From Couchioplanes caeruleus (GTDB lineage Bacteria; Actinomycetota; Actinomycetes; Mycobacteriales; Micromonosporaceae), in NCBI RefSeq assembly GCF_023499255.1, contig NZ_CP092183.1:937501-1001500 (forward strand): a stretch of 64,000 nucleotides of DNA, read 5' to 3'. A program made the position numbers and the translations under genes. Of the stretch, positions 1 to 64,000 are shown piece by piece. Under the pieces are notes generated by a model, which saw only the letters and a program-made list of their open reading frames with translations, made no database searches and was not told where the DNA came from. Numbering within the stretch: the stretch's first letter is position 1; every line of letters begins with the position of its first letter.

Positions 1-504
1 CACCTGGACGCGTTCGAGTACCTGCAGCGGGAGAACTTCCACTTCACCATCCACGCGGGCGAGGCGTTCGGGCTGCCGTCGATCTGGCAGGCGATCCAGT
101 GGTGCGGCGCGGACCGGCTCGGGCACGGCGTACGCATCGTCGACGACATCACCGCCGGGAAGCTGGGACGGCTGGCGTCGTACGTCCGCGACAAGCGCAT
201 CCCGCTGGAGCTGTGCCCGTCCTCCAACGTGCAGACCGGCGCCGTGGAGTCGATCGCCGACCACCCCATCGGGCTGCTGCGCGACCTCCGCTTCCGCGTC
301 ACGGTCAACACCGACAACCGGTTGATGAGCGGCACCTCGATGTCGCGGGAGATGGCGCTGCTGGTCGAGGCCTTCGGCTGGGGCTGGAGTGAACTGCAGT
401 GGCTGACGATCAACGCGATGAAGTCCGCGTTCATCCCGTACGACGAGCGGCTGGCGATCATCCTCGATGTGATCAAGCCGGCGTACGCGAAGTTGGTCGC
501 CTGA
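1..504 (+). CDS. add: adenosine deaminase, 3' part (5' end outside window)
   Basis: The open frame runs in from the left edge, so only the last 167 residues are present. Adenosine deaminase hydrolyses (deoxy)adenosine to (deoxy)inosine in purine salvage. Family signatures are seen in order: HAGE with the catalytic Glu, [11 protein letters not shown], the strand [11 protein letters not shown], and [14 protein letters not shown] carrying the metal/base-binding Asp. The C-terminus (KPAYAKLVA) is typical of actinobacterial enzymes. It lies upstream of the conservon operon but is separated from it by about 450 bp. Together with upp and deoC further right it suggests a nucleoside-salvage neighbourhood. 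Confidence 0.93.
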
Positions 505-952
505 AGTCCGTTTTGAACGGGCATGAACGACACGTCCGTACTTTCGTCGAGCCGAACTGCCGATTCGGTCAGGCGGCTCGACCGTTCGGTCAGTCTCCTG
601 TCTACAAAAGCTGCATAATCCGGCATCTTGCCTTGCCGTCCGCTCCCGTGCGAGCCATCGTCTGTGCTGCCCGGATCGATGGTGGATCCGGGCAGATCGG
701 CACGCGCGGAGACCCCGCGATGCCGACGGAATCGAGTGACCGTGAGAGATGCGCCCCTATACGAGCAGTGATGACCGACCAGCGATGACGGCGTCTTCGG
801 ACGCGACTTCGCATCACACAAACGGTCCGGGTCAGGCTGCTCTTTCTCTTTGACACTCGTCGTGATGGAATCTCGGGGGCCCGACCCGGTGTGTCGGCCG
901 TGTGCGGTGCCCGGTGATCCGAAGGCCGGGTCCGAAACAGGAGGACGGTGAC
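505..952 (+). promoter_or_regulatory. non-coding leader region of the conservon operon
   Basis: No convincing gene lies in these 448 bases. A direct repeat TTCGGTCAG occurs at 564-572 and 585-593, 21 bp apart, so on the same helix face. It is followed by a possible -10 CATAAT at 614-619. An 11-bp inverted repeat with a 7-nt loop lies at 667-695. A perfect TTGACA is at 850-855 but has no well-spaced -10 partner. These could form an activated promoter and structured leader for the conservon, or the hairpin may end the add transcript. All functional reading is inference. Confidence 0.35.
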
Positions 953-3900
953 GTGAGCAAGCGCCCCAAGACGGCGAACGCGGTCATGTCGCGTCTCCGC
1001 CGGCCGGCCGGTCGGCTGCGGGATCTGCCGATCTGGTCGAAGCTCGGGCTCATCATGCTCGTGCCCACCCTGGCGACGATCATCGTCGGTACCAGCGGCC
1101 TGATCGACCACATCGACGAGGCGAGCAACGCCGAGCGCGCACGCACGCTGGCCGTGCTGTCGCAGGCCGCCGGTGGACTCGTCGACCACCTGCAGAACGA
1201 GCGCGCGTACGGCGTGATGATCGCGACCACCAAGCCGGACACGCCGGACCGCCAGGCGGCGACCCAGGCGTACAACGCCGAGCACCCCAAGGTCGACGCG
1301 GCCAAGCTGCCGTACGCCCAGCAGAAGGCCGCCCTCGACGAGGTGCCCGACCAGGTCGCCACCCTCCTCTCGCGGCTCAACTTCAACCTCGAAGAGCTGC
1401 CCTCCACCCGGAGCCAGACGGCCAACGGCCAGTTCAACCCCAAGGAGGTCGACAGCGCGTACAGCGTCGTGATCAACGACCTGCTGAACGTGCGCGACGC
1501 CTCCGCGCAGCTCGCCCAGGACACCGAGCTCAGCGACCGGCTGCGCGTGGTCGCCGCCGTCGCCCGGGCCAAGGACTACATCTCCCGCCAGCGCGACGTC
1601 GGCCACCGGGTGCTCGGCGAGGGCCGGCTCACCCCCGACCTGCGCCGCGAGCTCCTGCTCACCGACACCGGTTACACGATCGCCGACTCGTCGATGCGCC
1701 AGGTGGCCACCAACGAGGACAAGGCGCTCTTCGACCGCGTCGTCAAGGGCCCCGCCAAGCGCGCCGCGACCAACCTGACCGGCCCGCTGGCCGCGCTGGG
1801 CGCCGACAACATCACGGCGATCCCGTTCGACCGCACCAAGTGGGAAAGCGCGATGGTCGGTTACAACGGCCTGTTCCGCACGGTCGAGACCGATCTCGAC
1901 CAGCAGATCGTGGCCCAGGCCACCGACATCCGCGACCGCGTGCAGCGCCAGGTGTTCATCGAGACCAGCGTCCTGCTCGGCATGCTCCTGCTCGCGATCG
2001 TCTTCGCGTGGATCGTGGCCCGGTCGATGGCCCGCTCGCTGCGCGAGCTGCGCCAGGGCGCCCTGAACGTCGCCCAGTTCGGCCTGCCCCAGGCGGTCGA
2101 GCGGCTGCGTGATCCGGCGCTGACCGGCTCGCTGACCCCGGCGCAAGTGGCCGATCAGGTCGCCGAGCCGCTGCCCGTGCGCAGCCGGGACGAGTTCGGG
2201 CAGGTGACCGAGGCGTTCAACGCGGTCCACCTGGAAGCCGTCCGGACCGCGGCCGAGCAGGCCGCCCTGCGGTCCTCCGTCGCGACGATGTTCGTCAACC
2301 TCGCCCGTCGTTCGCAGATCCTGGTCGACCGGCTCATCGGTCACCTGGACCGGCTGGAGCGCGGCGAGGAGGACCCGGACCGCCTGGCCGAGCTCTTCCA
2401 GCTCGACCACCTCGCGACCCGGATGCGCCGCAACGACGAGAACCTCCTCGTTCTCGCCGGCGCCGACTCCACCCGCGTGCAGCGCGAGCCGGCCGCCCTG
2501 ATCGACGTGCTGCGCGCCGCGCAGTCCGAGGTCGAGCACTACACCCGCATCGAGTTCGGGATGATCGACCGGGACATCGAGGTGTCCGCGCACGCGGTCA
2601 ACGACATGGTCCACCTGGTCGCCGAGCTCTTCGACAACGCGACCGCGTTCTCGCCGCCGAACTCGCACGTCGTGGTCGAGGCGCGCCGCCTCGGCGACGG
2701 CGCGGTGCTCTCGGTCGAGGACCGTGGCATCGGCATCAGCCGCGAGCAGCTGCGCGACCTCAACGAGCGGCTGGCCAACCCGCCCATGGTGGACGTCGCC
2801 GTCTCCCGGATGATGGGCCTCGTCGTGGTCGCCCGCCTGGCCAACCGGCACGGCGTCAAGGTCGAGCTGCGGCCCGCCGACACCGAGCGGGGCACGGTCG
2901 CCGACGTCGGCCTGCCGGCCGGTGTCATGGTGACGGCCGGCTCGGCCGGTCGGCTGCCCAGCAGCGCCGCCCCCACGTCGTTCGGCGGCGCCGACCACCG
3001 GCCCGCCTTCGCCGAGCCGCCGCTGGCGCTCGAGAGCGGCGGCCGTGGCGGCTACCCGGGCGGACGCCCGTTCGACCCGAACCCGCCGATGCCCTCCGGT
3101 GGCATGCTCGGCACGGGCGCGGGCCGCTCGGTGCCGGCCTGGTCCGACCTGACCGGCGCGCCCACCAACGGCTTCGAGCCGGCCAACGGCTTCGGTGGTC
3201 CGTCCAACGGCTTCGGCGGCGGTGCCAACGGCTTCGGTGGCGGCGGCGCCAATGGATTCAGCAACGGCTCCACCGGCGCCAACGGCTTCCACGGCCCGCG
3301 CAGCAACGAGCCGATCCCGCCGCTGCCCCAGTCCGGCCCGCAGGGCTTCGCCGGCAACGACGGGCTGCCGCAGCGCCGCAACGGCGACGGGCCCCGGCCC
3401 GAGGACACGGGAGCCTTCGGGCACACCATCCCGCGCCAGCTGCCGCCCAGCCCCGAGACGCCGAGCCGGTCGCCGTTCGTGCCGCCGGTCTCCGCGCCCC
3501 CCGTCCCGCCGGTCTCCGCGCCGCCGGTGCCGTCCGCGCCGCCGTACGGTGGTGGCCGCCCGGTGTCGTCGCCGCCCGTCTCCGGCCCGCCGACCTCGGC
3601 GCCGCCGAACACGAGCCGCCCGCAGTCGGCCCCGCCGAACGCCGGCCGCCCGCAGTCGGCGCCGCCCGCGTCCCCGCCGGCCTGGCCGCCGGTCTCGGGG
3701 GAGCGTGACCACGGCACCCCGCACGTCCCGGAGAGCCTCGCGGCCGCCCTGGACATGACCGCCGAGCTGCCGCGGTACCGCCCGGAGCGGTCCGGCGCCG
3801 GCCCGCAGCCGCAGGTCGCGCCGCCCACGAACCCGCAGAACGCCACGCCGCCGAGCGAGGCCGAGCGGTCCGCCGCCGCCGCGGCGGCCGCGCACGAGGC

Positions 3901-4624
3901 GGCTGCCCAGCAGGCAGCGGCCGCGCAGGCCACCGCCGCGGCGCAGATCGCGGCCGCACAGGCGGCAGCGCGTCAGCGGGCCAACGGCGACGGGCAGTCG
4001 CAGTTCGCGGACGAGACGATGGAGCTGCCGATCTTCCGGGAGCTCGAGTCGGCCTGGTTCACCACCGCCCGGCCCAGCGAGCCGCGGAAGACCGAGCCGA
4101 AGCCATCGGCCCCGTCCAGCCCCTCGCCGGACGCCGACGTGGTGACCACCCAGCGCTTCTCCACCGGGGAGCCGGCCCGCCAGCCCGGCGTGCCGCAGCA
4201 GGCTCCCTCGCCGGAGACCCGCATCGACCGCGACCCCGCCACGGTGGGTGCGGTCGTGGCGAACGGCTCGGCGGCGAACGGCTCGGCCGGCGTGAACGGC
4301 ACGGCCGACGTCAGCACGGGCAACCCCTGGCAGACCGCGGCCGACGAGGGCTGGCAAGCAGCTCGCAAGGCCGCCGAGATGCCGGTGGAGACGACGACGA
4401 CGGCCGGTCTGCCGCGCCGTACGCCGATGGCACAGCTCGTTCCTGGTGGTGTGGACCGGGCCGAGACCTCCGTACAACGCCGCACCCCCGAGGCGGTTCG
4501 CGGGCTGCTGTCCGCGTACCACCGCGGTGTGCAGCGGGGTCGCACGAAGGATCAATCGACCAACCCGGAGGAGACTCCGGGAGGGCAGCAGTCCTCGCAG
4601 GCTGGCAAGGAGCATGAGGCATGA
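953..4624 (+). CDS. cvnA: conservon sensor histidine kinase-like protein CvnA (NIT-HAMP-HATPase)
   Basis: This is a membrane sensor kinase of the actinobacterial conservon type, 1223 residues. The GTG at 953 is chosen because AGGAGG sits at 939-944, 8 nt upstream. Visible in order are a TM helix (about 31-53), an extracytoplasmic nitrate/nitrite-sensing-like helical domain with an LQNERAYG motif, a second TM helix (about 334-356), HAMP, and an ATPase domain (about 525-655) with the N-box [13 protein letters not shown] and [10 protein letters not shown] Gly/Pro/Asn-rich tail of about 350 residues follows. The last 200 residues form a module ([36 protein letters not shown]) that recurs in the protein at 8243-10570. 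The stop overlaps the next start (ATGA). In conservons, CvnA, B, C and D are thought to form a membrane complex resembling eukaryotic GPCR/G-protein signalling. Confidence 0.93.
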
Positions 4625-5025
4625 CAAGTACGCAGGATCTGGGTTGGCTCCTGGCCAACTTCGCCGACCGCGTCCCCGGGGTTGCGCACGCGATCGCGGT
4701 CTCCGCCGACGGTCTGCTGCTCGCGGCCTCGCGGGACCTTCCCCGGGACCGCGCCGACCAGCTGGCGGCCATCGCCTCCGGCCTGGTCAGCCTGACCCAG
4801 GGCGCCGCGCGGTGCTTCGAGGGCGGCGCGGTGCTGCAGACGGTCGTCGAGATGGACAACGGGTTCCTCTTCCTGATGTCGATCTCGGATGGCTCGTCGT
4901 TCGCCGTCCTCGCGGCCCGCAGCTGCGACGTCGGACAGGTGGGCTACGAGATGGCGCTCCTGGTGGACCGCGTGGGCGAGGCCCTGACGCCGGCTCCGCG
5001 CTCGGCGGCCGGAGTGCTCGGCTGA
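4621..5025 (+). CDS. cvnB: roadblock/LC7 domain protein CvnB
   Basis: A 134-residue protein with the single roadblock/LC7 fold seen in conservon B proteins. It starts [20 protein letters not shown], followed by the characteristic [19 protein letters not shown] strand-turn. It overlaps cvnA by 4 nt (ATGA), so translation is probably coupled. Roadblock proteins bind and regulate small GTPases; the expected partner is the GTPase at 5473-6081, with CvnA and CvnC in the same complex. The length is normal for the family. Confidence 0.93.
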
Positions 5026-5111
5026 ACGGATTGCCTACCGGATCCGTCCGGTATCTGTCCAAAACCTTGACAACACGAGACACTTCTATGGGCCGAGGGA
5101 TGGGGTGAGCG
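5026..5111 (+). promoter_or_regulatory. cvnB-cvnC gap with hairpin and possible internal promoter
   Basis: An 86-bp gap interrupts an otherwise tightly packed operon. It contains a 7-bp inverted repeat with a 4-nt loop at 5036-5053 and a perfect -35-like TTGACA at 5067-5072. A weak TATGGG follows at 5087-5092, but the 14-bp spacing is short. It may be an attenuating hairpin followed by a secondary promoter for cvnC-cvnD. Confidence 0.3.
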
Positions 5112-5492
5112 GTGACGATGCCCGAACGCGATGAGCCGACCGGCGCACTGGTCAGACCGTACGCCGTGACCCGTGGCCGGACCCGGCCCAGGCTTGAGAT
5201 AGCGCTGGAAGCGCTCGTAGAGACCACCGTCCGCGGCCGTTCCACCGGGCCGGGCAGGGGCGGGAGCGAACACCAGTACATCGCGGCGATGTGCGACGGC
5301 GGCAGAGTTCAGTCGCTGGCCGAGATCGCCGCACGCATGCAACTACCGCTCGGGGTGGCTCGGGTGATCGTCGCCGACATGGCGCACGACGGCCTGGTGG
5401 CAGTTTACGAGCCGACGTCGCTGGAGGACGAGAACGATGCGGTGGGTACGGAACTGCTGGAAAGGGTGCTGAGTGGACTTCGCAGGCTCTGA
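5112..5492 (+). CDS. cvnC: DUF742 family protein CvnC
   Basis: A 126-residue protein of the DUF742 family, the third conservon component. It has a basic N-terminal stretch (RPYAVTRGRTRP), then a winged-helix-like region that aligns with the family (CDGGRVQSLAEIAARMQLPLGVARVIVADMA, given here only for its SLAEIAA and LGVARV cores), ending ELLERVLSGLRRL. The start is GTG at 5112, after a G-rich stretch. The 3' end overlaps the GTPase gene by 20 nt. It is presumed to couple the receptor kinase to the GTPase; the molecular role is not established by sequence. Confidence 0.9.
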   Translation: MTMPERDEPTGALVRPYAVTRGRTRPRLEIALEALVETTVRGRSTGPGRGGSEHQYIAAMCDGGRVQSLAEIAARMQLPLGVARVIVADMAHDGLVAVYEPTSLEDENDAVGTELLERVLSGLRRL

Positions 5493-6081
5493 CATGTCGC
5501 GCCGGCCGACCGCCGGGCGCGTGACATCGGCGAAGATTGTCATCGCCGGTGGGTTCGGCGTCGGTAAGACGACGCTGGTGGGGTCCGTTTCTGAGATCAC
5601 CCCGCTGACCACTGAGGCGATCATGACCTCCGCCGGTGTGGGCGTCGACGACAACCGGCAGGTGCCGGGGAAGACGACGACCACGGTGGCGATGGACTTC
5701 GGCCGCATCAGCATCGACCGGGACCTGATCCTGTACCTGTTCGGCACGCCGGGCCAGACGCGTTTCTGGTTCATGTGGGACGAGCTGGTCCGGGGCGCCA
5801 TCGGTGCGGTGGTCATGGTGGACACGCGTCGGCTCGCCGACTGCTTCGCCGCCATCGACTTCTTCGAGCATCGGCGGCTGCCGTACCTGGTCGCCATCAA
5901 CTGCTTCGACGGCATGCAGTACCACAACGCCCAGGACGTCCGCGACGCGCTCGCGATCTCCAGCGACGTACCCGTGGTGAGCTGCGACGCCCGCAACCGG
6001 GAGTCGACGAAGAACGTACTCATCTCGCTCGTCGAGTACGTCCTCACCATGCGCCGCTCGCGCGCGGTAGCACCGGCCTGA
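5473..6081 (+). CDS. cvnD: conservon small GTP-binding protein CvnD
   Basis: A 202-residue GTPase of the MglA/Ras-like conservon D type. The P-loop GGFGVGKTTLVGS, a switch region with KTTTTVAMDFGRI, and the G3-like LFGTPGQTRFWFMWDEL are seen. A degenerate G4 (AINCFD, in place of NKxD) and a G5-like SCDARN follow, as usual for this family. It starts at GTG 5473 inside the end of cvnC, which indicates coupling. No cytochrome P450 gene, often present as a fifth conservon member, follows. The operon ends at a strong hairpin terminator immediately downstream. Confidence 0.92.
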   Translation: MDFAGSDMSRRPTAGRVTSAKIVIAGGFGVGKTTLVGSVSEITPLTTEAIMTSAGVGVDDNRQVPGKTTTTVAMDFGRISIDRDLILYLFGTPGQTRFWFMWDELVRGAIGAVVMVDTRRLADCFAAIDFFEHRRLPYLVAINCFDGMQYHNAQDVRDALAISSDVPVVSCDARNRESTKNVLISLVEYVLTMRRSRAVAPA

Positions 6082-6091
6082 CCCGTCGTCG

Positions 6092-6124
6092 AAAGTCCCG
6101 CTCTGTCCGACAGAGCGGGACTTT
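6092..6124 (+). terminator. intrinsic terminator after the conservon operon
   Basis: A perfect 15-bp stem (AAAGTCCCGCTCTGT, 6092-6106, pairing with 6110-6124) with a 3-nt loop lies 10 nt after the cvnD stop. The descending arm ends in CTTTT. It is the cleanest terminator hairpin in the window. Confidence 0.9.
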
Positions 6125-6662
6125 TGCGTGCCCCGACCGGCCTCGCACCTTCCCGCCGCCTCCCGCGGGCGGGCTTCCCGTCGCTCCAGCGGACGACTGC
6201 CCGGCGGCCGGCGCTCGTCCGCTCGTCGGGCCCGGTGCTCTGGTCGTGGCGATCCCCCACCCCTGCGGAGCCGGGTCGCCTCGTCCCGCTCGGGCCCTCG
6301 GCGGCTGCGGTGTCACGCGTCGCGGGCGCCGGGTCGCCTCGTCGGGCTCGGTCCCTCGGCGGCTGCGGTGTCACACGTCGCGGGGCCGTGTCGCTTCGTC
6401 CGCTCACTGGCTGTGACGGCGGCACATCTCGCGGCTCTCTGCGGCGCGCTTGGGCTGCGGCAGCGTTCGCCGGACGGCCGCCCAGGCCCGTCATAGCCCC
6501 TCAGGCGCCCGCGAGCGCTTGACGCCGCCGGGGGGGCCGCCGCCCGGCCCTTCGGCGGTCCTTGCCCCGCTGAGGCTGTTGCCGTCCCACCGGATGGACG
6601 AGCCAGAACACGTCTTACCGGCAAGTCCCGGCAATCATCACATTGAGATAGCTCGATGTCTC
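6125..6662. repeat. non-coding gap with 57-58-bp imperfect tandem repeat
   Basis: No credible gene was seen. Two copies of a 58-bp unit start at 6273 and 6331, with a more decayed third copy from 6388. Each contains GGTCGCCTCGTC followed by CTCGGCGGCTGCGGTGTCAC. The rest is low-complexity GC-rich sequence. The repeats are contiguous, with no unique spacers. Confidence 0.6.
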
Positions 6663-6668
6663 TAGCCT
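6663..6668 (+). promoter_or_regulatory. -10 box TAGCCT, leaderless promoter of the CBM2 gene
   Basis: TAGCCT ends 6 nt before ATG 6675 and no ribosome-binding site is present. This matches the leaderless pattern repeated throughout the window. A TTGAGA at 6643-6648 may serve as -35, with a short 14-bp spacer. Confidence 0.55.
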
Positions 6669-6674
6669 GTGGGC

Positions 6675-7616
6675 ATGAACCCTCTGCCCTGGCTGGCCGC
6701 CCTGCTGACCGTGCTGATCCCCGCGCCGGCGTTCGCGACCCCGCCCGTACCGCCGACGGTCCGCGCCGACCTCCAGCGGACGGTGTTCAACAATGACCAG
6801 GTCGCCGGGTACCGCGTACACAACGACTCGCCCGTCACCGTGACCGGCTGGCGGCTGGAATTCGACCTGCCCGCCGACACCACCATCGCGACCAGCTGGA
6901 ACGGCCGCTTCGCGCGTATCGGCAACCACGTGACCGTACAACCCGAGTCGTGGAACGCGACGCTCGTTCCGGGCGGCTCCGTCGACCTCGGCTGGTACGC
7001 CAACGGCACCGGCGAACCGGCGAACTGCCGCGTCAACGGCCAGCCCTGCGACGGCCGATGGCCCGACGAGACCGACCCCACCCGCCCGTCGCCGCTGACC
7101 ATCGACACCAACGGCGGAGTCACCCTGCACTGGGCGGCCTCCACCGACGACCGCCAACTGCGCCACTACGAGGTGTACGAGAGCGGCACGCTGCTGACCA
7201 CCACCACGGACACCAGCTACGTCTTCCACACCGGCCCCGCGCTGCCGCCCCGGGTCTACGTCTTCCGCGTACGGGCCATCGACGCGGCGGGCAACTACTC
7301 GGCGAGCGCGTACGCGTTCCTGGGCACACCCCAGCTGTCCCCGCCCCCGGCCCCCGGCCGCCTGGCAATCACCCCGGCCGCGGCCCCCGGCACCCAGCGA
7401 CTCACCTGGGACCAGCCACTCCCGCCGCCGGTCGGCCCCGCACCTGTGATCGCGGGCTACGAGGTGTCGCTGGACGGCACCCCGGTAGCCGTCACAGGTG
7501 CCCTGCGGTACGTCGCACCAGTCCCGCCGGCGGGCGAACACACCTGGTCGGTACGCGCAATCGACGCACTGGACCGGCTCTCGGACCCGGGCCGGCTGAC
7601 CCAGACGGTCAGCTGA
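6675..7616 (+). CDS. secreted CBM2 and fibronectin type III protein without catalytic domain
   Basis: A 313-residue exported protein. The signal peptide (MNPLPWLAALLTVLIPAPAFA) probably ends near residue 21. Residues about 30-118 look like a family 2 carbohydrate-binding module: VTGWRLEFDLP, TSWNGRF, ESWNATLVPGGS, then NCRVNGQPCDG, with Trp residues where cellulose/chitin-binding CBM2s place them. Two fibronectin type III-like domains follow (about 133-215 and 220-313). There is no glycosidase or oxidase domain, so it may anchor or target something to polysaccharide, or be a structural remnant. The start could also be GTG 6669; ATG 6675 is preferred by -10 spacing. Confidence 0.82.
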   Translation: MNPLPWLAALLTVLIPAPAFATPPVPPTVRADLQRTVFNNDQVAGYRVHNDSPVTVTGWRLEFDLPADTTIATSWNGRFARIGNHVTVQPESWNATLVPGGSVDLGWYANGTGEPANCRVNGQPCDGRWPDETDPTRPSPLTIDTNGGVTLHWAASTDDRQLRHYEVYESGTLLTTTTDTSYVFHTGPALPPRVYVFRVRAIDAAGNYSASAYAFLGTPQLSPPPAPGRLAITPAAAPGTQRLTWDQPLPPPVGPAPVIAGYEVSLDGTPVAVTGALRYVAPVPPAGEHTWSVRAIDALDRLSDPGRLTQTVS

Positions 7617-8242
7617 CGGCTCAACGCCGCGTCGGCCCGGGCGGGCGGTGGGCGCCGCCGGCGGGTAGGCAGGGCCGGGCCGTCGGCAGGTCGCTACGGA
7701 CGGGCGGCAGAGCTGACCGGTGGGCGGTCCCCCGCAGATAAGCCCGCCCGGATGTGGTGGGCCGGCGCCCGAGGCGCAAGCGGTGGCCGGACCCGGGCCA
7801 GACGCGGCAGCCGGGCCCAGACCGGACCCGAGCCGGACCGGACCCGGGAACCGGACCCAGAGCCGGACCGGGACGCCCAGGTCGGGCTCGGGGCCGGAGG
7901 CGCACGCCGGGCCCAGGGCCAGACGCGCACGCCGGGCCCAGGGCCGGATGCGTAAGTCGGGTCGAGGGCCGGATGCGCACGCCGGGCGCGGTGTGGCAGA
8001 CGCGGCGGGCAGGCCCGGTTGGCCAGCCCCCGTGGGCGTGGCCACGCGGCCGGGCCGTGGGCAGGCCTGGGCAGGTACGCACGGGCAGGCTCATGGAGCC
8101 GGCAGGGGAGCAGCTTGCCGGCACCGACGACAAAAGCCAGCAGTCAGCCAGCTGAGGACGCGCCGGTGGAGGTCACGCGGCGCCCGGATTCACCGGCAAA
8201 TACGCACAGGCACGACCGGCGGGGGCGACCCGGCCGGAGAGA
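7617..8242. repeat. non-coding gap with 25-bp tandem repeat array
   Basis: No gene is supported in these 626 bases. Between about 7875 and 7990 there are nearly five copies of a 25-bp unit. Copies at 7900-7924, 7925-7949 and 7950-7974 share the CGGGCCCAGGGCC-type core, with related flanking copies. Upstream (7780-7870) is a more degenerate run of GACCCGG/GCCGGACC motifs. The array has no unique spacers and lies between two convergent genes. Confidence 0.6.
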
Positions 8243-10570
8243 TCAGCGGCTCGGGTAGCCCGCGTTCCGGTAGTCCTCGGACTCCTGCCCGTCCCGGCTG
8301 AAGTCCCAGCCACCCGCCGCCTCACGCCCCGGCCGGCCGCCGATCGCGTACCCGCCGATTTCCTGCCCGCGACGCCAGCCGCGGAAGTAGCCGGTGGTGT
8401 GGGCTGCGATGCTGGCCGCGTCGCGGACGATGCGGAGGGGGCGTTCCTCGCGGAGCGGGGAGCCCGGTACGAGGTTGGCCTGCGGTACGCGCTTCGGCAG
8501 GCCGGCCGGCGTCTCGGCGGCGATCTCGGGCGCGGAGGCCTTCTCGGCCGCGCGCCAGCCCGTGTCCATCGGGCTGCTCCAGTCGAGGTCGGCCGGGGCG
8601 GCTGCCTCGTCGTGGCCGGTGAACCAGGCGGAGCGGGCGGCCGCGAAGATGAGGAGGTCGCCGTCGCCCTCGGCCGGAACCGGCGGGGTGGTGCTGCGGT
8701 CCAGGGCCGTGAGGGTGGGTGCGGCGCGGCGGGCCGTGGCGCGGCCGTTGCGGCCGCCCCGGTCGTCGACGAGGCGCAGGGGCGGCGGGTCGGTGCTCGC
8801 CGTGACGTTCGGTGGGGCGGTTTCCAGGCCGCCCAGGCCGGACTCCACGAGGCGCAGCGACGGCGGCTCCTTCGGCATGTCCTGCCACGGCGGCTTGACG
8901 CGGCCGTCCGAGGGCGGGCTGCTGACCGCGGCGGGTGGCGGGGTGGGCGCGTCGTCGGAGGAGTTCAGCAGGGGCCAGTTGGCCCGCGAGCCCGGCTCGG
9001 GCATCTCGGTGGAGCCGCGCTGAGCCGGCATGGGCAGCGAGAAGTCGGTGGCGCCACCCGGTGCGGCGGCGGACCCGTTGCGGGTGGAGGGCCGCGGCGG
9101 GATGACCGTGCGCTGGCGTTCGGCGCGGGCGCTGCTCATCGCCGCGTTCGTCAGCGTGGGGCGGAACGGCTGCCCCGCTTCCGCCGGCGGCACCGACGAG
9201 GGGCGCGAGGCCGGCGAGGTGGGACGGGGTGCCGACGAGCCGGGTCGGGCGCCCGGGGTGATCGGGGTCATGCCCGGCGGGGGCGGCGGCACCGACACCG
9301 GGCGGCTGGCCGGGCCTGCCGCCGGAGTGCGGGTGGGCAGGCTCGCGGCGGGGGCGGCCGGCGGCGGAGTGACCGGGCGCGGCGCCAACGGCGGCGGCAT
9401 GATCGGGTCGGGCGCGACCGGCGGCGTGGTGATCGGGCGCGGCGTGGCCGGACCGCCGCTCGCGGCGGCGGGCTCGGGACGGCCGCGGCGGCCGATGCGG
9501 GTGCCGGTGTCGCCGGGGCGGCCGAGCCGGGTGCCGGTGTCGCCCGGGCGGCCGAGCCGGGTGCCGGTGTCGCCGGGACGGGCGAGCCGCGTGCCGGTGT
9601 CGCCGGGACGTACGGAGGACAGGCTGGCGGCGGGCTCGGCGGCGCGGCGGGATCCGGCCTGGCGGCGGCCCGGTACCGGGTTTGCTGCCTGCTGGCTGAC
9701 CCGCGCGGCGAGCGTGCCGACGAGCGCCTCGCAGGCGGAGTCGCAGGACTTGACGGCGCCGATGGCGTGCCGGACGGTGTCGGCCGCCGCCGGGGCGAGG
9801 GACTTGTTGACGCCACCGCGGCGCGGGGACTCGTTGATCGCCACGACCAGCGCGGTGACGGCCGCGACGACCTGGTCCTCGGTGCCGGCGCCGGCGCGGG
9901 TCAGCTCGGCGGCGACCTCCTCGGCGACCTGCTGCGGGTCGGCGCCGCGGCCGGTCAGGCGGCCGGGCTCGGGCAGCGCGTCGAGGACGGCCAGCGCGAG
10001 CGGGTGCGCGGGGTCCGGGTACGCCCGCAGCGCGGCGGGATACAGCTCGCGCAGCACCTCACGCAGGGCGATGGCGGAGGCGTACCGGCCGTTCAGCATG
10101 GCGACGTGCGCGGCGAGTACGGGCTTGTAGCTCACGAGGTCGCGCGGGGTGGGAACCGTGACGGCGGCGATGGCACCGGCCTGCAGCGCCCGGGCGAGGC
10201 CCACGGCGCGGCGGGCGGCCGAGGGTGCCGCGATCTCCTCGGGGGACTCGTCGTCGGCGAAGCGCTCGGCGAAGTCGTCGGCCGAGTCGTCGTCGGCCAC
10301 CACGAGGGGACGCCCGGCGGCGGTCAGCAGCGAGGTGACCATGTGGTCGTCGCTGTCGGCGGCCACCGCGGCCTCGGCGAAGCCGCTGGTCCGTTCGACG
10401 AGCAGCATGCCGAGCTGGGCGTACCCGGCCGGGTCGTCGCTGATCTCGTGAACTCCGAGCAGCCGTCCTGCGTCGTCCACCACGGCGATGGTCAGGGCGG
10501 AGCCGGCCGAGGCCGAGCGCACCGTCTCATCAGCCGACGCCAGACCGCAGTACACGCGCACGAGCGCCAC
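8243..10570 (-). CDS. IS110-transposase-like N-domain fused to a conservon-type C-terminal module
   Basis: A 775-residue protein of three parts. Residues about 1-250 have the layout of an IS110-family DEDD transposase N-domain: AVVDDAGRLLGVHEISDD, GYAQLGMLL, AAGRPLVV and the helix LREVLRELYPAALRAYPDP. The catalytic pattern and the second IS110 domain are not evident, so this looks like a domesticated relative; that is inference. Residues about 260-600 are Pro/Arg-rich and include four copies of RPGDTGTRLG. The C-terminal 150 residues (SAWFTG, DTGWRAAEKA, AGLPKRVPQANLVPG, YFRGWRRGQ) match the end of CvnA. The start is GTG 10570, with GGAGGAGG just upstream. It sits 76 nt after the acidic protein gene, probably in one operon. 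Confidence 0.75.
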   Translation of the reverse strand: MALVRVYCGLASADETVRSASAGSALTIAVVDDAGRLLGVHEISDDPAGYAQLGMLLVERTSGFAEAAVAADSDDHMVTSLLTAAGRPLVVADDDSADDFAERFADDESPEEIAAPSAARRAVGLARALQAGAIAAVTVPTPRDLVSYKPVLAAHVAMLNGRYASAIALREVLRELYPAALRAYPDPAHPLALAVLDALPEPGRLTGRGADPQQVAEEVAAELTRAGAGTEDQVVAAVTALVVAINESPRRGGVNKSLAPAAADTVRHAIGAVKSCDSACEALVGTLAARVSQQAANPVPGRRQAGSRRAAEPAASLSSVRPGDTGTRLARPGDTGTRLGRPGDTGTRLGRPGDTGTRIGRRGRPEPAAASGGPATPRPITTPPVAPDPIMPPPLAPRPVTPPPAAPAASLPTRTPAAGPASRPVSVPPPPPGMTPITPGARPGSSAPRPTSPASRPSSVPPAEAGQPFRPTLTNAAMSSARAERQRTVIPPRPSTRNGSAAAPGGATDFSLPMPAQRGSTEMPEPGSRANWPLLNSSDDAPTPPPAAVSSPPSDGRVKPPWQDMPKEPPSLRLVESGLGGLETAPPNVTASTDPPPLRLVDDRGGRNGRATARRAAPTLTALDRSTTPPVPAEGDGDLLIFAAARSAWFTGHDEAAAPADLDWSSPMDTGWRAAEKASAPEIAAETPAGLPKRVPQANLVPGSPLREERPLRIVRDAASIAAHTTGYFRGWRRGQEIGGYAIGGRPGREAAGGWDFSRDGQESEDYRNAGYPSR
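9491..9610 (-). repeat. four tandem 30-bp repeats inside the 775-residue protein gene
   Basis: Four near-identical 30-bp units at 9491, 9521, 9551 and 9581 encode four copies of the decapeptide RPGDTGTRL(G/A). The unit length preserves the reading frame, so copy number can vary without breaking the gene. Confidence 0.9.
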
Positions 10571-10646
10571 GGCGTCGTCCTCCTCCCCGGGTGAGGGTTG
10601 TTCGCGACCTGTTTCCGGCCAAGGACTGATGGTCCCTGGTGAGGGG

Positions 10647-11555
10647 TCAGTCGCGCCAGTCCACAGCGGCAGAGATCTTGCCGATTACCGAACGCCATCC
10701 CAGGCTCGCCTGTTGTGCGCCGATTTTACGGAGCTTGCGGCGACCGAAGAAACCGCCCATTCCGCCACTTTCCGCGGACCGGAGGGACTCGTCCAGGTCA
10801 TCGAGTGGTGAGCCGGACGCCAGGGCCAGGATCACCGGCTTCAGGCGCAACGCGTGACCCAGGTCCCGGGCCACCTCACCCGCGGCGATGAGCAGGGGCA
10901 GGTCCCAGGTGTCGTGCCCGCCGCGCAGGTTCTCCACGACGAGGTCCAGCTCGTAGCGGTCCTCCGGCAGCGGGTCGACGTCGGACGACTGTACCCGCTG
11001 GGCCAGCGTCGGCCAGGTGTCCAGTTGTGCGAGATCGTTCGGCGCACCCGAATGAATGAAGGAGACCAGCGACTCGGGGCTCTTGAACGCGAGAAGTCTG
11101 CCCTTGTGGCTCAGGAAGACGGGCACCTCCTCGTCGTCCGTCCGGTCGGCCTTGGCCTCCGGCTCGTCGTCCTTGAAGTCCTCGGGGTCGGGCTCCTCGA
11201 CGACCTCGCCGTCCTCGTTGCGCAGGACGCCGTCGTCGGACCGGTGGGTCTTCGAGCCGGGGGCGTCCTCCGTGACCAGCGCGGCGAACTCCTCGTCGAC
11301 GATGACTTCCTCCTCCTCGGCGGCGCGCGCGGCGGCCGCGCGCTCCCGCGCCTCGAAGGGGTCGTCCTCGTCGGCCTCGACCTCGGTGAGGGTGAGCTCC
11401 GAGGCCTTCCGGTACGCCCGGAGCGTCAGCGCGACGCCGCCGGGAAGGGCGATCTCCACCGGCTCGATCCGGACCTCGTCCCAGAGCGCACGGCCCGAGG
11501 GGCCCTCTTTGACCGTCGAGGCCTCGGCGGCCTCTTCGGGAGACTGGCTGGCCAC
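10647..11555 (-). CDS. conserved acidic actinobacterial protein of unknown function
   Basis: A 302-residue soluble protein. The start is GTG 11555, because GGAGG lies 5 nt upstream; an upstream in-frame extension lacks such a signal. Residues about 1-60 contain VRIEPVEIALPGGVALTLRAY. The middle (about 75-155) is very acidic (EEEEVIVDEEF, EEPDPEDFKDDEPE) and probably disordered. The C-terminal half (PVFLSHKGRLLAFKSPESLVSFI onward, shown here by SHKGRLLAF and DTWDLPLLIAAGE) looks folded and ends with a basic FFGRRKLRK patch. I recognise it as an actinobacterial conserved family sometimes loosely labelled DNA primase, but see no primase motifs. It is probably co-transcribed with the downstream gene at 8243-10570. 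Confidence 0.7.
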   Translation of the reverse strand: MASQSPEEAAEASTVKEGPSGRALWDEVRIEPVEIALPGGVALTLRAYRKASELTLTEVEADEDDPFEARERAAAARAAEEEEVIVDEEFAALVTEDAPGSKTHRSDDGVLRNEDGEVVEEPDPEDFKDDEPEAKADRTDDEEVPVFLSHKGRLLAFKSPESLVSFIHSGAPNDLAQLDTWPTLAQRVQSSDVDPLPEDRYELDLVVENLRGGHDTWDLPLLIAAGEVARDLGHALRLKPVILALASGSPLDDLDESLRSAESGGMGGFFGRRKLRKIGAQQASLGWRSVIGKISAAVDWRD

Positions 11556-11652
11556 GCTGACCTCCGGATGGGTTCTCGCACGCTGTTCGGATGGGTGAGT
11601 CTGCGCACACACCTTAGTGGTCGCTCCTGGGAGGGACCCGACCGCGGTCCGC

Positions 11653-12609
11653 CTAGAAGCCCTTGGGGTGCCAGACGGTCTTGGTCTCCAGCAGCGCGGT
11701 CATCGGCCCCAGGCCCGGGTCGGCCGTGAAATCCGCGCCGTCCGCCGGGGGCCGGACCACACGCTTCAGGCTGCCGGCCGCGGACCGTTCGAGGTCGGCG
11801 GCGAGCGCCGGGTCGGTGACGCCGGTCAGGTCGAGGGCGTTGACGTCGTCGTGCGACGCCAGCCAGGGCGCGGTCTCGGCGGCGTGCCCGGTGAGGATGT
11901 TGACCACCCCGCCCGGCACGTCGGAGGTCGCCAGCACCTCGGCGAGGGTCACGGCGGCCTGCGGCGTGGCGGCGAGCACCACGACGGTGTTGCCGGTGAC
12001 GATGGCCGGGGCGATCACGCTCACCAGGCCCAAAAACGAGGCCGGCGCCACGACGCCCACGACGCCGGTGGGCTCCGGCGCGGAGATGTTGAAGTACGGG
12101 CCGGCGACGGGGTTCGCGCCGCCGTGCACCTGGGCGAGCTTGTCGGACCATCCGGCGTACCAGACCCAGCGGTCGACGGCCGCGTCCACCTCGGCGCCCG
12201 GCACGCCCAGCGCCACGAACTCCGCCCGGCGGGCCTCCAGCATCTCGGCGACCCGGTAGAGCACCTGTCCCCGGTTGTACGCGGTCGCGCCGGCCCACTT
12301 GGCCTGGGCCTTGCGGGCGGCGATCACGGCATCCCGGGCGTCCTTGCGCGAGGCGAGCGCCACGTTGTCGCCGTCCACCAGATACGTCCGTCCTGACTCG
12401 CTGCGCGGGAAGGCGCCGCCGATGTACAGCTTGTAGGTCTTGCGGACGGCGAGCCGCCCGGACGTGGCGCGGGTCGCGACGGCGGTGGCGGCCGGGACCG
12501 GGGTCGCGGTGACCGTCTTGGCCAGCGCCGCCTTGCGGACGGCGACGGCCTTGCCGGCGGACTTGTCGGACCCGCCCTTGCGGGGGCGGTCGGACGATGA
12601 CTCAGGCAA
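11653..12609 (-). CDS. degenerate, non-catalytic aldehyde dehydrogenase homologue
   Basis: About 318 residues. After an Ala/Lys/Thr-rich N-terminal tail (about 55 residues) it matches the NAD-binding half of aldehyde dehydrogenases: YKLYIGGAFPRSESGRTY, YNRGQVLYRVAEMLEAR, WVWYAGWSDKLAQV, EPTGVVGVVAP, GNTVVVLAA and GGVVNILTG. The sequence then diverges and stops without the catalytic Glu (LELGGK) or Cys regions, so it cannot be an active ALDH. Such partners are found beside a full ALDH in related actinobacteria, suggesting a regulatory or structural subunit. TTG 12609 overlaps the preceding stop region; GTG 12642 is an alternative start. Confidence 0.8.
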   Translation of the reverse strand: MPESSSDRPRKGGSDKSAGKAVAVRKAALAKTVTATPVPAATAVATRATSGRLAVRKTYKLYIGGAFPRSESGRTYLVDGDNVALASRKDARDAVIAARKAQAKWAGATAYNRGQVLYRVAEMLEARRAEFVALGVPGAEVDAAVDRWVWYAGWSDKLAQVHGGANPVAGPYFNISAPEPTGVVGVVAPASFLGLVSVIAPAIVTGNTVVVLAATPQAAVTLAEVLATSDVPGGVVNILTGHAAETAPWLASHDDVNALDLTGVTDPALAADLERSAAGSLKRVVRPPADGADFTADPGLGPMTALLETKTVWHPKGF

Positions 12610-14035
12610 GGTACGCCTCCAGGCCGTGGCGGCCGCCTTCACGGCCGTAACCGGACTCCTTGTAGCCGCCGAACGGCGACGTCGGATCGAACTTGTTGAA
12701 CGTGTTGGCCCACACCACGCCCGCGCGCAGCTTGTCGGCGACCGCGAGGATCTGCGAGCCCTTGTCGCTCCAGATGCCGGCGGAGAGGCCGTACGGGGTG
12801 TTGTTGGCCTTCTCGATCGCCTCGGCGGGGGTGCGGAACGTGAGCACCGACAGCACCGGGCCGAAGATCTCCTCGCGGGCGATCCGGTGCGCCTGGGTGA
12901 CCCCGGTGAAGATGGTCGGTGCGAACCAGAAGCCCTGCGACGGCAGCGTGCACGGCGGCGACCAGCGCTCGGCGCCCTCCTCGGCGCCGATGTCGGACAG
13001 CGTACGGATGCGCTCCAGCTGCTCCGCCGAGTTGATCGCGCCGACGTCGGTGTTCTTGTCCAGCGGGTCGCCGACGCGCAGCGTGGCCATCCGGCGCTTG
13101 AGCGAGTCGAGGAGCTCCTCGGCGATCGACTCCTGGACGAGCAGCCGGGAGCCGGCGCAGCACACGTGCCCCTGGTTGAAGAAGATGCCGTTGACGATGC
13201 CCTCGACGGCCTGGTCGATGGGGGCGTCGTCGAAGACGATGTTGGCCGCTTTGCCGCCCAGCTCGAGGGTCAGCCGCTTGCGGGTGCCGGCGACCGAGCG
13301 GGCGATCTGACGGCCCACCTCGGTGGAGCCCGTGAACGCGACCTTGTCGACGCCGGGATGCTCGACGAGCGTGCGCCCGGTGTCGCCGGCGCCGGTGACG
13401 ATGTTGACCACGCCCGGCGGCAGGTCGGCCTGCCGGCAGACGTCGGCGAAGAACAGCGCGGAGAGCGGGGTCGTCTCGGCCGGCTTGAGGACCACCGTGT
13501 TGCCGGTGGCCAGCGCGGGCGCGATCTTCCACGCGAGCATCAGCAGCGGGAAGTTCCACGGGATGACCTGCGCGGCGACGCCGAGCGGACGCGGGTCGTC
13601 GCCGAAGCCCGCGTACTTCAGCTTGTCGGCCCAGCCCGCGTAGTAGAAGAAGTGGGCGGCGACCAGCGGCAGGTCGACGTCGCGCGACTCGCGGATGGGC
13701 TTGCCGTTGTCGAGCGACTCGAGCACGGCCAGCTCGCGGGAGCGCTCCTGGATGATCCGCGCGATGCGGAAGAGGTACTTGGCGCGCTCGGCGCCGGGCA
13801 GCGCGGACCAGGGACCGAACGCGCGACGGGCGGCGGCGACGGCCCGGTCGATGTCCTCCGGCCCGGCGGTGGAGACCTCGGCGAGGACCTCCTCGGTGGC
13901 CGGGTTCACGGTCTTGAAGACGCCGCCCGAGGAGGCCGGCGGGACGAACTCGCCGTCGATGAAGAGGCCGTACGAGGGCGCGATGTCGACGACCGAGCGC
14001 GACTCAGGGGCGGGGGCGTACTCGAACATCGCCAT
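12602..14035 (-). CDS. aldehyde dehydrogenase (NAD(P)+-dependent)
   Basis: A 477-residue full-length ALDH, cytoplasmic, oxidising an aldehyde to the acid. The motifs VIPWNFPLLM, GNTVVLKPAE, FTGSTEVGRQIA, the catalytic-base segment LELGGKAANIV, the nucleophile segment GHVCCAGSR, and EEIFGPVLSVLTF are all intact. The ATG at 14035 overlaps the deoC stop by one base, so the two are translationally coupled. This placement suggests it removes the acetaldehyde produced by deoxyribose-phosphate aldolase; the true substrate cannot be read from sequence. Confidence 0.93.
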   Translation of the reverse strand: MAMFEYAPAPESRSVVDIAPSYGLFIDGEFVPPASSGGVFKTVNPATEEVLAEVSTAGPEDIDRAVAAARRAFGPWSALPGAERAKYLFRIARIIQERSRELAVLESLDNGKPIRESRDVDLPLVAAHFFYYAGWADKLKYAGFGDDPRPLGVAAQVIPWNFPLLMLAWKIAPALATGNTVVLKPAETTPLSALFFADVCRQADLPPGVVNIVTGAGDTGRTLVEHPGVDKVAFTGSTEVGRQIARSVAGTRKRLTLELGGKAANIVFDDAPIDQAVEGIVNGIFFNQGHVCCAGSRLLVQESIAEELLDSLKRRMATLRVGDPLDKNTDVGAINSAEQLERIRTLSDIGAEEGAERWSPPCTLPSQGFWFAPTIFTGVTQAHRIAREEIFGPVLSVLTFRTPAEAIEKANNTPYGLSAGIWSDKGSQILAVADKLRAGVVWANTFNKFDPTSPFGGYKESGYGREGGRHGLEAYLA

Positions 14036-14985
14036 CAGTCCAGGGTGAAGTAGTCGGGGCCGGCGTAGTGGCCGGTGGTCAGCTTGGTGCGCTGCATGAG
14101 CAGGTCGTTGAGCAGCGACGAGGCGCCGAAGCGGAACCAGTCCGGGTGCAGCCAGTCGTCGCCGACGGTCTCGTTGATGAGCACCAGGTACTTGATCGCG
14201 TCCTTGGTGGTGCGGATCCCACCGGCCGGCTTGACCCCGACCTGCCGCCCGGTGCGGGCCCGGAAGTCGCGGACCGCCTCGAGCATCACCAGCGTGACCG
14301 GCAGCGTGGCGGCCACGGGCACCTTGCCGGTGGACGTCTTGATGAAGTCGGCGCCGGCCAGCATCGCGAGCCAGGAGGCGCGGCGGACGTTGTCGTACGT
14401 CCCCAGCTCACCGGTCTCGAGGATCACCTTGAGGTGCGCGTCGCCGCACGCCTCCTTGACCGCGACGATCTCGTCGTACACGTGGTCGTAGCGCCCGGAG
14501 AGGAACGCGCCCCGGCTGATCACCATGTCGATCTCGTCGGCGCCGCCGGCGACGGCGTCGCGGGTGTCGGCGAGCTTGACGTCGAGCGGCGCCTGCCCGG
14601 ACGGGAACGCCGTGGCCACGCTGGCGAGGTGGACGCCGCTGCCGGCCAGCACCTCGGCAGCGACGGGGACCATCGCCGGGTAGACGCACACGGCGGCGAC
14701 CGGCGGGCAGGTCGGGTCGGCGGGGTCGGGGCGCAGCGCCTTGGCGGACAGCGCGCGGACCTTGCCGGGGGTGTCGGCGCCCTCGAGGGTGGTCAGGTCG
14801 ACCATCCGGATCGCCAGGTCGATCGCGGCCGCCTTGGCGGTGGTCTTCACCGACCGGGTGCCCAGCGCCGCGGCCCGGGCCTCGACCCCGACCTTGTCCA
14901 CCCCGGGCAGCCCGTGCAGGAAGGATCGGAGATCGAAGGCGGAACCGGACACCCCGGGCAGCCTCGACGTCGTCGTCGCAGTCAT
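14035..14985 (-). CDS. deoC: deoxyribose-phosphate aldolase
   Basis: A 316-residue class I aldolase cleaving 2-deoxy-D-ribose-5-phosphate to glyceraldehyde-3-phosphate and acetaldehyde. Seen are VAAVCVYPAMV, VATAFPSGQ, ADEIDMVISRG, KVILETGELG, the Schiff-base lysine segment DFIKTSTGK and the second active-site strand VGVKPAGGIRT. It is longer than the short bacterial DeoC and has an extended C-terminus, like the long (eukaryote-like) subgroup. ATG 14985 is preceded by TAGAAT and 7 nt, with no Shine-Dalgarno sequence. It is the first gene of a leftward operon and divergent from upp, 62 bp away. Confidence 0.94.
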   Translation of the reverse strand: MTATTTSRLPGVSGSAFDLRSFLHGLPGVDKVGVEARAAALGTRSVKTTAKAAAIDLAIRMVDLTTLEGADTPGKVRALSAKALRPDPADPTCPPVAAVCVYPAMVPVAAEVLAGSGVHLASVATAFPSGQAPLDVKLADTRDAVAGGADEIDMVISRGAFLSGRYDHVYDEIVAVKEACGDAHLKVILETGELGTYDNVRRASWLAMLAGADFIKTSTGKVPVAATLPVTLVMLEAVRDFRARTGRQVGVKPAGGIRTTKDAIKYLVLINETVGDDWLHPDWFRFGASSLLNDLLMQRTKLTTGHYAGPDYFTLD

Positions 14986-14992
14986 GAGAGGG

Positions 14993-14998
14993 ATTCTA
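14993..14998 (-). promoter_or_regulatory. -10 box TAGAAT of deoC (leaderless)
   Basis: On the minus strand TAGAAT is followed by 7 nt and then the deoC ATG, with no ribosome-binding site between. Transcription would start at or next to the start codon. Confidence 0.65.
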
Positions 14999-15034
14999 CG
15001 CGGCCCACCGACAGTTGATCTTGGGGAACACCGG

Positions 15035-15040
15035 TAGGTT
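15035..15040 (+). promoter_or_regulatory. -10 box TAGGTT of upp (leaderless)
   Basis: TAGGTT ends 7 nt before GTG 15048. A TTGATC at 15015-15020 could be a -35 with a short spacer. It lies in the 62-bp divergent region shared with deoC. Confidence 0.6.
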
Positions 15041-15047
15041 GAGCGGC

Positions 15048-15680
15048 GTGGACGTACTCGTCGTTGATCACCCGCTGGCCCAGTCCCGTCTCACCGCCAT
15101 GCGGCGGGCGGAGAGCGACTCCGGCACCTTCCGCGCCGCCCTGCACGAGCTGACGACCATGGTCGTGTACGAGGCCGCCCGCACCTTCGCCGTCGAGCAG
15201 TACCCGATCACCACCCCGGTGGCGGCGACCCAGGGCACCCGGCTGGCCAACCCGCCGCTGATCGTGCCGGTGCTGCGCGCGGGCCTGGGCATGGCCGACT
15301 CGGCTCTCGCCCTGCTGCCCGAGTCGTCGATGGGCTTCGTCGGGCTCGCCCGCGACGAGGACACGTACGAGCCGCGGGCGTACATGGAGTCGCTGCCGGG
15401 GGACCTGTCCGGGCTGCCGGTGCTGGTCCTGGACCCGATGGTCGCCACCGGCGGCTCGCTGCTGCACTGCTGCCGACTGCTGGTCGACCGTGGGTGCACC
15501 GACGTGACGATCTGCTGCGTGCTGGCGGCGCCCGAGGGCATCCAGCGGCTCGAGGAGTCCGGGCTTCCGCTGCGGCTGGTCACGGCCAGCATCGACCAGG
15601 GCCTGAACGAGAAGATGTACATCGTCCCGGGCCTGGGCGACGCCGGCGACCGCCAGTTCGGCGGCATGCCCCGCTTCTAG
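15048..15680 (+). CDS. upp: uracil phosphoribosyltransferase
   Basis: A 210-residue pyrimidine-salvage enzyme making UMP from uracil and PRPP. The family segments [31 protein letters not shown], the PRPP-binding loop [13 protein letters not shown], and the C-terminal [12 protein letters not shown] are all present. Length is standard. GTG 15048 follows a TAGGTT -10 box directly. The stop overlaps tail-to-tail with the Nudix gene on the other strand. Confidence 0.96.
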
Positions 15681-16159
15681 CTGTAGGACCAGCTCACGGC
15701 GCGGCCGCCGGCGAACGGCATGACGCCGTGGAACGGCTGCGGGTCCTCGGCGAAGACGAGCGGCAGGAAGTGGCGGTCCGACTCCCACATGGGTACGCGG
15801 CCCGCCAGCACGTCAGCCACCGGCACCCAGTGCAGGCTGCCCTCGTCGTTGCCCGGTAGCGGCGTGCCCGTCCACGCCGGGATCCGGAACAGGAACCCGA
15901 ACCAGTTCTCGCCGTTGCGGCCGAAGCCCGGCCAGGAGACGGTGCCCGCCAGCTCGACGGTGACGCAGTCCAGGCCGGCTTCCTCGCGGATCTCGCGGCG
16001 CATCCCCCCGACGACGTCCTCGTCGGGTTCGAGCTTGCCGCCGAGGCCGTTGTAGTAGCCGAAATGGATGTCGTCCGGCCGGGTGTCCCGCCGGATCATG
16101 AGGACCTGCCGGCCGTCGGGCGAGGTCACGTAGCCGAGTGTCGCGAGGGTTGCCTGCAC
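15677..16159 (-). CDS. Nudix hydrolase, MutT/8-oxo-dGTPase-like
   Basis: About 160 residues with a complete Nudix box: [20 protein letters not shown] followed by AGL (Gx5Ex7REUxEExGU). The context YYNGLGGK and [18 protein letters not shown] resembles 8-oxo-dGTP diphosphatases that clean the nucleotide pool. GTG 16159 is chosen because TAAGGT lies exactly 7 nt upstream and no Shine-Dalgarno sequence exists. Longer in-frame starts would place the promoter inside the gene. It is divergent from the large glycosyltransferase gene. Confidence 0.9.
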
Positions 16160-16166
16160 GGCGGAA

Positions 16167-16172
16167 ACCTTA
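16167..16172 (-). promoter_or_regulatory. -10 box TAAGGT of the Nudix gene (leaderless)
   Basis: On the minus strand TAAGGT ends 7 nt before GTG 16159. This promoter fixes the start of the Nudix protein. Confidence 0.6.
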
Positions 16173-16218
16173 GGTGTGGGAATCCGCGGATGCTCGGACC
16201 GGGCCCGGAAATGGTGCA

Positions 16219-16224
16219 TATCCT
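16219..16224 (+). promoter_or_regulatory. -10 box TATCCT of the GT2-GlyphosTransf gene (leaderless)
   Basis: TATCCT ends 6 nt before ATG 16231, with no ribosome-binding site. Promoter and start codon support each other. Confidence 0.6.
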
Positions 16225-16230
16225 GCCGAA

Positions 16231-19200
16231 ATGGCGAGTTCGGTCCTCAGCATCGTCGTGCCCATGTACAACGTCGGGCCCTACCTCGACGAGTGCCTCG
16301 GCTCCCTCGCCGGGCAGTACCGGCCGGAGCTCGAGGTCGTCATGGTCGACGACGGCTCGACCGACGACAGCGCCGCCGTGGCGGAGCGGTACGCCGCCCG
16401 CGACCCCCGGTTCCGGCTGATCCGCCAGGAGAACGCCGGGCTGGGCGCCGCCCGCAACACCGGCACCAAGCACGCCACCGGTGACTATCTGATGTTCGTC
16501 GACAGCGACGACGCGCTGGCGCCGTACGCGGCCGAGCTGCTCGTCGGCAGCCTGGAGAAGACCGGCTCGGACTTCTCCTGCGCCAACGTGCTGCGGCTCA
16601 CCACCAAGGGGCTGAGCCAGTCGGGGATGCACCGGGCGCCGTTCGCCGCCACGAGGCTGCGTACCCATGTCAGTCATCTCCCCGCGTTGCTGGGCGACCG
16701 TACGGCCTGGAACAAGGTCTTCCGCCGCAGCTTCTGGGACCTGCACGACTTCGTGTTCCCCGAGGGCGTGCTGTACGAGGACATCCCGGTCACGGTCCCC
16801 GCGCACGTGCTCGCCGACTCGGTGGACGTGCTGGACGCGCCCGTCTACTACTGGCGGGAGCGGGAGGGGCCGGACAAGTCGATCACCCAGCGCCGGGAGG
16901 AGCTGCCCGCGTTCCTCGACCGGCTGGAGAGTTGCTGGGCGGTGAGCCGCCTGCTCGGCCGGTCCGGCTACCACGGGATCAAGCGGCTGTACGACGAGTC
17001 GGTGCTCAAGAGCGACCTGATGCTGTTCGCCCGGGTGCTGCCACGGGTGGACGACGACTACCGGCAGGTCTTCCTGGACCGGACGAACGCGTACCTGGAC
17101 ACCGTCGACCCGGAGGCGATCCTCGAACTGCCCGCCGCCCAGCGGGTGCTCTGGACGCTGGTGCGGCACCGGATGATGCCGGAGATCCTCGAACTGGTGC
17201 CGGTGGTGCGCAAGCAGCGCCGGATCGCCCGCCGGGGGCTGCGCCGCTACCACGACATGGACCTCTTCCACGCGAAGCTGCCGCAGCTGCCGCCCGAGCT
17301 GTTCGCGGCCGGGACGCCACGGCCGAGGACGAAGGTGCACGAGGTGGCATGGGAGAACGACAGGCTGTGCATCCGCGGCCACACGTTCATCCCGGGTCAG
17401 TCGGCCGCGCACCCGTGGAGCACCTCGCGGCTGATCTGGCTCAAGGAGGCGGGCGGGCGCCGGACCCGGCGGACGCCGCTGATCAACCGGCGGTGCGCCG
17501 ACGCGACCGCGGACCACGGCTCGGCACAGACCTCGTACGACTGGTCCGGCTTCGAGGCGCTCATCGACCCGCAGACGCTGCGGACGCCGGAGGGTGCCTG
17601 GCGCGACGGCGAGTGGTCGATCGTGACGGGCGTCGTGGGGCTGGGCCGCAAGAGCAAGGGCTCGCTGGAGATGGGCCAGCCCGCGACCCCGGTACGGCTG
17701 ACCGCCCGCCAGTTCGGCGACGTGCGGGTCACGCCGTACGTCTCGGACGGGCGGTTGCGCCTCAAGGTGGACCACGTCGGGGCGGTGCTGGACGCCGTGC
17801 ACCGCGACGGGGACGCCCTGGTCATCGGCGGGAAGGCCGGGGTGGGGCAGCCGACGACCGCGATCCTGTCGCGGGTCGACGGGCTGGTGTGGCGGCGGTA
17901 CCCGCTCAACCCCGACGGGGACCGGTTCACCTTCAGCATCCCCGTCGGGGACCTGCAGCGGGACGGGGTCGCGTACCCGCCGCTGCGGATCGGCGAGCCG
18001 GCCGACCGCTGGACGATCCGGCTCGCCACCGGCACCAAGCGCAGCGGCGAGCTGACCTGCGCCCTCACGGACGCCCCGATCGAGCCGGTGGACCTGGGCG
18101 CGCGGACCGTGCACCTGCACAGCGGCGGGACCGGCGAGCCGGTGCTCGCGGCGTTGCCGACCGGGCCGGTCCTGACCTCCGTGAGCACCGCCGCGCGGCA
18201 GTTCCACTTCAGCGGGCGCCTGCACGGTCGCGCGGAGCCGATGGAGCTGGTGCTGCGTCCGGGCAACGGCCGCGAGACCAAGGCTTTTCCCGTACGCGTG
18301 GAAGGCGGCACCTGGCACGCCGAGGTCGACCCCGACGCGGTGGAGCACTTCGGCACCCGGGTCCGGATGCGTACGGGCACCTGGAACGTCCTCTGCCGCA
18401 TCGCCGGCGGCCCGGTGGAACCACTGCCCGCGGCGGCCACCGCCATGGACGCCCTTCCGTTGCCGCTGGCCGGGGACGCGCCCCGGGTGTCGCTGGAGTG
18501 GCTCGCCGACGAGCGCGTGGTGCTGCGGATCCGTTCGGCGCTCGACGACGAGGAGCGCGGCCGCGGCAACCAGGCCCGGTTGCGCGACCGGCACTACCCG
18601 GCGACGCGGGAGAAGCCGCTGCGGGACGTGGTGCTCTACAACAGCTTCACCGGCCGCCAGTACTCGGACAGCCCGCGCGCCGTGCACGAGGAGCTCGTCG
18701 CCCGCGGGCTGCGACTGGAACACCTGTGGGTGTCGGTCGACGGGCAGGCGCCGGTGCCGCACACCGGCGACGCCGTGCCGCTGTGGAGCCGGCGGTGGTA
18801 CGAGGCGCTCGCCACCGCCCGCTACATCGTCACCAACCAGCACCTGCCGGAGTGGTTCCGCCGCCGGGAGGGGCAGGTGGTCGTGCAGACGTGGCACGGC
18901 ACGCCGCTGAAACGGATCGGCTTCGACATCGCCGACGTGCGCTTCACCGACCGCCGCTACCTGGAGAAACTGGCCCAGGAGGCGCCCAACTGGAGCTTCC
19001 TGGTGTCGCCCAACACGTTCAGCTCGCCGATCCTGCGCCGCGCGTTCCGTTACGAGGGTGAGCTGCTCGAGATCGGATACCCGCGCAACGACGTGCTGTT
19101 CCGCGACCGGGCGGAGATCGCCGAGCGGGTCCGGGCCGTCGCCGGCATCCCGCCCGGTCGCAAGCTCGTCCTGTACGCCCCCACGTGGCGCGACGACGAG

Positions 19201-19707
19201 TACAGCGGCGGCCAGTACCGCATCTCGATGCAGCTCGACACCGAGGACGCGGCCGCGAAGCTGGGCGCCGACCATGCCCTGCTGGTCCGCCGGCACCCCA
19301 ACGTGCTGGACGAGATCCCCGGCGACGGCGACGGGTTCGTCTACGACGTGTCCACGTACCCGGACATGGCCGACCTGCTTGCGGCGGCCGACATCCTGAT
19401 CACCGACTACTCCTCGGTGATGTTCGACTTCGCCAACACCGGGCGGCCGATGCTGTTCTTCACCTACGACCTCGCGTACTACCGCGACGAGCTGCGCGGC
19501 TTCTACTTCGACTTCGAGGCCGAGGCGCCCGGCCCGCTGCTGGCCACCTCGCCGGAGGTCGTCGCGGCGATCCGGGACGCCGACGCGATCGCCGCCCGGT
19601 ACGCCGAGCGCTACCGCGCGTTCGCCGCCAAGGCCTGCGACCTGGACGACGGCCACGCCGCAGCCAAGCTGGCCGACCGCATGCTCGACGCCGGGGGAAG
19701 CCGATGA
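16231..19707 (+). CDS. bifunctional family 2 glycosyltransferase / CDP-glycerol (polyol-phosphate) transferase
   Basis: A 1158-residue cytoplasmic-face enzyme for a wall or capsule glycopolymer. Residues about 1-230 are a GT-A glycosyltransferase: SIVVPMYNVGPYLDECL, VMVDDGSTDDS and the DxD-like VDSDDALAPY. Residues about 240-780 carry no recognisable catalytic motif and look beta-rich. Residues about 795-1150 match the GlyphosTransf family of teichoic-acid polymerases: TWHGTPLKRIGFD, VLYAPTWRD, VRRHPNV and ITDYSSVMFDFA. It shares an ATGA overlap with the next gene. The polymer (teichoic acid or a sugar-phosphate polymer) cannot be decided. Confidence 0.9.
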   Translation: MASSVLSIVVPMYNVGPYLDECLGSLAGQYRPELEVVMVDDGSTDDSAAVAERYAARDPRFRLIRQENAGLGAARNTGTKHATGDYLMFVDSDDALAPYAAELLVGSLEKTGSDFSCANVLRLTTKGLSQSGMHRAPFAATRLRTHVSHLPALLGDRTAWNKVFRRSFWDLHDFVFPEGVLYEDIPVTVPAHVLADSVDVLDAPVYYWREREGPDKSITQRREELPAFLDRLESCWAVSRLLGRSGYHGIKRLYDESVLKSDLMLFARVLPRVDDDYRQVFLDRTNAYLDTVDPEAILELPAAQRVLWTLVRHRMMPEILELVPVVRKQRRIARRGLRRYHDMDLFHAKLPQLPPELFAAGTPRPRTKVHEVAWENDRLCIRGHTFIPGQSAAHPWSTSRLIWLKEAGGRRTRRTPLINRRCADATADHGSAQTSYDWSGFEALIDPQTLRTPEGAWRDGEWSIVTGVVGLGRKSKGSLEMGQPATPVRLTARQFGDVRVTPYVSDGRLRLKVDHVGAVLDAVHRDGDALVIGGKAGVGQPTTAILSRVDGLVWRRYPLNPDGDRFTFSIPVGDLQRDGVAYPPLRIGEPADRWTIRLATGTKRSGELTCALTDAPIEPVDLGARTVHLHSGGTGEPVLAALPTGPVLTSVSTAARQFHFSGRLHGRAEPMELVLRPGNGRETKAFPVRVEGGTWHAEVDPDAVEHFGTRVRMRTGTWNVLCRIAGGPVEPLPAAATAMDALPLPLAGDAPRVSLEWLADERVVLRIRSALDDEERGRGNQARLRDRHYPATREKPLRDVVLYNSFTGRQYSDSPRAVHEELVARGLRLEHLWVSVDGQAPVPHTGDAVPLWSRRWYEALATARYIVTNQHLPEWFRRREGQVVVQTWHGTPLKRIGFDIADVRFTDRRYLEKLAQEAPNWSFLVSPNTFSSPILRRAFRYEGELLEIGYPRNDVLFRDRAEIAERVRAVAGIPPGRKLVLYAPTWRDDEYSGGQYRISMQLDTEDAAAKLGADHALLVRRHPNVLDEIPGDGDGFVYDVSTYPDMADLLAAADILITDYSSVMFDFANTGRPMLFFTYDLAYYRDELRGFYFDFEAEAPGPLLATSPEVVAAIRDADAIAARYAERYRAFAAKACDLDDGHAAAKLADRMLDAGGSR

Positions 19708-20630
19708 TCTGGGACCGTGCCAGGAAGCTCGTCAAGCGCCACATGGCCGGTCCTCCGGCGGACCCGCGCGTGCTCAAGGCCATGAAGGAGGCGAACACCG
19801 AGGCGCGCAAGCAGAACGAGCTGCTCTACGACATCCGCTGGGAGCTCAAGCAGCAGCGCAAGTACCTGGAGGGCTTCCGCGCGTACGCCTCGACCGCGAT
19901 GTTCGCCGAGATCCGCGCGTTCACCGAGGCGCAGCAGCTGGGCTTCGAGGAGACCATGCGGCGGGTCGCGGACAACCGGCTGAGTCTGGCCCGCTTCGGC
20001 GACGGCGAGCTGAAGCTCATGCTCCGGCCGCAGTACAACCTGCGCTTCCAGCCCTGGTCGGCGCGGCTCGCCGGGGACCTGCGCGCGGTGCTGACGATGG
20101 ACGGCTTCGACCCGGACCGGCTGCTGGTCGGGTTCCCGTACACGTTCCGGGACGTGCACTGGACCTCGGTGTGGCAGGACATCTGGCCGGAGGTGAAGCC
20201 GCTGCTCAACCCGATCGTCCCGTACGGCACCTCGCACGTGTCCCGGCCGATCTACTTCTCGCACCTGGGCCGGCGCGGGGTCGAGCTGTGGCGCGACGTG
20301 TGGGACGGGCAGGACATCAGCATCGTCACCGGCGAGGGTTCCCGCTTCCACCTGGAGCCGGCGCTGTTCGGCAACACCCGCTCCATCGACTTCGTGTACT
20401 CCACGGCGACCGACGCGTACGCCGACCTGCCGCGCCTCATGCGGGAGCTGGAGGACGCGGATCCGGGCCGGTTGTACCTGTTCGCCCTGGGTCCCGCCGG
20501 GACCCTCGCGGCGGCCTGGTTGTCGCAGCGCGGGCGCTGGGCCATCGACATGGGTCACATCAGCGAGAGCTGGGCGAACGTCTTCGCCGGCGGCGCCTGG
20601 CCGGAGGAGCTCGAAGTGGTCCGGAAGTAG
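19704..20630 (+). CDS. GT-D fold glycosyltransferase (DUF1792-type)
   Basis: A 308-residue protein. The N-terminal 90 residues are helical with coiled-coil character (KAMKEANTEARKQNELL). From about residue 90 it shows the GT-D family signature RFGDGELKLML, with the acidic D-x-E metal site, then a region around DVHWTSVWQ and FALGPAGTLAAAWLS, ending AIDMGHISESWA. Similar enzymes add sugars in serine-rich-glycoprotein and capsule pathways. The 4-nt overlap with the upstream bifunctional transferase argues that both build the same polymer. Confidence 0.8.
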   Translation: MIWDRARKLVKRHMAGPPADPRVLKAMKEANTEARKQNELLYDIRWELKQQRKYLEGFRAYASTAMFAEIRAFTEAQQLGFEETMRRVADNRLSLARFGDGELKLMLRPQYNLRFQPWSARLAGDLRAVLTMDGFDPDRLLVGFPYTFRDVHWTSVWQDIWPEVKPLLNPIVPYGTSHVSRPIYFSHLGRRGVELWRDVWDGQDISIVTGEGSRFHLEPALFGNTRSIDFVYSTATDAYADLPRLMRELEDADPGRLYLFALGPAGTLAAAWLSQRGRWAIDMGHISESWANVFAGGAWPEELEVVRK

Positions 20631-20676
20631 TCGCCGCGGCAGACCCTCTGGCGGTTGCCCCGGTGACACCGGCCAC

Positions 20677-20682
20677 TATCGT
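20677..20682 (+). promoter_or_regulatory. -10 box TATCGT of the GPP34 gene (leaderless)
   Basis: TATCGT ends 7 nt before ATG 20690; no Shine-Dalgarno sequence is present. It lies in the 59-bp gap after the GT-D gene, so the GPP34 gene has its own promoter. Confidence 0.6.
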
Positions 20683-20689
20683 TTTCGAC

Positions 20690-21370
20690 ATGACCTCCAT
20701 CGCGCTCGCCGAGGAGCTCCTGCTCCTCGCGTATGACGACCAGACCGGCAAGGCGACCGGTTCCCGTATCGGACTCGACCTCGGCATGGCCGCGGCCGTG
20801 CTGGTCGACCTCGCGCTCGCCGGGCGGATCGCGTACGCCGACGGCAACCTCGTGGTGAAGGACACGACCCCGACCGGGGAACCGATCGCCGACGCCGTCC
20901 TCGCCAAGGCGGCCGCCGACGTCCCGCACACCCCCGGGCAGTGGGTGCAGCGGCTGCGCCACCGGCTGCGTGAGCGGGTCCTCGAGGATCTGGTCGCCCG
21001 GGGCGTCATCCGCGACGTCGACGAGACCCAGCTCGGCGCCATCCACGTGCACCGCTACCCGACGACCGACCCGGCGTACGAGGCGGAGATCCGCAAGCGG
21101 CTGGCGGACGCGCTGATCACCGACGCGGCGCCGGACGAGCGCACGGCCGCGCTGGCCACGCTGCTCGTGGCTACCCGCATGGAGCCCGCGCTCCGGCTGC
21201 CGCCGGAGGAGTCGGCCCGTGCCCACGAGCGGCTGGAGCAGATCGCGAGCGGGGCCGGCTTCTCCGGGGCGAGCATCGAGGACTCCATCGTGCGGCCCAG
21301 CGTCGCGCTGGTGGTGGCGACCCTGGGCCGGGCGATCAGCGCGGCCCTGGGCACCCCCAAGGTGCTGTAG
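20690..21370 (+). CDS. GOLPH3/GPP34 family phosphoprotein
   Basis: A 226-residue helical protein of the GPP34 family: LAEELLLLAYDDQTGK at the N-terminus, MAAAVLVDLALAGRI, and the hydrophobic C-terminal helix ALVVATLGRAISAAL. Eukaryotic GOLPH3 binds PI4P at the Golgi and retains glycosyltransferases; bacterial members are uncharacterised. It lies directly downstream of two glycosyltransferase genes, which suggests a similar adaptor role at the cell membrane (inference). Confidence 0.88.
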   Translation: MTSIALAEELLLLAYDDQTGKATGSRIGLDLGMAAAVLVDLALAGRIAYADGNLVVKDTTPTGEPIADAVLAKAAADVPHTPGQWVQRLRHRLRERVLEDLVARGVIRDVDETQLGAIHVHRYPTTDPAYEAEIRKRLADALITDAAPDERTAALATLLVATRMEPALRLPPEESARAHERLEQIASGAGFSGASIEDSIVRPSVALVVATLGRAISAALGTPKVL

Positions 21371-21376
21371 CCGGCG

Positions 21377-23020
21377 CTACAGGCCCAGCGCGGCGGAGAC
21401 CTCCTTCCGGAGCTGGGCCATGCCCGCTCCGGAGCGGAACCGCGCGGTGACGAGCTTGCCGGTGCCGACCGGCTCGACCACCTCCAGGTACGCCTTGAGC
21501 TTCGGCTCGGTGCCCGACGGGCGGATGACCACCCGGGCGCCCGCCGTCCGCAGGGTGAGCACGTCGGCGGCCGGTGCCCGGTCCTCGACCTGCGTGACCG
21601 GCTCGCCGAGCAGCGTGGCGGGCGGGTTCGCGCGGACCCGCTGCATCGCGCGGGTGATCACGGTGAGGTCGTCGACGCGTACCGACAGCTGGTCGGTGCG
21701 GTGCACGCCGAGCTCGGTGTCGAGCTCGTCCAGCCGGTCCCGCACCGACTTGCCCTCCGCCTTCAGTGCGGCGGCCAGCTCGGCGATGCGCAGGGCCGCC
21801 GTGATGCCGTCCTTGTCGCGGACCATGTCCGGGGCGACGCAGTAGCCGAGCGCTTCCTCGTAGCCGTACGCCAGCTCGTCGGCGGCGCGCACGATCCACT
21901 TGAAGCCGGTCAGCGTCTCGGCGTACGGCACGTCGCGCGCCGCGCACAGCGCCTTGAGCTGGGTGGACGAGACGATCGTGGTGGCGTACACGCCGGGTGT
22001 GCCGGTGCGGATGAGGTGGTCGGCGAGCAGAATGCCCAGCTCGTCGCCGCGCAGCGCGCGCCAGCCGCCCTCCTCGCCGGTGGGCAGCGCGACGGCGCAG
22101 CGGTCGGCGTCCGGGTCGTTGGCGATGGCGAGGTCCGCGCCGGTCTCCGCGGCCAGCGCGAGGAGCAGGTCCATCGCGCCGGGCTCCTCCGGGTTGGGGA
22201 AGGCGACCGTGGGGAAGTCGGGGTCCGGCTCGGCCTGCTCGGCGACCACGGCGGGCGCCTCGAACCCGGCCGCGGTGAACGCGGCGGCCAGCACCGTGCC
22301 GCCCACCCCGTGCAGGGGCGTGTACGCGACCCGCAGCTCCCGGGGCCCGTCGCCGAGGACGGCCGCGGCGCTGGCCACGTACCCGTCGACGATCTCCTCG
22401 CCCAGAACCGTGCCGGGCTCGCCCAGCGCGACCTCCGCCGGCGCCCCGACGGCCCGGATGGCGGCCTCGATCCCGGCGTCGGCGGGCGGGACGATCTGCG
22501 CCCCGGCGCCGGCCGGCCCGCCGAGCTGTGCGCCCAGGTAGACCTTGTAACCGTTGTCCTGCGGCGGGTTGTGGCTGGCGGTGACCATGACCCCGGCGAC
22601 GGCGTCCAGCTTGCGGACCGCGTACGCGAGCACCGGCGTCGGCAGCGGGCGCGGCAGCACCAGCGCCTCCCGCCCGGCGGCGGTGGCGACCCGCGCGGTC
22701 TGCTCGGCGAAGTCCTTCGAGCCGTGCCGGGCGTCGTACCCGATGACCAGCGGGCCGTGGCCGCCCTGGGCGCCGAGCCAGGCGACCAGCCCGGCGGCGG
22801 CGCGGGTCACGACGGCGAGGTTCATGCCGTTCGGCCCGGCGCGCAGCCGGCCGCGGAGCCCGGCGGTGCCGAACGTGAGCGGGCCGGCGAACCGGTCGGC
22901 CAGCTCGGCCGCGCTCTCCGGGAGGCGGGCGAGCAGCGCGCGGATCTCGTCGCGGCCGGCCGGGTCGGGGTCGTCGGCCAGCCAGGTCTCGGCCAGCTCG
23001 CGAAGGTCGTCAGTTGCCAT
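21377..23020 (-). CDS. phospho-sugar mutase (phosphoglucomutase/phosphomannomutase, PGM2-like long form)
   Basis: A 547-residue alpha-D-phosphohexomutase superfamily enzyme with GTAGLRGRL, the phosphoserine loop VTASHNPPQDNGYK, the metal loop NDPDADRCAV, the sugar-binding EEALGYCV and the phosphate-binding RPSGTEPKLKAY. The length and the GTAGLRG start resemble the PGM2 subgroup, some of which interconvert (deoxy)ribose-1- and -5-phosphate. With deoC nearby, phosphopentomutase activity is plausible but not provable here. ATG 23020 follows TATCCA with 6 nt between. It is 23 bp downstream of, and on the same strand as, the kinase gene. Confidence 0.9.
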   Translation of the reverse strand: MATDDLRELAETWLADDPDPAGRDEIRALLARLPESAAELADRFAGPLTFGTAGLRGRLRAGPNGMNLAVVTRAAAGLVAWLGAQGGHGPLVIGYDARHGSKDFAEQTARVATAAGREALVLPRPLPTPVLAYAVRKLDAVAGVMVTASHNPPQDNGYKVYLGAQLGGPAGAGAQIVPPADAGIEAAIRAVGAPAEVALGEPGTVLGEEIVDGYVASAAAVLGDGPRELRVAYTPLHGVGGTVLAAAFTAAGFEAPAVVAEQAEPDPDFPTVAFPNPEEPGAMDLLLALAAETGADLAIANDPDADRCAVALPTGEEGGWRALRGDELGILLADHLIRTGTPGVYATTIVSSTQLKALCAARDVPYAETLTGFKWIVRAADELAYGYEEALGYCVAPDMVRDKDGITAALRIAELAAALKAEGKSVRDRLDELDTELGVHRTDQLSVRVDDLTVITRAMQRVRANPPATLLGEPVTQVEDRAPAADVLTLRTAGARVVIRPSGTEPKLKAYLEVVEPVGTGKLVTARFRSGAGMAQLRKEVSAALGL

Positions 23021-23043
23021 GCTCAGTGGATAGCACGACCCGG

Positions 23044-24975
<1,932 letters not shown>

Positions 24976-25160
24976 CGAATGGGGTGTAGGGGGCGGTCGG
25001 CCAACCACGCTATCTTGCCGGTTCGTACCCCGATTCGAAAAGCCGGTCATGGAGTGTTTCCGCGAACTTGACGGACCGTAGCAACGCTGTCGCATAGGGT
25101 GGAACTTTTCGGACGCGAGGTGCAAAATCCCTCACACCCCACGCGACCTGAACGACGCCT

Positions 25161-25166
25161 TAGGAT
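25161..25166 (+). promoter_or_regulatory. -10 box TAGGAT of the acyl-CoA mutase gene (leaderless)
   Basis: TAGGAT ends 6 nt before GTG 25173, with no ribosome-binding site. Confidence 0.6.
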
Positions 25167-25172
25167 CGCGGT

Positions 25173-26744
<1,572 letters not shown>

Positions 26745-26963
26745 GCGCTGCCTGGATTTGAACCGCGTCACCTCCGCGATTCGTAACCCGTTGTAGGAGG
26801 TGGTCAACGCATGCCGCCCGGAGATCGCTCTTATCAGGGCTTTCGTAACAGTCCGCGATCCGACCAATACGGGAATGACGTTGCACAGCGTCACCAAAAT
26901 GGGTCTAGGCTGTCGCGCGTTGCGGAAAACGGACCGAATACCGAGAGCGATAGAGACATCGAC

Positions 26964-28223
26964 GTGACGAGTGCACTGACGGCGCCGGCCGGCGCCGAGA
27001 CGGCGACCTTCCCCGGACCGCCCCCCGGGGCCGAGCCCCTGCCCGGTCAGCTCGACCGCTGGCTCGCCGCCCGGGGAGCCGAGCTCGTGGCCATCCGCCG
27101 TCACATCCACGCGCACCCCGAGCCGTCCAACGCCGAGTTCGAGACCGCCGCGCTCGTCGCCCGGGAGCTCGCCGTGGCGGGCCTCTCGCCGCAGCTGCTG
27201 CCCAAGGGCAACGGCCTGATCTGCGACATCGGCGAGGGCGACCGGGTGGTGGCGTTCCGCGCCGACCTGGACGCGCTGCCGCTGCAGGACACCAAGGACG
27301 TGCCGTACCGCTCGACGGTGGAGAAGGTCGCCCACGCCTGCGGCCACGACGTGCACACCACGGTGCTGCTCGGGCTGGGCCTGGCGTTGGCGCAGCTCAA
27401 CGAGCAGGGGGAGCTGCCCGGCCGGGTGCGGCTGATCTTCCAGCCGGCCGAGGAGTACGTGCCCTCCGGCGCCCCCGAGGTGATCGCCTCCGGTGCGCTC
27501 AAGGACGTCGTCGCGATCTACGCGCTGCACTGCTACCCGCAGCTGCCCGCGGGCCTGGTCGGGGTCCGCTCCGGCCCGTTCACCGCGGCGGCCGACACGG
27601 TCCGCGTACGCCTCACCGGCCCCGGCGGGCACACCGCCCGGCCGCACCTGACCGCCGACCTGGTGCACGCGCTGGGCCGGGTCATCGTGGACGTCCCCGC
27701 GCTGCTGGACCGCCGGGTCGACCCGCGGGCCGGCGTCTCCATGGTGTGGGGCGCCGTGAAGGCCGGTCAGGCGTTCAACGCGATCCCCGGCGAGGGGGAG
27801 GTGCTCGGCACCGTCCGCATCCTCAACCGCGAGGCCTGGCGGGAGGCGCCGGAGCTGATCTCCCAGCTGATCCACGACGTCGTCGCGGCCACCGGCGCCA
27901 AGGCCGAGATCCAGTACAACCGGGGCGTCCCGCCGGTGATCAACGACCGCATGGCCTCCGCCGTGATCGCCGGGGCGGCCGGCGCCGCGCTGGGCGCCGA
28001 CCGCGTCGTCGAGGCGGAGATCAGCATGGGCGGCGAGGACTTCTCCTTCTACCTCGAGAACGTGCCCGGGGCGATGATCCGCCTCGGCACCGGCACGCCC
28101 GGCTCGGAGGTCAAGTACGACCTGCACACCAGCAACTTCGACGTGGACGAGCGCTGCATCGGGTACGGCGTACGCGTCATGGTGCACACCGCGATGGCTG
28201 CGCTGTCCACCGGCGCCTTCTAA
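26964..28223 (+). CDS. M20-family amidohydrolase (N-acyl amino acid hydrolase-like)
   Basis: About 419 residues of the M20D metallopeptidase/amidohydrolase family, related to hippurate and IAA-amino acid hydrolases. Motifs: RRHIHAHPEPSNAEFETA, FRADLDALPLQD, HACGHDVHTTVLLG with metal ligands, the Glu pair in FQPAEEYVPSGA, GPGGHTARPH in the dimerisation domain, and MGGEDFSFYLENVPG. GTG 26964 is preferred: the family match begins soon after, and a TAGAGA box lies 7 nt upstream. A second TAGGCT is at 26915-26920. The 3' end overlaps tail-to-tail with the next gene. Confidence 0.9.
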   Translation: MTSALTAPAGAETATFPGPPPGAEPLPGQLDRWLAARGAELVAIRRHIHAHPEPSNAEFETAALVARELAVAGLSPQLLPKGNGLICDIGEGDRVVAFRADLDALPLQDTKDVPYRSTVEKVAHACGHDVHTTVLLGLGLALAQLNEQGELPGRVRLIFQPAEEYVPSGAPEVIASGALKDVVAIYALHCYPQLPAGLVGVRSGPFTAAADTVRVRLTGPGGHTARPHLTADLVHALGRVIVDVPALLDRRVDPRAGVSMVWGAVKAGQAFNAIPGEGEVLGTVRILNREAWREAPELISQLIHDVVAATGAKAEIQYNRGVPPVINDRMASAVIAGAAGAALGADRVVEAEISMGGEDFSFYLENVPGAMIRLGTGTPGSEVKYDLHTSNFDVDERCIGYGVRVMVHTAMAALSTGAF

Positions 28224-29146
28224 GCGCTTTCCTGCTCCAGCGGAGGACGGGCCCGCCGGCTCCGGCGTACGTACCAGAGGACGGCCCACGCCGGCAGGGC
28301 GAGCAGCAGGAGCCACGGCAGCAGCCAGCCGACCACGGTCGCCACGACGGCCAGCGACGCCAGCAGCCCGTCCCAGCCGTTGCGCAGCCCGGCGAGGAAG
28401 CCGGGCGCCCCGTCGTCGTCCTTCTCCTGCTTGACGGCCTGCGGGTCGAGCAGCACGACGGTGATCGTGGACAGTGCGGTGAGGTCGCCCAACCGGCGCT
28501 TCTTGGCCTGCAGCGACGCGAGGTCCGACTCCCGGGTGGCGACCTCGCGTTCCAGCATGACCAGGTCGCTCAGCGACTTCGCCTGGGCCAGGAGCTTGCG
28601 GCCGCTGTCCACCCGGGCCTGCTGGGTGGCGATCCGGGCGTCGAGGTCGATCGTCTCCTCGGTGACGTCCTCGGTGTTGATGCCGCGCTGCTCCTCCGTA
28701 CCGATCGCGGCGAGCTGGTCCACCACGGAGGTGAACTTCTCGGCGGGCACCCGCAGCGTCAGCGTGGCGTCACTGGACCCCTGGTCGCCGTTGCTGTTGC
28801 GTTTGTCGCCGCCGACGAAGCCCCCCGCGGCGGTCGCGATGCCGGTGGCGCGCGCGGCGGCGGTGTTGACGTCGTCCACCCGTACGGTGATCGACCCGGT
28901 GTAGATGATCGACCGCTGGTCCACGCCCAGGTCCGGGGCCTTCGCGCCGGTGTCTTTCCCCTGCTGCTGGGCGGGGGCGGCGGCCCCGCCCTCGGCGGGC
29001 GCGCGCTGCTCGCTGATGCCGGGCCCGCCACCCGAGGTCGACGAGGCCTTGTCGCCGGCGCGGTCGCTGCTGCAGGCCGGCAGGGCGAGCGCGGCCACCA
29101 GCCCCGCGGCGCAGACGGCCGTTCTGACCCGAGTTCGTCCGTTCAT
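28220..29146 (-). CDS. DUF4349 lipoprotein with C-terminal membrane anchor
   Basis: A 308-residue lipoprotein. ATG 29146 follows a GGAAGGGAAG ribosome-binding site. The signal peptide ends in the lipobox LPAC, placing Cys near residue 25. DUF4349 core features are IIYTGSITVRVDDV, TLTLRVPAEKF, the coiled-coil segment (RIATQQARVDSGRKLL through EVATRESDLASLQAKK) and LSTITVVLLDP. A TM helix (LLPWLLLLALPAWAVLWYV) and a basic tail end the protein, so it is tethered at both ends. Function of the family is unknown. Confidence 0.88.
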   Translation of the reverse strand: MNGRTRVRTAVCAAGLVAALALPACSSDRAGDKASSTSGGGPGISEQRAPAEGGAAAPAQQQGKDTGAKAPDLGVDQRSIIYTGSITVRVDDVNTAAARATGIATAAGGFVGGDKRNSNGDQGSSDATLTLRVPAEKFTSVVDQLAAIGTEEQRGINTEDVTEETIDLDARIATQQARVDSGRKLLAQAKSLSDLVMLEREVATRESDLASLQAKKRRLGDLTALSTITVVLLDPQAVKQEKDDDGAPGFLAGLRNGWDGLLASLAVVATVVGWLLPWLLLLALPAWAVLWYVRRSRRARPPLEQESA

Positions 29147-29254
29147 GGATCTTCCCTTCCCCGTGCGGTCTGGACCCTGGGACGTGCGGCGCGGTGACGC
29201 CGGTTCCGGCAGACTGCGTGGTGAGCGGTCACGATTCGGCAGCGGAGGGGTCCC

Positions 29255-29887
29255 GTGCGCGTCACGAAGTTCACGCATTCCTGCCTACGCATCGAGGGCG
29301 ATGCGGTCCTGGTGGTCGACCCCGGCGCGTTCAGCGAGCGGGCGGCGCTGGCCGGGGCGGACGCCGTCCTCATCACCCACGAGCATCCCGACCACCTCGA
29401 CGTGGACGGGCTCGCCGACGCCCTGGCCCAGCGGCCGGGCACCCGCGTCTACGCCCACCCCGACGTGCTGCCGAAACTGACGGCGTTCGCCGACGTGGTC
29501 ACGGCCGTGGAGCCCGGCACGCACGTCGAGGCCGCCGGCTTCACGGTCCGGGCGTACGGTGGGCAGCACGCGGTCATCCATCAGGACATCCCGCGCATCG
29601 CCAACCTCGGATACCTCATCTCCGACGGCGGCCAGTCGGTGTACACGCCGGGCGACTCGTTCACGGTGCCGGAGGAGAACGTGGACACGCTGTTCGTGCC
29701 GCTGAACGCGCCGTGGATGAAGCTGAGCGAGGCGATCGACTTCGTGCGCGCGGTCAAGCCGGGGCGGGCGTACGCGCTGCACGACTTCCTGCTCACCGCG
29801 ACCGGCGCGCAGATCTCCAACGGACACCTGGAACGGCTGGGCGGCACCTCGTACGCGCAGCTCGCCCCCGGCACTACGCTCCCCTGA
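29255..29887 (+). CDS. MBL-fold metal-dependent hydrolase
   Basis: A 210-residue metallo-beta-lactamase-fold protein of the small L-ascorbate-lactonase/UPF0173-like group. It begins MRVTKFTHSCLRIEG, then has the zinc motif THEHPDHLD, a later metal ligand region YTPGDSF and a final His in ALHDFLL. GTG 29255 is preceded by GGAGGGG. It is followed after one base by the next gene. Substrate is unknown. Confidence 0.85.
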   Translation: MRVTKFTHSCLRIEGDAVLVVDPGAFSERAALAGADAVLITHEHPDHLDVDGLADALAQRPGTRVYAHPDVLPKLTAFADVVTAVEPGTHVEAAGFTVRAYGGQHAVIHQDIPRIANLGYLISDGGQSVYTPGDSFTVPEENVDTLFVPLNAPWMKLSEAIDFVRAVKPGRAYALHDFLLTATGAQISNGHLERLGGTSYAQLAPGTTLP

Positions 29888-29888
29888 C

Positions 29889-30806
29889 GTGGCACCGAGC
29901 ACCGACGAGCTGATCCGCCGGCTGTACGAGGCACCCCCGGAGAACTTCGTCGCGGGCCGCGCCCAGGCCGTGGCCGACGCGCGCAGAGCCGGCGACAAGG
30001 ACCTGGCCAAGCGGCTCGCCGCCCTGCGCAAGCCGACCGTGGCGGCGTGGCTGGTGAACCTGCTCGCGCTGCGGCGCCCCGACCTGATCGAGGATCTCGT
30101 CGAGCTCGCCACCGCTTTGCGCCAGGCCCAGCGCAGCCTCAAGGGCGACCAGTTGCGCGAGCTGTCCACCCAGCGCCGGCAGGTGGTGTCAGCGCTGGTC
30201 CGCGCCGCCCAGCAGCTCGCGGTCGAGGACGACCCGGGGCTGCGGGGGGCGAAGCTGCCGATGGCCGAGGTGGAGGCCACGCTGACCGCCGCGCTGGCCG
30301 AGCCGGAGATCGCCGAGCAGGTCCGCAGCGGCCGGCTCGTCAAGGCGGCCACGTACGCCGGCTTCGGTGAGGTGCCCCGGCCCCGCCTGCGCCTGGTCAC
30401 CGCGGAGGACGCCGACGAGGCCGAGGCCGAGGAGGCTCCGGACGAGGCCCCGCGCCCCTCGCCCGGCGACGACCGGCGGCGCCGGGCCGAGGAGAAGGCC
30501 CGGGCCGAGCGCGCGGCGAAGCGGCGCGAGCTCGAGCGCGAGCTGACCGCGGCGCACTCGGCGGACCGGAAGGCGCGCGCCGCGCTGGAACAGGCCGAGG
30601 AGGCCGAGCGCAACGCCGGGCAGGCCGTCGACGAGCTCGAGGAACAGATCGCCGAGCTGGAGCGGCAGCGCATCGTGGCCCAGGCCGAGGTGTCGCGCCG
30701 CAAGCTCGCCCGGCGATCGGCCGAACGGGAGGCCTCCGTGGGCCGCCGCCGCGTCGGGGACGTCGAGGCCGCGCTCGAGGATCTTGAAGCGGATGAACCG
30801 GTCTAG
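29889..30806 (+). CDS. conserved coiled-coil protein of unknown function
   Basis: A 305-residue soluble, highly charged protein. Residues about 1-165 are mixed helical (LIRRLYEAPPENFVAGR, RLAALRKPTVAAWLVNLLA). From about 195 to the end a long Ala/Glu/Arg coiled coil is predicted by eye (EEKARAERAAKRRELER, ELEEQIAELERQRI). The opening resembles an actinobacterial family of hypothetical proteins with an RKPTVAAWxVN motif. GTG 29889 has TACGCT 8 nt upstream and almost touches the MBL gene. Confidence 0.72.
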   Translation: MAPSTDELIRRLYEAPPENFVAGRAQAVADARRAGDKDLAKRLAALRKPTVAAWLVNLLALRRPDLIEDLVELATALRQAQRSLKGDQLRELSTQRRQVVSALVRAAQQLAVEDDPGLRGAKLPMAEVEATLTAALAEPEIAEQVRSGRLVKAATYAGFGEVPRPRLRLVTAEDADEAEAEEAPDEAPRPSPGDDRRRRAEEKARAERAAKRRELERELTAAHSADRKARAALEQAEEAERNAGQAVDELEEQIAELERQRIVAQAEVSRRKLARRSAEREASVGRRRVGDVEAALEDLEADEPV

Positions 30807-30850
30807 TCGGCCATTTTCCAGAACCGGTCAGAGAGAGCAGAATCGGGCGG

Positions 30851-31588
30851 GTGACCCCCGAACAGGCAGCCGCCAATGCCCGGGCGGGCCTCGCGTCGCT
30901 CGTCGGGGCGTTCGCCGAGTCCCCGCAGACGCTGCGTCGCGCCCGGCTGATGGGCCTGTCCGGGTGGGCGTACCACGTGTCCGCCCGGGCCGGTGCGCTC
31001 GGTGACGTCCGGCCGGAGACCGCCGCGGCTGCCATCGGCTTCATCGCCCCGGACGCGCTCACCGACGGCTGGGAGGCGGCCGCCAAGACCACCGCGCCGG
31101 TCGAGGTGGCCACGTGGCACCTGCAGGAGCTGTGCCGCTGGGGCGTCGACCAGCTCGGCGACTTCCCGCGCCTCACCCGGCTGCTGGAGCTGGCCAAGCG
31201 GGTGGCCGACGCCGTGGACTGCGCCGGGCTGCCACTGTTCGCCGCCTGGCGGGCCATGCCGGTGCCCGACGCGTCGCCGGGCGCCCAGCTCGCGGTCGTG
31301 CTGCACCTGCTCCACGAGCACCGGCTCGGCGTGCACGTCGTGGCCGTCCGGGCCAGCGGCCTCACCCCGCTGCAGGCGATCATCGCCGGGCCCGAGGGGG
31401 AGACGGGCGCGGTCGCGTTCGGCTGGCAACCGCCGTACCCGCCGGCCGGGCCGATCGTGCGGCGGCTGATGTGGGCGGAGTCGGTGGCGGACTCGCTGGC
31501 CGGGCAGGCGTACGCGGCCCTGGACCTCGGCGAGCGCGTCGAACTGATCGGGCTCCTGGAATCCCTGTCGCACCGGATCGGCGGATAG
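30851..31588 (+). CDS. SCO6745-like conserved protein
   Basis: A 245-residue helical protein resembling the actinobacterial SCO6745 family (recall, not searched): repeated small-residue-rich helices such as MGLSGWAYHVSARAGALGDV and VAAFF-type segments, and the family-like RLMWAESVADSLAGQAYAAL. No catalytic motif is visible; family members have been described as HTH-like or hypothetical. GTG 30851 has CAGAAT 7 nt upstream. Confidence 0.65.
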   Translation: MTPEQAAANARAGLASLVGAFAESPQTLRRARLMGLSGWAYHVSARAGALGDVRPETAAAAIGFIAPDALTDGWEAAAKTTAPVEVATWHLQELCRWGVDQLGDFPRLTRLLELAKRVADAVDCAGLPLFAAWRAMPVPDASPGAQLAVVLHLLHEHRLGVHVVAVRASGLTPLQAIIAGPEGETGAVAFGWQPPYPPAGPIVRRLMWAESVADSLAGQAYAALDLGERVELIGLLESLSHRIGG

Positions 31589-31602
31589 GGCACGCTGGCG
31601 CG

Positions 31603-32556
31603 GTGACCGCACTTCCCGCCGGGTGGCGTACGCGCCGGCCCACGCTCGACGACATCCCCGAGATCCTCGCCCTGGCCCGGGCCAGCGACATCGCCGCCGT
31701 GGGGGAGCCCGACTTCACCGCGGAGGACGTCCGCGAGGCGCTCACCGGCGTCAACACCGACATGTCCCGCGACTGCTGGGTGGCCGTGGACGAGGGCGGC
31801 GCGATCGTCGGGTGGGCGTACCCGCACAACCCCGGCGGCGGGGACCGCGAATTCGTCGAGGTGTACGTCTGGCCCGAGCGCGGCGTACCGGCGCAGCGGC
31901 CGCTCCTCGAGCTCATGCTGCGGCGCGTCGCCGAGCGTGGCGCCGAGTTCGGGCACTCGCCGTACGTCGTTCGGGCCGGCGCGGTCCCGACCGAGGAGCC
32001 GTGGATCGCCGCACTGACCGACGCCGGTTTCACGTTCATCAAGCAGCACGCCCGGATGACCATGTCGCTGGAGGGCGTGGCGCCCGAGCCGCCGCAGCCG
32101 CCGCCCGGCATCACCGTGCGCCCGGTGCGCGCCGGCGACGAGGCCGAGATGCGCCGCTTCCACGCGACGATCGAGGAGGCGTTCCGGGACAGCGACCACC
32201 ACGCGACCGGCTACGACGCCTGGCGGGAAGGTATCGCCGCGGAGTCGAGCGTCTCGTACGACGAATGGTTCGTCGGGGAGGCCGACGGGGAGTGGGCGGG
32301 GGTGCTGCAGTCCTCCGACTCCAGCGCCGAGGAGGGCGTCGGCTGGGTGCGGAACCTCGCCGTGCTGAGGGCGTACCGGAGAAGGGGTGTGGGTGAGGCG
32401 CTCCTGCGCCGCGCTTTCGCGACCTACGCGGCCAAGGGCCGCACGTCCGTCGGCCTGGGCGTCGACCTGGCCAATCCCACCCGGGCCGCGCGGCTCTACC
32501 GCGCGGTGGGGATGCGCCCGATGTTCGAGGCGAACGTCTACGAGCTGAAGATCTAG
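31603..32556 (+). CDS. GNAT-family N-acetyltransferase with two GNAT domains
   Basis: A 317-residue protein with two acetyltransferase-like halves. The N-terminal one (about 1-150, RRPTLDDIPEILALARA) has a degenerate CoA site. The C-terminal one (about 165-317) has a proper acetyl-CoA loop (LAVLRAYRRRGVGEALL) and the typical VDLANPTRAARLYRAVGM ending. Tandem GNAT architecture is shared with mycothiol synthase MshD, but I do not see enough to call it that. GTG 31603 is preceded by CACGCT with 6 nt between. The stop overlaps the convergent gene. Confidence 0.85.
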   Translation: MTALPAGWRTRRPTLDDIPEILALARASDIAAVGEPDFTAEDVREALTGVNTDMSRDCWVAVDEGGAIVGWAYPHNPGGGDREFVEVYVWPERGVPAQRPLLELMLRRVAERGAEFGHSPYVVRAGAVPTEEPWIAALTDAGFTFIKQHARMTMSLEGVAPEPPQPPPGITVRPVRAGDEAEMRRFHATIEEAFRDSDHHATGYDAWREGIAAESSVSYDEWFVGEADGEWAGVLQSSDSSAEEGVGWVRNLAVLRAYRRRGVGEALLRRAFATYAAKGRTSVGLGVDLANPTRAARLYRAVGMRPMFEANVYELKI

Positions 32557-33014
32557 AGCTCCGGGGCCGACGTCCGGGTGGGGCGCTGGCGCAGCTCGTT
32601 GACGTAGTCGTCGGGCGCGCCCGCCTTCTCCGCGGCGTTGGCGATCTCGGAGAGATACCAGGCCGTCGGCATGCCGCCCTCGTAGCCGTCGAAGACGTAG
32701 ACCCACGCGCTCAGGTCGCCCTCGAGCGTCGAGACCCGCACGGTGAGCTTCTGGTACGCCCCCGCGGTCACGCCCTCGACCTCGTCGAGCTGGGCGGCGT
32801 CCCAGGGGTGCACGTCGTAGAGCGAGACGAAGACCCGGTCGCCGGGGGACTCGACGATCGTGGTGACCGCGCCCTCCCAGCCCATGTCGCCCTCACCGGC
32901 GAAGGTCAGCCGCCAGCCCTCGACCCACCCCACGCCCACCATCGGCGAGTGCGGACAATAGGCCCGCATACGGGCCGGATCGAGGTTTGAGCCGTACGCG
33001 GCGTAGTGACCCAC
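32553..33014 (-). CDS. gamma-glutamylcyclotransferase-like protein
   Basis: A 153-residue protein with the gamma-glutamylcyclotransferase fold signature YAAYGSNLDPARM near the N-terminus, a central SLYDVHPWDAAQLDEVEG with the candidate catalytic Glu, and a KLTVRV / AWVYVFDGYEGG C-terminal region. It may cleave gamma-glutamyl peptides to 5-oxoproline. GTG 33014 has TATCGT 7 nt upstream on the minus strand. It is divergent from the flavoprotein gene. Confidence 0.87.
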   Translation of the reverse strand: MGHYAAYGSNLDPARMRAYCPHSPMVGVGWVEGWRLTFAGEGDMGWEGAVTTIVESPGDRVFVSLYDVHPWDAAQLDEVEGVTAGAYQKLTVRVSTLEGDLSAWVYVFDGYEGGMPTAWYLSEIANAAEKAGAPDDYVNELRQRPTRTSAPEL

Positions 33015-33121
33015 GGCGATGACGATAGCCCGATGCGCCGGTGAGGGAGAATACGAGGTGTGCGTGTCGGCACAACTCAGTCACGTAAGTGACGAAACGT
33101 AACAGTGGAGGGTGAACCCAC

Positions 33122-34522
33122 GTGAGTCGGATCGTGATCATCGGCGGCGGGCCGGGCGGGTACGAGGCGGCGCTGGTCGCGGCGCAGCTCGACGCGGAGG
33201 TCACGCTCGTCGAGGCCGAGGGGGCCGGCGGCGCGTGCGTGCTCTCCGACTGCGTGCCCTCCAAGACGTTCATCGCCAGTTCCGAGGTGGTGACCGGCTA
33301 CCGCCACAACGAGCGGTTCGGGGTGCGCTCCGCCGGGCTCGAGGGCGTGAGCGTCGACGCGAAGGCGGTCAACGAGCGGGTCAAGAAGCTGGCGCTCGCC
33401 CAGTCCGGCGACATCCAGTCGAAGCTGGTCAAGGCCGGGGTGGACGTCGTGGCCGGGCGGGCGCGGCTCGGCGAGGACACCCTCGGCCACACCCACCAGG
33501 TGCTGATCAGCCCGCACGGCGGCGAGCCGTACGCGGTGGACGCCGCCACCGTGCTGATCGCCACCGGCGCGACCCCGCGGGTGCTGCCCTCCGCGCGGCC
33601 CGACGGCGAGCGCATCCTCGACTGGCGGCAGGTGTACGACCTCACCGAGCTGCCCGAGCACCTGGTCGTCATCGGTTCCGGCGTCACCGGCGCCGAGTTC
33701 GCCAGCGCCTACCTCGCCATGGGCGTGCAGGTGACGCTGGTGTCCAGCCGCGAGCGGGTCATGCCGCACGAGGACGCCGACGCCGCCATGGCCATCGAGC
33801 GGGTCTTCCGCGAGCGCGGCATGACGATCCTCAACCAGTCCCGCGCCGACTCCGTGGTCAACACCGGCGACGGCGTCCAGGTCACCCTCTCCGACGGCCG
33901 GGTGGTCACCGGCTCGCACGCGCTGATGGCCGTCGGCGCCGTGCCGAACACCGCCGACCTGGGCCTGCGCGAGTACGGCGTCGACGTCGCCCAGGGCGGC
34001 TACGTGACCGTCGACCGAGTGTCCCGCACCAACGTCCCGGGGATCTACGCGGCCGGTGACTGCACCGGTGTGCTGCCCCTGGCCAGCGTCGCCGCCATGC
34101 AGGGCCGCATCGCCATCTGGCACGCCATGGGCGAGGCCGTCGCGCCGCTGCGGCTGCGTACGGTCTCCGCCAACGTCTTCACCGACCCGGAGCTGGCCAC
34201 CGTCGGCGTCTCGCAGAACGACGTGGACGCGGGCAAGGTCCCGGCCCGGCAGGTGATGCTGCCGCTGACCGGCAACGCCCGCGCCAAGATGGCCGGCCTG
34301 CGCGACGGGTTCGTCAAGCTCTTCTGCCGCCCGGCCACGGGTCAGATCGTCGGTGGCGTGGTGGTGGCGCCGAAGGCCAGCGAGCTGATCCTGCCGATCA
34401 CGATGGCGATCGAGAACAACCTGACGGTGGACCAGCTGGCCCACACGATCACGATCTACCCGTCGCTGTCCGGCTCGATCGCCGAGGCCGCCCGTCAGCT
34501 CATGCAGCACGAGCTGCAGTGA
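33122..34522 (+). CDS. lpdA: NAD(P)H-quinone dehydrogenase / LpdA-like flavoprotein
   Basis: A 466-residue FAD pyridine-nucleotide oxidoreductase. The FAD motif VIIGGGPGGYEAA, redox pair CVLSDCVPSK, NAD motif VVIGSGVTGAEFA and FAD-contact IYAAGDCTG are present. The C-terminal catalytic dyad of true dihydrolipoamide dehydrogenases (HxHPTLSE) reads TIYPSLSG, so both His and Glu are lost. This fits the LpdA/quinone reductase branch rather than E3. GTG 33122 follows GGAGGG. A short inverted repeat (33080-33093) precedes it. Confidence 0.88.
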   Translation: MSRIVIIGGGPGGYEAALVAAQLDAEVTLVEAEGAGGACVLSDCVPSKTFIASSEVVTGYRHNERFGVRSAGLEGVSVDAKAVNERVKKLALAQSGDIQSKLVKAGVDVVAGRARLGEDTLGHTHQVLISPHGGEPYAVDAATVLIATGATPRVLPSARPDGERILDWRQVYDLTELPEHLVVIGSGVTGAEFASAYLAMGVQVTLVSSRERVMPHEDADAAMAIERVFRERGMTILNQSRADSVVNTGDGVQVTLSDGRVVTGSHALMAVGAVPNTADLGLREYGVDVAQGGYVTVDRVSRTNVPGIYAAGDCTGVLPLASVAAMQGRIAIWHAMGEAVAPLRLRTVSANVFTDPELATVGVSQNDVDAGKVPARQVMLPLTGNARAKMAGLRDGFVKLFCRPATGQIVGGVVVAPKASELILPITMAIENNLTVDQLAHTITIYPSLSGSIAEAARQLMQHELQ

Positions 34523-34530
34523 CCGTGGGC

Positions 34531-34556
34531 CGCGCCCGCTCTCACCGGCGGGCGCG
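34531..34556. terminator. hairpin between convergent lpdA and dedA genes
   Basis: The 9-bp stem CGCGCCCGC (34531-34539) pairs with 34548-34556 around an 8-nt loop. It overlaps the dedA stop codon and has no T-tract, so it may act as a bidirectional, U-less terminator. Confidence 0.5.
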
Positions 34557-35294
34557 CTGCCCTTCGGGGGCCGGGACCTCGCCGACCTGTTCCTCCGCCG
34601 GGTCTGCCGCTTCCCCGGCCTCCTCGCCCGCTTCCCCGGCGTCCTTGCGGCCGCCGAACAGGGCGAGGATCCAGCCCGCGGTGCCGAAGATGAGGGCGGC
34701 GGTGGCCGCGATCGCGAACAGCCGCCACGCCGACTGCGTCACCGCCGTGCCGCCGACATGGCCGACAAGGCCGCCGTACGTGGCCCAGGCGATGGCCGCG
34801 CCGCCGTCGTAGAGGATGAACAGCTTGATCGGGTAGCCGGTGCGCCCCGCGTGGTATCCGGCTGCCATCCGCCCGCCCGGCACGAACCGGCAGAGCAGCA
34901 GCACCAGCGGGCCGGGCCGCCGCAGGCCGCGGGTGAAACGGGCCGCCGCGCGCTTGGTGCGCGACTCGGTGGGTTCCGCCTCGGGGGCGCCCGGGTCGGC
35001 CCGGGGTGCGAACCGCTGCCGCAGCGCCGCCAGCCGGTCGCTCAGCCAGTGCTTGCGGGCGTGCCCGGCCGTGCGCCCCAGCACGAACGCGATCGAGTCG
35101 CCGGTGAACATGCCCAGCGCGCCCACCGCGATGACCAGAGCCAGGTTGAGGTTGCCGTAGACGGTGAGGGCGCCCGAAGTGATCATGATCGCCTGGATCG
35201 GCACCACCGGGACCATCGCATCGATCGCGAGGAACCCGAAAATTGCCAGGTAGGCCCACGCCGGTGTTGCCATCACGGTCAACAGGTCGGTCAT
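34542..35294 (-). CDS. DedA-family membrane protein
   Basis: A 250-residue integral membrane protein of the DedA/SNARE-associated (VTT) family. It shows the amphipathic/TM start (AWAYLAIFGFLAIDAMVPVVP), GALGMFTGDSIAFVLGR, the conserved arginine motif LLCRFVPGGRMAAGYHAG, and later TM helices (YDGGAAIAWATYGGLVG, IFGTAGWILALFGG). A charged insertion sits between the halves and an acidic tail ends it. DedA proteins are linked to lipid-carrier flipping and membrane homeostasis. ATG 35294 follows GAGGTGG. Confidence 0.9.
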   Translation of the reverse strand: MTDLLTVMATPAWAYLAIFGFLAIDAMVPVVPIQAIMITSGALTVYGNLNLALVIAVGALGMFTGDSIAFVLGRTAGHARKHWLSDRLAALRQRFAPRADPGAPEAEPTESRTKRAAARFTRGLRRPGPLVLLLCRFVPGGRMAAGYHAGRTGYPIKLFILYDGGAAIAWATYGGLVGHVGGTAVTQSAWRLFAIAATAALIFGTAGWILALFGGRKDAGEAGEEAGEAADPAEEQVGEVPAPEGQRARR

Positions 35295-35757
35295 CGGGTC
35301 GCCACCTCGCGGCTCCAGGGTTCACGGCATTGTCCGTGTGCGCACCTGAGAATGGGCTGAGTACAGGATGAGCCCGGATCAGGCCCGGGAAACGGTGATG
35401 CCCGACACGGTACGTCCTGAACGTCGCACGTGGGGGTCAAGACGCGGGCGCTTTCTGCCAATCTCGGGCGCTTCCATCCGTATTAAGAGCTTCTTCGGCG
35501 CGGTGTGATCCCGCGTACGGTGGGAGCCGGGCCGCTCTCTCGGCGCCTCGCCACGGGGGGCGCCCGGGCCGTCGGTAGGTCCCGTACCGGCGGCCCGACC
35601 TTTGCGGTCCTGGTCACCGGCCACATCCCGGCTGAGCTGGGCAAACGTCGTCGCTGGTCGATCTCCGACGGCCTGGAGACGGCCTCATCCCGGTCGGTTG
35701 TGCTGAATCAGCCGTTTGGATCTACGACTCGGCTGCGACCGATGTTGTACTCCTGTG
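35295..35757. other. 463-bp gap without recognisable gene
   Basis: Neither strand has a reading frame with family-like content. I see no tRNA cloverleaf, strong terminator or tandem repeat. Promoters for the divergent dedA and 35758 genes presumably lie here, but no box is convincing. Confidence 0.5.
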
Positions 35758-36276
35758 ATGACCCGAGCATTTGCGGAGCGCGGCGTGTTGTTTCGCCTTC
35801 GGCTTGGGTGGTTCCTTGTGGTCATGCTCCCGGTCATGACGGTTTCGCTGGGCCTGGCATGGACTGCTCTTGGCTTGCTCTTCGGCGGGTGGCCGAAGCC
35901 CGACTTGGCCCTCCTCTTCCCCGTCCTGGGCCCCTGCTTCGGCAGCATGCTGGGCGTCGCGTGGCGACAACGTCGACGACCGGTATGGGTTCGGATTTCC
36001 GACGCTGGCATCGAGCTGGCTCAGGGCGGTGCGCCGGTTTTTGTCGGCTGGGCGAATGTGGCGAGCGTGTCGGTGCACCGGTGGGGTGTTTTCGCGGTGC
36101 TCGATGTGGTTCCCATCGCTCTGCACGAAGTGACTACGACAGCGCCCTGCGGTCCGGTTCCACGGGTGCGGCAACTGCCCGGCGGAATGGGCTTCCGCGT
36201 CGAAGTGGGCGAGCTTTTCCCGCGGCCGGCGCGGCTCCTTCGGGAGTTGTCCCGCTACCAGAGGGCACTGCCGTAG
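35758..36276 (+). CDS. hypothetical membrane protein with PH-like cytosolic domain
   Basis: About 172 residues. Two TM helices lie near the N-terminus (LVVMLPVMTVSLGLAWTALG and LALLFPVLGPCFGSMLGVAW). A beta-rich domain follows (WVRISDAGIELAQGG, VFVGWANVASVSVHRWG), reminiscent of bacterial PH-like domains that follow paired TM helices. Codon choice is slightly less GC-extreme than in neighbours. ATG 35758 is chosen from the hydropathy onset; TACTCC lies 4 nt upstream. No function can be assigned. Confidence 0.6.
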   Translation: MTRAFAERGVLFRLRLGWFLVVMLPVMTVSLGLAWTALGLLFGGWPKPDLALLFPVLGPCFGSMLGVAWRQRRRPVWVRISDAGIELAQGGAPVFVGWANVASVSVHRWGVFAVLDVVPIALHEVTTTAPCGPVPRVRQLPGGMGFRVEVGELFPRPARLLRELSRYQRALP

Positions 36277-36501
36277 GCGCATTCCGGGTGGAAGGGCCAA
36301 CGCGTCCGTCGTCCAGGCGGCCCCGTGCTCGGGCGGGCCATGGGCGTGGCTGCCCGTTCGGCCCGGCGCACCAACGTCGGTTATTAAATCCGCGAACCTC
36401 CCGCTGCTGGCGCTGGAGCGAGGGAGGAGCGGTGATGCGACTGAGCGGAGAGGCTTCGGCAGGCAAGCAGCAGCACAGCGGCATGATCTAGTCAGTTGGT
36501 C

Positions 36502-36528
36502 CCGCCGCCGCCGCCGCCGCCGCCGCCG
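36502..36528 (+). repeat. (CCG)9 trinucleotide repeat
   Basis: Nine perfect CCG units, non-coding, about 70 bp upstream of the TAGGGT box of the ATP-grasp operon. They are prone to slippage. Confidence 0.9.
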
Positions 36529-36599
36529 TCCGGCCGCCCCGCCGCCACCCGCGAACGCACTGAAGGCCCGACCGTTACCCACGCGCAATGACCCGCCCT

Positions 36600-36605
36600 T
36601 AGGGT
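36600..36605 (+). promoter_or_regulatory. -10 box TAGGGT of the ATP-grasp operon (leaderless)
   Basis: TAGGGT ends 6 nt before ATG 36612; no ribosome-binding site is seen. Confidence 0.6.
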
Positions 36606-36611
36606 CGGGCC

Positions 36612-38138
36612 ATGGCGGATCTCTCTGAGGATTACCGCCTCGGCCCCGGCTGGGACGAGATGTTCGCGGAGCCCGGCCTGCCCCGGGAGAGCTATGCGGC
36701 GCTGCACGCCACGCTGCAGCCGCTCTCCGGCGCTGAGCTGGGCGCCCGGGCGGAGGTGCTGGCCCACGCCTTCGCCGGCCGGGATGCATCCGAGCCCGGC
36801 GTGGAGCGCCGGCTCGCGCTCGACATCGTCCCCCGCATCATCGCGGCCGCCGAGTGGCGCGCCGTCGAGCGTGGGGTCGCCCAGCGGATCCGCGCGCTGG
36901 AGGCCTTCCTCGCCGACGTGTACGGGCCCGGCCAGGTGCTCGCCGACGGCGTCGTGCCGCGCCGCATCATCGCCACCAGCGCCCACTTCCTGCGGGCCGC
37001 GGCCGGCATCAACCCGCCCAACGGCGTCCGCGTCCACGTGGCCGGCGTCGATCTCGTCCGCGACGAGCGGGGCGCGTTCCGGGTGCTCGCGGACGACGTA
37101 CGCATCCCGTCCGGGGCGGGCTTCCTGCTGGAGAACCGGCGCGCTGTGGCCCAGGTGCTCCCCGAGGTCTTCGCCGCCGCCCGGGTCCTGCCGGTGGAGT
37201 CGTACCCGGTGATGCTGCTGCGGGCCCTGCGCGCGGCGGCGCCCGTGGGGGTCGGCGATCCGACGGTCGTGGTGCTCAGCCCGGGCGTGCACAACGCCGG
37301 GTACGCCGAGCACGCGCTGCTGGCCCGGGAGATGGGCGTCGAGCTGGTCGAGGGCCGTGACCTGGTCTGCGCCGGAAACGACGTCGCCGTGCGGACGACC
37401 GCGGGGGAGCAGCGCGTCGACGTCGTCCACCGGCGCATCGACGACGACTTCCTCGACCCGGTCCACTTCCGGGCCGACTCCGTCATCGGCGTCGCCGGGC
37501 TGCTCAACGCGGCGCGGGCCGGGCGGGTCACCATCGCCAACGCGGTCGGCAACGGCATCGCCGACGACAGGCTGCTCTACACCTACGTGCCGGACCTGAT
37601 CCGGTACTACCTGGACGAGGAGCCGCTGCTGCCCAACGTGGACACGTACCGGCTGGATGAGCCCGGCGTCCTGGACTATGTGCTGACCCGTCTCGGCGAA
37701 CTGGTGCTCAAGCCGGTCGACGCGGTGGGCGGCGGGGGCGTCGTCGTCGGCTCGCTCGCGACCTCGGCGGAGCTGGAGTCGGTCGCGTCGGCGATCACGG
37801 CGGACCCACGCGGCTGGATCGCCCAGCGGGAGGTCGAGCTCTCCACCGTGCCGACGCTGGTCGGCGACGGGCTGCGCGGCCGGCAGGTGCAGCTGCGCTC
37901 GTACGCGGTCAACGACGGCGACGAGATCCGGGTGCTCCCCGGCGGCCTCACCCGGGTGACGCTGCCAGGTTCCGGCCCGGGCGACGGTTCCAAGGACACC
38001 TGGGTGCTCGACTCCTCTCCCGCCCCCGACGCTCACCGTGCGGCGGCAGTGACGCTGCCGGTGGCCGGCCGCCCGGATCCGGGTCCCACCGGCGTGGGTG
38101 AGGCTCATCGGCAGCAACAGGGAGCGCGGGGATGCTGA
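36612..38138 (+). CDS. circularly permuted type 2 ATP-grasp protein
   Basis: A 508-residue protein of the circularly permuted ATP-grasp group. It has an N-terminal conserved DIVPRIIAAAEWRAVERGV and RALEAFLADVYGPGQVL, the central FRVLADDVRIPSG, VLSPGVHNAGYAEHALLA, VHRRIDDDFLDPVHF, and the ATP-binding LVLKPVDAVGGGGVVVG. Members are predicted peptide- or amide-ligating enzymes and nearly always accompany an alpha-E protein and a transglutaminase-like protein, as here. It overlaps the alpha-E gene by 7 nt. No substrate is known. Confidence 0.92.
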   Translation: MADLSEDYRLGPGWDEMFAEPGLPRESYAALHATLQPLSGAELGARAEVLAHAFAGRDASEPGVERRLALDIVPRIIAAAEWRAVERGVAQRIRALEAFLADVYGPGQVLADGVVPRRIIATSAHFLRAAAGINPPNGVRVHVAGVDLVRDERGAFRVLADDVRIPSGAGFLLENRRAVAQVLPEVFAAARVLPVESYPVMLLRALRAAAPVGVGDPTVVVLSPGVHNAGYAEHALLAREMGVELVEGRDLVCAGNDVAVRTTAGEQRVDVVHRRIDDDFLDPVHFRADSVIGVAGLLNAARAGRVTIANAVGNGIADDRLLYTYVPDLIRYYLDEEPLLPNVDTYRLDEPGVLDYVLTRLGELVLKPVDAVGGGGVVVGSLATSAELESVASAITADPRGWIAQREVELSTVPTLVGDGLRGRQVQLRSYAVNDGDEIRVLPGGLTRVTLPGSGPGDGSKDTWVLDSSPAPDAHRAAAVTLPVAGRPDPGPTGVGEAHRQQQGARGC

Positions 38139-39037
38139 GCCGCGTCGCCGAGTCGCTGTACTGGATCGGCCGGTACGTCGAACGCGCCGAGGGCACCGCC
38201 CGCATCATCGATGTGCACCTGCAGCGCGTGCGCGTGGACCCGTGGACCGACGAGGACCGGGCCTGCCGGTCGCTGCTGGCCGTGATGGGCATGCCCGGCC
38301 GGGACGACCCGGTCACGTCAGCGGACGTGGTCGCGGTGCTCGGCCTCGACGAGCGCAGCACTGCCTCGGTCGCCGGTGCGCTTGCCGCCGCCCGGGAGAA
38401 CGCCCGCGGCATCCCGGAAGCCCTCTCCGCCGAGATGCGGGAATGTCTCACCGTCACCCGGCATGACCTCGCCGACGCGTTCTTCCGATCGGTACGGGAA
38501 CGGTGCGCGGTCATGGCTGGGCTCACCGAGGCCACCATGAGCCGCGACGAGGGCTGGCGGTTCCTCGTGCTCGGGCGCAGCGTCGAACGGGTCGACATGA
38601 CCGCGCGGCTGCTGCGTACGCACGAAAAGATGGGCGGCATCGTGCCGTCGTGGCTGACGCTGCTGCGGTCCTGTGGGGCGTGGGAGACGTTCCAGCGGAC
38701 GTACCGTGGCTCCCTCGACGACCGGCACGCCGCGGAGTTCCTGCTGCTCGACCGGCTGTTCCCCCGCTCGGTCTTCGCCGCCCTCGGCGCCGCCGAGGCG
38801 TGCCTGTCCGACCTGGAGCCCGACCCGGGCCGTTCCGGTGTCGCGACCGACGCGCAGCGGCTCCTCGGGCGGGCCCGCACCAACCTCGAGTTCCGCGGCG
38901 CCGACGAGCTGATCGACGACCTGGCGCCGGTGCTGGCCGACCTGGAACGTACGTGTTCGCAGGTCGACGAGGCGGTGTCGCGCCGCTACTTCCCCCGGAC
39001 CGCGGCGGTCACCTGGATGTCGGAAGTGGTGGCATGA
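38132..39037 (+). CDS. alpha-E domain-containing protein
   Basis: A 301-residue all-helical protein beginning LSRVAESLYWIGRYVERAEG, the hallmark of the alpha-E family. It also has RSVERVDMTARLLRTHEKM and a repeated helix ending RRYFP. It is encoded between the ATP-grasp enzyme (7-nt overlap) and the transglutaminase (ATGA overlap), so the three are coupled. The family is thought to work with the ATP-grasp ligase, but its biochemical role is unknown. Confidence 0.92.
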   Translation: MLSRVAESLYWIGRYVERAEGTARIIDVHLQRVRVDPWTDEDRACRSLLAVMGMPGRDDPVTSADVVAVLGLDERSTASVAGALAAARENARGIPEALSAEMRECLTVTRHDLADAFFRSVRERCAVMAGLTEATMSRDEGWRFLVLGRSVERVDMTARLLRTHEKMGGIVPSWLTLLRSCGAWETFQRTYRGSLDDRHAAEFLLLDRLFPRSVFAALGAAEACLSDLEPDPGRSGVATDAQRLLGRARTNLEFRGADELIDDLAPVLADLERTCSQVDEAVSRRYFPRTAAVTWMSEVVA

Positions 39038-39948
39038 CGAGCCCGATGACCGACAACTGGCGGCTCAAGATCGAGCACCGGAGCGGCTTCGACTACGCCG
39101 GGCCGGTGTCGTCGTCGTACCACGAGGCCCGCATGTGGCCCCGCAACGAGGCGCGCCAGGCGGTGCTGGACGCGCATGTCGAGGTGTGGCCGCCGGCGCG
39201 CACATACCGCTACGAGGACTACTGGGGCACGGTCGTCACGGCGTTCGACCTGCAGGCGCCGCACGAGACGGTGACGGTCACCGCCACTTCCACAGTGGAA
39301 ACACAGCCGCCCGGCGACCTCATCGACGACGGCGAAGGGGCGGGCTGGCCGGACCTGGCCGTCCCGGAAACCGTCGACCGCTGGTACGAGTTGCTCCGGC
39401 CCACCCCGCGCACCGGCCTCACCGACGAGCTGACGGCCATCGCGGCGGACATCCGCGGTGCCCACTCGACCCCGCACGCCGCGGCGCTGGCAGCCTGCGA
39501 GTTCGTCCGCGCCGAGGTCGCCGTCCGGCCCGGCCCCCGCGGTGCCGTCGTCGCCACCGGGCCTGCGGACGCCGGCGGGCAGAGCGCCGCCCGCGATGTC
39601 GGGGAGCTGCGCCGAGGGGCCTGCCAGGACATCAGCCACCTGACCGTGGGGCTGCTGCGGGCGATGGGCGTGCCGGCCCGGTACGTCTCCGGCTACCTGC
39701 ACCCGGCGCCGGCCGCGGCGATCGGGGACACGGTCGCCGGGCAGAGCCACGCCTGGGTCGAGTGGTGGGTCGGCCGCTGGACCGCGTTCGACCCGGTCAA
39801 CGGCGTGCCGGTCGGCGAACGGCACGTCGTGGTCGGCCGGGGCCGCGAACACGGTGACGTGCCGCCCCTGAAAGCCCTGTACCCCGGCCCCGCCGGGTCC
39901 GGTGGCACCGGCCGGGCCGTCGAGGTGACGATCACCCGGCTCCGCTGA
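39034..39948 (+). CDS. transglutaminase-like cysteine protease family protein
   Basis: A 304-residue protein with an N-terminal beta domain (KIEHRSGFDYAGPVSSSYHE) typical of bacterial transglutaminase-like proteins. The catalytic triad is Cys in RRGACQDISHL, His in GQSHAWVEWWVG and Asp in AFDPVNGVPV. It is likely cytoplasmic (no signal peptide). It probably acts as an amidase or protease opposing, or paired with, the ATP-grasp ligase of the operon. Confidence 0.92.
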   Translation: MTSPMTDNWRLKIEHRSGFDYAGPVSSSYHEARMWPRNEARQAVLDAHVEVWPPARTYRYEDYWGTVVTAFDLQAPHETVTVTATSTVETQPPGDLIDDGEGAGWPDLAVPETVDRWYELLRPTPRTGLTDELTAIAADIRGAHSTPHAAALAACEFVRAEVAVRPGPRGAVVATGPADAGGQSAARDVGELRRGACQDISHLTVGLLRAMGVPARYVSGYLHPAPAAAIGDTVAGQSHAWVEWWVGRWTAFDPVNGVPVGERHVVVGRGREHGDVPPLKALYPGPAGSGGTGRAVEVTITRLR

Positions 39949-40027
39949 TCGTTCGTCGCTTCGTCGCTTCGCTGCGGCGCCGGAGGCCGACGGCGTCCGC
40001 CATCCGGCCGGCGTGTCCGGCTCCGGG

Positions 40028-41788
40028 TCAGGCGTCGTTCTCGATCGTGCAGACGACGGTGCCGGCCGCGATGGTGTCGCCGACCTTGAGGGACAGACCG
40101 GACACCGTGCCCGCGGAGTGCGCGGTCAGCGGCTGCTCCATCTTCATCGCCTCGACCACGATGATGGTGTCGCCCTCGTGGACCTGATCGCCGTCGGCGA
40201 CCGCCACCTTGGCCACCGTGCCCTGCATGGGGGCGGTCAGCGCGCCCGCACCACCCGCGGCGGAGGCGGCGGCCGACCCGCTTCCCCGGCGGGCCGGTCG
40301 ACGCGGGCCGGCTGCTGAGGGCGTACCCGTCATGAGGGTCCGGGGGATGGTCACCTCCAGGCGCTTGCCGCCGACCTCGACCACGACGGTCTCGCGCTCG
40401 GGCGCCTCGGGCGCCGCGGCCGCGGGCGGGGTGAAGGCCGGGACGCCGCCCTCCCATTCCGTCTCGATCCAGCGGGTGTGCACGGTGAAGGGCTCGCCGG
40501 TGAACGCCGGGTCGCGCACGACCAGGCGGTGGAACGGGAGCACGGTGGCGATGCCCTCGATCACCGTCTCGTCGAGCACCCGGCGGGCGCGCTCGAGGGC
40601 CTCCGCCCGGGTCGCGCCGGTCACGATGATCTTCGCCAGCATGGAGTCGAAGTTGCCCCCGATCACGCTGCCCGCCTCGACGCCCGCGTCGACCCGGACA
40701 CCGGGCCCGGAAGGCCAGGTCAGCGCGGTCACCGTGCCCGGCGCGGGCAGGAAGTTGCGGCCCGCGTCCTCGCCGTTGATGCGGAACTCGATGGCGTGCC
40801 CGCGCGGCTCCGGGTCCTCGCTGAGCGCCAGCGGCAGGCCGTCGGCGATGCGGAACTGCTCGCGCACGAGGTCGATCCCGGCGGTCTCCTCGCTGACCGG
40901 GTGCTCGACCTGCAGGCGGGTGTTGACCTCCAGGAACGAGATCGTCCCGTCCTGGCCGACCAGGTATTCGACGGTGCCGGCGCCGTGGTATCCGGCCTCG
41001 CGGCAGATCGCCTTGGCGCTGGAGTGGATGCGCTCGCGCTGCTCGGCGTTCAGGAACGGCGCGGGTGCCTCCTCGACGAGTTTCTGGTGGCGGCGCTGCA
41101 GGGAGCAGTCGCGCGTGCCCACCACCACGACGTTCCCGTGCGTGTCGGCGAGAACCTGGGCCTCCACGTGACGCGGCCGGTCCAGGTAGCGCTCGACGAA
41201 GCACTCGCCGCGCCCGAACGCCGCGACCGCCTCCCGGGTCGCCGACTCGAACAGCGCCGGGATCTCCTCCAGCGTGCGGGCCACCTTCAGCCCGCGGCCG
41301 CCGCCGCCGAACGCCGCCTTGATGGCGACCGGCAGGCCGTGCTCCCGGGCGAACGCGACGATCTCGTCGGCGCCGGCCGCCGGCTCGGCGGTGCCCGGCA
41401 CCAGCGGCGCGCCGGCCCGCTGCGCGATGTGCCGCGCGGTGACCTTGTCACCGAGGTCGCGGATCGCCGCCGGCGAGGGACCGATCCAGGTCAGACCCGC
41501 ATCGAGTACGGCCTGAGCGAACTCGGCGTTCTCGCTGAGGAACCCGTAGCCGGGATGCACCGCGTCGGCACCGCTGCGCCGGGCGACGTCGATCAGCTTG
41601 TCGATGCGCAGATAGGTTTCCGCCGCCGTCTCCCCGCCGAGCGCATAAGCCTCGTCGGCGAGCCGCGCGGGTGGCGCGTCCCGGTCGCTGTCGGCGTAGA
41701 CGGCGACGCTGGTCAGGCCTGCGTCCCTGCAGGCCCGGATGACACGGACGGCGATCTCGCCGCGGTTGGCGATCAAAACCTTGCGCAC
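40028..41788 (-). CDS. acyl-CoA carboxylase alpha subunit (biotin carboxylase plus BCCP)
   Basis: A 586-residue biotinylated subunit. The biotin carboxylase domain starts [18 protein letters not shown] and has the ATP loop [12 protein letters not shown], the motif [19 protein letters not shown], and [17 protein letters not shown]. An Ala-rich linker leads to the biotinyl domain, whose EAMKMEQ places the biotin lysine at residue 549. It pairs with the beta subunit at 54698-56284 and epsilon at 48084-48281 to carboxylate acetyl- or propionyl-CoA. GTG 41788 is preceded by TAGGCT with 6 nt between. It is divergent from padR, 66 bp away. Confidence 0.94.
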
Positions 41789-41794
41789 GGGCTG

Positions 41795-41800
41795 AGCCTA
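41795..41800 (-). promoter_or_regulatory. -10 box TAGGCT of the carboxylase alpha gene (leaderless)
   Basis: On the minus strand TAGGCT ends exactly 6 nt before GTG 41788. It lies in the divergent alpha/padR region. Confidence 0.65.
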
Positions 41801-41827
41801 CCGGCCGGTACCGACATGCGCGCTCAG

Positions 41828-41847
41828 TCAAGTTTGCCTATTACGCT
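41828..41847 (+). promoter_or_regulatory. putative PadR operator overlapping the padR -10 box
   Basis: TCAAGTTTGCCTATT at 41828-41842 runs into TACGCT (41842-41847), which ends 7 nt before ATG 41855. The 15-mer recurs with two mismatches at 42422-42436 before the ABC genes. Two matching sites in front of the regulator and its neighbour operon suggest autoregulation. Confidence 0.6.
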
Positions 41848-41854
41848 GACGTCC

Positions 41855-42421
41855 ATGTCCGCCACCCGCATGATGATTCTCGGCATCGTCCAGTGGATGC
41901 AGCCGGTGCACGGCTACGACGTCCGCCGCGAGCTGCTGAGCTGGAACGCCGACAAGTGGGCCAACGTCCAGCCCGGCTCGATCTACCACGGCCTGCGCAA
42001 GCTCTCCGAGGAAGGCCTGCTGCGGGAGGTGGCGACCGAGCAGGTCGGGGCGCGGCCGGCGCGGACCACGTACGAGATCACCGAGAAGGGCGTGGCCGAA
42101 TTCGAGTCGCTGCTGCGCGGCAACTGGTGGAACCTGAGCGGGTCGCCGGACCCGTTCATGGCGGCCTTCTCCTTCCTCCCGGCCCTGCCGCGCGAGGAGG
42201 CGGCCGCGGCGCTGCGGAACCGGGCGACGCAGCTCGAGGCGGGGAACAAGCAGCTGGCGGCGGCGATGGGGTCGGACTGGGGGGCCAAGAAGCCGGTGTA
42301 CGTGAACTGGATGTGGGAGCTGGCGATGGAGCGGGCGGAAGCGGAGATCCGGTGGTGCTCGCGGGTGGCCGGGCTGATCGAGGCCGGGACGGCGTACTTT
42401 CCAGCACCCGGCGGAAAATAA
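41855..42421 (+). CDS. PadR-family transcriptional regulator
   Basis: A 188-residue PadR-family repressor. The N-terminal winged helix reads MMILGIVQWMQPVHGYDVRR, then PGSIYHGLRKLSEEGLL and the wing RTTYEITEKG. A C-terminal helical dimerisation domain of the Vir type follows. It precedes a two-gene ABC exporter on the same strand, the usual arrangement for PadR regulators of drug-efflux pumps. It probably binds the 15-mer shared by both promoters. Confidence 0.92.
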   Translation: MSATRMMILGIVQWMQPVHGYDVRRELLSWNADKWANVQPGSIYHGLRKLSEEGLLREVATEQVGARPARTTYEITEKGVAEFESLLRGNWWNLSGSPDPFMAAFSFLPALPREEAAAALRNRATQLEAGNKQLAAAMGSDWGAKKPVYVNWMWELAMERAEAEIRWCSRVAGLIEAGTAYFPAPGGK

Positions 42422-42457
42422 TCAAGTTTGACTACTCGCCCTGGCCGGTCCTACGCT
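42422..42457 (+). promoter_or_regulatory. promoter and putative PadR operator of the ABC exporter
   Basis: TTGACT (42428-42433) and TACGCT (42452-42457) are spaced 18 bp. The -35 box lies within TCAAGTTTGACTACT (42422-42436), the second copy of the padR-site motif, so bound repressor would block RNA polymerase. A leader of about 105 nt follows. Confidence 0.6.
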
Positions 42458-42566
42458 GCCTTCCGGCGGCGGGGCCTCTTCGTCGGTCTTTCCGCCTGAC
42501 AGCGGCGGTCTCTGCCTGCCGCTGCACGGCGGCGGGCCGCGGGCCCGCCCACAAGTGGGGGCCGAG

Positions 42567-43517
42567 ATGATCGAAACGCGGGGACTGCGCAAGTCGTTCA
42601 CGTCCCGCCAAGGTAAAGAGAAGAAGACCGTCGAGGCCGTCCGCGGCGTCGACCTGACCGTCGACGAGGGAGAGATCTTCGGCTTCCTGGGGCCCAACGG
42701 CGCCGGCAAGACCACCACATTGCGCATGCTCGCCACGCTGATCGAACCCGACGGCGGCACCGCCGTCGTCGCCGGCGCGGACCTGCGGAAGAACCCCGGC
42801 GAGGTGCGGCGCCGCATCGGGTACGTCGCCCAGGGCGGCGCGACCTGGGACGACTCCACGGCCCGCGAAGAGCTGATCCTCCAGGCGCGCCTCTACGGCA
42901 TCTCCCGCGCGGACGCCCAGGGCCGGACCGAGCGGGTGCTCGAGGCGTTCAACCTCGCCGCGTACGCCGACCGCAAGTGCAAGACCTACTCGGGTGGCCA
43001 GCGCCGCCGGGTCGACATCGCGCTCGGCATCATCCACGAACCCAAGGTGGTCTTCCTCGACGAGCCCACCACCGGCCTCGACCCGCAGAGCCGGGCCCAC
43101 ATGTGGGACGAGATCCGCCGCCTGCGCGCCGAAGGCATCACGGTGTTCATCACCACGCACTACCTCGACGAGGCCGACGCGCTCTGCGACCGCATCTCGA
43201 TCATGGACAACGGCGAGATCGTCGCCTCCGGCACGCCGGAGGAGCTGAAACGGGAGATCTCCGGCGACGTCGTCCGCGTCGGAGTCGACTCGCCGGCCCG
43301 GGCGGCGGAGGTTCTCGGCTCGGCCGACTTCGTCACCAAGCTCGAGACCCACGACGACAGCGTCCGCCTCTACGTCGACGAGGGCGCCGCGGCGATCCCC
43401 CTGGTCCTGCGCGCGCTCGACGCCGCAGCCGTACCGCTCGGCACCATCGAGCTGCACCGGCCCACCCTCGACGACGTGTTCCTGACCAAGACCGGCCGAT
43501 CGCTGCGGGAGAGCTGA
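42567..43517 (+). CDS. ABC transporter ATP-binding protein, DrrA-like
   Basis: A 316-residue ATPase of the daunorubicin-resistance type. Walker A GPNGAGKTTT, Q-loop YVAQGG, signature YSGGQRRRVDIALG, Walker B VVFLDEPTTGLDP, H-loop ITTHYLDEAD, and a DrrA-type C-terminal regulatory region (HRPTLDDVFLTKTG). ATG 42567 has GGGGG about 5 nt upstream; GTG 42555 is an alternative. It forms a pump with the permease that follows after 3 nt. The substrate is probably a hydrophobic or toxic compound, unknown. Confidence 0.93.
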   Translation: MIETRGLRKSFTSRQGKEKKTVEAVRGVDLTVDEGEIFGFLGPNGAGKTTTLRMLATLIEPDGGTAVVAGADLRKNPGEVRRRIGYVAQGGATWDDSTAREELILQARLYGISRADAQGRTERVLEAFNLAAYADRKCKTYSGGQRRRVDIALGIIHEPKVVFLDEPTTGLDPQSRAHMWDEIRRLRAEGITVFITTHYLDEADALCDRISIMDNGEIVASGTPEELKREISGDVVRVGVDSPARAAEVLGSADFVTKLETHDDSVRLYVDEGAAAIPLVLRALDAAAVPLGTIELHRPTLDDVFLTKTGRSLRES

Positions 43518-43520
43518 GCC

Positions 43521-44276
43521 ATGAAACTGCTACGCGACACGTGGCTGATCTTCCAGCGACAGGCGCTGCTCCTGCTCCGCAACCCGGTCTGGATCCTCGT
43601 CGGCGTGTTCCAGCCGGTGATGTACCTGCTGCTCTTCGCGCCGCTGCTGAAGCCGGCCCTGAACGTGCGCACCAACGCCGAGGCGTACGAGATCTTCGTA
43701 CCCGGCCTGCTGGTCCTGCTCGCCATCTTCGGCGGCCTCTTCCAAGGCTTCGGCCTGATCGCGGAACTCCGCGCCGGAGTCATCGAACGCTCCCGCGTCA
43801 CCCCGGTCAGCCGCTTCGCCCTGCTGCTCGGCCGCTCCCTGAGGGACACGGTGTCGCTGCTCGCCCAGGCGGTCATCATCACGCTGCTGGCCTTGCTGTT
43901 CGACCTGCGCGTGGTCCTCGGGAACCTGCTGCTGGCGTACCTGATGCTGGCCCTGATCTCGCTCATGACCTCGGCGGTGTCCTACGGCGTGGCGGCCTCG
44001 GTGAAGAGCGAGGACGTCCTTGCGCCGCTGATGAACACGGTCGCGCAGCCGGTGCTGTTGCTGTCCGGCATTCTGCTGCCTTTGACGTTCGCGCCGGGGT
44101 GGTTGCAGGGGATCGCGGATTGGAACCCGTTCTCGTGGGCGGTCGACGGGGTGCGGGCGTTGTTCCGGGGAGACCTGGGAGCTCCCGCTGTGTGGCAGGG
44201 GCTCGTCATCATGGCCGTGCTCGCCGTGGCGGCAATCACCTGGGCGGCGCGACTGTTCGCCCGAAGCGTCCGGTAG
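43521..44276 (+). CDS. ABC-2 type transporter permease, DrrB-like
   Basis: A 251-residue integral membrane protein with about six TM helices. It shows the ABC-2 features NPVWILVGVFQPVMYLLLF, RAGVIERSRVTPVSRFALLLGR, the conserved LLSGILLPLTFAP loop and NPFSWAVDGVRALFRGD. It is translated 3 nt after the ATPase gene and ends at a hairpin terminator, so padR-ATPase-permease form one regulated unit. Confidence 0.92.
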   Translation: MKLLRDTWLIFQRQALLLLRNPVWILVGVFQPVMYLLLFAPLLKPALNVRTNAEAYEIFVPGLLVLLAIFGGLFQGFGLIAELRAGVIERSRVTPVSRFALLLGRSLRDTVSLLAQAVIITLLALLFDLRVVLGNLLLAYLMLALISLMTSAVSYGVAASVKSEDVLAPLMNTVAQPVLLLSGILLPLTFAPGWLQGIADWNPFSWAVDGVRALFRGDLGAPAVWQGLVIMAVLAVAAITWAARLFARSVR

Positions 44277-44284
44277 GAACGCGG

Positions 44285-44320
44285 CCGGCCGCCGCGACAC
44301 TCGTCATTCGCGGCGGCCGG
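44285..44320. terminator. bidirectional hairpin terminator between permease and maf
   Basis: A perfect 13-bp stem (CCGGCCGCCGCGA, 44285-44297, with 44308-44320) and 10-nt loop lie between two convergent genes. It lacks a T-tract, as is common in high-GC actinobacteria. Confidence 0.7.
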
Positions 44321-44338
44321 TCCGCTACCTGAGGTCGG

Positions 44339-44956
44339 TCAGCGACTCTTCCACAATTCGGGGACACTCACACCGAACGTCATGAGCAGCTTCCGGAACA
44401 ACGGAAGCGACAACCCGACCACATTCCCGTGATCCCCCTCGATCCGCTCGACAAAGGCCCCGCCGAGCCCATCGATGGTGAAAGACCCGGCAACGTGCAG
44501 CGGCTCGCCACTGGACACGTACGCATCGATCTCGTCGTCCGTGAGATCGGCGAAATGCACGACCGTTGCGCCGACGTCCTCGGCCTGCTTCCCGCTGGTC
44601 AGATCGGTGAGATGGTGCCCGGTGTGCAACACGCCGGACCGCCCCCGCATGGCCCGCCACCGGGTCGCAGCCTCCTGGGCGTCCGCCGGCTTGCCGAGAA
44701 TCTGCCCGTCAAAGGCCAACACGGAATCGCAGCCGAGCACCAGGACGTCGGGCTCGGAAGGCAGGGTGGTCGCCACAGCCTGAGCCTTCATCCGAGCCAG
44801 GGCCAGACACATCTCGTACGCGTCATCCGTCTGAACGACGGACTCGTCGACGCCGCTGACCTGTACGGAAGGGTCAAAGCCTGCGGCGCGGAGGAGTTGG
44901 AGGCGGGCGGGGCTGGCCGAGGCGAGGATAAGCCGGGGGCCGTTGTCGGTACGCAC
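44339..44956 (-). CDS. maf: Maf-family nucleotide pyrophosphatase
   Basis: About 205 residues. Maf proteins hydrolyse dTTP/UTP or modified nucleotides. Seen are LILASASPARLQLLRAAGF (the typical SASPRR-like start), the VLGCDSVLAFDGQILGKP segment and the YVSSGEPLHVAGSFTIDGLG catalytic region with Asp/Glu. GTG 44956 is preferred because TACCGT lies 8 nt upstream; TTG 44965 would add three residues. In many actinobacteria maf sits between carboxylase alpha and epsilon genes, and here it keeps that relative position. Confidence 0.9.
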   Translation of the reverse strand: MRTDNGPRLILASASPARLQLLRAAGFDPSVQVSGVDESVVQTDDAYEMCLALARMKAQAVATTLPSEPDVLVLGCDSVLAFDGQILGKPADAQEAATRWRAMRGRSGVLHTGHHLTDLTSGKQAEDVGATVVHFADLTDDEIDAYVSSGEPLHVAGSFTIDGLGGAFVERIEGDHGNVVGLSLPLFRKLLMTFGVSVPELWKSR

Positions 44957-44999
44957 GAGCGCCAACGGTACAAGCCGGAGGGGCCGGGGGCGGTTGTGC

Positions 45000-46112
45000 C
45001 TACCCGGAGCTGCTGGTGGACCGCCTGCGGCGCAGCCGCAAGACGCCGCCTAGGGCCAAGGCTGCCAAAGCGATTGCGCCGACCGCGATCAGCGGGGTTG
45101 CGTTGCTTTTGGCTTCGGGGTTTGCGGGTGCGGCCTCAGCGGGAGTCGTGGGTGTCGAGGTGGGGGGAGTGGCACTCGGACTTGCTGACGCATGCGTTGT
45201 GTCATCGCTCAGAGCGGCGACGATGTTGACGATGCCGTGCCCATACTCAGGGTCGACACCGGGTGCGCCCTTGTCTGTGGCGGTCTGCTCGAGTCTCTCA
45301 ACGACCTCCTCGGCCGTCATGTCGGGGTATTTGCTGCGCAGCAGAGCAGCAGCCCCAGAGACGATGGCTGCGGAGTCCGACGTCCCAGTCCCGGTGCGGT
45401 ATTGACCCCGGTTGCTTGTGCTTTCGATGTCTTCGCCCGGGGCCATCAAATCCAGGGCCGGACCAGTCACAGATATATCCGCCTTTCGACCTTTTCTGTT
45501 GACCGCGCCCACGGCTGCGATTGAGTCCAGGACCGCGGGTGCTGTGACGCCGACATTCTGGGGCTTGTTACCCGCGGACGCGACGACGACCACGTCGGCG
45601 TCGGCGGCCGCTTGGACGGCTGTCATCGTCGCTGCGTTGAGTCCTCCCCCGACGGAGATGTTGATGACCTGTGCTCCGTGGGCGACCGCGTACCTAATCG
45701 CTGGACCCAATTCTGCGTTTCTCGGCTCCTCGGTATCCAGGACGCGAATGGGAAGGATCTTGGCGTCAGGCGCGATGCCCAGGGCGCCTACGCCCGATCT
45801 ACCGTGCGCGGCAATCAGGCCGGCCATCCCCGTTCCGTGGCCGGTCTTATCGATCTGACCGTTTCCACCCTTTTTCACGAAGTCAGTGCCGGCGAGGATG
45901 CTGCCGGCTAGATCAGGATGTCTGCTCACACCGGAATCAATGACGGCTACCGTCACCCCTTCTCCGGTTGAAATGCGATGAGCTGTCGCAATGTCGAGCG
46001 ACTTGAGATGCCACTGCCTGTCGCGAATGAAGTCCGCGTTCGCGGGAGTTGCGGGAGCGACGATCCCGAAGCTCGCCGCCACAGCTCCGACAGCCAATAG
46101 CGAGCGTCTCAT
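45000..46112 (-). CDS. mycP: type VII secretion-associated subtilisin-like protease (mycosin)
   Basis: A 370-residue membrane-anchored S8 protease. The signal peptide ends around ANA-D (residue 26). The catalytic triad is Asp59 in VAVIDSGV, His92 in GHGTGMAG and Ser245 in GTSDSAAIVSG. A Ser/Thr/Pro linker, a TM helix (LIAVGAIALAALALGGVL) and a basic tail follow. This is the MycP plan. The start overlaps the upstream gene stop (ATGA). GC content looks visibly lower than the surroundings. No EccB/C/D/E core genes are nearby. Confidence 0.9.
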   Translation of the reverse strand: MRRSLLAVGAVAASFGIVAPATPANADFIRDRQWHLKSLDIATAHRISTGEGVTVAVIDSGVSRHPDLAGSILAGTDFVKKGGNGQIDKTGHGTGMAGLIAAHGRSGVGALGIAPDAKILPIRVLDTEEPRNAELGPAIRYAVAHGAQVINISVGGGLNAATMTAVQAAADADVVVVASAGNKPQNVGVTAPAVLDSIAAVGAVNRKGRKADISVTGPALDLMAPGEDIESTSNRGQYRTGTGTSDSAAIVSGAAALLRSKYPDMTAEEVVERLEQTATDKGAPGVDPEYGHGIVNIVAALSDDTTHASASPSATPPTSTPTTPAEAAPANPEAKSNATPLIAVGAIALAALALGGVLRLRRRRSTSSSG

Positions 46113-47533
46113 CTGTCCATGCCGATGGCAGGACCCGGCTCAATGGGCCCGGGTTCGCCTGGCGGAAGCACCACGGGATCGACCCCCTGATGCGTCGCCC
46201 ATGGGTTGTCCGGATCCCAGTGAGTGCGCTCAGAGCGGTCGTCGGAGTCCTTGCGGGTCGCTCGGGACGACGGCTGGGCCATGATGTTTGAAGCGGGTGT
46301 TGATCCGACCGGCCGGCCGGCGGGACGAACCCCGTTGGGGCCGGCTCCTTCCTGGCCGATAACGCCACCGACCGGATTGACGCGACCGCCACCGAGAGCG
46401 CGGCGACCCTGAGTTGTAGCAGGCATTTGGCCGATGGTGCCGCTACCCGGAGTCGCCCCGATAACGCCGCCCGAGGGCAACACCGTGCGGCCCGTCGGGA
46501 TGCCGCTGCCCACCCTCATCGCGCCCTCGGGCAATCGACCACCACCGGGCGTAGGGCCAACTGGAGTCCTTTGGCCGCTCGTCGTGTTCGGCGCGATGAC
46601 CCCTGGAATCGTGCCGACGGAAGTGGGTGGGAGCGCCGGCGTAAGACTGGCGCCTGGCGGGACGACGGACGTCGGTGGAGGTGCGACTGGGCTGGTCGCA
46701 ATTCCCCCCAGGATGGGACCCGTTCCGACGCCGCCTGTTCCCGGACTCCCCGGCGCCGCATGGCTTGAGGAGCCGGGGGTGATGGTGGAGGTGGCCTGTG
46801 CGACGCCGTGGGTGGGACCGGGGCGAGAAGACGAGCTGGAGGCGTGCGTGTCGGCACCACCCGGCGGAGGAATGATGGGTGGGGTAGCAAACCCCGAGTC
46901 GGATGACGACCCGTCATGCCGCGCACCGGATTCGTCATTACCCAATTGCGCCGGGTCGTAAGGCTTGGGCTTCTGGAGTGCGCTCTGTCCGCTGATCACC
47001 GTGCTGCTCAGGTCGTACATGATGACCCGCGCCTGGTTGTTCAGCTGCTCCTGCTGGACTGATGAGACCGGCGGCGTGGTGAACTTCGGTGTCTTGGTGG
47101 GGTCGACAGGCTGGGCGTCCTGTTCGGCCTTCCAGGCCTTGTTGGCGTTCTCGTTGGCCTCGAACTGATCGAACAGCGGCTTCAGTTTGTTCCTGGCCAG
47201 GCTCAGCGTCAGCGCGACCGTGGAGAAGGCCGTGTAGTTGGCCGACGCGGCGTCGTGGGTGGCTTGGAGGTCGGCGATCAGCTTGTCAAGACGCTCGAGG
47301 TAGGCGGCTGCCGCCGGGCTCTTCGACGGGGGCCAGACCGAGGCGAGGTTGTCGCGGTACATCTGGACCTGGCCGAGGTGGGTGATGGTCAGGTCGGCCG
47401 TCTGCCTCCAGCCGGCCACCACGTCGAAGTGCTTGTCCGTGTCTTGATCGGCAATTGCCAACCACATTTCGCGGACGGTCCTCGAATTCCAGTCCGTGCC
47501 GCCGTAGCCGCCGCCTCCGTCTGCGATGAGCAT
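46109..47533 (-). CDS. putative type VII secretion substrate, helical N-domain with long Pro/Gly/Thr-rich tail
   Basis: A 474-residue protein. Residues about 1-170 form amphipathic helices with Trp motifs (VREMWLAIADQDTDKHFDVVAGW, seen here as VREMWLAIA and VVAGWRQTAD, then LASVWPPSKSPAAAAYLERL), reminiscent of WXG100/PPE-type export domains. The remaining 300 residues are low-complexity (PPGGADTHASSSSSRPGPT, TPVGPTPGGGRLPEGAM). Overlaps with mycP (ATGA) and with the upstream small gene (TGATG) make a three-gene operon. Assignment as an ESX substrate rests on context and size; no exact family was recognised. Confidence 0.65.
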   Translation of the reverse strand: MLIADGGGGYGGTDWNSRTVREMWLAIADQDTDKHFDVVAGWRQTADLTITHLGQVQMYRDNLASVWPPSKSPAAAAYLERLDKLIADLQATHDAASANYTAFSTVALTLSLARNKLKPLFDQFEANENANKAWKAEQDAQPVDPTKTPKFTTPPVSSVQQEQLNNQARVIMYDLSSTVISGQSALQKPKPYDPAQLGNDESGARHDGSSSDSGFATPPIIPPPGGADTHASSSSSRPGPTHGVAQATSTITPGSSSHAAPGSPGTGGVGTGPILGGIATSPVAPPPTSVVPPGASLTPALPPTSVGTIPGVIAPNTTSGQRTPVGPTPGGGRLPEGAMRVGSGIPTGRTVLPSGGVIGATPGSGTIGQMPATTQGRRALGGGRVNPVGGVIGQEGAGPNGVRPAGRPVGSTPASNIMAQPSSRATRKDSDDRSERTHWDPDNPWATHQGVDPVVLPPGEPGPIEPGPAIGMDR

Positions 47534-47940
47534 CAGCCGTTCTCCGCCTTCGTGCTGCGTGCCGTGGCGGCGGTCGCTTCGGTGAAGGCTGTTTCGACGT
47601 CTCCGACCTTGGCGTGCGCGTAGGCGTCCGAGTTGCGGTACTCATCGCTGATGGACTGGGCGGCGCTGGCGAAGACGTGCGTACCGTCGCGGAAGTTGTA
47701 GGTGTTGGCCAAGGTCACGTTCTGGACCTCGTTGTGCGCCTTGAGGAACCTCTGCAGCTCGGGGATGCGGTCGTTGGCCTCAGGAAGTTTCGTCATCATC
47801 GACGCGGTGACTCGCTGCAGGTTGGGTTCGTAGCCTGCTTGAACCTCGTTCGCCAGGGTCTTGGCGAACTCCTCCATCGCTTGGATGTCGGTTTCGATCG
47901 CGGTGAAGCTTGTGATCGAGCTGGTCGGCGGCTCGTGCAT
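47533..47940 (-). CDS. small helical protein, probable WXG100-like partner
   Basis: A 135-residue all-helical protein, first gene of the mycosin operon. It has no signal peptide. YxxxD-type sequences, the general type VII export signal, occur at residues 81-85 (YNFRD) and 101-105 (YRNSD). The central WxG turn is not obvious, so this is a distant relative at best. ATG 47940 is preceded by GGGGGAGGG. A possible promoter box TAGTCT lies upstream on the minus strand (47983-47988). It may form a heterodimer with the 474-residue protein. Confidence 0.6.
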   Translation of the reverse strand: MHEPPTSSITSFTAIETDIQAMEEFAKTLANEVQAGYEPNLQRVTASMMTKLPEANDRIPELQRFLKAHNEVQNVTLANTYNFRDGTHVFASAAQSISDEYRNSDAYAHAKVGDVETAFTEATAATARSTKAENG

Positions 47941-48061
47941 GACGCCTGGGCCCTCCCCCGAGAGTGCGCGAAGTCTTCCGCGAGACTAGTCGGTGACGGC
48001 CGGTGTTCTCGACCCCGTGCCCGGGCCTGTGGACAGACGGCCGTCTATTCACCAGCCTCGC

Positions 48062-48107
48062 CCACCGCCGCAAGCCGGAGTCCTCACCGCGGCAAGCCGG
48101 AGTCCCG
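48062..48107. repeat. direct duplication of the accE 3' tail
   Basis: GCAAGCCGGAGTCC occurs twice, about 22 bp apart. The right copy is the coding end of accE (Ser-Gly-Leu-Pro-Arg); the left copy lies just after its stop. It looks like a small tandem duplication of the gene's last codons. Confidence 0.7.
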
Positions 48108-48281
48108 CCAGGAGCCTCGTCCGGCGCCGCGCCGGGCGCTGCGCGTCCAAGGGCTCGTCGATGGCTTCGCGGTGCTCCCATCCGTACCCGTGTATCGGCT
48201 GGCCAGGGCTCCGACCAGGGCGGCCAGCTCTTCCGGGGTCGGTACGCCGCGCACCACGCTGACCAGCGGTTCCTCTTCCAT
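48084..48281 (-). CDS. accE: acyl-CoA carboxylase epsilon subunit
   Basis: A 65-residue protein matching the actinobacterial epsilon family: EPLVSVVRGVPTPEELAALV at the start and the W-x-R-S-A-R ... RGSWRDSGLPR ending. Epsilon bridges and stabilises the beta-alpha carboxylase complex. ATG 48281 has TACCCT exactly 6 nt upstream on the minus strand. Unusually, the beta-subunit gene is not adjacent: a kinase, a small gene and two M50-like genes lie between. Confidence 0.9.
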   Translation of the reverse strand: MEEEPLVSVVRGVPTPEELAALVGALASRYTGTDGSTAKPSTSPWTRSARRGAGRGSWRDSGLPR

Positions 48282-48287
48282 TGATCA

Positions 48288-48293
48288 AGGGTA
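48288..48293 (-). promoter_or_regulatory. -10 box TACCCT of accE (leaderless)
   Basis: On the minus strand TACCCT ends 6 nt before ATG 48281. accE therefore appears to have its own promoter. Confidence 0.6.
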
Positions 48294-48383
48294 CGACCGT
48301 ACCGGTGGGTACGCGGTGACACGCGTCCCACACTCGGCTGATCGATTCGCTGCGGCTCGACATGACCGGGTATTTTCTGCGTG

Positions 48384-51300
48384 ATGTCTACTTCCCCCCC
48401 GCTCGTAGTCGCTGACCGCTACCGGCTTGTCGCGCCGCTCGGTCAGGGCGGGATGGGTCGTGTCTGGCGGGCGACCGACGTCGTCCTGCACCGTGATGTG
48501 GCGATCAAGGAGCTCGTTCCGCCTCCCGGCCTGACGCCGGACGAGCGGCGGGAGATGCGCGAGCGGTCGCTGCGCGAGGCCCGAGCCATCGCCCGGCTCA
48601 ACAACATCAATGTGGTGCGCGTCTTCGACGTGCTGCGGACCGACGCCGATCCGTGGATCGTCATGGAGTACGTGCCGTCGCGCTCCCTTCAGGACATCCT
48701 CGCCAGCGACGGGCCTTTCAACCCGGTTCGTGCGGCTGAGATCGGGCTCGGCGTGCTGGGTGCGTTGCGTGCGGCGCACCGCGCGGGCGTCGTGCACCGC
48801 GACGTGAAGCCCGGCAACGTGCTGATCGGCGAGGACGGCCGGGTCGTGCTGACCGACTTCGGCCTGGCCACGGTGCCCGGCGACCCCAACGTCACCCGGA
48901 CGGGGCTGGTGCTGGGCTCACCCGCGTACATTGCTCCGGAGCGTGCCCGGGACGGCACGGCAGGCCCCGGTGCTGATCTCTGGTCTCTCGGCGCGACCCT
49001 CTACGCGGCCGTGGAGGGCGCGTCACCGTTCGCGCGACCGTCCGCGATCGCGACGCTGGCGGCGCTGGCCACCGAGAACCCGCCGCCGGCCCGCAACGCC
49101 GGCCCGCTGAAGCCGGTCCTCAACGGCCTGCTGCGCAAGGACCCGGCGCACCGGATCAACGCCGACGAGGCGGAACGGTTGCTGCTGCGCGCCGCCGGCC
49201 GCCGGTCGAAGATCACGTTCCCGATGAGCCCGTCGATGCGCCGGCCCGGCATCGGCCGCGAACGCCCGCCGGTCGTCCCCGGCGTGTCCGCCAGCGCCCC
49301 GGTCGTACCCGGCCCGCGCCCGCCCGTGACGGGCCCCTCGGCCGGCACCCCGCCGGTCTCCCCGGGCGCGCCGCCGGTTTCGCCCGGCCGTTCCGGCGCG
49401 CCGCCCGTTTCTCCCGGCCGTTCCGGCGCGCCGCCGGTGACGACCGGCCGCGCTTCCGCCGCGCCGCCTCCGGTCGCGCCCGGTCGCGCCGCTGCGACGC
49501 CGCCCGTCGCACCCGGTCGTGCGGCCGCGCCCCCGCCCGGACGTGCGACAACGCCCGGCCACCCCGCCATCGACCCGGCGGCGCAGAACCGTCCGCAGAG
49601 CGGAGCCCCCGCTGGTCGCGCTCCCATCTTCGCCCCCGGCAAGGCGACGGTCGGCCGCGCGCCGCGTCCCGCGGACACGCCGACCCGCATCGACGCACCG
49701 CTCCCGCCCGAGGGTCCGGCTGCTTTGAAAAGTACGGGCACAGCAAAGCCACCGCCCCCACAGGCGGCAACCGGAGTGGAAAGAGGCACCGCCCTCGACG
49801 CGACGATGCGCGGGTCGGGCTCCGCCCCGGGGTCGTTCACGGTCGAGGAAGTAGCCGCAGCCCGCAAGCGCGCGACGGCCCCCCAGCCACCGTCGAGCCG
49901 TGCCCCGGCAGTAGCGCCCCCAGCCTCAACCCCCAACCGGGACACCCCGGCAACGCCAACGACCGCCACCCCGTCGGCCTCCGCCGCGCCGGTGTCGACG
50001 CCTGCCCCGCCGACGACGCAAAAGACGTCGGCGCCCACCGCGAGCAAGCCGACCTCGAGCGAATCGCCCGCCGCGCCGGCTGCTTCCGCCTCGACGGCTT
50101 CCCCGGCGTCCTCCGCGTCGACCGCCGAGCCTGCATCGCCTGTCGACTCCGCGTCGCCCGTCGATCCCGCGTCGACTGCCGATCCCGCCTCGTCTGCCGA
50201 TTCCGCGTCGGTTGACGGCTCGGTGTCGGCTGCCGGCTCCGCGTCGCCCGCCGAGTCCGCTTCGCCCGCCGAGTCCGCATCACCTGCCGGGTCCACTTCG
50301 GCCGCCGCGCCGGCGGGGTCGGCATCCCGCCAGCCCTTCGGCCCGCGCCCGGGGAGCCCGCCGGCCACCCCGCCCAGCGCACCGGCGCAGGCCGAGGCCA
50401 CCGCGTCCGAGGAAGGCTCGTCTCCGAAGTCGGCGCCCAGCGCGGTCGCCGACGATCAGAAGGCGCTCCCGGCTGAGCCGTCCAGCTCTGAGAAGGGCAA
50501 GGCCGCCCAGCCTTCGACCGCCGCCGAGACGGCCGGTAAGGACCAGGACGGCAAGGCGGCCCCGACGGCCGACGAGGCGACAGTTGCCAACGCCCCGGCA
50601 CCGGACACAGAGCCGGCCGACAAGCTCGAGGCCGGCGACGCGGTCAAGGCCGTCGCGGCGGAGCAGAGCACAGCCAAGGTGGCCAGCGCCGCGACGGAGT
50701 CCGAAGCGCCGGCGGCCGACCGCAAGGCCGAGGACGACGCCGACGGCAAGACAGCGGCCGGTAAGCCGACGGTGGGTGCTCGGGCCGGTACGACCCCGGG
50801 AAGCAAGCCCTCCCGCAAGAAGGGTCGGGGCCGCCAGGCGAAGGTGCCTCCCACGGACGCCAAGAAGCCCGCCGGGCAAGCGCTCGCTCCCACCCCGGAG
50901 GCATCGAACGCAGCCGCTCCCGCGTCCGGCAGCCCGATCAAGCCTGACATCAAGGCCGAGCCAGAGCAGCCGGGTCCGGACAAGTCGGAGTCCGAGCCGG
51001 AGAAGGCGCAGCCGAAGCAGGCCGACGGCGCCTCTGAGCAGCCACAGGACGAGGCCGCCAAGACCAACGCCGCAAAGACCGGCTCGAAGGCCGCGGCCAA
51101 ACTTGACCAGACCCAGGTCGCAGCCACGGCAACCGGACCCACCGCAGCAACGAAACCCCCGGCCAAGGCTGAAGCGGCCAAGTCCGATGTGGCCACGGAG
51201 GGCGCGTCGGCTACCAGGACGACCAAGGTCGCCGACGACGCGAGCAAGTCGGCGAAGGCCGGGAACAAGTCGACGGCCGGACAGTCCGGGGCGGAGCCGG

Positions 51301-52220
51301 CCCGTACGCGGGTGATTCCAGCGGCGGGCAGCATGCCGAGCCGGCGTTCGCAGCGGGCTGCCGCCGAGGCTGCCACCAGGAGCGGCGTCGTCGCCTCGGA
51401 CGCTCCCGTGTCCGGGGGCTCGGGGGTGCTGCCTTCGAGCCGGCCCGCGTGGCAGCCGATGAACTTCCGGGAGCCGTCCGCCGGCCGGCGCGGGCTGACC
51501 GTTTTCGGTGTCACGCTCACGCGGCGGCAGACCGTCATCGCGTTGGCGATTCTGGCCGTCGTACTCATGCTTCTTGTTGTTGTGCCGCTCGCTTATGCCA
51601 TCGGCGACGACGATGTCACGGAGCCGGGCCCGCAGCGCGGGGCGGCGCCGGTGGCGAGTGCCGGGAAACCGCAGCAGTCCGCTGCGGCCGCGGCGCCGCA
51701 GACCTCGGCTGCGCCGAAGCCGACGACCACCACGCCCTCCCCGCCGCCGTCGTCCGCGCCGGCCCGCAACGATGGTGCGGTGCCGAAGGGCTGGAAGGCG
51801 TACGGCAACTCCCGCACCGGGTTCTCCGTACCGTTGCCTGCCGGGGTGTCCGTGCAGGTCAACAACCCGGGCGAGACCGAGTTCCGGTACAACAACCGGC
51901 TGCTGATCATCTCGCAGACCGACCAGCCCGCGGCGGACCCGATGGCCGACTGGAAGCAGCAGGAGGCGACCCGCTCGGGCGGCAAGTACCGGAATTATCA
52001 GCGCATCAAGATGGTGCCCGTCGACTACTTCCAGAAGGGCGTCGACTGGGAGTTCCTCTACACCACCGTCAGCGGGAACCGGCAGCACGCGGTGAAGCGG
52101 AACTTCCTCACCGGGCCGAAGAAGGCGTACAGCATCAACTGGTACACCACGCCCGAGGACTGGGACGCGGCGAAGAAAGATCTTCAGGCCATCTACGACG
52201 GGTTCAAGCCGCTGTCGTGA
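48384..52220 (+). CDS. giant transmembrane Ser/Thr protein kinase with 700-residue low-complexity linker
   Basis: A 1278-residue kinase. The kinase domain (about 8-275) has LGQGGMGRVWRA, VAIKEL, HRDVKPGNVL, DFGLATV and APERARD. A Pro/Ala-rich then Ala/Ser/Lys/Glu-rich linker (about 290-1020) carries short repeats such as SPGRSGAPPV and SPAES-type units. Near residue 1050 a TM helix (VIALAILAVVLMLLVVVPLA) leads to an outer domain beginning VPKGWKAYGNSRTGFSVPLP. That domain resembles the one in the kinase at 23044-24975. ATG 48384 has TATTTT 7 nt upstream. The kinase domain points rightward, between accE and the M50 pair. Confidence 0.92.
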   Translation: MSTSPPLVVADRYRLVAPLGQGGMGRVWRATDVVLHRDVAIKELVPPPGLTPDERREMRERSLREARAIARLNNINVVRVFDVLRTDADPWIVMEYVPSRSLQDILASDGPFNPVRAAEIGLGVLGALRAAHRAGVVHRDVKPGNVLIGEDGRVVLTDFGLATVPGDPNVTRTGLVLGSPAYIAPERARDGTAGPGADLWSLGATLYAAVEGASPFARPSAIATLAALATENPPPARNAGPLKPVLNGLLRKDPAHRINADEAERLLLRAAGRRSKITFPMSPSMRRPGIGRERPPVVPGVSASAPVVPGPRPPVTGPSAGTPPVSPGAPPVSPGRSGAPPVSPGRSGAPPVTTGRASAAPPPVAPGRAAATPPVAPGRAAAPPPGRATTPGHPAIDPAAQNRPQSGAPAGRAPIFAPGKATVGRAPRPADTPTRIDAPLPPEGPAALKSTGTAKPPPPQAATGVERGTALDATMRGSGSAPGSFTVEEVAAARKRATAPQPPSSRAPAVAPPASTPNRDTPATPTTATPSASAAPVSTPAPPTTQKTSAPTASKPTSSESPAAPAASASTASPASSASTAEPASPVDSASPVDPASTADPASSADSASVDGSVSAAGSASPAESASPAESASPAGSTSAAAPAGSASRQPFGPRPGSPPATPPSAPAQAEATASEEGSSPKSAPSAVADDQKALPAEPSSSEKGKAAQPSTAAETAGKDQDGKAAPTADEATVANAPAPDTEPADKLEAGDAVKAVAAEQSTAKVASAATESEAPAADRKAEDDADGKTAAGKPTVGARAGTTPGSKPSRKKGRGRQAKVPPTDAKKPAGQALAPTPEASNAAAPASGSPIKPDIKAEPEQPGPDKSESEPEKAQPKQADGASEQPQDEAAKTNAAKTGSKAAAKLDQTQVAATATGPTAATKPPAKAEAAKSDVATEGASATRTTKVADDASKSAKAGNKSTAGQSGAEPARTRVIPAAGSMPSRRSQRAAAEAATRSGVVASDAPVSGGSGVLPSSRPAWQPMNFREPSAGRRGLTVFGVTLTRRQTVIALAILAVVLMLLVVVPLAYAIGDDDVTEPGPQRGAAPVASAGKPQQSAAAAAPQTSAAPKPTTTTPSPPPSSAPARNDGAVPKGWKAYGNSRTGFSVPLPAGVSVQVNNPGETEFRYNNRLLIISQTDQPAADPMADWKQQEATRSGGKYRNYQRIKMVPVDYFQKGVDWEFLYTTVSGNRQHAVKRNFLTGPKKAYSINWYTTPEDWDAAKKDLQAIYDGFKPLS

Positions 52221-52283
52221 ATCCGGGCGCATGAGCCCTCACGTGAATGGGTAGTCATCGTGAACCATCACTGGAGGTGCACG

Positions 52284-52496
52284 ATGTTCCGCCGACACGG
52301 GAGCAAGCCCACCATCGGGCTGTGGATGCTCGTCGCGCTCGCTGACATCGCCATCCTGGTGGCGGCCGTGGGCATGATGACCTTCGCGCTGGCCGCCGCC
52401 GGGGCGATGATCGTGGCCGGTGCCGTCGCCGGTGCCTGGCAGCTGCAACGGCGTACCCAAGCAGACACGTCACCAGCTTTGCGCCGCCGCGCCTGA
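52284..52496 (+). CDS. small two-helix membrane protein
   Basis: A 70-residue protein: a short basic N-terminus (FRRHGSKPT), two TM helices (LWMLVALADIAILVAAVGMM and FALAAAGAMIVAGAVAGAW) and a polar basic tail. ATG 52284 follows GGAGG with about 6 nt between; GTG 52260 is less likely. No homologue is recognised. It lies 63 bp after the kinase gene and may be co-expressed. Confidence 0.6.
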   Translation: MFRRHGSKPTIGLWMLVALADIAILVAAVGMMTFALAAAGAMIVAGAVAGAWQLQRRTQADTSPALRRRA

Positions 52497-52508
52497 AGGA
52501 GTCGCCGC

Positions 52509-52690
52509 GCGTGACCGCGCTCCGCGTGGGGCGTTGCGGTCCGCGGTTCGCGTGAGCCACCGCCCGCGACCGCGGTTTGCGGCGCATGGCCGGGCTCCGC
52601 GTCGGGGGATGCCGCGTGTGACCGGGCTCCGCCTGAGGCGTCGCGCGTGACCCTGCTCCGCTTGGGGCGTCGCGCGTGACCCTGCTCCGC
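52509..52690. repeat. degenerate 29-33-bp GC-rich tandem repeats
   Basis: Units with the core GTGACC(G/C)xGCTCCGC occur at 52509 and about 52583, then at 29-bp spacing at 52616, 52645 and 52674. They are non-coding and have no unique spacers. Confidence 0.6.
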
Positions 52691-52761
52691 ACCAGATGGG
52701 AGTCGCTGCGTAGGGCGAGCCGCGTTGCGGGAAGAAGTTGCCGCGCTGGGGTAAAGCCGCG

Positions 52762-52922
52762 CCCAGCGCGAGACGGCGGCCGTGGGTGAGGAGCCCGCCG
52801 CGAGACGGCGGCCGTGGGTGAGGAGCCCGGCGCGAGGCGGCCGGCGTGGGTGAGGAGCCCGGCGTGCGACGGCCGCCGTGGGTGAGGAGCCCAGCGTGAG
52901 ACGGCCGGCGCGGGTGAGGAAG
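52762..52922. repeat. 32-bp tandem repeat array
   Basis: Four full 32-bp units begin at 52785, 52817, 52849 and 52881, with partial units at each end. Each contains GGTGAGGAGCCC followed by a GCG-rich half. The array lies 80 bp upstream of the first M50-like gene. Units are contiguous, so this is not a CRISPR array. Confidence 0.85.
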
Positions 52923-52987
52923 CTGCGCCTGCCGTCGTTCGTCGCCGATTCGCAGGTTGCTGTGCGGCTGGAGCGGCATTGATCCGC

Positions 52988-52993
52988 TACGCT
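52988..52993 (+). promoter_or_regulatory. -10 box TACGCT of the first M50-like gene
   Basis: TACGCT ends 8 nt before GTG 53002; there is no Shine-Dalgarno sequence. Confidence 0.5.
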
Positions 52994-53001
52994 CGCGGGC
53001 T

Positions 53002-53745
53002 GTGGCGATCGACTCGGTGACTGACGTGTGGGACACCCTGCTCAGCGCCCAACCTGACCCGCCCCGGACGCTTGTGCTGATCACCGCGGTGGTCGCGCTC
53101 GCAGTCGTGGCTTTCCGGCCGGTGTGGCGGATCGCCCGGAATGCGATCACCATCGCCCATGAGGGCGGCCACGCCCTGGCCGCGCTGCTGACCGGGCGCA
53201 AGTTGCGCGGCATCCGCCTCGAGTTCGACACGTCGGGGCTGACTTTGTCGGCCGGGCGGCCGACCGGGCCGGGCATGATCTTCACGCTGCTTGCCGGGTA
53301 CGTCGCCCCGTCGCTGATCGGGCTCGCAGGCGCATGGCTGCTCGGCGGGAACCGGATCACGTTGCTGCTGTGGGTGGCCGTCGTGCTGCTGCTGCTCATG
53401 CTCATCAACATCCGAAACGTGTTCGGCGTGGTGTCCGTCCTGGTCACCGGCGTGATCGTCTTTGCCGTGTCGTGGTCGGCGTCGCCACAGGTGCAGTCGC
53501 TGTTCGCGTACGTGGGGGTGTGGTTCCTGTTGATCGGCGGAGTCCGCCCGGTCTTCGAGCTGCAGTCGTTGCGCAGCCGGGGGCGGATGCCCGAGTCGGA
53601 TGCGGATCAGTTGGCCGGACTCACGCACGTACCGGCGTTGTTCTGGGTCGGCCTGTTCCTGATCGTCGACGTGGCGGCGCTGCTGATCGGTACGTTCCTG
53701 CTGGCCGGGCAGTGGTTGCCCGACCTGGCCACTTCGAGTAGCTGA
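53002..53745 (+). CDS. M50-like membrane metalloprotease, paralogue 1
   Basis: A 247-residue integral membrane protein with about six TM helices. The first loop/helix carries HEGGHALAALLTGR (His53, Glu54, His57), the HExxH-type zinc motif of M50B-like proteases, preceded by the conserved AITIA. Later features are YVAPSLIGLAGAWLLGG, the NxxNVFG-like INIRNVFGVV and VGVWFLLIGGVRPVFEL. No PDZ domain is present. It pairs with the next gene, which has the same layout. The substrate could be a membrane-bound anti-sigma or signal protein (inference). Confidence 0.85.
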   Translation: MAIDSVTDVWDTLLSAQPDPPRTLVLITAVVALAVVAFRPVWRIARNAITIAHEGGHALAALLTGRKLRGIRLEFDTSGLTLSAGRPTGPGMIFTLLAGYVAPSLIGLAGAWLLGGNRITLLLWVAVVLLLLMLINIRNVFGVVSVLVTGVIVFAVSWSASPQVQSLFAYVGVWFLLIGGVRPVFELQSLRSRGRMPESDADQLAGLTHVPALFWVGLFLIVDVAALLIGTFLLAGQWLPDLATSSS

Positions 53746-53797
53746 ACGGCGACACATTGAGTATGCCGCGGTGATGCGCGTCACCGGAGGCGGTCGA

Positions 53798-53803
53798 TAG
53801 CTT
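53798..53803 (+). promoter_or_regulatory. -10 box TAGCTT of the second M50-like gene (leaderless)
   Basis: TAGCTT ends 7 nt before ATG 53811, so the paralogue has its own promoter, 53 bp after the first gene's stop. Confidence 0.55.
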
Positions 53804-53810
53804 CCACCGC

Positions 53811-54467
53811 ATGGCTGCTGACCTGGGCATGGCCTGGAGCACCGGCGTGGTGGCGTTCGTCGCAGCCGTGCCGTTGTGGCGATACACGACGAACGCGATC
53901 GCCATCGCCCACGAGGGCGGTCACGCCGTGTTCGGCTGGCTGTTCGGCTCGGCCGTGAAGCACGTCAAGATCTTCCATGGCGGCGCGGGCGAGATGCTGC
54001 CCGGCACCGAGAACTGGTTGTCGAGGTTCATGTCGCTGATCGCCGGCTACCTGGGGCCGTCCATCTTCGGCTTCGGCGGCGTGCAACTGCTGGTCCACGA
54101 TGTCGACCCGCGATCAGTGCTGTTCCTCAGCCTCCTGTTCCTCGTGGGCGTACTGATCATGACGCGCAACCTCTTCGGCGTCTTCGTCATCCTCTTCGTC
54201 GGCACGATGCTGTGGGCGGTCGCGATGAGGTCGACGGAGGCGGTGCAGCTCGTCTTCTCGTACGTGTGGGTGTGGTTCCTGCTGATGGGCGGCGTGCGGC
54301 AGGTGCCGGAGTTGTTCTGGTCGATGCACACCGACTCGACGACCGACGCGGGGCTGCTGCAGAAGCACACCCTGATCGGCGACGTGGTGTGGCTGTTCGT
54401 CTTCTGGCTGCTGTCACTGGGCGCCCTGGTCTACGGCGGCGCCCTCCTGCTACGCCACGGCACCTGA
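53811..54467 (+). CDS. M50-like membrane metalloprotease, paralogue 2
   Basis: A 218-residue paralogue of the preceding protein. It shows AIAIAHEGGHAVFGWLFG (His34, Glu35, His38), YLGPSIFGFGG, MTRNLFGVFVILFVG and VWVWFLLMGGVRQVPEL, each alignable with the upstream gene. The two probably arose by tandem duplication and may form a heterodimer or serve different substrates. Downstream is another 32-33-bp repeat array. Confidence 0.85.
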   Translation: MAADLGMAWSTGVVAFVAAVPLWRYTTNAIAIAHEGGHAVFGWLFGSAVKHVKIFHGGAGEMLPGTENWLSRFMSLIAGYLGPSIFGFGGVQLLVHDVDPRSVLFLSLLFLVGVLIMTRNLFGVFVILFVGTMLWAVAMRSTEAVQLVFSYVWVWFLLMGGVRQVPELFWSMHTDSTTDAGLLQKHTLIGDVVWLFVFWLLSLGALVYGGALLLRHGT

Positions 54468-54482
54468 CGACCGGCGGGCCCG

Positions 54483-54612
54483 GCGCGTAAGGACAGCGCG
54501 CCAGCTGCGCCGCAGCGCGTGAGGACCGGCGGCCCTACTGCGCCGCAGCGCGTGAGGACCGGCGAGTCCGCTGCGGTACAGCGTGTAAGGACCGGCGGGA
54601 CCACTGCGCCGC
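54483..54612. repeat. 32-33-bp tandem repeat array after the M50 pair
   Basis: Four units start at about 54483, 54515, 54548 and 54581. Each contains GCGTGAGGACCGGCG or a close variant and a TGCGCCGCA end. Period and the GTGAGGA core resemble the array at 52762-52922. The gap 54468-54697 holds no gene. Confidence 0.75.
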
Positions 54613-54697
54613 GGGGTGGAAGGTCGGCGCGCCCTGCGGGGTGTGAGGCTGGCGCGTCTCTCTGCCGCCGGAGCTGCGTCAAGCCGGCGGCGGCGTC

Positions 54698-56284
54698 CTA
54701 GAGCGGGATGTTGCCGTGCTTCTTCGGCGGGAGCGTTTCGCGCTTGGTGCGCAGCGTGCGCAGGGCGCGGGTCACCTGGTTGCGGGTCTGGGACGGGGCG
54801 ATCACCGCGTCCACATAGCCCCGTTCCGCCGCGATGTACGGGTTGGCGAGCGCGTCCTCGTACTCCTGGATGAGCTCGGCACGCCGCGCGGCCGGGTCCT
54901 CCGCCGACGCCAGCTCGCCGCGGTAGAGGATGTTGACCGCGCCCTGGGCTCCCATGACCGCGATCTGGGCGGTGGGCCACGCGAAGTTCATGTCGGCCCC
55001 GAGGTGCTTGGAGCCCATGACGTCGTACGCCCCGCCGTACGCCTTGCGGGTGATGACCGTGACCTTGGGCACCGTGGCCTCGGCGTACGCGTAGATGAGC
55101 TTGGCCCCGCGCCGGATGATGCCGTCCCATTCCTGGTCCGTGCCGGGCAGGAAGCCAGGCACGTCGACGAACGTGAGCACCGGGATGTTGAACGCGTCGC
55201 AGGTCCGCACGAAGCGCGCCGCCTTCTCGGACGCGGCGATGTCGAGCGTGCCGGCGAAGTGCATGGGCTGGTTGGCGACGACGCCGACCGGGCGGCCCTC
55301 GACGCGACCGAAGCCGACCACGATGTTCTGCGCGTAGAGCGGCTGCACCTCGAGGAAGTCCTCCACGACCGCCTCGATGACCGCGCGGATGTCGTAGGGC
55401 TGGTTGGCCGAGTCCGGGATCAACGTGTCCAGGGCGAGATCCGCTTCGCTCGGGTCGAGGTCCGCGGGAGCGTCGAAGGTGGTCGGTTCGTCCAGGTTGT
55501 TGCTCGGAAGGTACGACAGCAGCGCCCGCACGTAGTCGATCGCGTCCTCCTCGTCGCTCGCGAGGTAGTGCGCGTTGCCACTGCGCGTGTTGTGGGTGCG
55601 CGCGCCGCCCAGCTCCTCCATGCCCACGTCCTCGCCGGTGACCGTACGGATGACGTCCGGCCCGGTGATGAACATGTGCGACGTCTGGTCGACCATGACC
55701 GTGAAGTCGGTGATCGCGGGGGAGTACACGGCACCGCCCGCGCACGGGCCCATGATCAGCGAAATCTGCGGGATGACGCCGCTGGCCCGTACGTTGCGGA
55801 AGAAGATGTCGGCGTAGAGGCCGAGCGCGACGACGCCCTCCTGGATGCGCGCGCCGCCGGAGTCGTTGATGCCGATGATCGGGCAGCCGATCTTCATGGC
55901 CAGGTCGAGCACTTTGACGATCTTCTCGCCGAAGACCTCGCCGAGGGACCCGCCGAACACCGTGAAGTCCTGGGAGAAGACGCACACCTGGCGGCCGTCG
56001 ATGGTGCCGTGGCCGGTGACGACACCGTCGCCGTACGGCCGGTTGCGGTCCAGGCCGAAGTTCGTCGAGCGGTGCCGGGCCAGCTCGTCGAGCTCCACGA
56101 ACGAACCCTCGTCGAGCAGCATCTCGATGCGCTCGCGTGCTGTCTTCTTGCCGCGGGAGTGCTGCTTCTCGACGGCGCGCTCGGAACCGGCATGCACCGC
56201 CTCGTCCGTGCGCCGGGCGAGGTCGGCGAGCTTGCCGGCCGTCGTGTGGATGTCGGACTGTTGCACGTCCTGCTGAGTCGTCAC
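54698..56284 (-). CDS. acyl-CoA (propionyl-CoA) carboxylase beta subunit
   Basis: A 528-residue carboxyltransferase. Seen are [97 protein letters not shown] and [14 protein letters not shown]. It belongs to the AccD5/PccB-like group that carboxylates propionyl-CoA (and often acetyl-CoA); the exact specificity residue was not assessed. GTG 56284 follows GGAGG with 9 nt between. It works with the alpha subunit at 40028-41788, accE and BirA. Confidence 0.94.
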
Positions 56285-56456
56285 TGTCCTGCGCCTCCAC
56301 TCGCCCGCGGACGATCGCTGTCCCCGGTGCGCTGTCCCATGACCCGCGTTGGTGTGCGGGCCCCGTCTCCGCCGTCCGGCGCGGCACGGGCCTGTCGTGC
56401 CATGCCGGGTGATCGTATCCATCGGGGCGGGCACTCGGCTGGCGTGCGGCCCGGGC

Positions 56457-56497
56457 TGTGGATAACGCGGTCATGGCGACACCGGGCCTGTGGATAA
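56457..56497 (-). other. two perfect DnaA-box-like sites TTATCCACA
   Basis: TGTGGATAA (TTATCCACA on the minus strand) occurs at 56457-56465 and 56489-56497, 32 bp apart, each within a CCGGGC(C)TGTGGATAACG context. They lie in the 340-bp divergent region between the carboxylase beta gene and the repeat protein; no gene is otherwise visible there. They could be DnaA titration or regulatory sites. Confidence 0.5.
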
Positions 56498-56624
56498 CGG
56501 GAGGGCGGGTCGTCCGCGTCTGCCAAGGTGGCCGCATGAAAGACGCCTTCAACGCACGCCCACGGTCCGGGCGACGTCGAACCGGGTGCGTTTCGTTCCT
56601 AATGCACCATTCGTTACAACCCCC

Positions 56625-59327
56625 GTGACGACATGGATGACCCCCGTCGGCGTGGCGTTGATCGTCGGTGGCATCGCGACGCTCATCGTCTTCCGCCACG
56701 TGCTGTTCGCCGGCGGTCGCGAGAACGGCGCGGACGAGCACGGCGCCAACCCCGGCAAGCGGGCCGCCCGCCGTGCCCGCTCGACCTCGCGCGGCGGCGG
56801 CCGTCGCGGCAGCGGCGGTGGGTCCGGTAGCGGTGGTCGCGGCAGCTCGGCCCGTCGCCGTAAGGTCGGCGTCGAGGTGACGGCTGCCGCGGGTGGCGGC
56901 CCGGCAGCAGCGGCCGGCAGCGAGGGACCAGGGGTGGAGCGCAGCGACGCTTCGCGAGCCGCCCGTGGCGACGCCTCGGGTGCCGTCCGTGACGACGCCT
57001 CGCGCGCCGCTCGTGGCGACGCCTCGGGGGGTGCGCGGAGCGATGCCGCGCGGACACTCCGCAGTGGCATCCCGGGGGCGGCTCGGAGCGAAGCGTCGAG
57101 GACAGCGAGCTTCGATGACTCGGCAGCGGTGACGCGGCGGCTCGATACGGTGCCGGGTCGCAGCGGCGGTCCTGACCTGCCGCGGAACGCCGTCCCGGGC
57201 CGGCCGGCAGCGGTGCCGCCCGTGCCTGGCCCGCGCGACTCGCGCCGCTTCTGGCCGGTCGCCCCGGCCGACGACACGGCACCCGACCACGCTGCGAGCC
57301 GGTCAGCTGTTGCGCCCGCCGTGACCCAGCCGGCTCCCACCGAGACGCCGGCCCGCGCGGAGACACCTGGCCGCCCGGGCACGACGGACCGGCCCGGCAC
57401 GACGGGTCGCCCCGGCCTGGCCGGCGGCTCCGGGACCACAGGTCGCCCCGGCATCATCGACCGCCCCGGCACGACGGAGCGCCCCGGCATCACAGACCGG
57501 TCTGGCATGACAGACCGGCCTGGCATCGCAGACCGGCCCGGCATCACAGACCGGCCTGGCATCACAGACCGGTCCGGCATGACAGACCGGCTCGTTACAA
57601 CGGATCGGCCCGCCATGACGGATCGTGCGGAGACGCCGGGCGGCGGGGAGGTTGCGGTCGAGCGGGACACCGACCACGAGCAGGGCCGCTTCGAGCTGCG
57701 CCGCCTGCTGTCGGTGGAGGCCGCCGATGGTGACCCCGCCGGTCCGGCGGACGTACGCCTGGTCGACCTCCGGGCCCGCCCAGGCGGGGAACCCGAGCTC
57801 GACGTGGATCTCGGCCTGGAGGAGGGGTACGACGTCGAGGCAGGTCTGGCGGTCGATCCGTACGAGGACCCGTACGAGCCGGACGGCGATGACGACGACT
57901 GGCTGGCCGACGAGGACGTGCGGCTGGCCGACCTTCCCGTGGGCACGCTCCCGTTCAGCGCCGAACAGGCCGACCTCGAGGACCCGGGGCTGACCGAGGC
58001 GGACGCCGACGAGCCCGTACGCCGCCCGTGGGCCACCCGTCCCGACCGCCGCTACGGGGACCGGGTGGAGGGCTGGGTTCGCCCTGAGTACCGGGACGAG
58101 CCCGTCACCGGTGACTACTGGACGCCGATCCCGGACGCCGGGTACGGCTGGCCCGTGCCGGTCGAGCGCATTCCTGCCGTTCCGCCGTACCCGCCGGCTT
58201 CGGGGTTCGACCCGTTACCGGAGGAGGAGTCGGAGCCGACCGCGGTCGTGCCGCAGTGGCCGCCGGTCCGCCCCGATGACCACGTCGGCTCGCCCCGCGC
58301 CTGGTCGCAGGAGGAGCGTCCGGCGGGGCGGCGCTTCTTTAAGCCGCTCGACGCCCCCAGCCGGCGCCGGAGCGCCGCAGCGAAACAGCACGACGCCGCG
58401 GCAAGGGCCGCGGCCCCCAAAGGAAGAGTGGGCGCACCCGGGGAAGAGGGAGCGCCCGGAAGAGAAGCGGGAGCGCTCGGCGGAGGAGAAGGGTCCCTCG
58501 GCCGTAGCGAAGGGGCGCCTGCGGGAAGCGAAGAGACCGCCACCGCGACAAGGCGGGCGGCCACAGCAAGAGGACAAATCGCCCCGGGAGGCGCAAGAGG
58601 CACGGAAGGCACGCAGGGCACGGAAGGCACGGCAGGCACGCGAGGCACGGCGGGCACGGCAGGCACGGCAGGCACGCGAGGCACGGTGGGCACGGCAGGC
58701 ACGGCAGGCACGCGAGGCACGGCGGGCACGGCAGGCACGGCAGGCATCGCAGGCACCGCAGGCACGGCGGGCACAGAAGGCGGGCATGCCGCGGAAGGCT
58801 CGGTGGCCCCGGTGACTCCGGGAACGGTAGGAAGCCCGGAAGGAAGACGGCACGAAGGCTGGAGCGCACGCCCGCGGTACGCCGCCGAGAGCGACCGCCA
58901 GCCCCGCACCCGAACCGCCTGGAACCGAGCCGACCAGCCGGAACGCCGCCGCTGGCGTGACGACGACCGTGACGCCGCCGCACCCGATGCCCGGCACGAG
59001 GGCGGGTACGCGGGCCGCGAGGAAAGTGTGGAAGGGCCGGTCTGGACCGTTCCCGACCTCCCCGAGGCCGCGCTGCCCGATCTGACCTGGCCGGGTACCG
59101 AGGTGCCCGGGGCCCGGCGGCGGCGGTCGCCGGTCATGGCGCAGCGCCCGCGGAATCTGGCCGGGGAGCCCACCCAGAGCCTGCCCGCGGTCACCGACGA
59201 TCGGGAGGGCGTGCAGCCGCAGTCCCGCGTGCGACCACGTCCCCGGCCCCGCCCGCGCCCGGAGGCCGCGCCCCCGGATCAGCGCAGCACCGTCTACGTG
59301 AGCAAGCACGCAGCCGACCCCGGCTGA
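56625..59327 (+). CDS. membrane-anchored, repeat-rich disordered protein of unknown function
   Basis: About 900 residues. One N-terminal TM helix (VGVALIVGGIATLIVFRHVLF) is followed by a long hydrophilic region. A GS/R-rich basic part comes first, then Ala/Ser/Arg repeats (SRAARGDAS). About a dozen RPGITD-like hexapeptides lie near 57370-57630. An acidic Asp/Glu region with DPYEDPYEPDGDDDD follows, then Pro/Trp segments and a GTAGTAGTRGT array (58609-58782). The end is KHAADPG. GTG 56625 or ATG 56637 could start it. I recognise no family; it separates the carboxylase beta gene from birA. Confidence 0.6.
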   Translation: MTTWMTPVGVALIVGGIATLIVFRHVLFAGGRENGADEHGANPGKRAARRARSTSRGGGRRGSGGGSGSGGRGSSARRRKVGVEVTAAAGGGPAAAAGSEGPGVERSDASRAARGDASGAVRDDASRAARGDASGGARSDAARTLRSGIPGAARSEASRTASFDDSAAVTRRLDTVPGRSGGPDLPRNAVPGRPAAVPPVPGPRDSRRFWPVAPADDTAPDHAASRSAVAPAVTQPAPTETPARAETPGRPGTTDRPGTTGRPGLAGGSGTTGRPGIIDRPGTTERPGITDRSGMTDRPGIADRPGITDRPGITDRSGMTDRLVTTDRPAMTDRAETPGGGEVAVERDTDHEQGRFELRRLLSVEAADGDPAGPADVRLVDLRARPGGEPELDVDLGLEEGYDVEAGLAVDPYEDPYEPDGDDDDWLADEDVRLADLPVGTLPFSAEQADLEDPGLTEADADEPVRRPWATRPDRRYGDRVEGWVRPEYRDEPVTGDYWTPIPDAGYGWPVPVERIPAVPPYPPASGFDPLPEEESEPTAVVPQWPPVRPDDHVGSPRAWSQEERPAGRRFFKPLDAPSRRRSAAAKQHDAAARAAAPKGRVGAPGEEGAPGREAGALGGGEGSLGRSEGAPAGSEETATATRRAATARGQIAPGGARGTEGTQGTEGTAGTRGTAGTAGTAGTRGTVGTAGTAGTRGTAGTAGTAGIAGTAGTAGTEGGHAAEGSVAPVTPGTVGSPEGRRHEGWSARPRYAAESDRQPRTRTAWNRADQPERRRWRDDDRDAAAPDARHEGGYAGREESVEGPVWTVPDLPEAALPDLTWPGTEVPGARRRRSPVMAQRPRNLAGEPTQSLPAVTDDREGVQPQSRVRPRPRPRPRPEAAPPDQRSTVYVSKHAADPG
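57370..57630 (+). repeat. coding repeats, RPG-x-TD hexapeptides
   Basis: About a dozen imperfect 18-bp units encode variants of RPGITD/RSGMTD. They keep the reading frame of the 900-residue protein. Confidence 0.8.
58609..58782 (+). repeat. coding 9-bp GGCACGGCA tandem array
   Basis: Nearly twenty 9-bp units encode Gly-Thr-Ala/Arg/Glu triplets (GTAGTAGTRGT). The 9-bp period tolerates copy-number change without frameshift. Confidence 0.88.
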
Positions 59328-59358
59328 GGCGGCGTGCCCGGACGAGGGCCGGCAAGCG

Positions 59359-59430
59359 GTCTCCGAGAGGCCGAGGCGGTGCTGTCAGACGAAGGTGAGT
59401 GAGCTGTCTCCGAGAGGCCGAGGCGGTGCT
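59359..59430. repeat. two-copy 47-bp direct repeat before birA
   Basis: GTCTCCGAGAGGCCGAGGCG and flanking bases occur at 59359 and 59406, in the 224-bp gap between the repeat protein gene and birA. Non-coding. Confidence 0.7.
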
Positions 59431-59539
59431 ACCGACGAAGGTCAGCGAACTTCGTCGAAAGCCGGAGCGGCCTTGCCGCTCAAGGGCCGGACCGCGGGTC
59501 ACCGCGCGCTGCGGCCCGAGGTCGGGGCAGGGGGCGCTC

Positions 59540-59545
59540 TAGGCT
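59540..59545 (+). promoter_or_regulatory. -10 box TAGGCT of birA (leaderless)
   Basis: TAGGCT ends 6 nt before ATG 59552. It is the same hexamer and spacing as at the carboxylase alpha gene, whose product BirA biotinylates. Confidence 0.65.
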
Positions 59546-59551
59546 AGAGCG

Positions 59552-60421
59552 ATGGCCTCCTCGCCGTACGCCGACCTGGACCGTCCCCCGCTGGCCGCCC
59601 GGGCCCTCCAGCGGGCGCTCGTGACCCCCGGCAGCCTCTGGCGACAGCTCGACGTCGTCGCGGAGACCGGCTCTACCAACGCCGACGTGGTCGGGGCCGC
59701 GCGGGAAGGTTCCGCCGAGGGGCTGGTTGTCGTCGCCGAGCAGCAGGTCGCCGGCCGGGGGCGGCGGGAGCGCCAGTGGGTGTCGCCGGCTCGGGCCGGG
59801 CTCACGCTGAGTGTTCTCCTGCGGCCCGGAGCGGCCGATCCGGAGCGGGGCTGGGCGGCCGCGCCGCAGCGGGCCTGGGGGTGGCTGCCGTTGCTGGCCG
59901 GGGTGGCGCTCATGGAGGCCGTGCAGCGCATCACCGAGCTGGATGCCGGTCTCAAATGGCCGAACGATCTGGTCGTGAGCGATCAGGCGGGGGCGCCGGG
60001 CAAGGCCGCCGGCATTCTGGCCGAGGCGGCCGAGGACGCCGTGGTTGTCGGCATCGGCCTCAACGTGAGTACCCGGGTCGCCGAGTTGCCCGCGACCACC
60101 GGGCTGCCGGCGACGTCGTTGCAGCTGGCCGGTGGTAAGGCCGCGGACCGGGATCCGTTGCTGCGGGCGTTGCTGCGTGGCTTCGAGCGGTGGTACGCCG
60201 GGTGGCGCGAGACCGGTGGCGATGCCGAGTTGTGCGGGCTGCTGGGGGCGTACCGGCGGGGTTGCCTCACGATCGGGCGCGACGTGCGGGTGCTGTTGCC
60301 CGGCGGCGGGGAGATCGCCGGTGTGGCGACCACCGTGGACGGTGCTGGTCAGCTCATGGTCCGTACGGCGGACGGCGCCGAGCGTGGCGTCTCAGCGGGG
60401 GACGTCGTGCACGTACGCTGA
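59552..60421 (+). CDS. birA: biotin--[acetyl-CoA-carboxylase] ligase
   Basis: A 289-residue group I biotin protein ligase lacking a DNA-binding domain. Seen are the biotin/ATP loop VAGRGRRERQWVSP, LKWPNDLVV, KAAGILAEA, VGIGLNV and a C-terminal SH3-like domain (GRDVRVLLPGGGEIAG). It attaches biotin to the EAMKM lysine of the carboxylase alpha subunit encoded in this window. It may also charge other biotin carriers. Confidence 0.94.
   Translation: MASSPYADLDRPPLAARALQRALVTPGSLWRQLDVVAETGSTNADVVGAAREGSAEGLVVVAEQQVAGRGRRERQWVSPARAGLTLSVLLRPGAADPERGWAAAPQRAWGWLPLLAGVALMEAVQRITELDAGLKWPNDLVVSDQAGAPGKAAGILAEAAEDAVVVGIGLNVSTRVAELPATTGLPATSLQLAGGKAADRDPLLRALLRGFERWYAGWRETGGDAELCGLLGAYRRGCLTIGRDVRVLLPGGGEIAGVATTVDGAGQLMVRTADGAERGVSAGDVVHVR
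60414..60419 (+). promoter_or_regulatory. -10 box TACGCT of the PH-domain gene, inside the birA end
   Basis: TACGCT ends 6 nt before GTG 60426 and overlaps the last codons of birA, allowing independent expression. Confidence 0.5.
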
Positions 60422-60425
60422 GCCC

Positions 60426-61034
60426 GTGGCTTTCCCGGACGACGTGCTGACCGACGAGGAGGAGGTCGTCCTCCACCTGCATCCGCATGCCAAGGCGGCG
60501 GTACGCCCGGTCCTGGTGCTGCTGGTCTGCCTCGCGGCGGTCATCGTGGTGTGGGTGATGCTCCCGACGACCACCGGCGGCCTGATCGGCGTGTGCGTGG
60601 TCGCGGCGATCGCCCTGTACATGGGCGTGACGCGGGGCGTGTGGCCGCTGCTGGTGTGGCGGACCACCCATTACGTCTTCACCGACGAGCGGATCCTGCT
60701 GCAGGACGGCGTGGTCGCGCGGCAGCGCCGGGATCTGCCGCTGAACCGCGTCAACGACCATTTGACCCGGCAGTCGCTGCTGGACCGGGTGCTCGGGTGC
60801 GGCACGCTGACCGTCGACTCGATCGGCGAGCAGTCGGCGGTGCTGGCGTCGGTGCCGCACGTCCAGCAGGTGCAGACGACGCTCTACGAGCTCATCGAGA
60901 CCGACCGGGAGCTGCGCCCGGACGATGACGACGAGGAGGACGAGCCGGAGCCGTCGCTGGTCAGACCGCGCGGCGCTGGGCGTCGATCTCCTTGGCGATC
61001 TCCTCGTCCAAGCGGCCCTCCGCCTCGGCGCTGA
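60426..61034 (+). CDS. PH-domain membrane protein (bPH2-type)
   Basis: A 202-residue protein with two TM helices (VLVLLVCLAAVIVVWVMLP and LIGVCVVAAIALYMG) followed by a bacterial PH domain. The domain reads HYVFTDERILLQDGVVARQ, LPLNRVNDHLTRQSLLDRVL and GTLTVDSIGEQ. The acidic then basic tail runs 74 nt into the convergent GtrA gene. Such proteins are common membrane accessories of unknown role. Confidence 0.87.
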   Translation: MAFPDDVLTDEEEVVLHLHPHAKAAVRPVLVLLVCLAAVIVVWVMLPTTTGGLIGVCVVAAIALYMGVTRGVWPLLVWRTTHYVFTDERILLQDGVVARQRRDLPLNRVNDHLTRQSLLDRVLGCGTLTVDSIGEQSAVLASVPHVQQVQTTLYELIETDRELRPDDDDEEDEPEPSLVRPRGAGRRSPWRSPRPSGPPPRR

Positions 61035-61524
61035 GCTCGGCCAGGCCGGCGGTGACGTCGAGCTCCGCCATCGCGGCCTCGTGACCGTCGACCGGGGGCT
61101 TGAGGAAGACGAAGGTCCGGTACGCCCAGAAGCGGAAGATCGTGGCAATCACGATGCCGAGCAGGGTGACGCCCATGAACAGCACGGCGTCCTTCTCCTC
61201 GGTGAGGCCGAAGCCGTACTTGCCGATGCCGACCGCGCCGGACTGGATGACCATGCCGACCAGGTTGAACCCGAAGAACAGCGTGTACTCGCGCCGCAGG
61301 GCGGTGCGGGTGTGGTGCCGGTAGGTCCAGAACCGGTTGGCGATGTAGGCCAGCGTGGTCGTGACGACGGTGGCGACGACACTCGCCTTCACGGCGCCGA
61401 TGGGCAGCAGCGCCCAGGTGATGGCCATGTAGAGCAGGGTGTTCGCTGCGCCGATCACGCCGAACGCCAGGGCTTCGGGAGCGAGGTGGCGCAGGCGTTC
61501 CGCCAGCGGGCGGGCTGAAGGCAT
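60961..61524 (-). CDS. GtrA-family membrane protein
   Basis: A 187-residue GtrA-like protein with four TM helices: AFGVIGAANTLLYMAITW, TTTLAYIANRFWTYRH (the hallmark NRFWTYR), NLVGMVIQSGAVGI, and the closing RFWAYRTFVF. GtrA proteins are thought to flip polyprenyl-linked sugars for cell-envelope glycosylation. ATG 61524 has TAAGGT 6 nt upstream. A paralogue lies directly upstream on the same strand. Confidence 0.9.
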   Translation of the reverse strand: MPSARPLAERLRHLAPEALAFGVIGAANTLLYMAITWALLPIGAVKASVVATVVTTTLAYIANRFWTYRHHTRTALRREYTLFFGFNLVGMVIQSGAVGIGKYGFGLTEEKDAVLFMGVTLLGIVIATIFRFWAYRTFVFLKPPVDGHEAAMAELDVTAGLAELSAEAEGRLDEEIAKEIDAQRRAV

Positions 61525-61530
61525 TCGACA

Positions 61531-61536
61531 ACCTTA
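61531..61536 (-). promoter_or_regulatory. -10 box TAAGGT of the first GtrA gene (leaderless)
   Basis: On the minus strand TAAGGT ends 6 nt before ATG 61524. Confidence 0.6.
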
Positions 61537-61586
61537 AGGGGGGAGGGGCGGGGACGACGGACACAGCGGGTCGGCTGAAACCCTCG

Positions 61587-62153
61587 TCACATCCGCGGGA
61601 CGGCGCGCGGCGCCGGCTGCTCGGTGGACTGCGGTGCGGCCGTGCCGGTCGGCGGTGCCGGTGTCTCCGGGGCCGCCGGGACCACCGGGTCCGGGACGAT
61701 CCTGTCGCCGAACACGAAGCGGCGGTACGACCAGAAGCGGAACAGGGTGCCCACGGCGGTGCCGACCAGCTGCCCGGAGATGTTGTCCGCGAGCGGGCTC
61801 TGGAACTCGGGCCAGATCGAGCCGAGCCCGTAGTGGCTGATCGCCAGGCAGGCCAGCCCGATGCCCAGGCCGATGCCGTTGAGCAGGAAGAACATCGTGT
61901 ACTGCCGCGCCATGTTGCGGTGGTCGCGGTGCCGCCAGGTCCAGAACCGGTTGCCGGCGAAGGCCACGGTGGTCGCCACGACGGTGGAGATCGTCTTGGC
62001 GAGCAGCGACTCGAGGCCGCCCTGCAGCAGCACGTTGAAGATCACGAGGTCGATCGTGAACGCGACCGCCCCGACCGTGCCGAACTTGCTGAGTTCGCGC
62101 ACGAGTGCTCCGAAGCGTGCCCGTAGAGCGGGCAGTACGTCGGCAACGGGCAC
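61587..62153 (-). CDS. GtrA-family membrane protein, paralogue
   Basis: About 188 residues. KFGTVGAVAFTIDLVIFN, TTVAFAGNRFWTWRHRDH, LLNGIGLGIGLACLAIS and RFWSYRRFVFGD define a four-helix GtrA protein, with a Pro/Ala-rich C-terminal tail. GTG 62153 has TACGCT 7 nt upstream; longer in-frame starts are compositionally unlike protein. It probably contributes to the same class of lipid-linked sugar translocation as its neighbour. Confidence 0.9.
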   Translation of the reverse strand: MPVADVLPALRARFGALVRELSKFGTVGAVAFTIDLVIFNVLLQGGLESLLAKTISTVVATTVAFAGNRFWTWRHRDHRNMARQYTMFFLLNGIGLGIGLACLAISHYGLGSIWPEFQSPLADNISGQLVGTAVGTLFRFWSYRRFVFGDRIVPDPVVPAAPETPAPPTGTAAPQSTEQPAPRAVPRM

Positions 62154-62160
62154 GGATCCG

Positions 62161-62166
62161 AGCGTA
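62161..62166 (-). promoter_or_regulatory. -10 box TACGCT of the second GtrA gene (leaderless)
   Basis: On the minus strand TACGCT ends 7 nt before GTG 62153, fixing the start. Confidence 0.6.
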
Positions 62167-62205
62167 CCGGCGCCCGTCACCCCCCGCTGTTTTCGTGAGC
62201 GAGTC

Positions 62206-62970
62206 TTAACTTGAGGGCCCGGCCGGGTTGCGCTGCCGGTACGGACGGTGACGAGGCTGGTCGACTTCGGTGACCTCGGCGAGCCGGGCGCGGCATTCGG
62301 CGCACCAGGCGAGGTGGGTGTCGAGCCGGGCGGAGTCCCTCGGGGCGAGCCGGCCGCGGACCCGGCCGCCCAGCCGCTCCCCGGCCCAGCGGCACTCCGG
62401 CGGGTCGGCGGCGCCCACGTGCTGCTGGAGGTAGAGGCGGCGTAGACCCTCGCGGGCCCGGTGGGCGAGCACGGCGACCGCGTTCGGGGTGAGCCCCAGC
62501 TGCGGTGCGACCTCGGCCGGGCTGGCCCCTTCGACCTCGGTACGCCACAGCACGTCACGCCACCGGTCGGGCAGGGCGCGGAAGGCGCGGGCGGCGTACG
62601 TGCGCTCGAGGCGGTCGAGCGCGGGGTCGCGGAACGGCTCGCCGGCGTCGTACCGGCTCAGGTCGTCGGTGAACTCGAGCCGGCGGTCGCGGCGTGCCCG
62701 GTGGTAGCAGACGTGACGCAGCGTGGTGTGCAGGTAGGCGCGGAACGACACCAGCGGCCCGCGTCCGGCGCGCAGGGTGGCGAAGACCTTGGCGAACGTC
62801 TCGGCGACGAGGTCGTCCGCGTCGGCGTGGTCCGTGACGAGCCCGTACGCGAGGTTCCGGGCGGCGGTGCGGTGGCGCTGGTAGAGCACGCCGTACGCGG
62901 CGGTGTCGCCGGCGCGTACGGCCGCCAGCAGCTCCTCGTCGGCATCGGCCTCGCTCGCCGGGGTCGTCAT
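62206..62970 (-). CDS. ECF sigma factor with C-terminal zinc-finger (ZAS-like) domain
   Basis: A 254-residue sigma-70-family ECF protein. Region 2 reads LYQRHRTAARNLAYGLVTDH, ADDLVAETFAKVF and the -10-contact FRAYLHTTLRHVCYHRAR. Region 4 reads LPDRWRDVLWRTEVEGASP and LGLTPNAVAVLAHRAREGLR. After region 4, PPECRW and HLAWCAECRARL (His219, Cys223, Cys226) form an HxxxCxxC motif, the zinc site of anti-sigma factors, so an anti-sigma-like domain seems fused to the sigma. ATG 62970 follows GGAGG with 6 nt between. No separate anti-sigma gene is adjacent. Confidence 0.9.
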   Translation of the reverse strand: MTTPASEADADEELLAAVRAGDTAAYGVLYQRHRTAARNLAYGLVTDHADADDLVAETFAKVFATLRAGRGPLVSFRAYLHTTLRHVCYHRARRDRRLEFTDDLSRYDAGEPFRDPALDRLERTYAARAFRALPDRWRDVLWRTEVEGASPAEVAPQLGLTPNAVAVLAHRAREGLRRLYLQQHVGAADPPECRWAGERLGGRVRGRLAPRDSARLDTHLAWCAECRARLAEVTEVDQPRHRPYRQRNPAGPSS

Positions 62971-63008
62971 TCCTGCCTCCAGAGCCGGGAGTGGGAGGAA
63001 AGCCCGAG

Positions 63009-63164
63009 TGTGGACAAGCTTATGACGCTTTGTACCTTTTGTGAAAGGCGAGGGCGGAGATGCGATCCGTACGCGTGGAAGCGCTCTCTGCGCACACGTG
63101 CACCGTCCGGCGAAGGATCGATCGTCTATGAGCACAAACGCCGAGGATTGTGCGGTTGTCCACA
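63009..63164. other. two actinobacterial DnaA-box-like sites in opposite orientation
   Basis: TGTGGACAA (TTGTCCACA on minus) at 63009-63017 abuts the sigma-factor -10 box. TTGTCCACA on plus is at 63156-63164. Both match the nonamer favoured by actinobacterial DnaA. Function is inference. Confidence 0.4.
63017..63045 (-). promoter_or_regulatory. promoter of the ECF sigma factor gene
   Basis: On the minus strand TTCACA (63045-63040) and TAAGCT (63022-63017) are separated by exactly 17 bp, giving a housekeeping-type promoter. A leader of about 40 nt with a GGAGG site follows. Unlike most genes here, this one is not leaderless. Confidence 0.65.
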
Positions 63165-63276
63165 GGCTTCACCGATGAACTGAACGTTCACTCGGCTTAC
63201 GCTGACGTGACTCCCGTGACAGGGGCCGGACTGCCGGCCGGATTCGTCACAGGTCAAGCCGACCGAAGGGATTCAC

Positions 63277-64000
63277 ATGTCACTGCCCCCTACCTCCCAC
63301 GCCCGCCTACTCAGCTGGGTCGAGGAGGTCGCCGCCCTCACCACCCCGGACCGGGTCGTGTGGTGCGACGGCTCCGACGAGGAATGGACCAGGCTCACCG
63401 ACGCGCTCGTCGAGGCCGGGTCGCTCGTCCGCCTGGACACCGGGCGCAGGCCCAACTCGTTCTGGGCGCGTACCGATCCCGGGGATGTCGCCCGGGTCGA
63501 GGAACGCACCTTCATCTGCTCCGTCGATCCCGCCGACGCCGGGCCCACCAACAACTGGACGGCGCCGGCCGAGATGAAGGCGACGATGACGGAGCTGTAC
63601 CGCGGCTGCATGCGCGGACGCACCATGTACGTCGTCCCGTTCTGCATGGGCCCGCTCGACTCGCCCCACCCGATGTTCGGCGTGGAGCTCACCGACAGCG
63701 CGTACGTCGTGGCCTCCATGCGGATCATGACCCGGATGGGCACCCGGGTCCTCGATGCGATGGGCGCTGACGCCGACTTCGTGCCCGCGCTGCACTCGGT
63801 CGGCGCGCCGCTCGAGCCGGGGCAGGCGGACGTCGCGTGGCCGTGCAACGAGACGAAGTACATCTCGCACTTCCCGGAGACCCGGGAGATCTGGTCCTAC
63901 GGCTCCGGGTACGGCGGCAACTCGCTGCTCGGCAAGAAGTGCTACGCCCTGCGGATCGCCAGCGTGGCGGCCCGCGACGAGGGCTGGCTCGCCGAGCACA
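63277..64000 (+). CDS. pckG: phosphoenolpyruvate carboxykinase (GTP), N-terminal part, truncated by window end
   Basis: The first 241 residues of GTP-dependent PEPCK, which converts oxaloacetate and GTP to PEP for gluconeogenesis. Seen are [73 protein letters not shown], and the substrate loop [23 protein letters not shown] 63277 is preceded by a GAAGGG-type site. The gene continues beyond base 64000. Confidence 0.95.

Follow-up and report, generated by a model that had tools for sequence, protein, structure and literature searches.

Why should a transposase-like protein encoded beside a conservon end in the same residues as the conservon's own kinase? The question is posed by a 64,000-nucleotide stretch of Couchioplanes caeruleus DNA (contig NZ_CP092183.1; hereafter the window). 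Its conservon core, cvnA-cvnB-cvnC-cvnD, occupies positions 902-6081 of the forward strand, and the NIT/HATPase, Robl_LC7, DUF742 and GTPase-type ATP_bind_1 genes have the order and the single strand that mark a conservon. The kinase gene cvnA (902-4624) encodes a NIT-HAMP-HATPase protein of 1240 aa (Pfam NIT 2.1e-38, HATPase_c 5.4e-12, HAMP 1e-5), and its stop codon is overlapped by the start codon of the roadblock/LC7 gene cvnB (4621-5025; Robl_LC7 8.8e-23). The DUF742 gene cvnC (5112-5492; Pfam DUF742 1.5e-28) and the small GTPase gene cvnD (5473-6081; ATP_bind_1 1.2e-33, weak Ras-type matches; named from gene order) follow. Convergent with cvnD, on the reverse strand, positions 8243-10570 encode the 775 aa transposase-like protein (TLP). 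How conservon kinases transfer their signal to roadblock protein and GTPase is the open question behind our interest in this pair; a passage of PMC13343842 calls the phosphorylation target of CvnA8 unknown and its terminal regions unstructured.

The first-pass annotation had claimed five ordered motif blocks common to the two C-termini, and both their positions and their order are as described. In CvnA, the module spans residues 1042-1213 (4025-4540, forward strand), with LPIF..SAWF at residues 1042-1053, D.GW.AA (GW at 1150), GLPRR.P (GLP at 1169), LVPG at 1179 and a further block with YHRG at 1206. In TLP, residues 635-736 (8363-8668, reverse strand) comprise DLLIFAAARSAWF, DTGWRAAEKA, AGLPKRVPQANLVPG and RIVRDAASIAAHTTGYFRGWRRGQ, with LLIF/SAWF at residues 639-650, GW at 671, GLP at 690, LVPG at 700 and YFRG at 728. 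A basic, helix-like end closes the module. Pro, Ala and Gly abound in CvnA and TLP alike, and a Pro-rich linker precedes the module, a setting in which low complexity or composition could mimic similarity. We give such an artefact next to no credence. BLASTP aligned the two C-termini at E 8e-12 with the low-complexity filter and compositional statistics on, and profile-profile alignment of the TLP and CvnA modules (hhalign) gave E 1.5e-19. The two checks proposed at first pass, shuffling and an HMM search, also came out in favour of a real relationship: the Smith-Waterman score of 137 was reached by 0/2000 shuffles (mean 41, maximum 89), and a tail profile built from TLPs only led to conservon kinases, composition-biased matches not being its sole yield. 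At E<=0.01, this profile gave 39 matches in 60 genomes of the actinomycete class; 36 have a DUF742 (CvnC) gene no more than 2 kb downstream, one is TLP itself and two, weak strays with E 0.0023 and 0.0028, lie elsewhere. Moreover, the IF..SxWF block occurs in 107/107 TLPs and 89/119 tail-bearing CvnAs, and is missing from all 1934 other six-frame ORFs, each 300 aa or longer, of the same DNA. Together, the shuffles, the TLP-only profile and the IF..SxWF counts refute chance or composition as the source of the similarity.

Judged by its sequence, the module is a C-terminal tail conserved among the conservon kinases of actinomycetes. LP.R was found within the last 330 residues of all 107 TLPs and all 119 tail-bearing CvnAs counted, and IF..SxWF preceded the LPxR block in 85/85 CvnAs tested. 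In 40 of 40 class-wide loci, picked for spread among the matches listed and hence not a random sample, the tail bearer is a CvnA-type kinase with cvnB no more than about 250 bp behind it. TLP is the only non-kinase bearer of the tail found. Among the fetched short ORFs with a tail, drawn from the matches listed, no new architecture was present: in two (L198 and L200) a frame change divides a CvnA, one (L199) has masked bases inside, and one (L201) runs off the contig, its kinase part lying out of sight.

The LPxR core of this tail is already in print. PMC4316618 (Wuichet and Sogaard-Andersen 2014) describes for CvnA, and also for MfpE, a C-terminal extension of which LPxR is the conserved part named. 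This extension is the same as the module described here: GLPRR at residue 1169 places LPxR in the C-terminal extension of the window's CvnA, and the motif is present in the TLPs counted. Beyond LPxR, we find an ordered set of IF..SAWF, D.GW..A, GLPxR.P, LVPG and a basic, helix-like end, and we find it additionally on a non-kinase. A statement in PMC13015309 attributes no notable sequence conservation to the C-terminal domain of MfpE. Among the papers that our searches listed, none reports TLP.

The label 'transposase-like' for the protein at 8243-10570 proved apt, since its N-domain is homologous to IS110 transposases. Residues 1-290 (9701-10570, reverse strand) correspond to the RuvC-like and coiled-coil half of such an enzyme, with the DEDD residues lost and the Tnp half absent, and are joined to the tail by a variable Pro-rich linker of low conservation (residues 291-634; 8669-9700, reverse strand). 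PF01548 was detected in 8/16 aligned TLP N-domains at E<=1 (best 1.4e-10), the window's own copy being without a match, and a profile of the IS110 N-half matched 105/107 TLPs. A Tnp half (PF02371, catalytic Ser), sought with a profile from five IS110 relatives, was seen in 0/107 TLPs even at E<10. None of the 107 keeps all four DEDD residues, and the first Asp is kept in 0/107 and, in a separate count, in 0/141. According to the mutational results given in PMC11208158, changing D11, E60, D102, D105 or S241 of IS621 abolished recombination. The comparisons thus identify TLP as a truncated, catalytically dead IS110-type protein: the RuvC and coiled-coil half of the transposase, with neither Tnp half nor DEDD active site, followed by the same ordered module as in conservon kinase tails. 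It shares its first half with IS110 (DEDD) transposases such as IS621 and differs from them in the missing Tnp half, the broken DEDD, a fixed chromosomal place, a lengthy linker and a C-terminal tail of foreign origin. No HATPase or other kinase core was detected in TLP, and the window's copy has no Pfam match at E<=0.1. Searches of PDB sequences by profile returned no relative of the N-domain at E<=0.1, with chance-level rows from E 0.18, and for the tail only chance-level rows at E 0.18 and above; PHROGs held no match to TLP. Neither Rfam families nor tRNAs were found within the window, so that nothing in it points to a leftover bridge RNA from a known family.

The protein is widely kept. 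A strong C-tail match (E<=4e-18) was obtained in 147/150 family genomes; the three without one are, in our reading, assemblies of 490-810 contigs each. In the five of five pairs that ran, dN/dS was 0.11-0.17 for the N-domain and 0.05-0.13 for the tail, and 0.12-0.38 for the linker, which exceeded both flanks in every pair. These ratios indicate that TLP is under purifying selection in the Micromonosporaceae (in the GTDB sense, including Glycomyces). An IS110 recombinase half appears to have been domesticated into apparent signalling and kept across a bacterial family.

What links TLP to conservons is its neighbourhood. All 105 informative TLP loci have a convergent conservon, a roadblock gene of their own directly behind TLP (RB2), or both. 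A convergent conservon, recognised by cvnD, lies near TLP in 93/105, made up of 17 loci with RB2 and 76 without, as expected of a gene encoding a conservon accessory protein; 67 of the 76 show all four cvn genes within the fetched stretch. RB2 follows TLP on the same strand in 29/105 loci, its roadblock domain starting 10-137 bp after the TLP stop. Both features occur together in 17 of these 29; in the other 12 the stretch fetched showed no convergent cvnD. Same-strand cvnA, cvnC and cvnD were absent from all 29, from 3 kb before to 4 kb after the TLP end. The loci include 20 from the bacterial family chosen for spread and 20 more chosen for divergence, which is not a random sample, and RB2 stands behind TLP in 20/20 of the set chosen for diverged TLPs. 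Among 80 named contigs scanned for neighbours, 12 end inside TLP and four end 491-1219 bases past it, a span in which RB2 and cvnD are both missing; both groups were left out. Multiple copies at differing sites, as in a mobile element, were not the pattern: synteny recurs in 105/105 informative loci, and the own genome holds one TLP copy. A second copy was seen in another genome (L206).

RB2 matches the CvnB roadblock profile. In a roadblock tree that took 14 of the 29 RB2s, these group together (93/100; short alignment) apart from the CvnB groups; one long, fragmentary CvnB row (L262) falls among them. In a TLP tree of 54 rows with midpoint rooting, the deep lineages are the RB2 bearers. In the window's own genome and in its crown relatives, no RB2 turned up. 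The own genome has six roadblock genes, of which five lie in conservons and one fits neither profile well. RB2 is thus akin to MglB/roadblock proteins such as CvnB and MfpD and differs from them in forming a separate tree group, in being partnered with TLP and not with a kinase, and in going undetected in the window's own genome. PMC4316618 describes, among orphan MglBs of actinobacteria, a 'second small clade' to which RB2 might conceivably correspond.

We therefore favour, with a probability of roughly 60%, the reading that TLP is a domesticated transposase remnant turned accessory protein of the conservon (CvnABCD), its tail docking on a roadblock protein. The anatomy of TLP and its linkage are established by comparison of sequences, and we infer the docking. 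Tail and roadblock gene stand side by side in both bearers, which could be co-inherited from one duplication and is no independent proof of contact; docking on CvnB in the window and in the crown relatives, where no RB2 was found, is an extrapolation. Published interactions, as relayed in PMC8510531 from Komatsu 2006, have CvnA9 binding CvnB9 and CvnC9, and CvnD9 binding both.

Is the tail, then, coupled to cvnB? Co-occurrence of the module with cvnB, a test set at first pass, holds for the 40 picked loci described above and is weak elsewhere. We scanned 84 loci (80 of 93 non-own DUF742 places and four own-genome loci) for the helix motif and kept 81 CvnA C-termini, those that had distinct ends and for which a kinase was detected. 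The motif exceeded the 99% shuffle level in 52/73 CvnAs with adjacent cvnB and in 3/8 without; the other 21/73 fell below the helix threshold, several having no visible motif. A rule of 'no cvnB, no tail' held for the own genome, judged by the first kinase of L202, but failed at scale (3/8, 21/73). cvnB adjacency and tail are not strictly coupled. In a motif search of the candidate loci, no in-frame tail/cvnB neighbour was found.

The correlation with cvnB being weak, CvnC or CvnD is therefore a possible, if less favoured, docking partner in place of the roadblock protein; the LPxR arginine might reach the GTPase, and TLP would be a second copy of the arm. Three CvnAs directly before cvnC, with no cvnB, keep the helix motif (L263, L269 and L283), and LP.R is invariant in the TLPs and tail-bearing CvnAs counted above. 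PMC4316618, where it treats the motif, reports LPxR and cautiously notes that an arginine finger is missing in this GTPase group. Against this stand the 29 TLP loci in which RB2 directly follows TLP and the next 4 kb hold no cvnC or cvnD on that strand, as well as one locus (L175) in which a tail-bearing kinase and cvnB are followed by no cvnC or cvnD in the next 1.1 kb. The first-pass annotation had proposed a docking or localisation tag common to one signalling assembly. The dead, truncated state of the transposase domain, the roadblock gene behind TLP in early-branching relatives and the earlier publication of LPxR were no part of that proposal. The common assembly fits, as the tail belongs to conservon kinases and TLP is linked to conservon or RB2 in all informative loci; the evidence does not decide between docking and localisation. 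We consider it quite unlikely that the tail lacks a specific partner in the conservon and serves as a tag for localisation or membrane association, merely giving TLP and CvnA a shared destination. The basic, helix-like end and the lack of a kinase or other recognised partner domain in TLP are in line with such a tag, but SAWF, GW, GLPxR and LVPG in fixed order exceed what a membrane helix needs, and every bearer inspected is a conservon kinase or TLP, save for the two weak strays.

For the favoured docking on a roadblock protein, we propose the following history. An IS110 copy may have landed in the duplicate of a conservon and left the first half of its transposase gene joined to the 3' end of the cvnA copy there, which supplied linker and tail; the cvnB copy behind the fusion would have survived as RB2 and been lost later in the Actinoplanes/Micromonospora crown. 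The order IS110 half, cvnA 3' end, roadblock gene is what such an accident would leave, and RB2 is absent in the crown, so that TLP and RB2 could be mere relics of a broken conservon with no present role in conservon signalling. That is very unlikely in view of the 147/150 genomes with a strong C-tail match and of dN/dS well under 1 in N-domain and tail of 5/5 pairs. Functionally, the tail, with its LPxR and basic helix-like end, would be the arm by which CvnA holds the roadblock protein. TLP, which probably dimerises by the coiled coil that it retains, would hold RB2, or CvnB where RB2 was lost, with the same arm. Soluble and devoid of a kinase domain, it may act as a client of CvnA or compete with it, and so bias the CvnD GTPase switch in answer to a putative ligand, nucleic acid or protein, of the dead RuvC domain. 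A conserved, ordered tail transplanted together with a roadblock gene onto an unrelated protein singles out which part of CvnA deserves testing, and tail plus RB2 form a ready-made minimal construct. A variant that we regard as improbable makes TLP a kinase-less second receptor, in which the dead IS110 RuvC-coiled-coil dimer has kept the ability to recognise nucleic acid, or else a protein that was once bound to it, and signals this to the roadblock/GTPase pair via the CvnA-derived tail. If true, a mobile-element recombinase would now serve a bacterial G-protein system as a sensor.

A contact of the kind proposed, a disordered tail holding roadblock proteins, is known from Ragulator, in which LAMTOR1 wraps roadblock dimers; this is a eukaryotic system of unrelated sequence and serves as an analogy only. 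Among conservon accessory proteins, PMC8510531 and PMC13343842 list CvnE, a cytochrome P450, and CvnF, a GAF protein, and report that CvnF8 raises CvnA8 autophosphorylation. Like TLP, these are extra genes kept beside cvnABCD. As described there, cvnF8 lies directly downstream of cvnD8, whereas TLP is convergent with its conservon; unlike CvnE and CvnF, TLP is transposase-derived and carries the kinase's own tail. The records of TLP relatives listed are mostly named 'transposase' or 'hypothetical protein'.

The first-pass annotation had proposed that the conservon kinase CvnA and the transposase-like protein (TLP; 8243–10570, minus strand, 775 aa) carry related C-termini, and this similarity is borne out: the GW, GLPxR, LVPG and YxRG blocks align at a BLASTP E-value of 8e-12, with low-complexity filtering and compositional correction on. 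The Smith-Waterman score of 137 exceeds every score from 2000 shuffles (mean 41, maximum 89), and a profile comparison of 18 TLP tails with 16 CvnA tails (hhalign) gives E 1.5e-19 over 80 columns. The SAWF block lies farther upstream in CvnA than in TLP because the CvnA spacer is longer. It is nevertheless a real match, its pattern occurring in 107/107 TLPs, 89/119 tail-bearing CvnAs and 0/1934 other ORFs of ≥300 aa in six-frame translations of the DNA carrying them, counts that are not independent since many of the sequences are close orthologues.

A profile of the CvnA tail matched in 128 of 296 genomes of the Actinomycetes, covering 39 of 115 genera. Each of the 40 matches fetched, picked for taxonomic spread among the matches listed, is a CvnA-type kinase with a roadblock gene no more than ~250 bp downstream. 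A profile built from TLP tails only gave 39 matches in 19/60 genomes of the class. These are not merely composition-biased sequences, as for 36 a DUF742 gene lies no more than 2 kb downstream; the remaining three are TLP itself and two weak strays. The kinase identity of the first set and the DUF742 proximity of the second thus identify the module as the tail of conservon kinases. Its approximate consensus reads W..aD.GW.aA...T..GLPxRxPxxxLVPG...R.PE.VR..lS.yq.GvxrGR. In more distant conservons it has decayed to an LPRR.RQ..LAPQLR-like block plus a helix, and some distant conservons have no visible tail motif. The LPxR core of the tail appears in a 2014 paper (PMC4316618); later papers call the CvnA8 termini unstructured (PMC13343842) or report no notable conservation of the MfpE C-terminal domain (PMC13015309). 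At L175:1137-4022 a roadblock gene follows a kinase bearing the complete tail, with neither cvnC nor cvnD in the next 1.1 kb. The genome studied here also holds a conservon remnant (L202:2356-6025, C1 ~4.99 Mb) in which a tail-less CvnA-like kinase directly precedes cvnC, with neither cvnB nor cvnD alongside. Other kinase–cvnC pairs without cvnB occur at L235, L249, L257, L263, L269, L274 and L283.

The N-terminal domain of TLP is homologous to IS110 transposases. The window TLP alone has no Pfam or NCBIfam match at E≤0.1, but in a set of 16 aligned TLP N-domains the IS110 DEDD family is recognised in 8 at E≤1, with 1.4e-10 as the best value. An N-domain family profile recovers IS110 transposases of other actinomycetes, with matches in 35/296 genomes and E-values down to 2e-30 outside the Micromonosporaceae (GTDB sense, with Glycomyces). 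A profile from the N-terminal half of five IS110 transposases matched 105/107 TLPs, and one from the Tnp half of the same five matched 0/107. No TLP in two alignments has all four DEDD residues or keeps the first Asp, which is also absent from all 141 sequences in a separate count of that position. In IS621, as reported in PMC11208158, the RuvC and Tnp domains form one composite active site, and mutating any active-site residue tested (DEDD or Ser) abolished recombination. The missing Tnp half, the loss of DEDD and these mutants together predict that TLP lacks IS110-type transposase activity. Even so, the dN/dS values of five TLP pairs are low, at 0.11–0.17 for the N-domain, 0.05–0.13 for the tail and 0.12–0.38 for the linker. 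A strong C-tail match is found in 147/150 genomes of the family, the other three being assemblies of 490–810 contigs. Beyond the family no TLP was seen; the six loci opened there hold IS110 transposases with the first Asp, and by eye no N-domain match lies near a tail match among the matches listed. In genome G073, TLP is present a second time as a 476-aa copy with the tail (L206:4094-5524), and no conservon gene was detected in the 10 kb retrieved there.

We compared 121 TLP loci, comprising the window, 20 family genomes, 80 named genomes (including Actinoplanes, Micromonospora and Plantactinospora) and 20 with diverged TLPs. Setting aside 16 named contigs that end inside TLP or at most 1.3 kb past it left 105. 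At 76 of these, cvnD is convergent with TLP and no roadblock gene lies within 400 bp behind it; in 67 of the 76, the fetched stretch includes the complete set of four cvn genes. The other 29 carry a roadblock gene, RB2, directly behind TLP on its strand, with the domain starting 10–137 bp past the TLP stop. A convergent cvnD is also present in the fetched stretch at 17 of the 29. From 3 kb before to 4 kb after the TLP end, cvnA, cvnC and cvnD are absent from the TLP strand at all 29. RB2 accompanies all 20 diverged TLPs, whose holders include Glycomyces, Haloglycomyces, Natronoglycomyces, Salininema and Stackebrandtia. A roadblock tree of 105 sequences, based on a short alignment and without a fixed root, separates the 14 sampled RB2s from the CvnB groups by one branch (93/100); L262, a long fragmentary ungrouped row, is placed among the RB2s. 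In the midpoint-rooted TLP tree (54 rows) the RB2-bearing lineages are the deep ones, and the RB2 label needs only two changes; RB2 thus seems to have been present ancestrally and to have disappeared from the crown. The window genome has six roadblock genes, five within conservons; the sixth fits both the CvnB and RB2 profiles poorly. Titles and abstract openings of the papers listed, with subscription journals mostly outside coverage, yielded no published description of TLP, RB2 or the tail on a non-kinase, and we rate TLP as a new, transposase-derived kind of conservon accessory protein.

The order seen at the RB2 loci, with the first half of IS110, then a Pro-rich linker with the CvnA tail, then a roadblock gene, most likely reflects insertion of an IS110 element into a duplicated conservon. 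Tail and roadblock have stayed together over deep divergence, where copies of the kinase, DUF742 protein and GTPase are absent, and CvnA9 is reported to bind both CvnB9 and CvnC9 (Komatsu 2006, summarised in PMC8510531). The simplest mechanism is therefore that the tail is an arm holding the roadblock protein, with TLP as a kinase-less client, although this co-travel may also stem merely from joint duplication. TLP would engage RB2, or CvnB once RB2 was lost, and could thereby tune the CvnD switch. With its coiled coil retained, TLP may form a dimer, which would present two tails to a roadblock dimer. Among CvnAs, 52/73 with an adjacent cvnB have a helix motif scoring above the 99% shuffle level, vs 3/8 without, a weak trend in the expected direction. 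Docking of the tail on CvnC or CvnD remains a serious rival to the roadblock-holding arm, because the trend is weak, 21/73 CvnAs with adjacent cvnB fall under that level, and three loci (L263, L269 and L283) are clear exceptions that keep the arm beside cvnC. This rival gains further weight from PMC4316618, which discusses LPxR in relation to the arginine finger that this group of GTPases lacks.

The window lies in an 8.4 Mb genome of one contig, and a Nucisporomicrobium flavum protein shares 97% identity with its TLP, which marks the strain as a relative of Actinoplanes. The cvnA-B-C-D conservon (902–6081, plus strand) and TLP converge on a CBM2 and fn3 domain gene (6669–7616, plus strand), which among the 80 named loci recurs at this position only in the nearest relative, L038. 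The cvnD–TLP gap is very variable in size among loci, suggesting a site that accepts insertions. Upstream of TLP, a 321-aa gene (10647–11612, minus strand) partially matches the SatS export chaperone family at E 2.7e-9, far under the model's cut-off. Since its type adjoins TLP in 19/20 family loci, the two may form one unit. Beyond it lies an aldehyde dehydrogenase gene pair (11653–14035, minus strand), which keeps this position in the Actinoplanes-type named loci L038–L081 and L094, as well as in roughly half of the 20 family loci. Within TLP, the linker contains four tandem RPGDTGTR(L/I)(A/G) repeats (9491–9610, minus strand) and, further along, an EPPxLRLV motif kept in at least 18 of 19 aligned TLPs.
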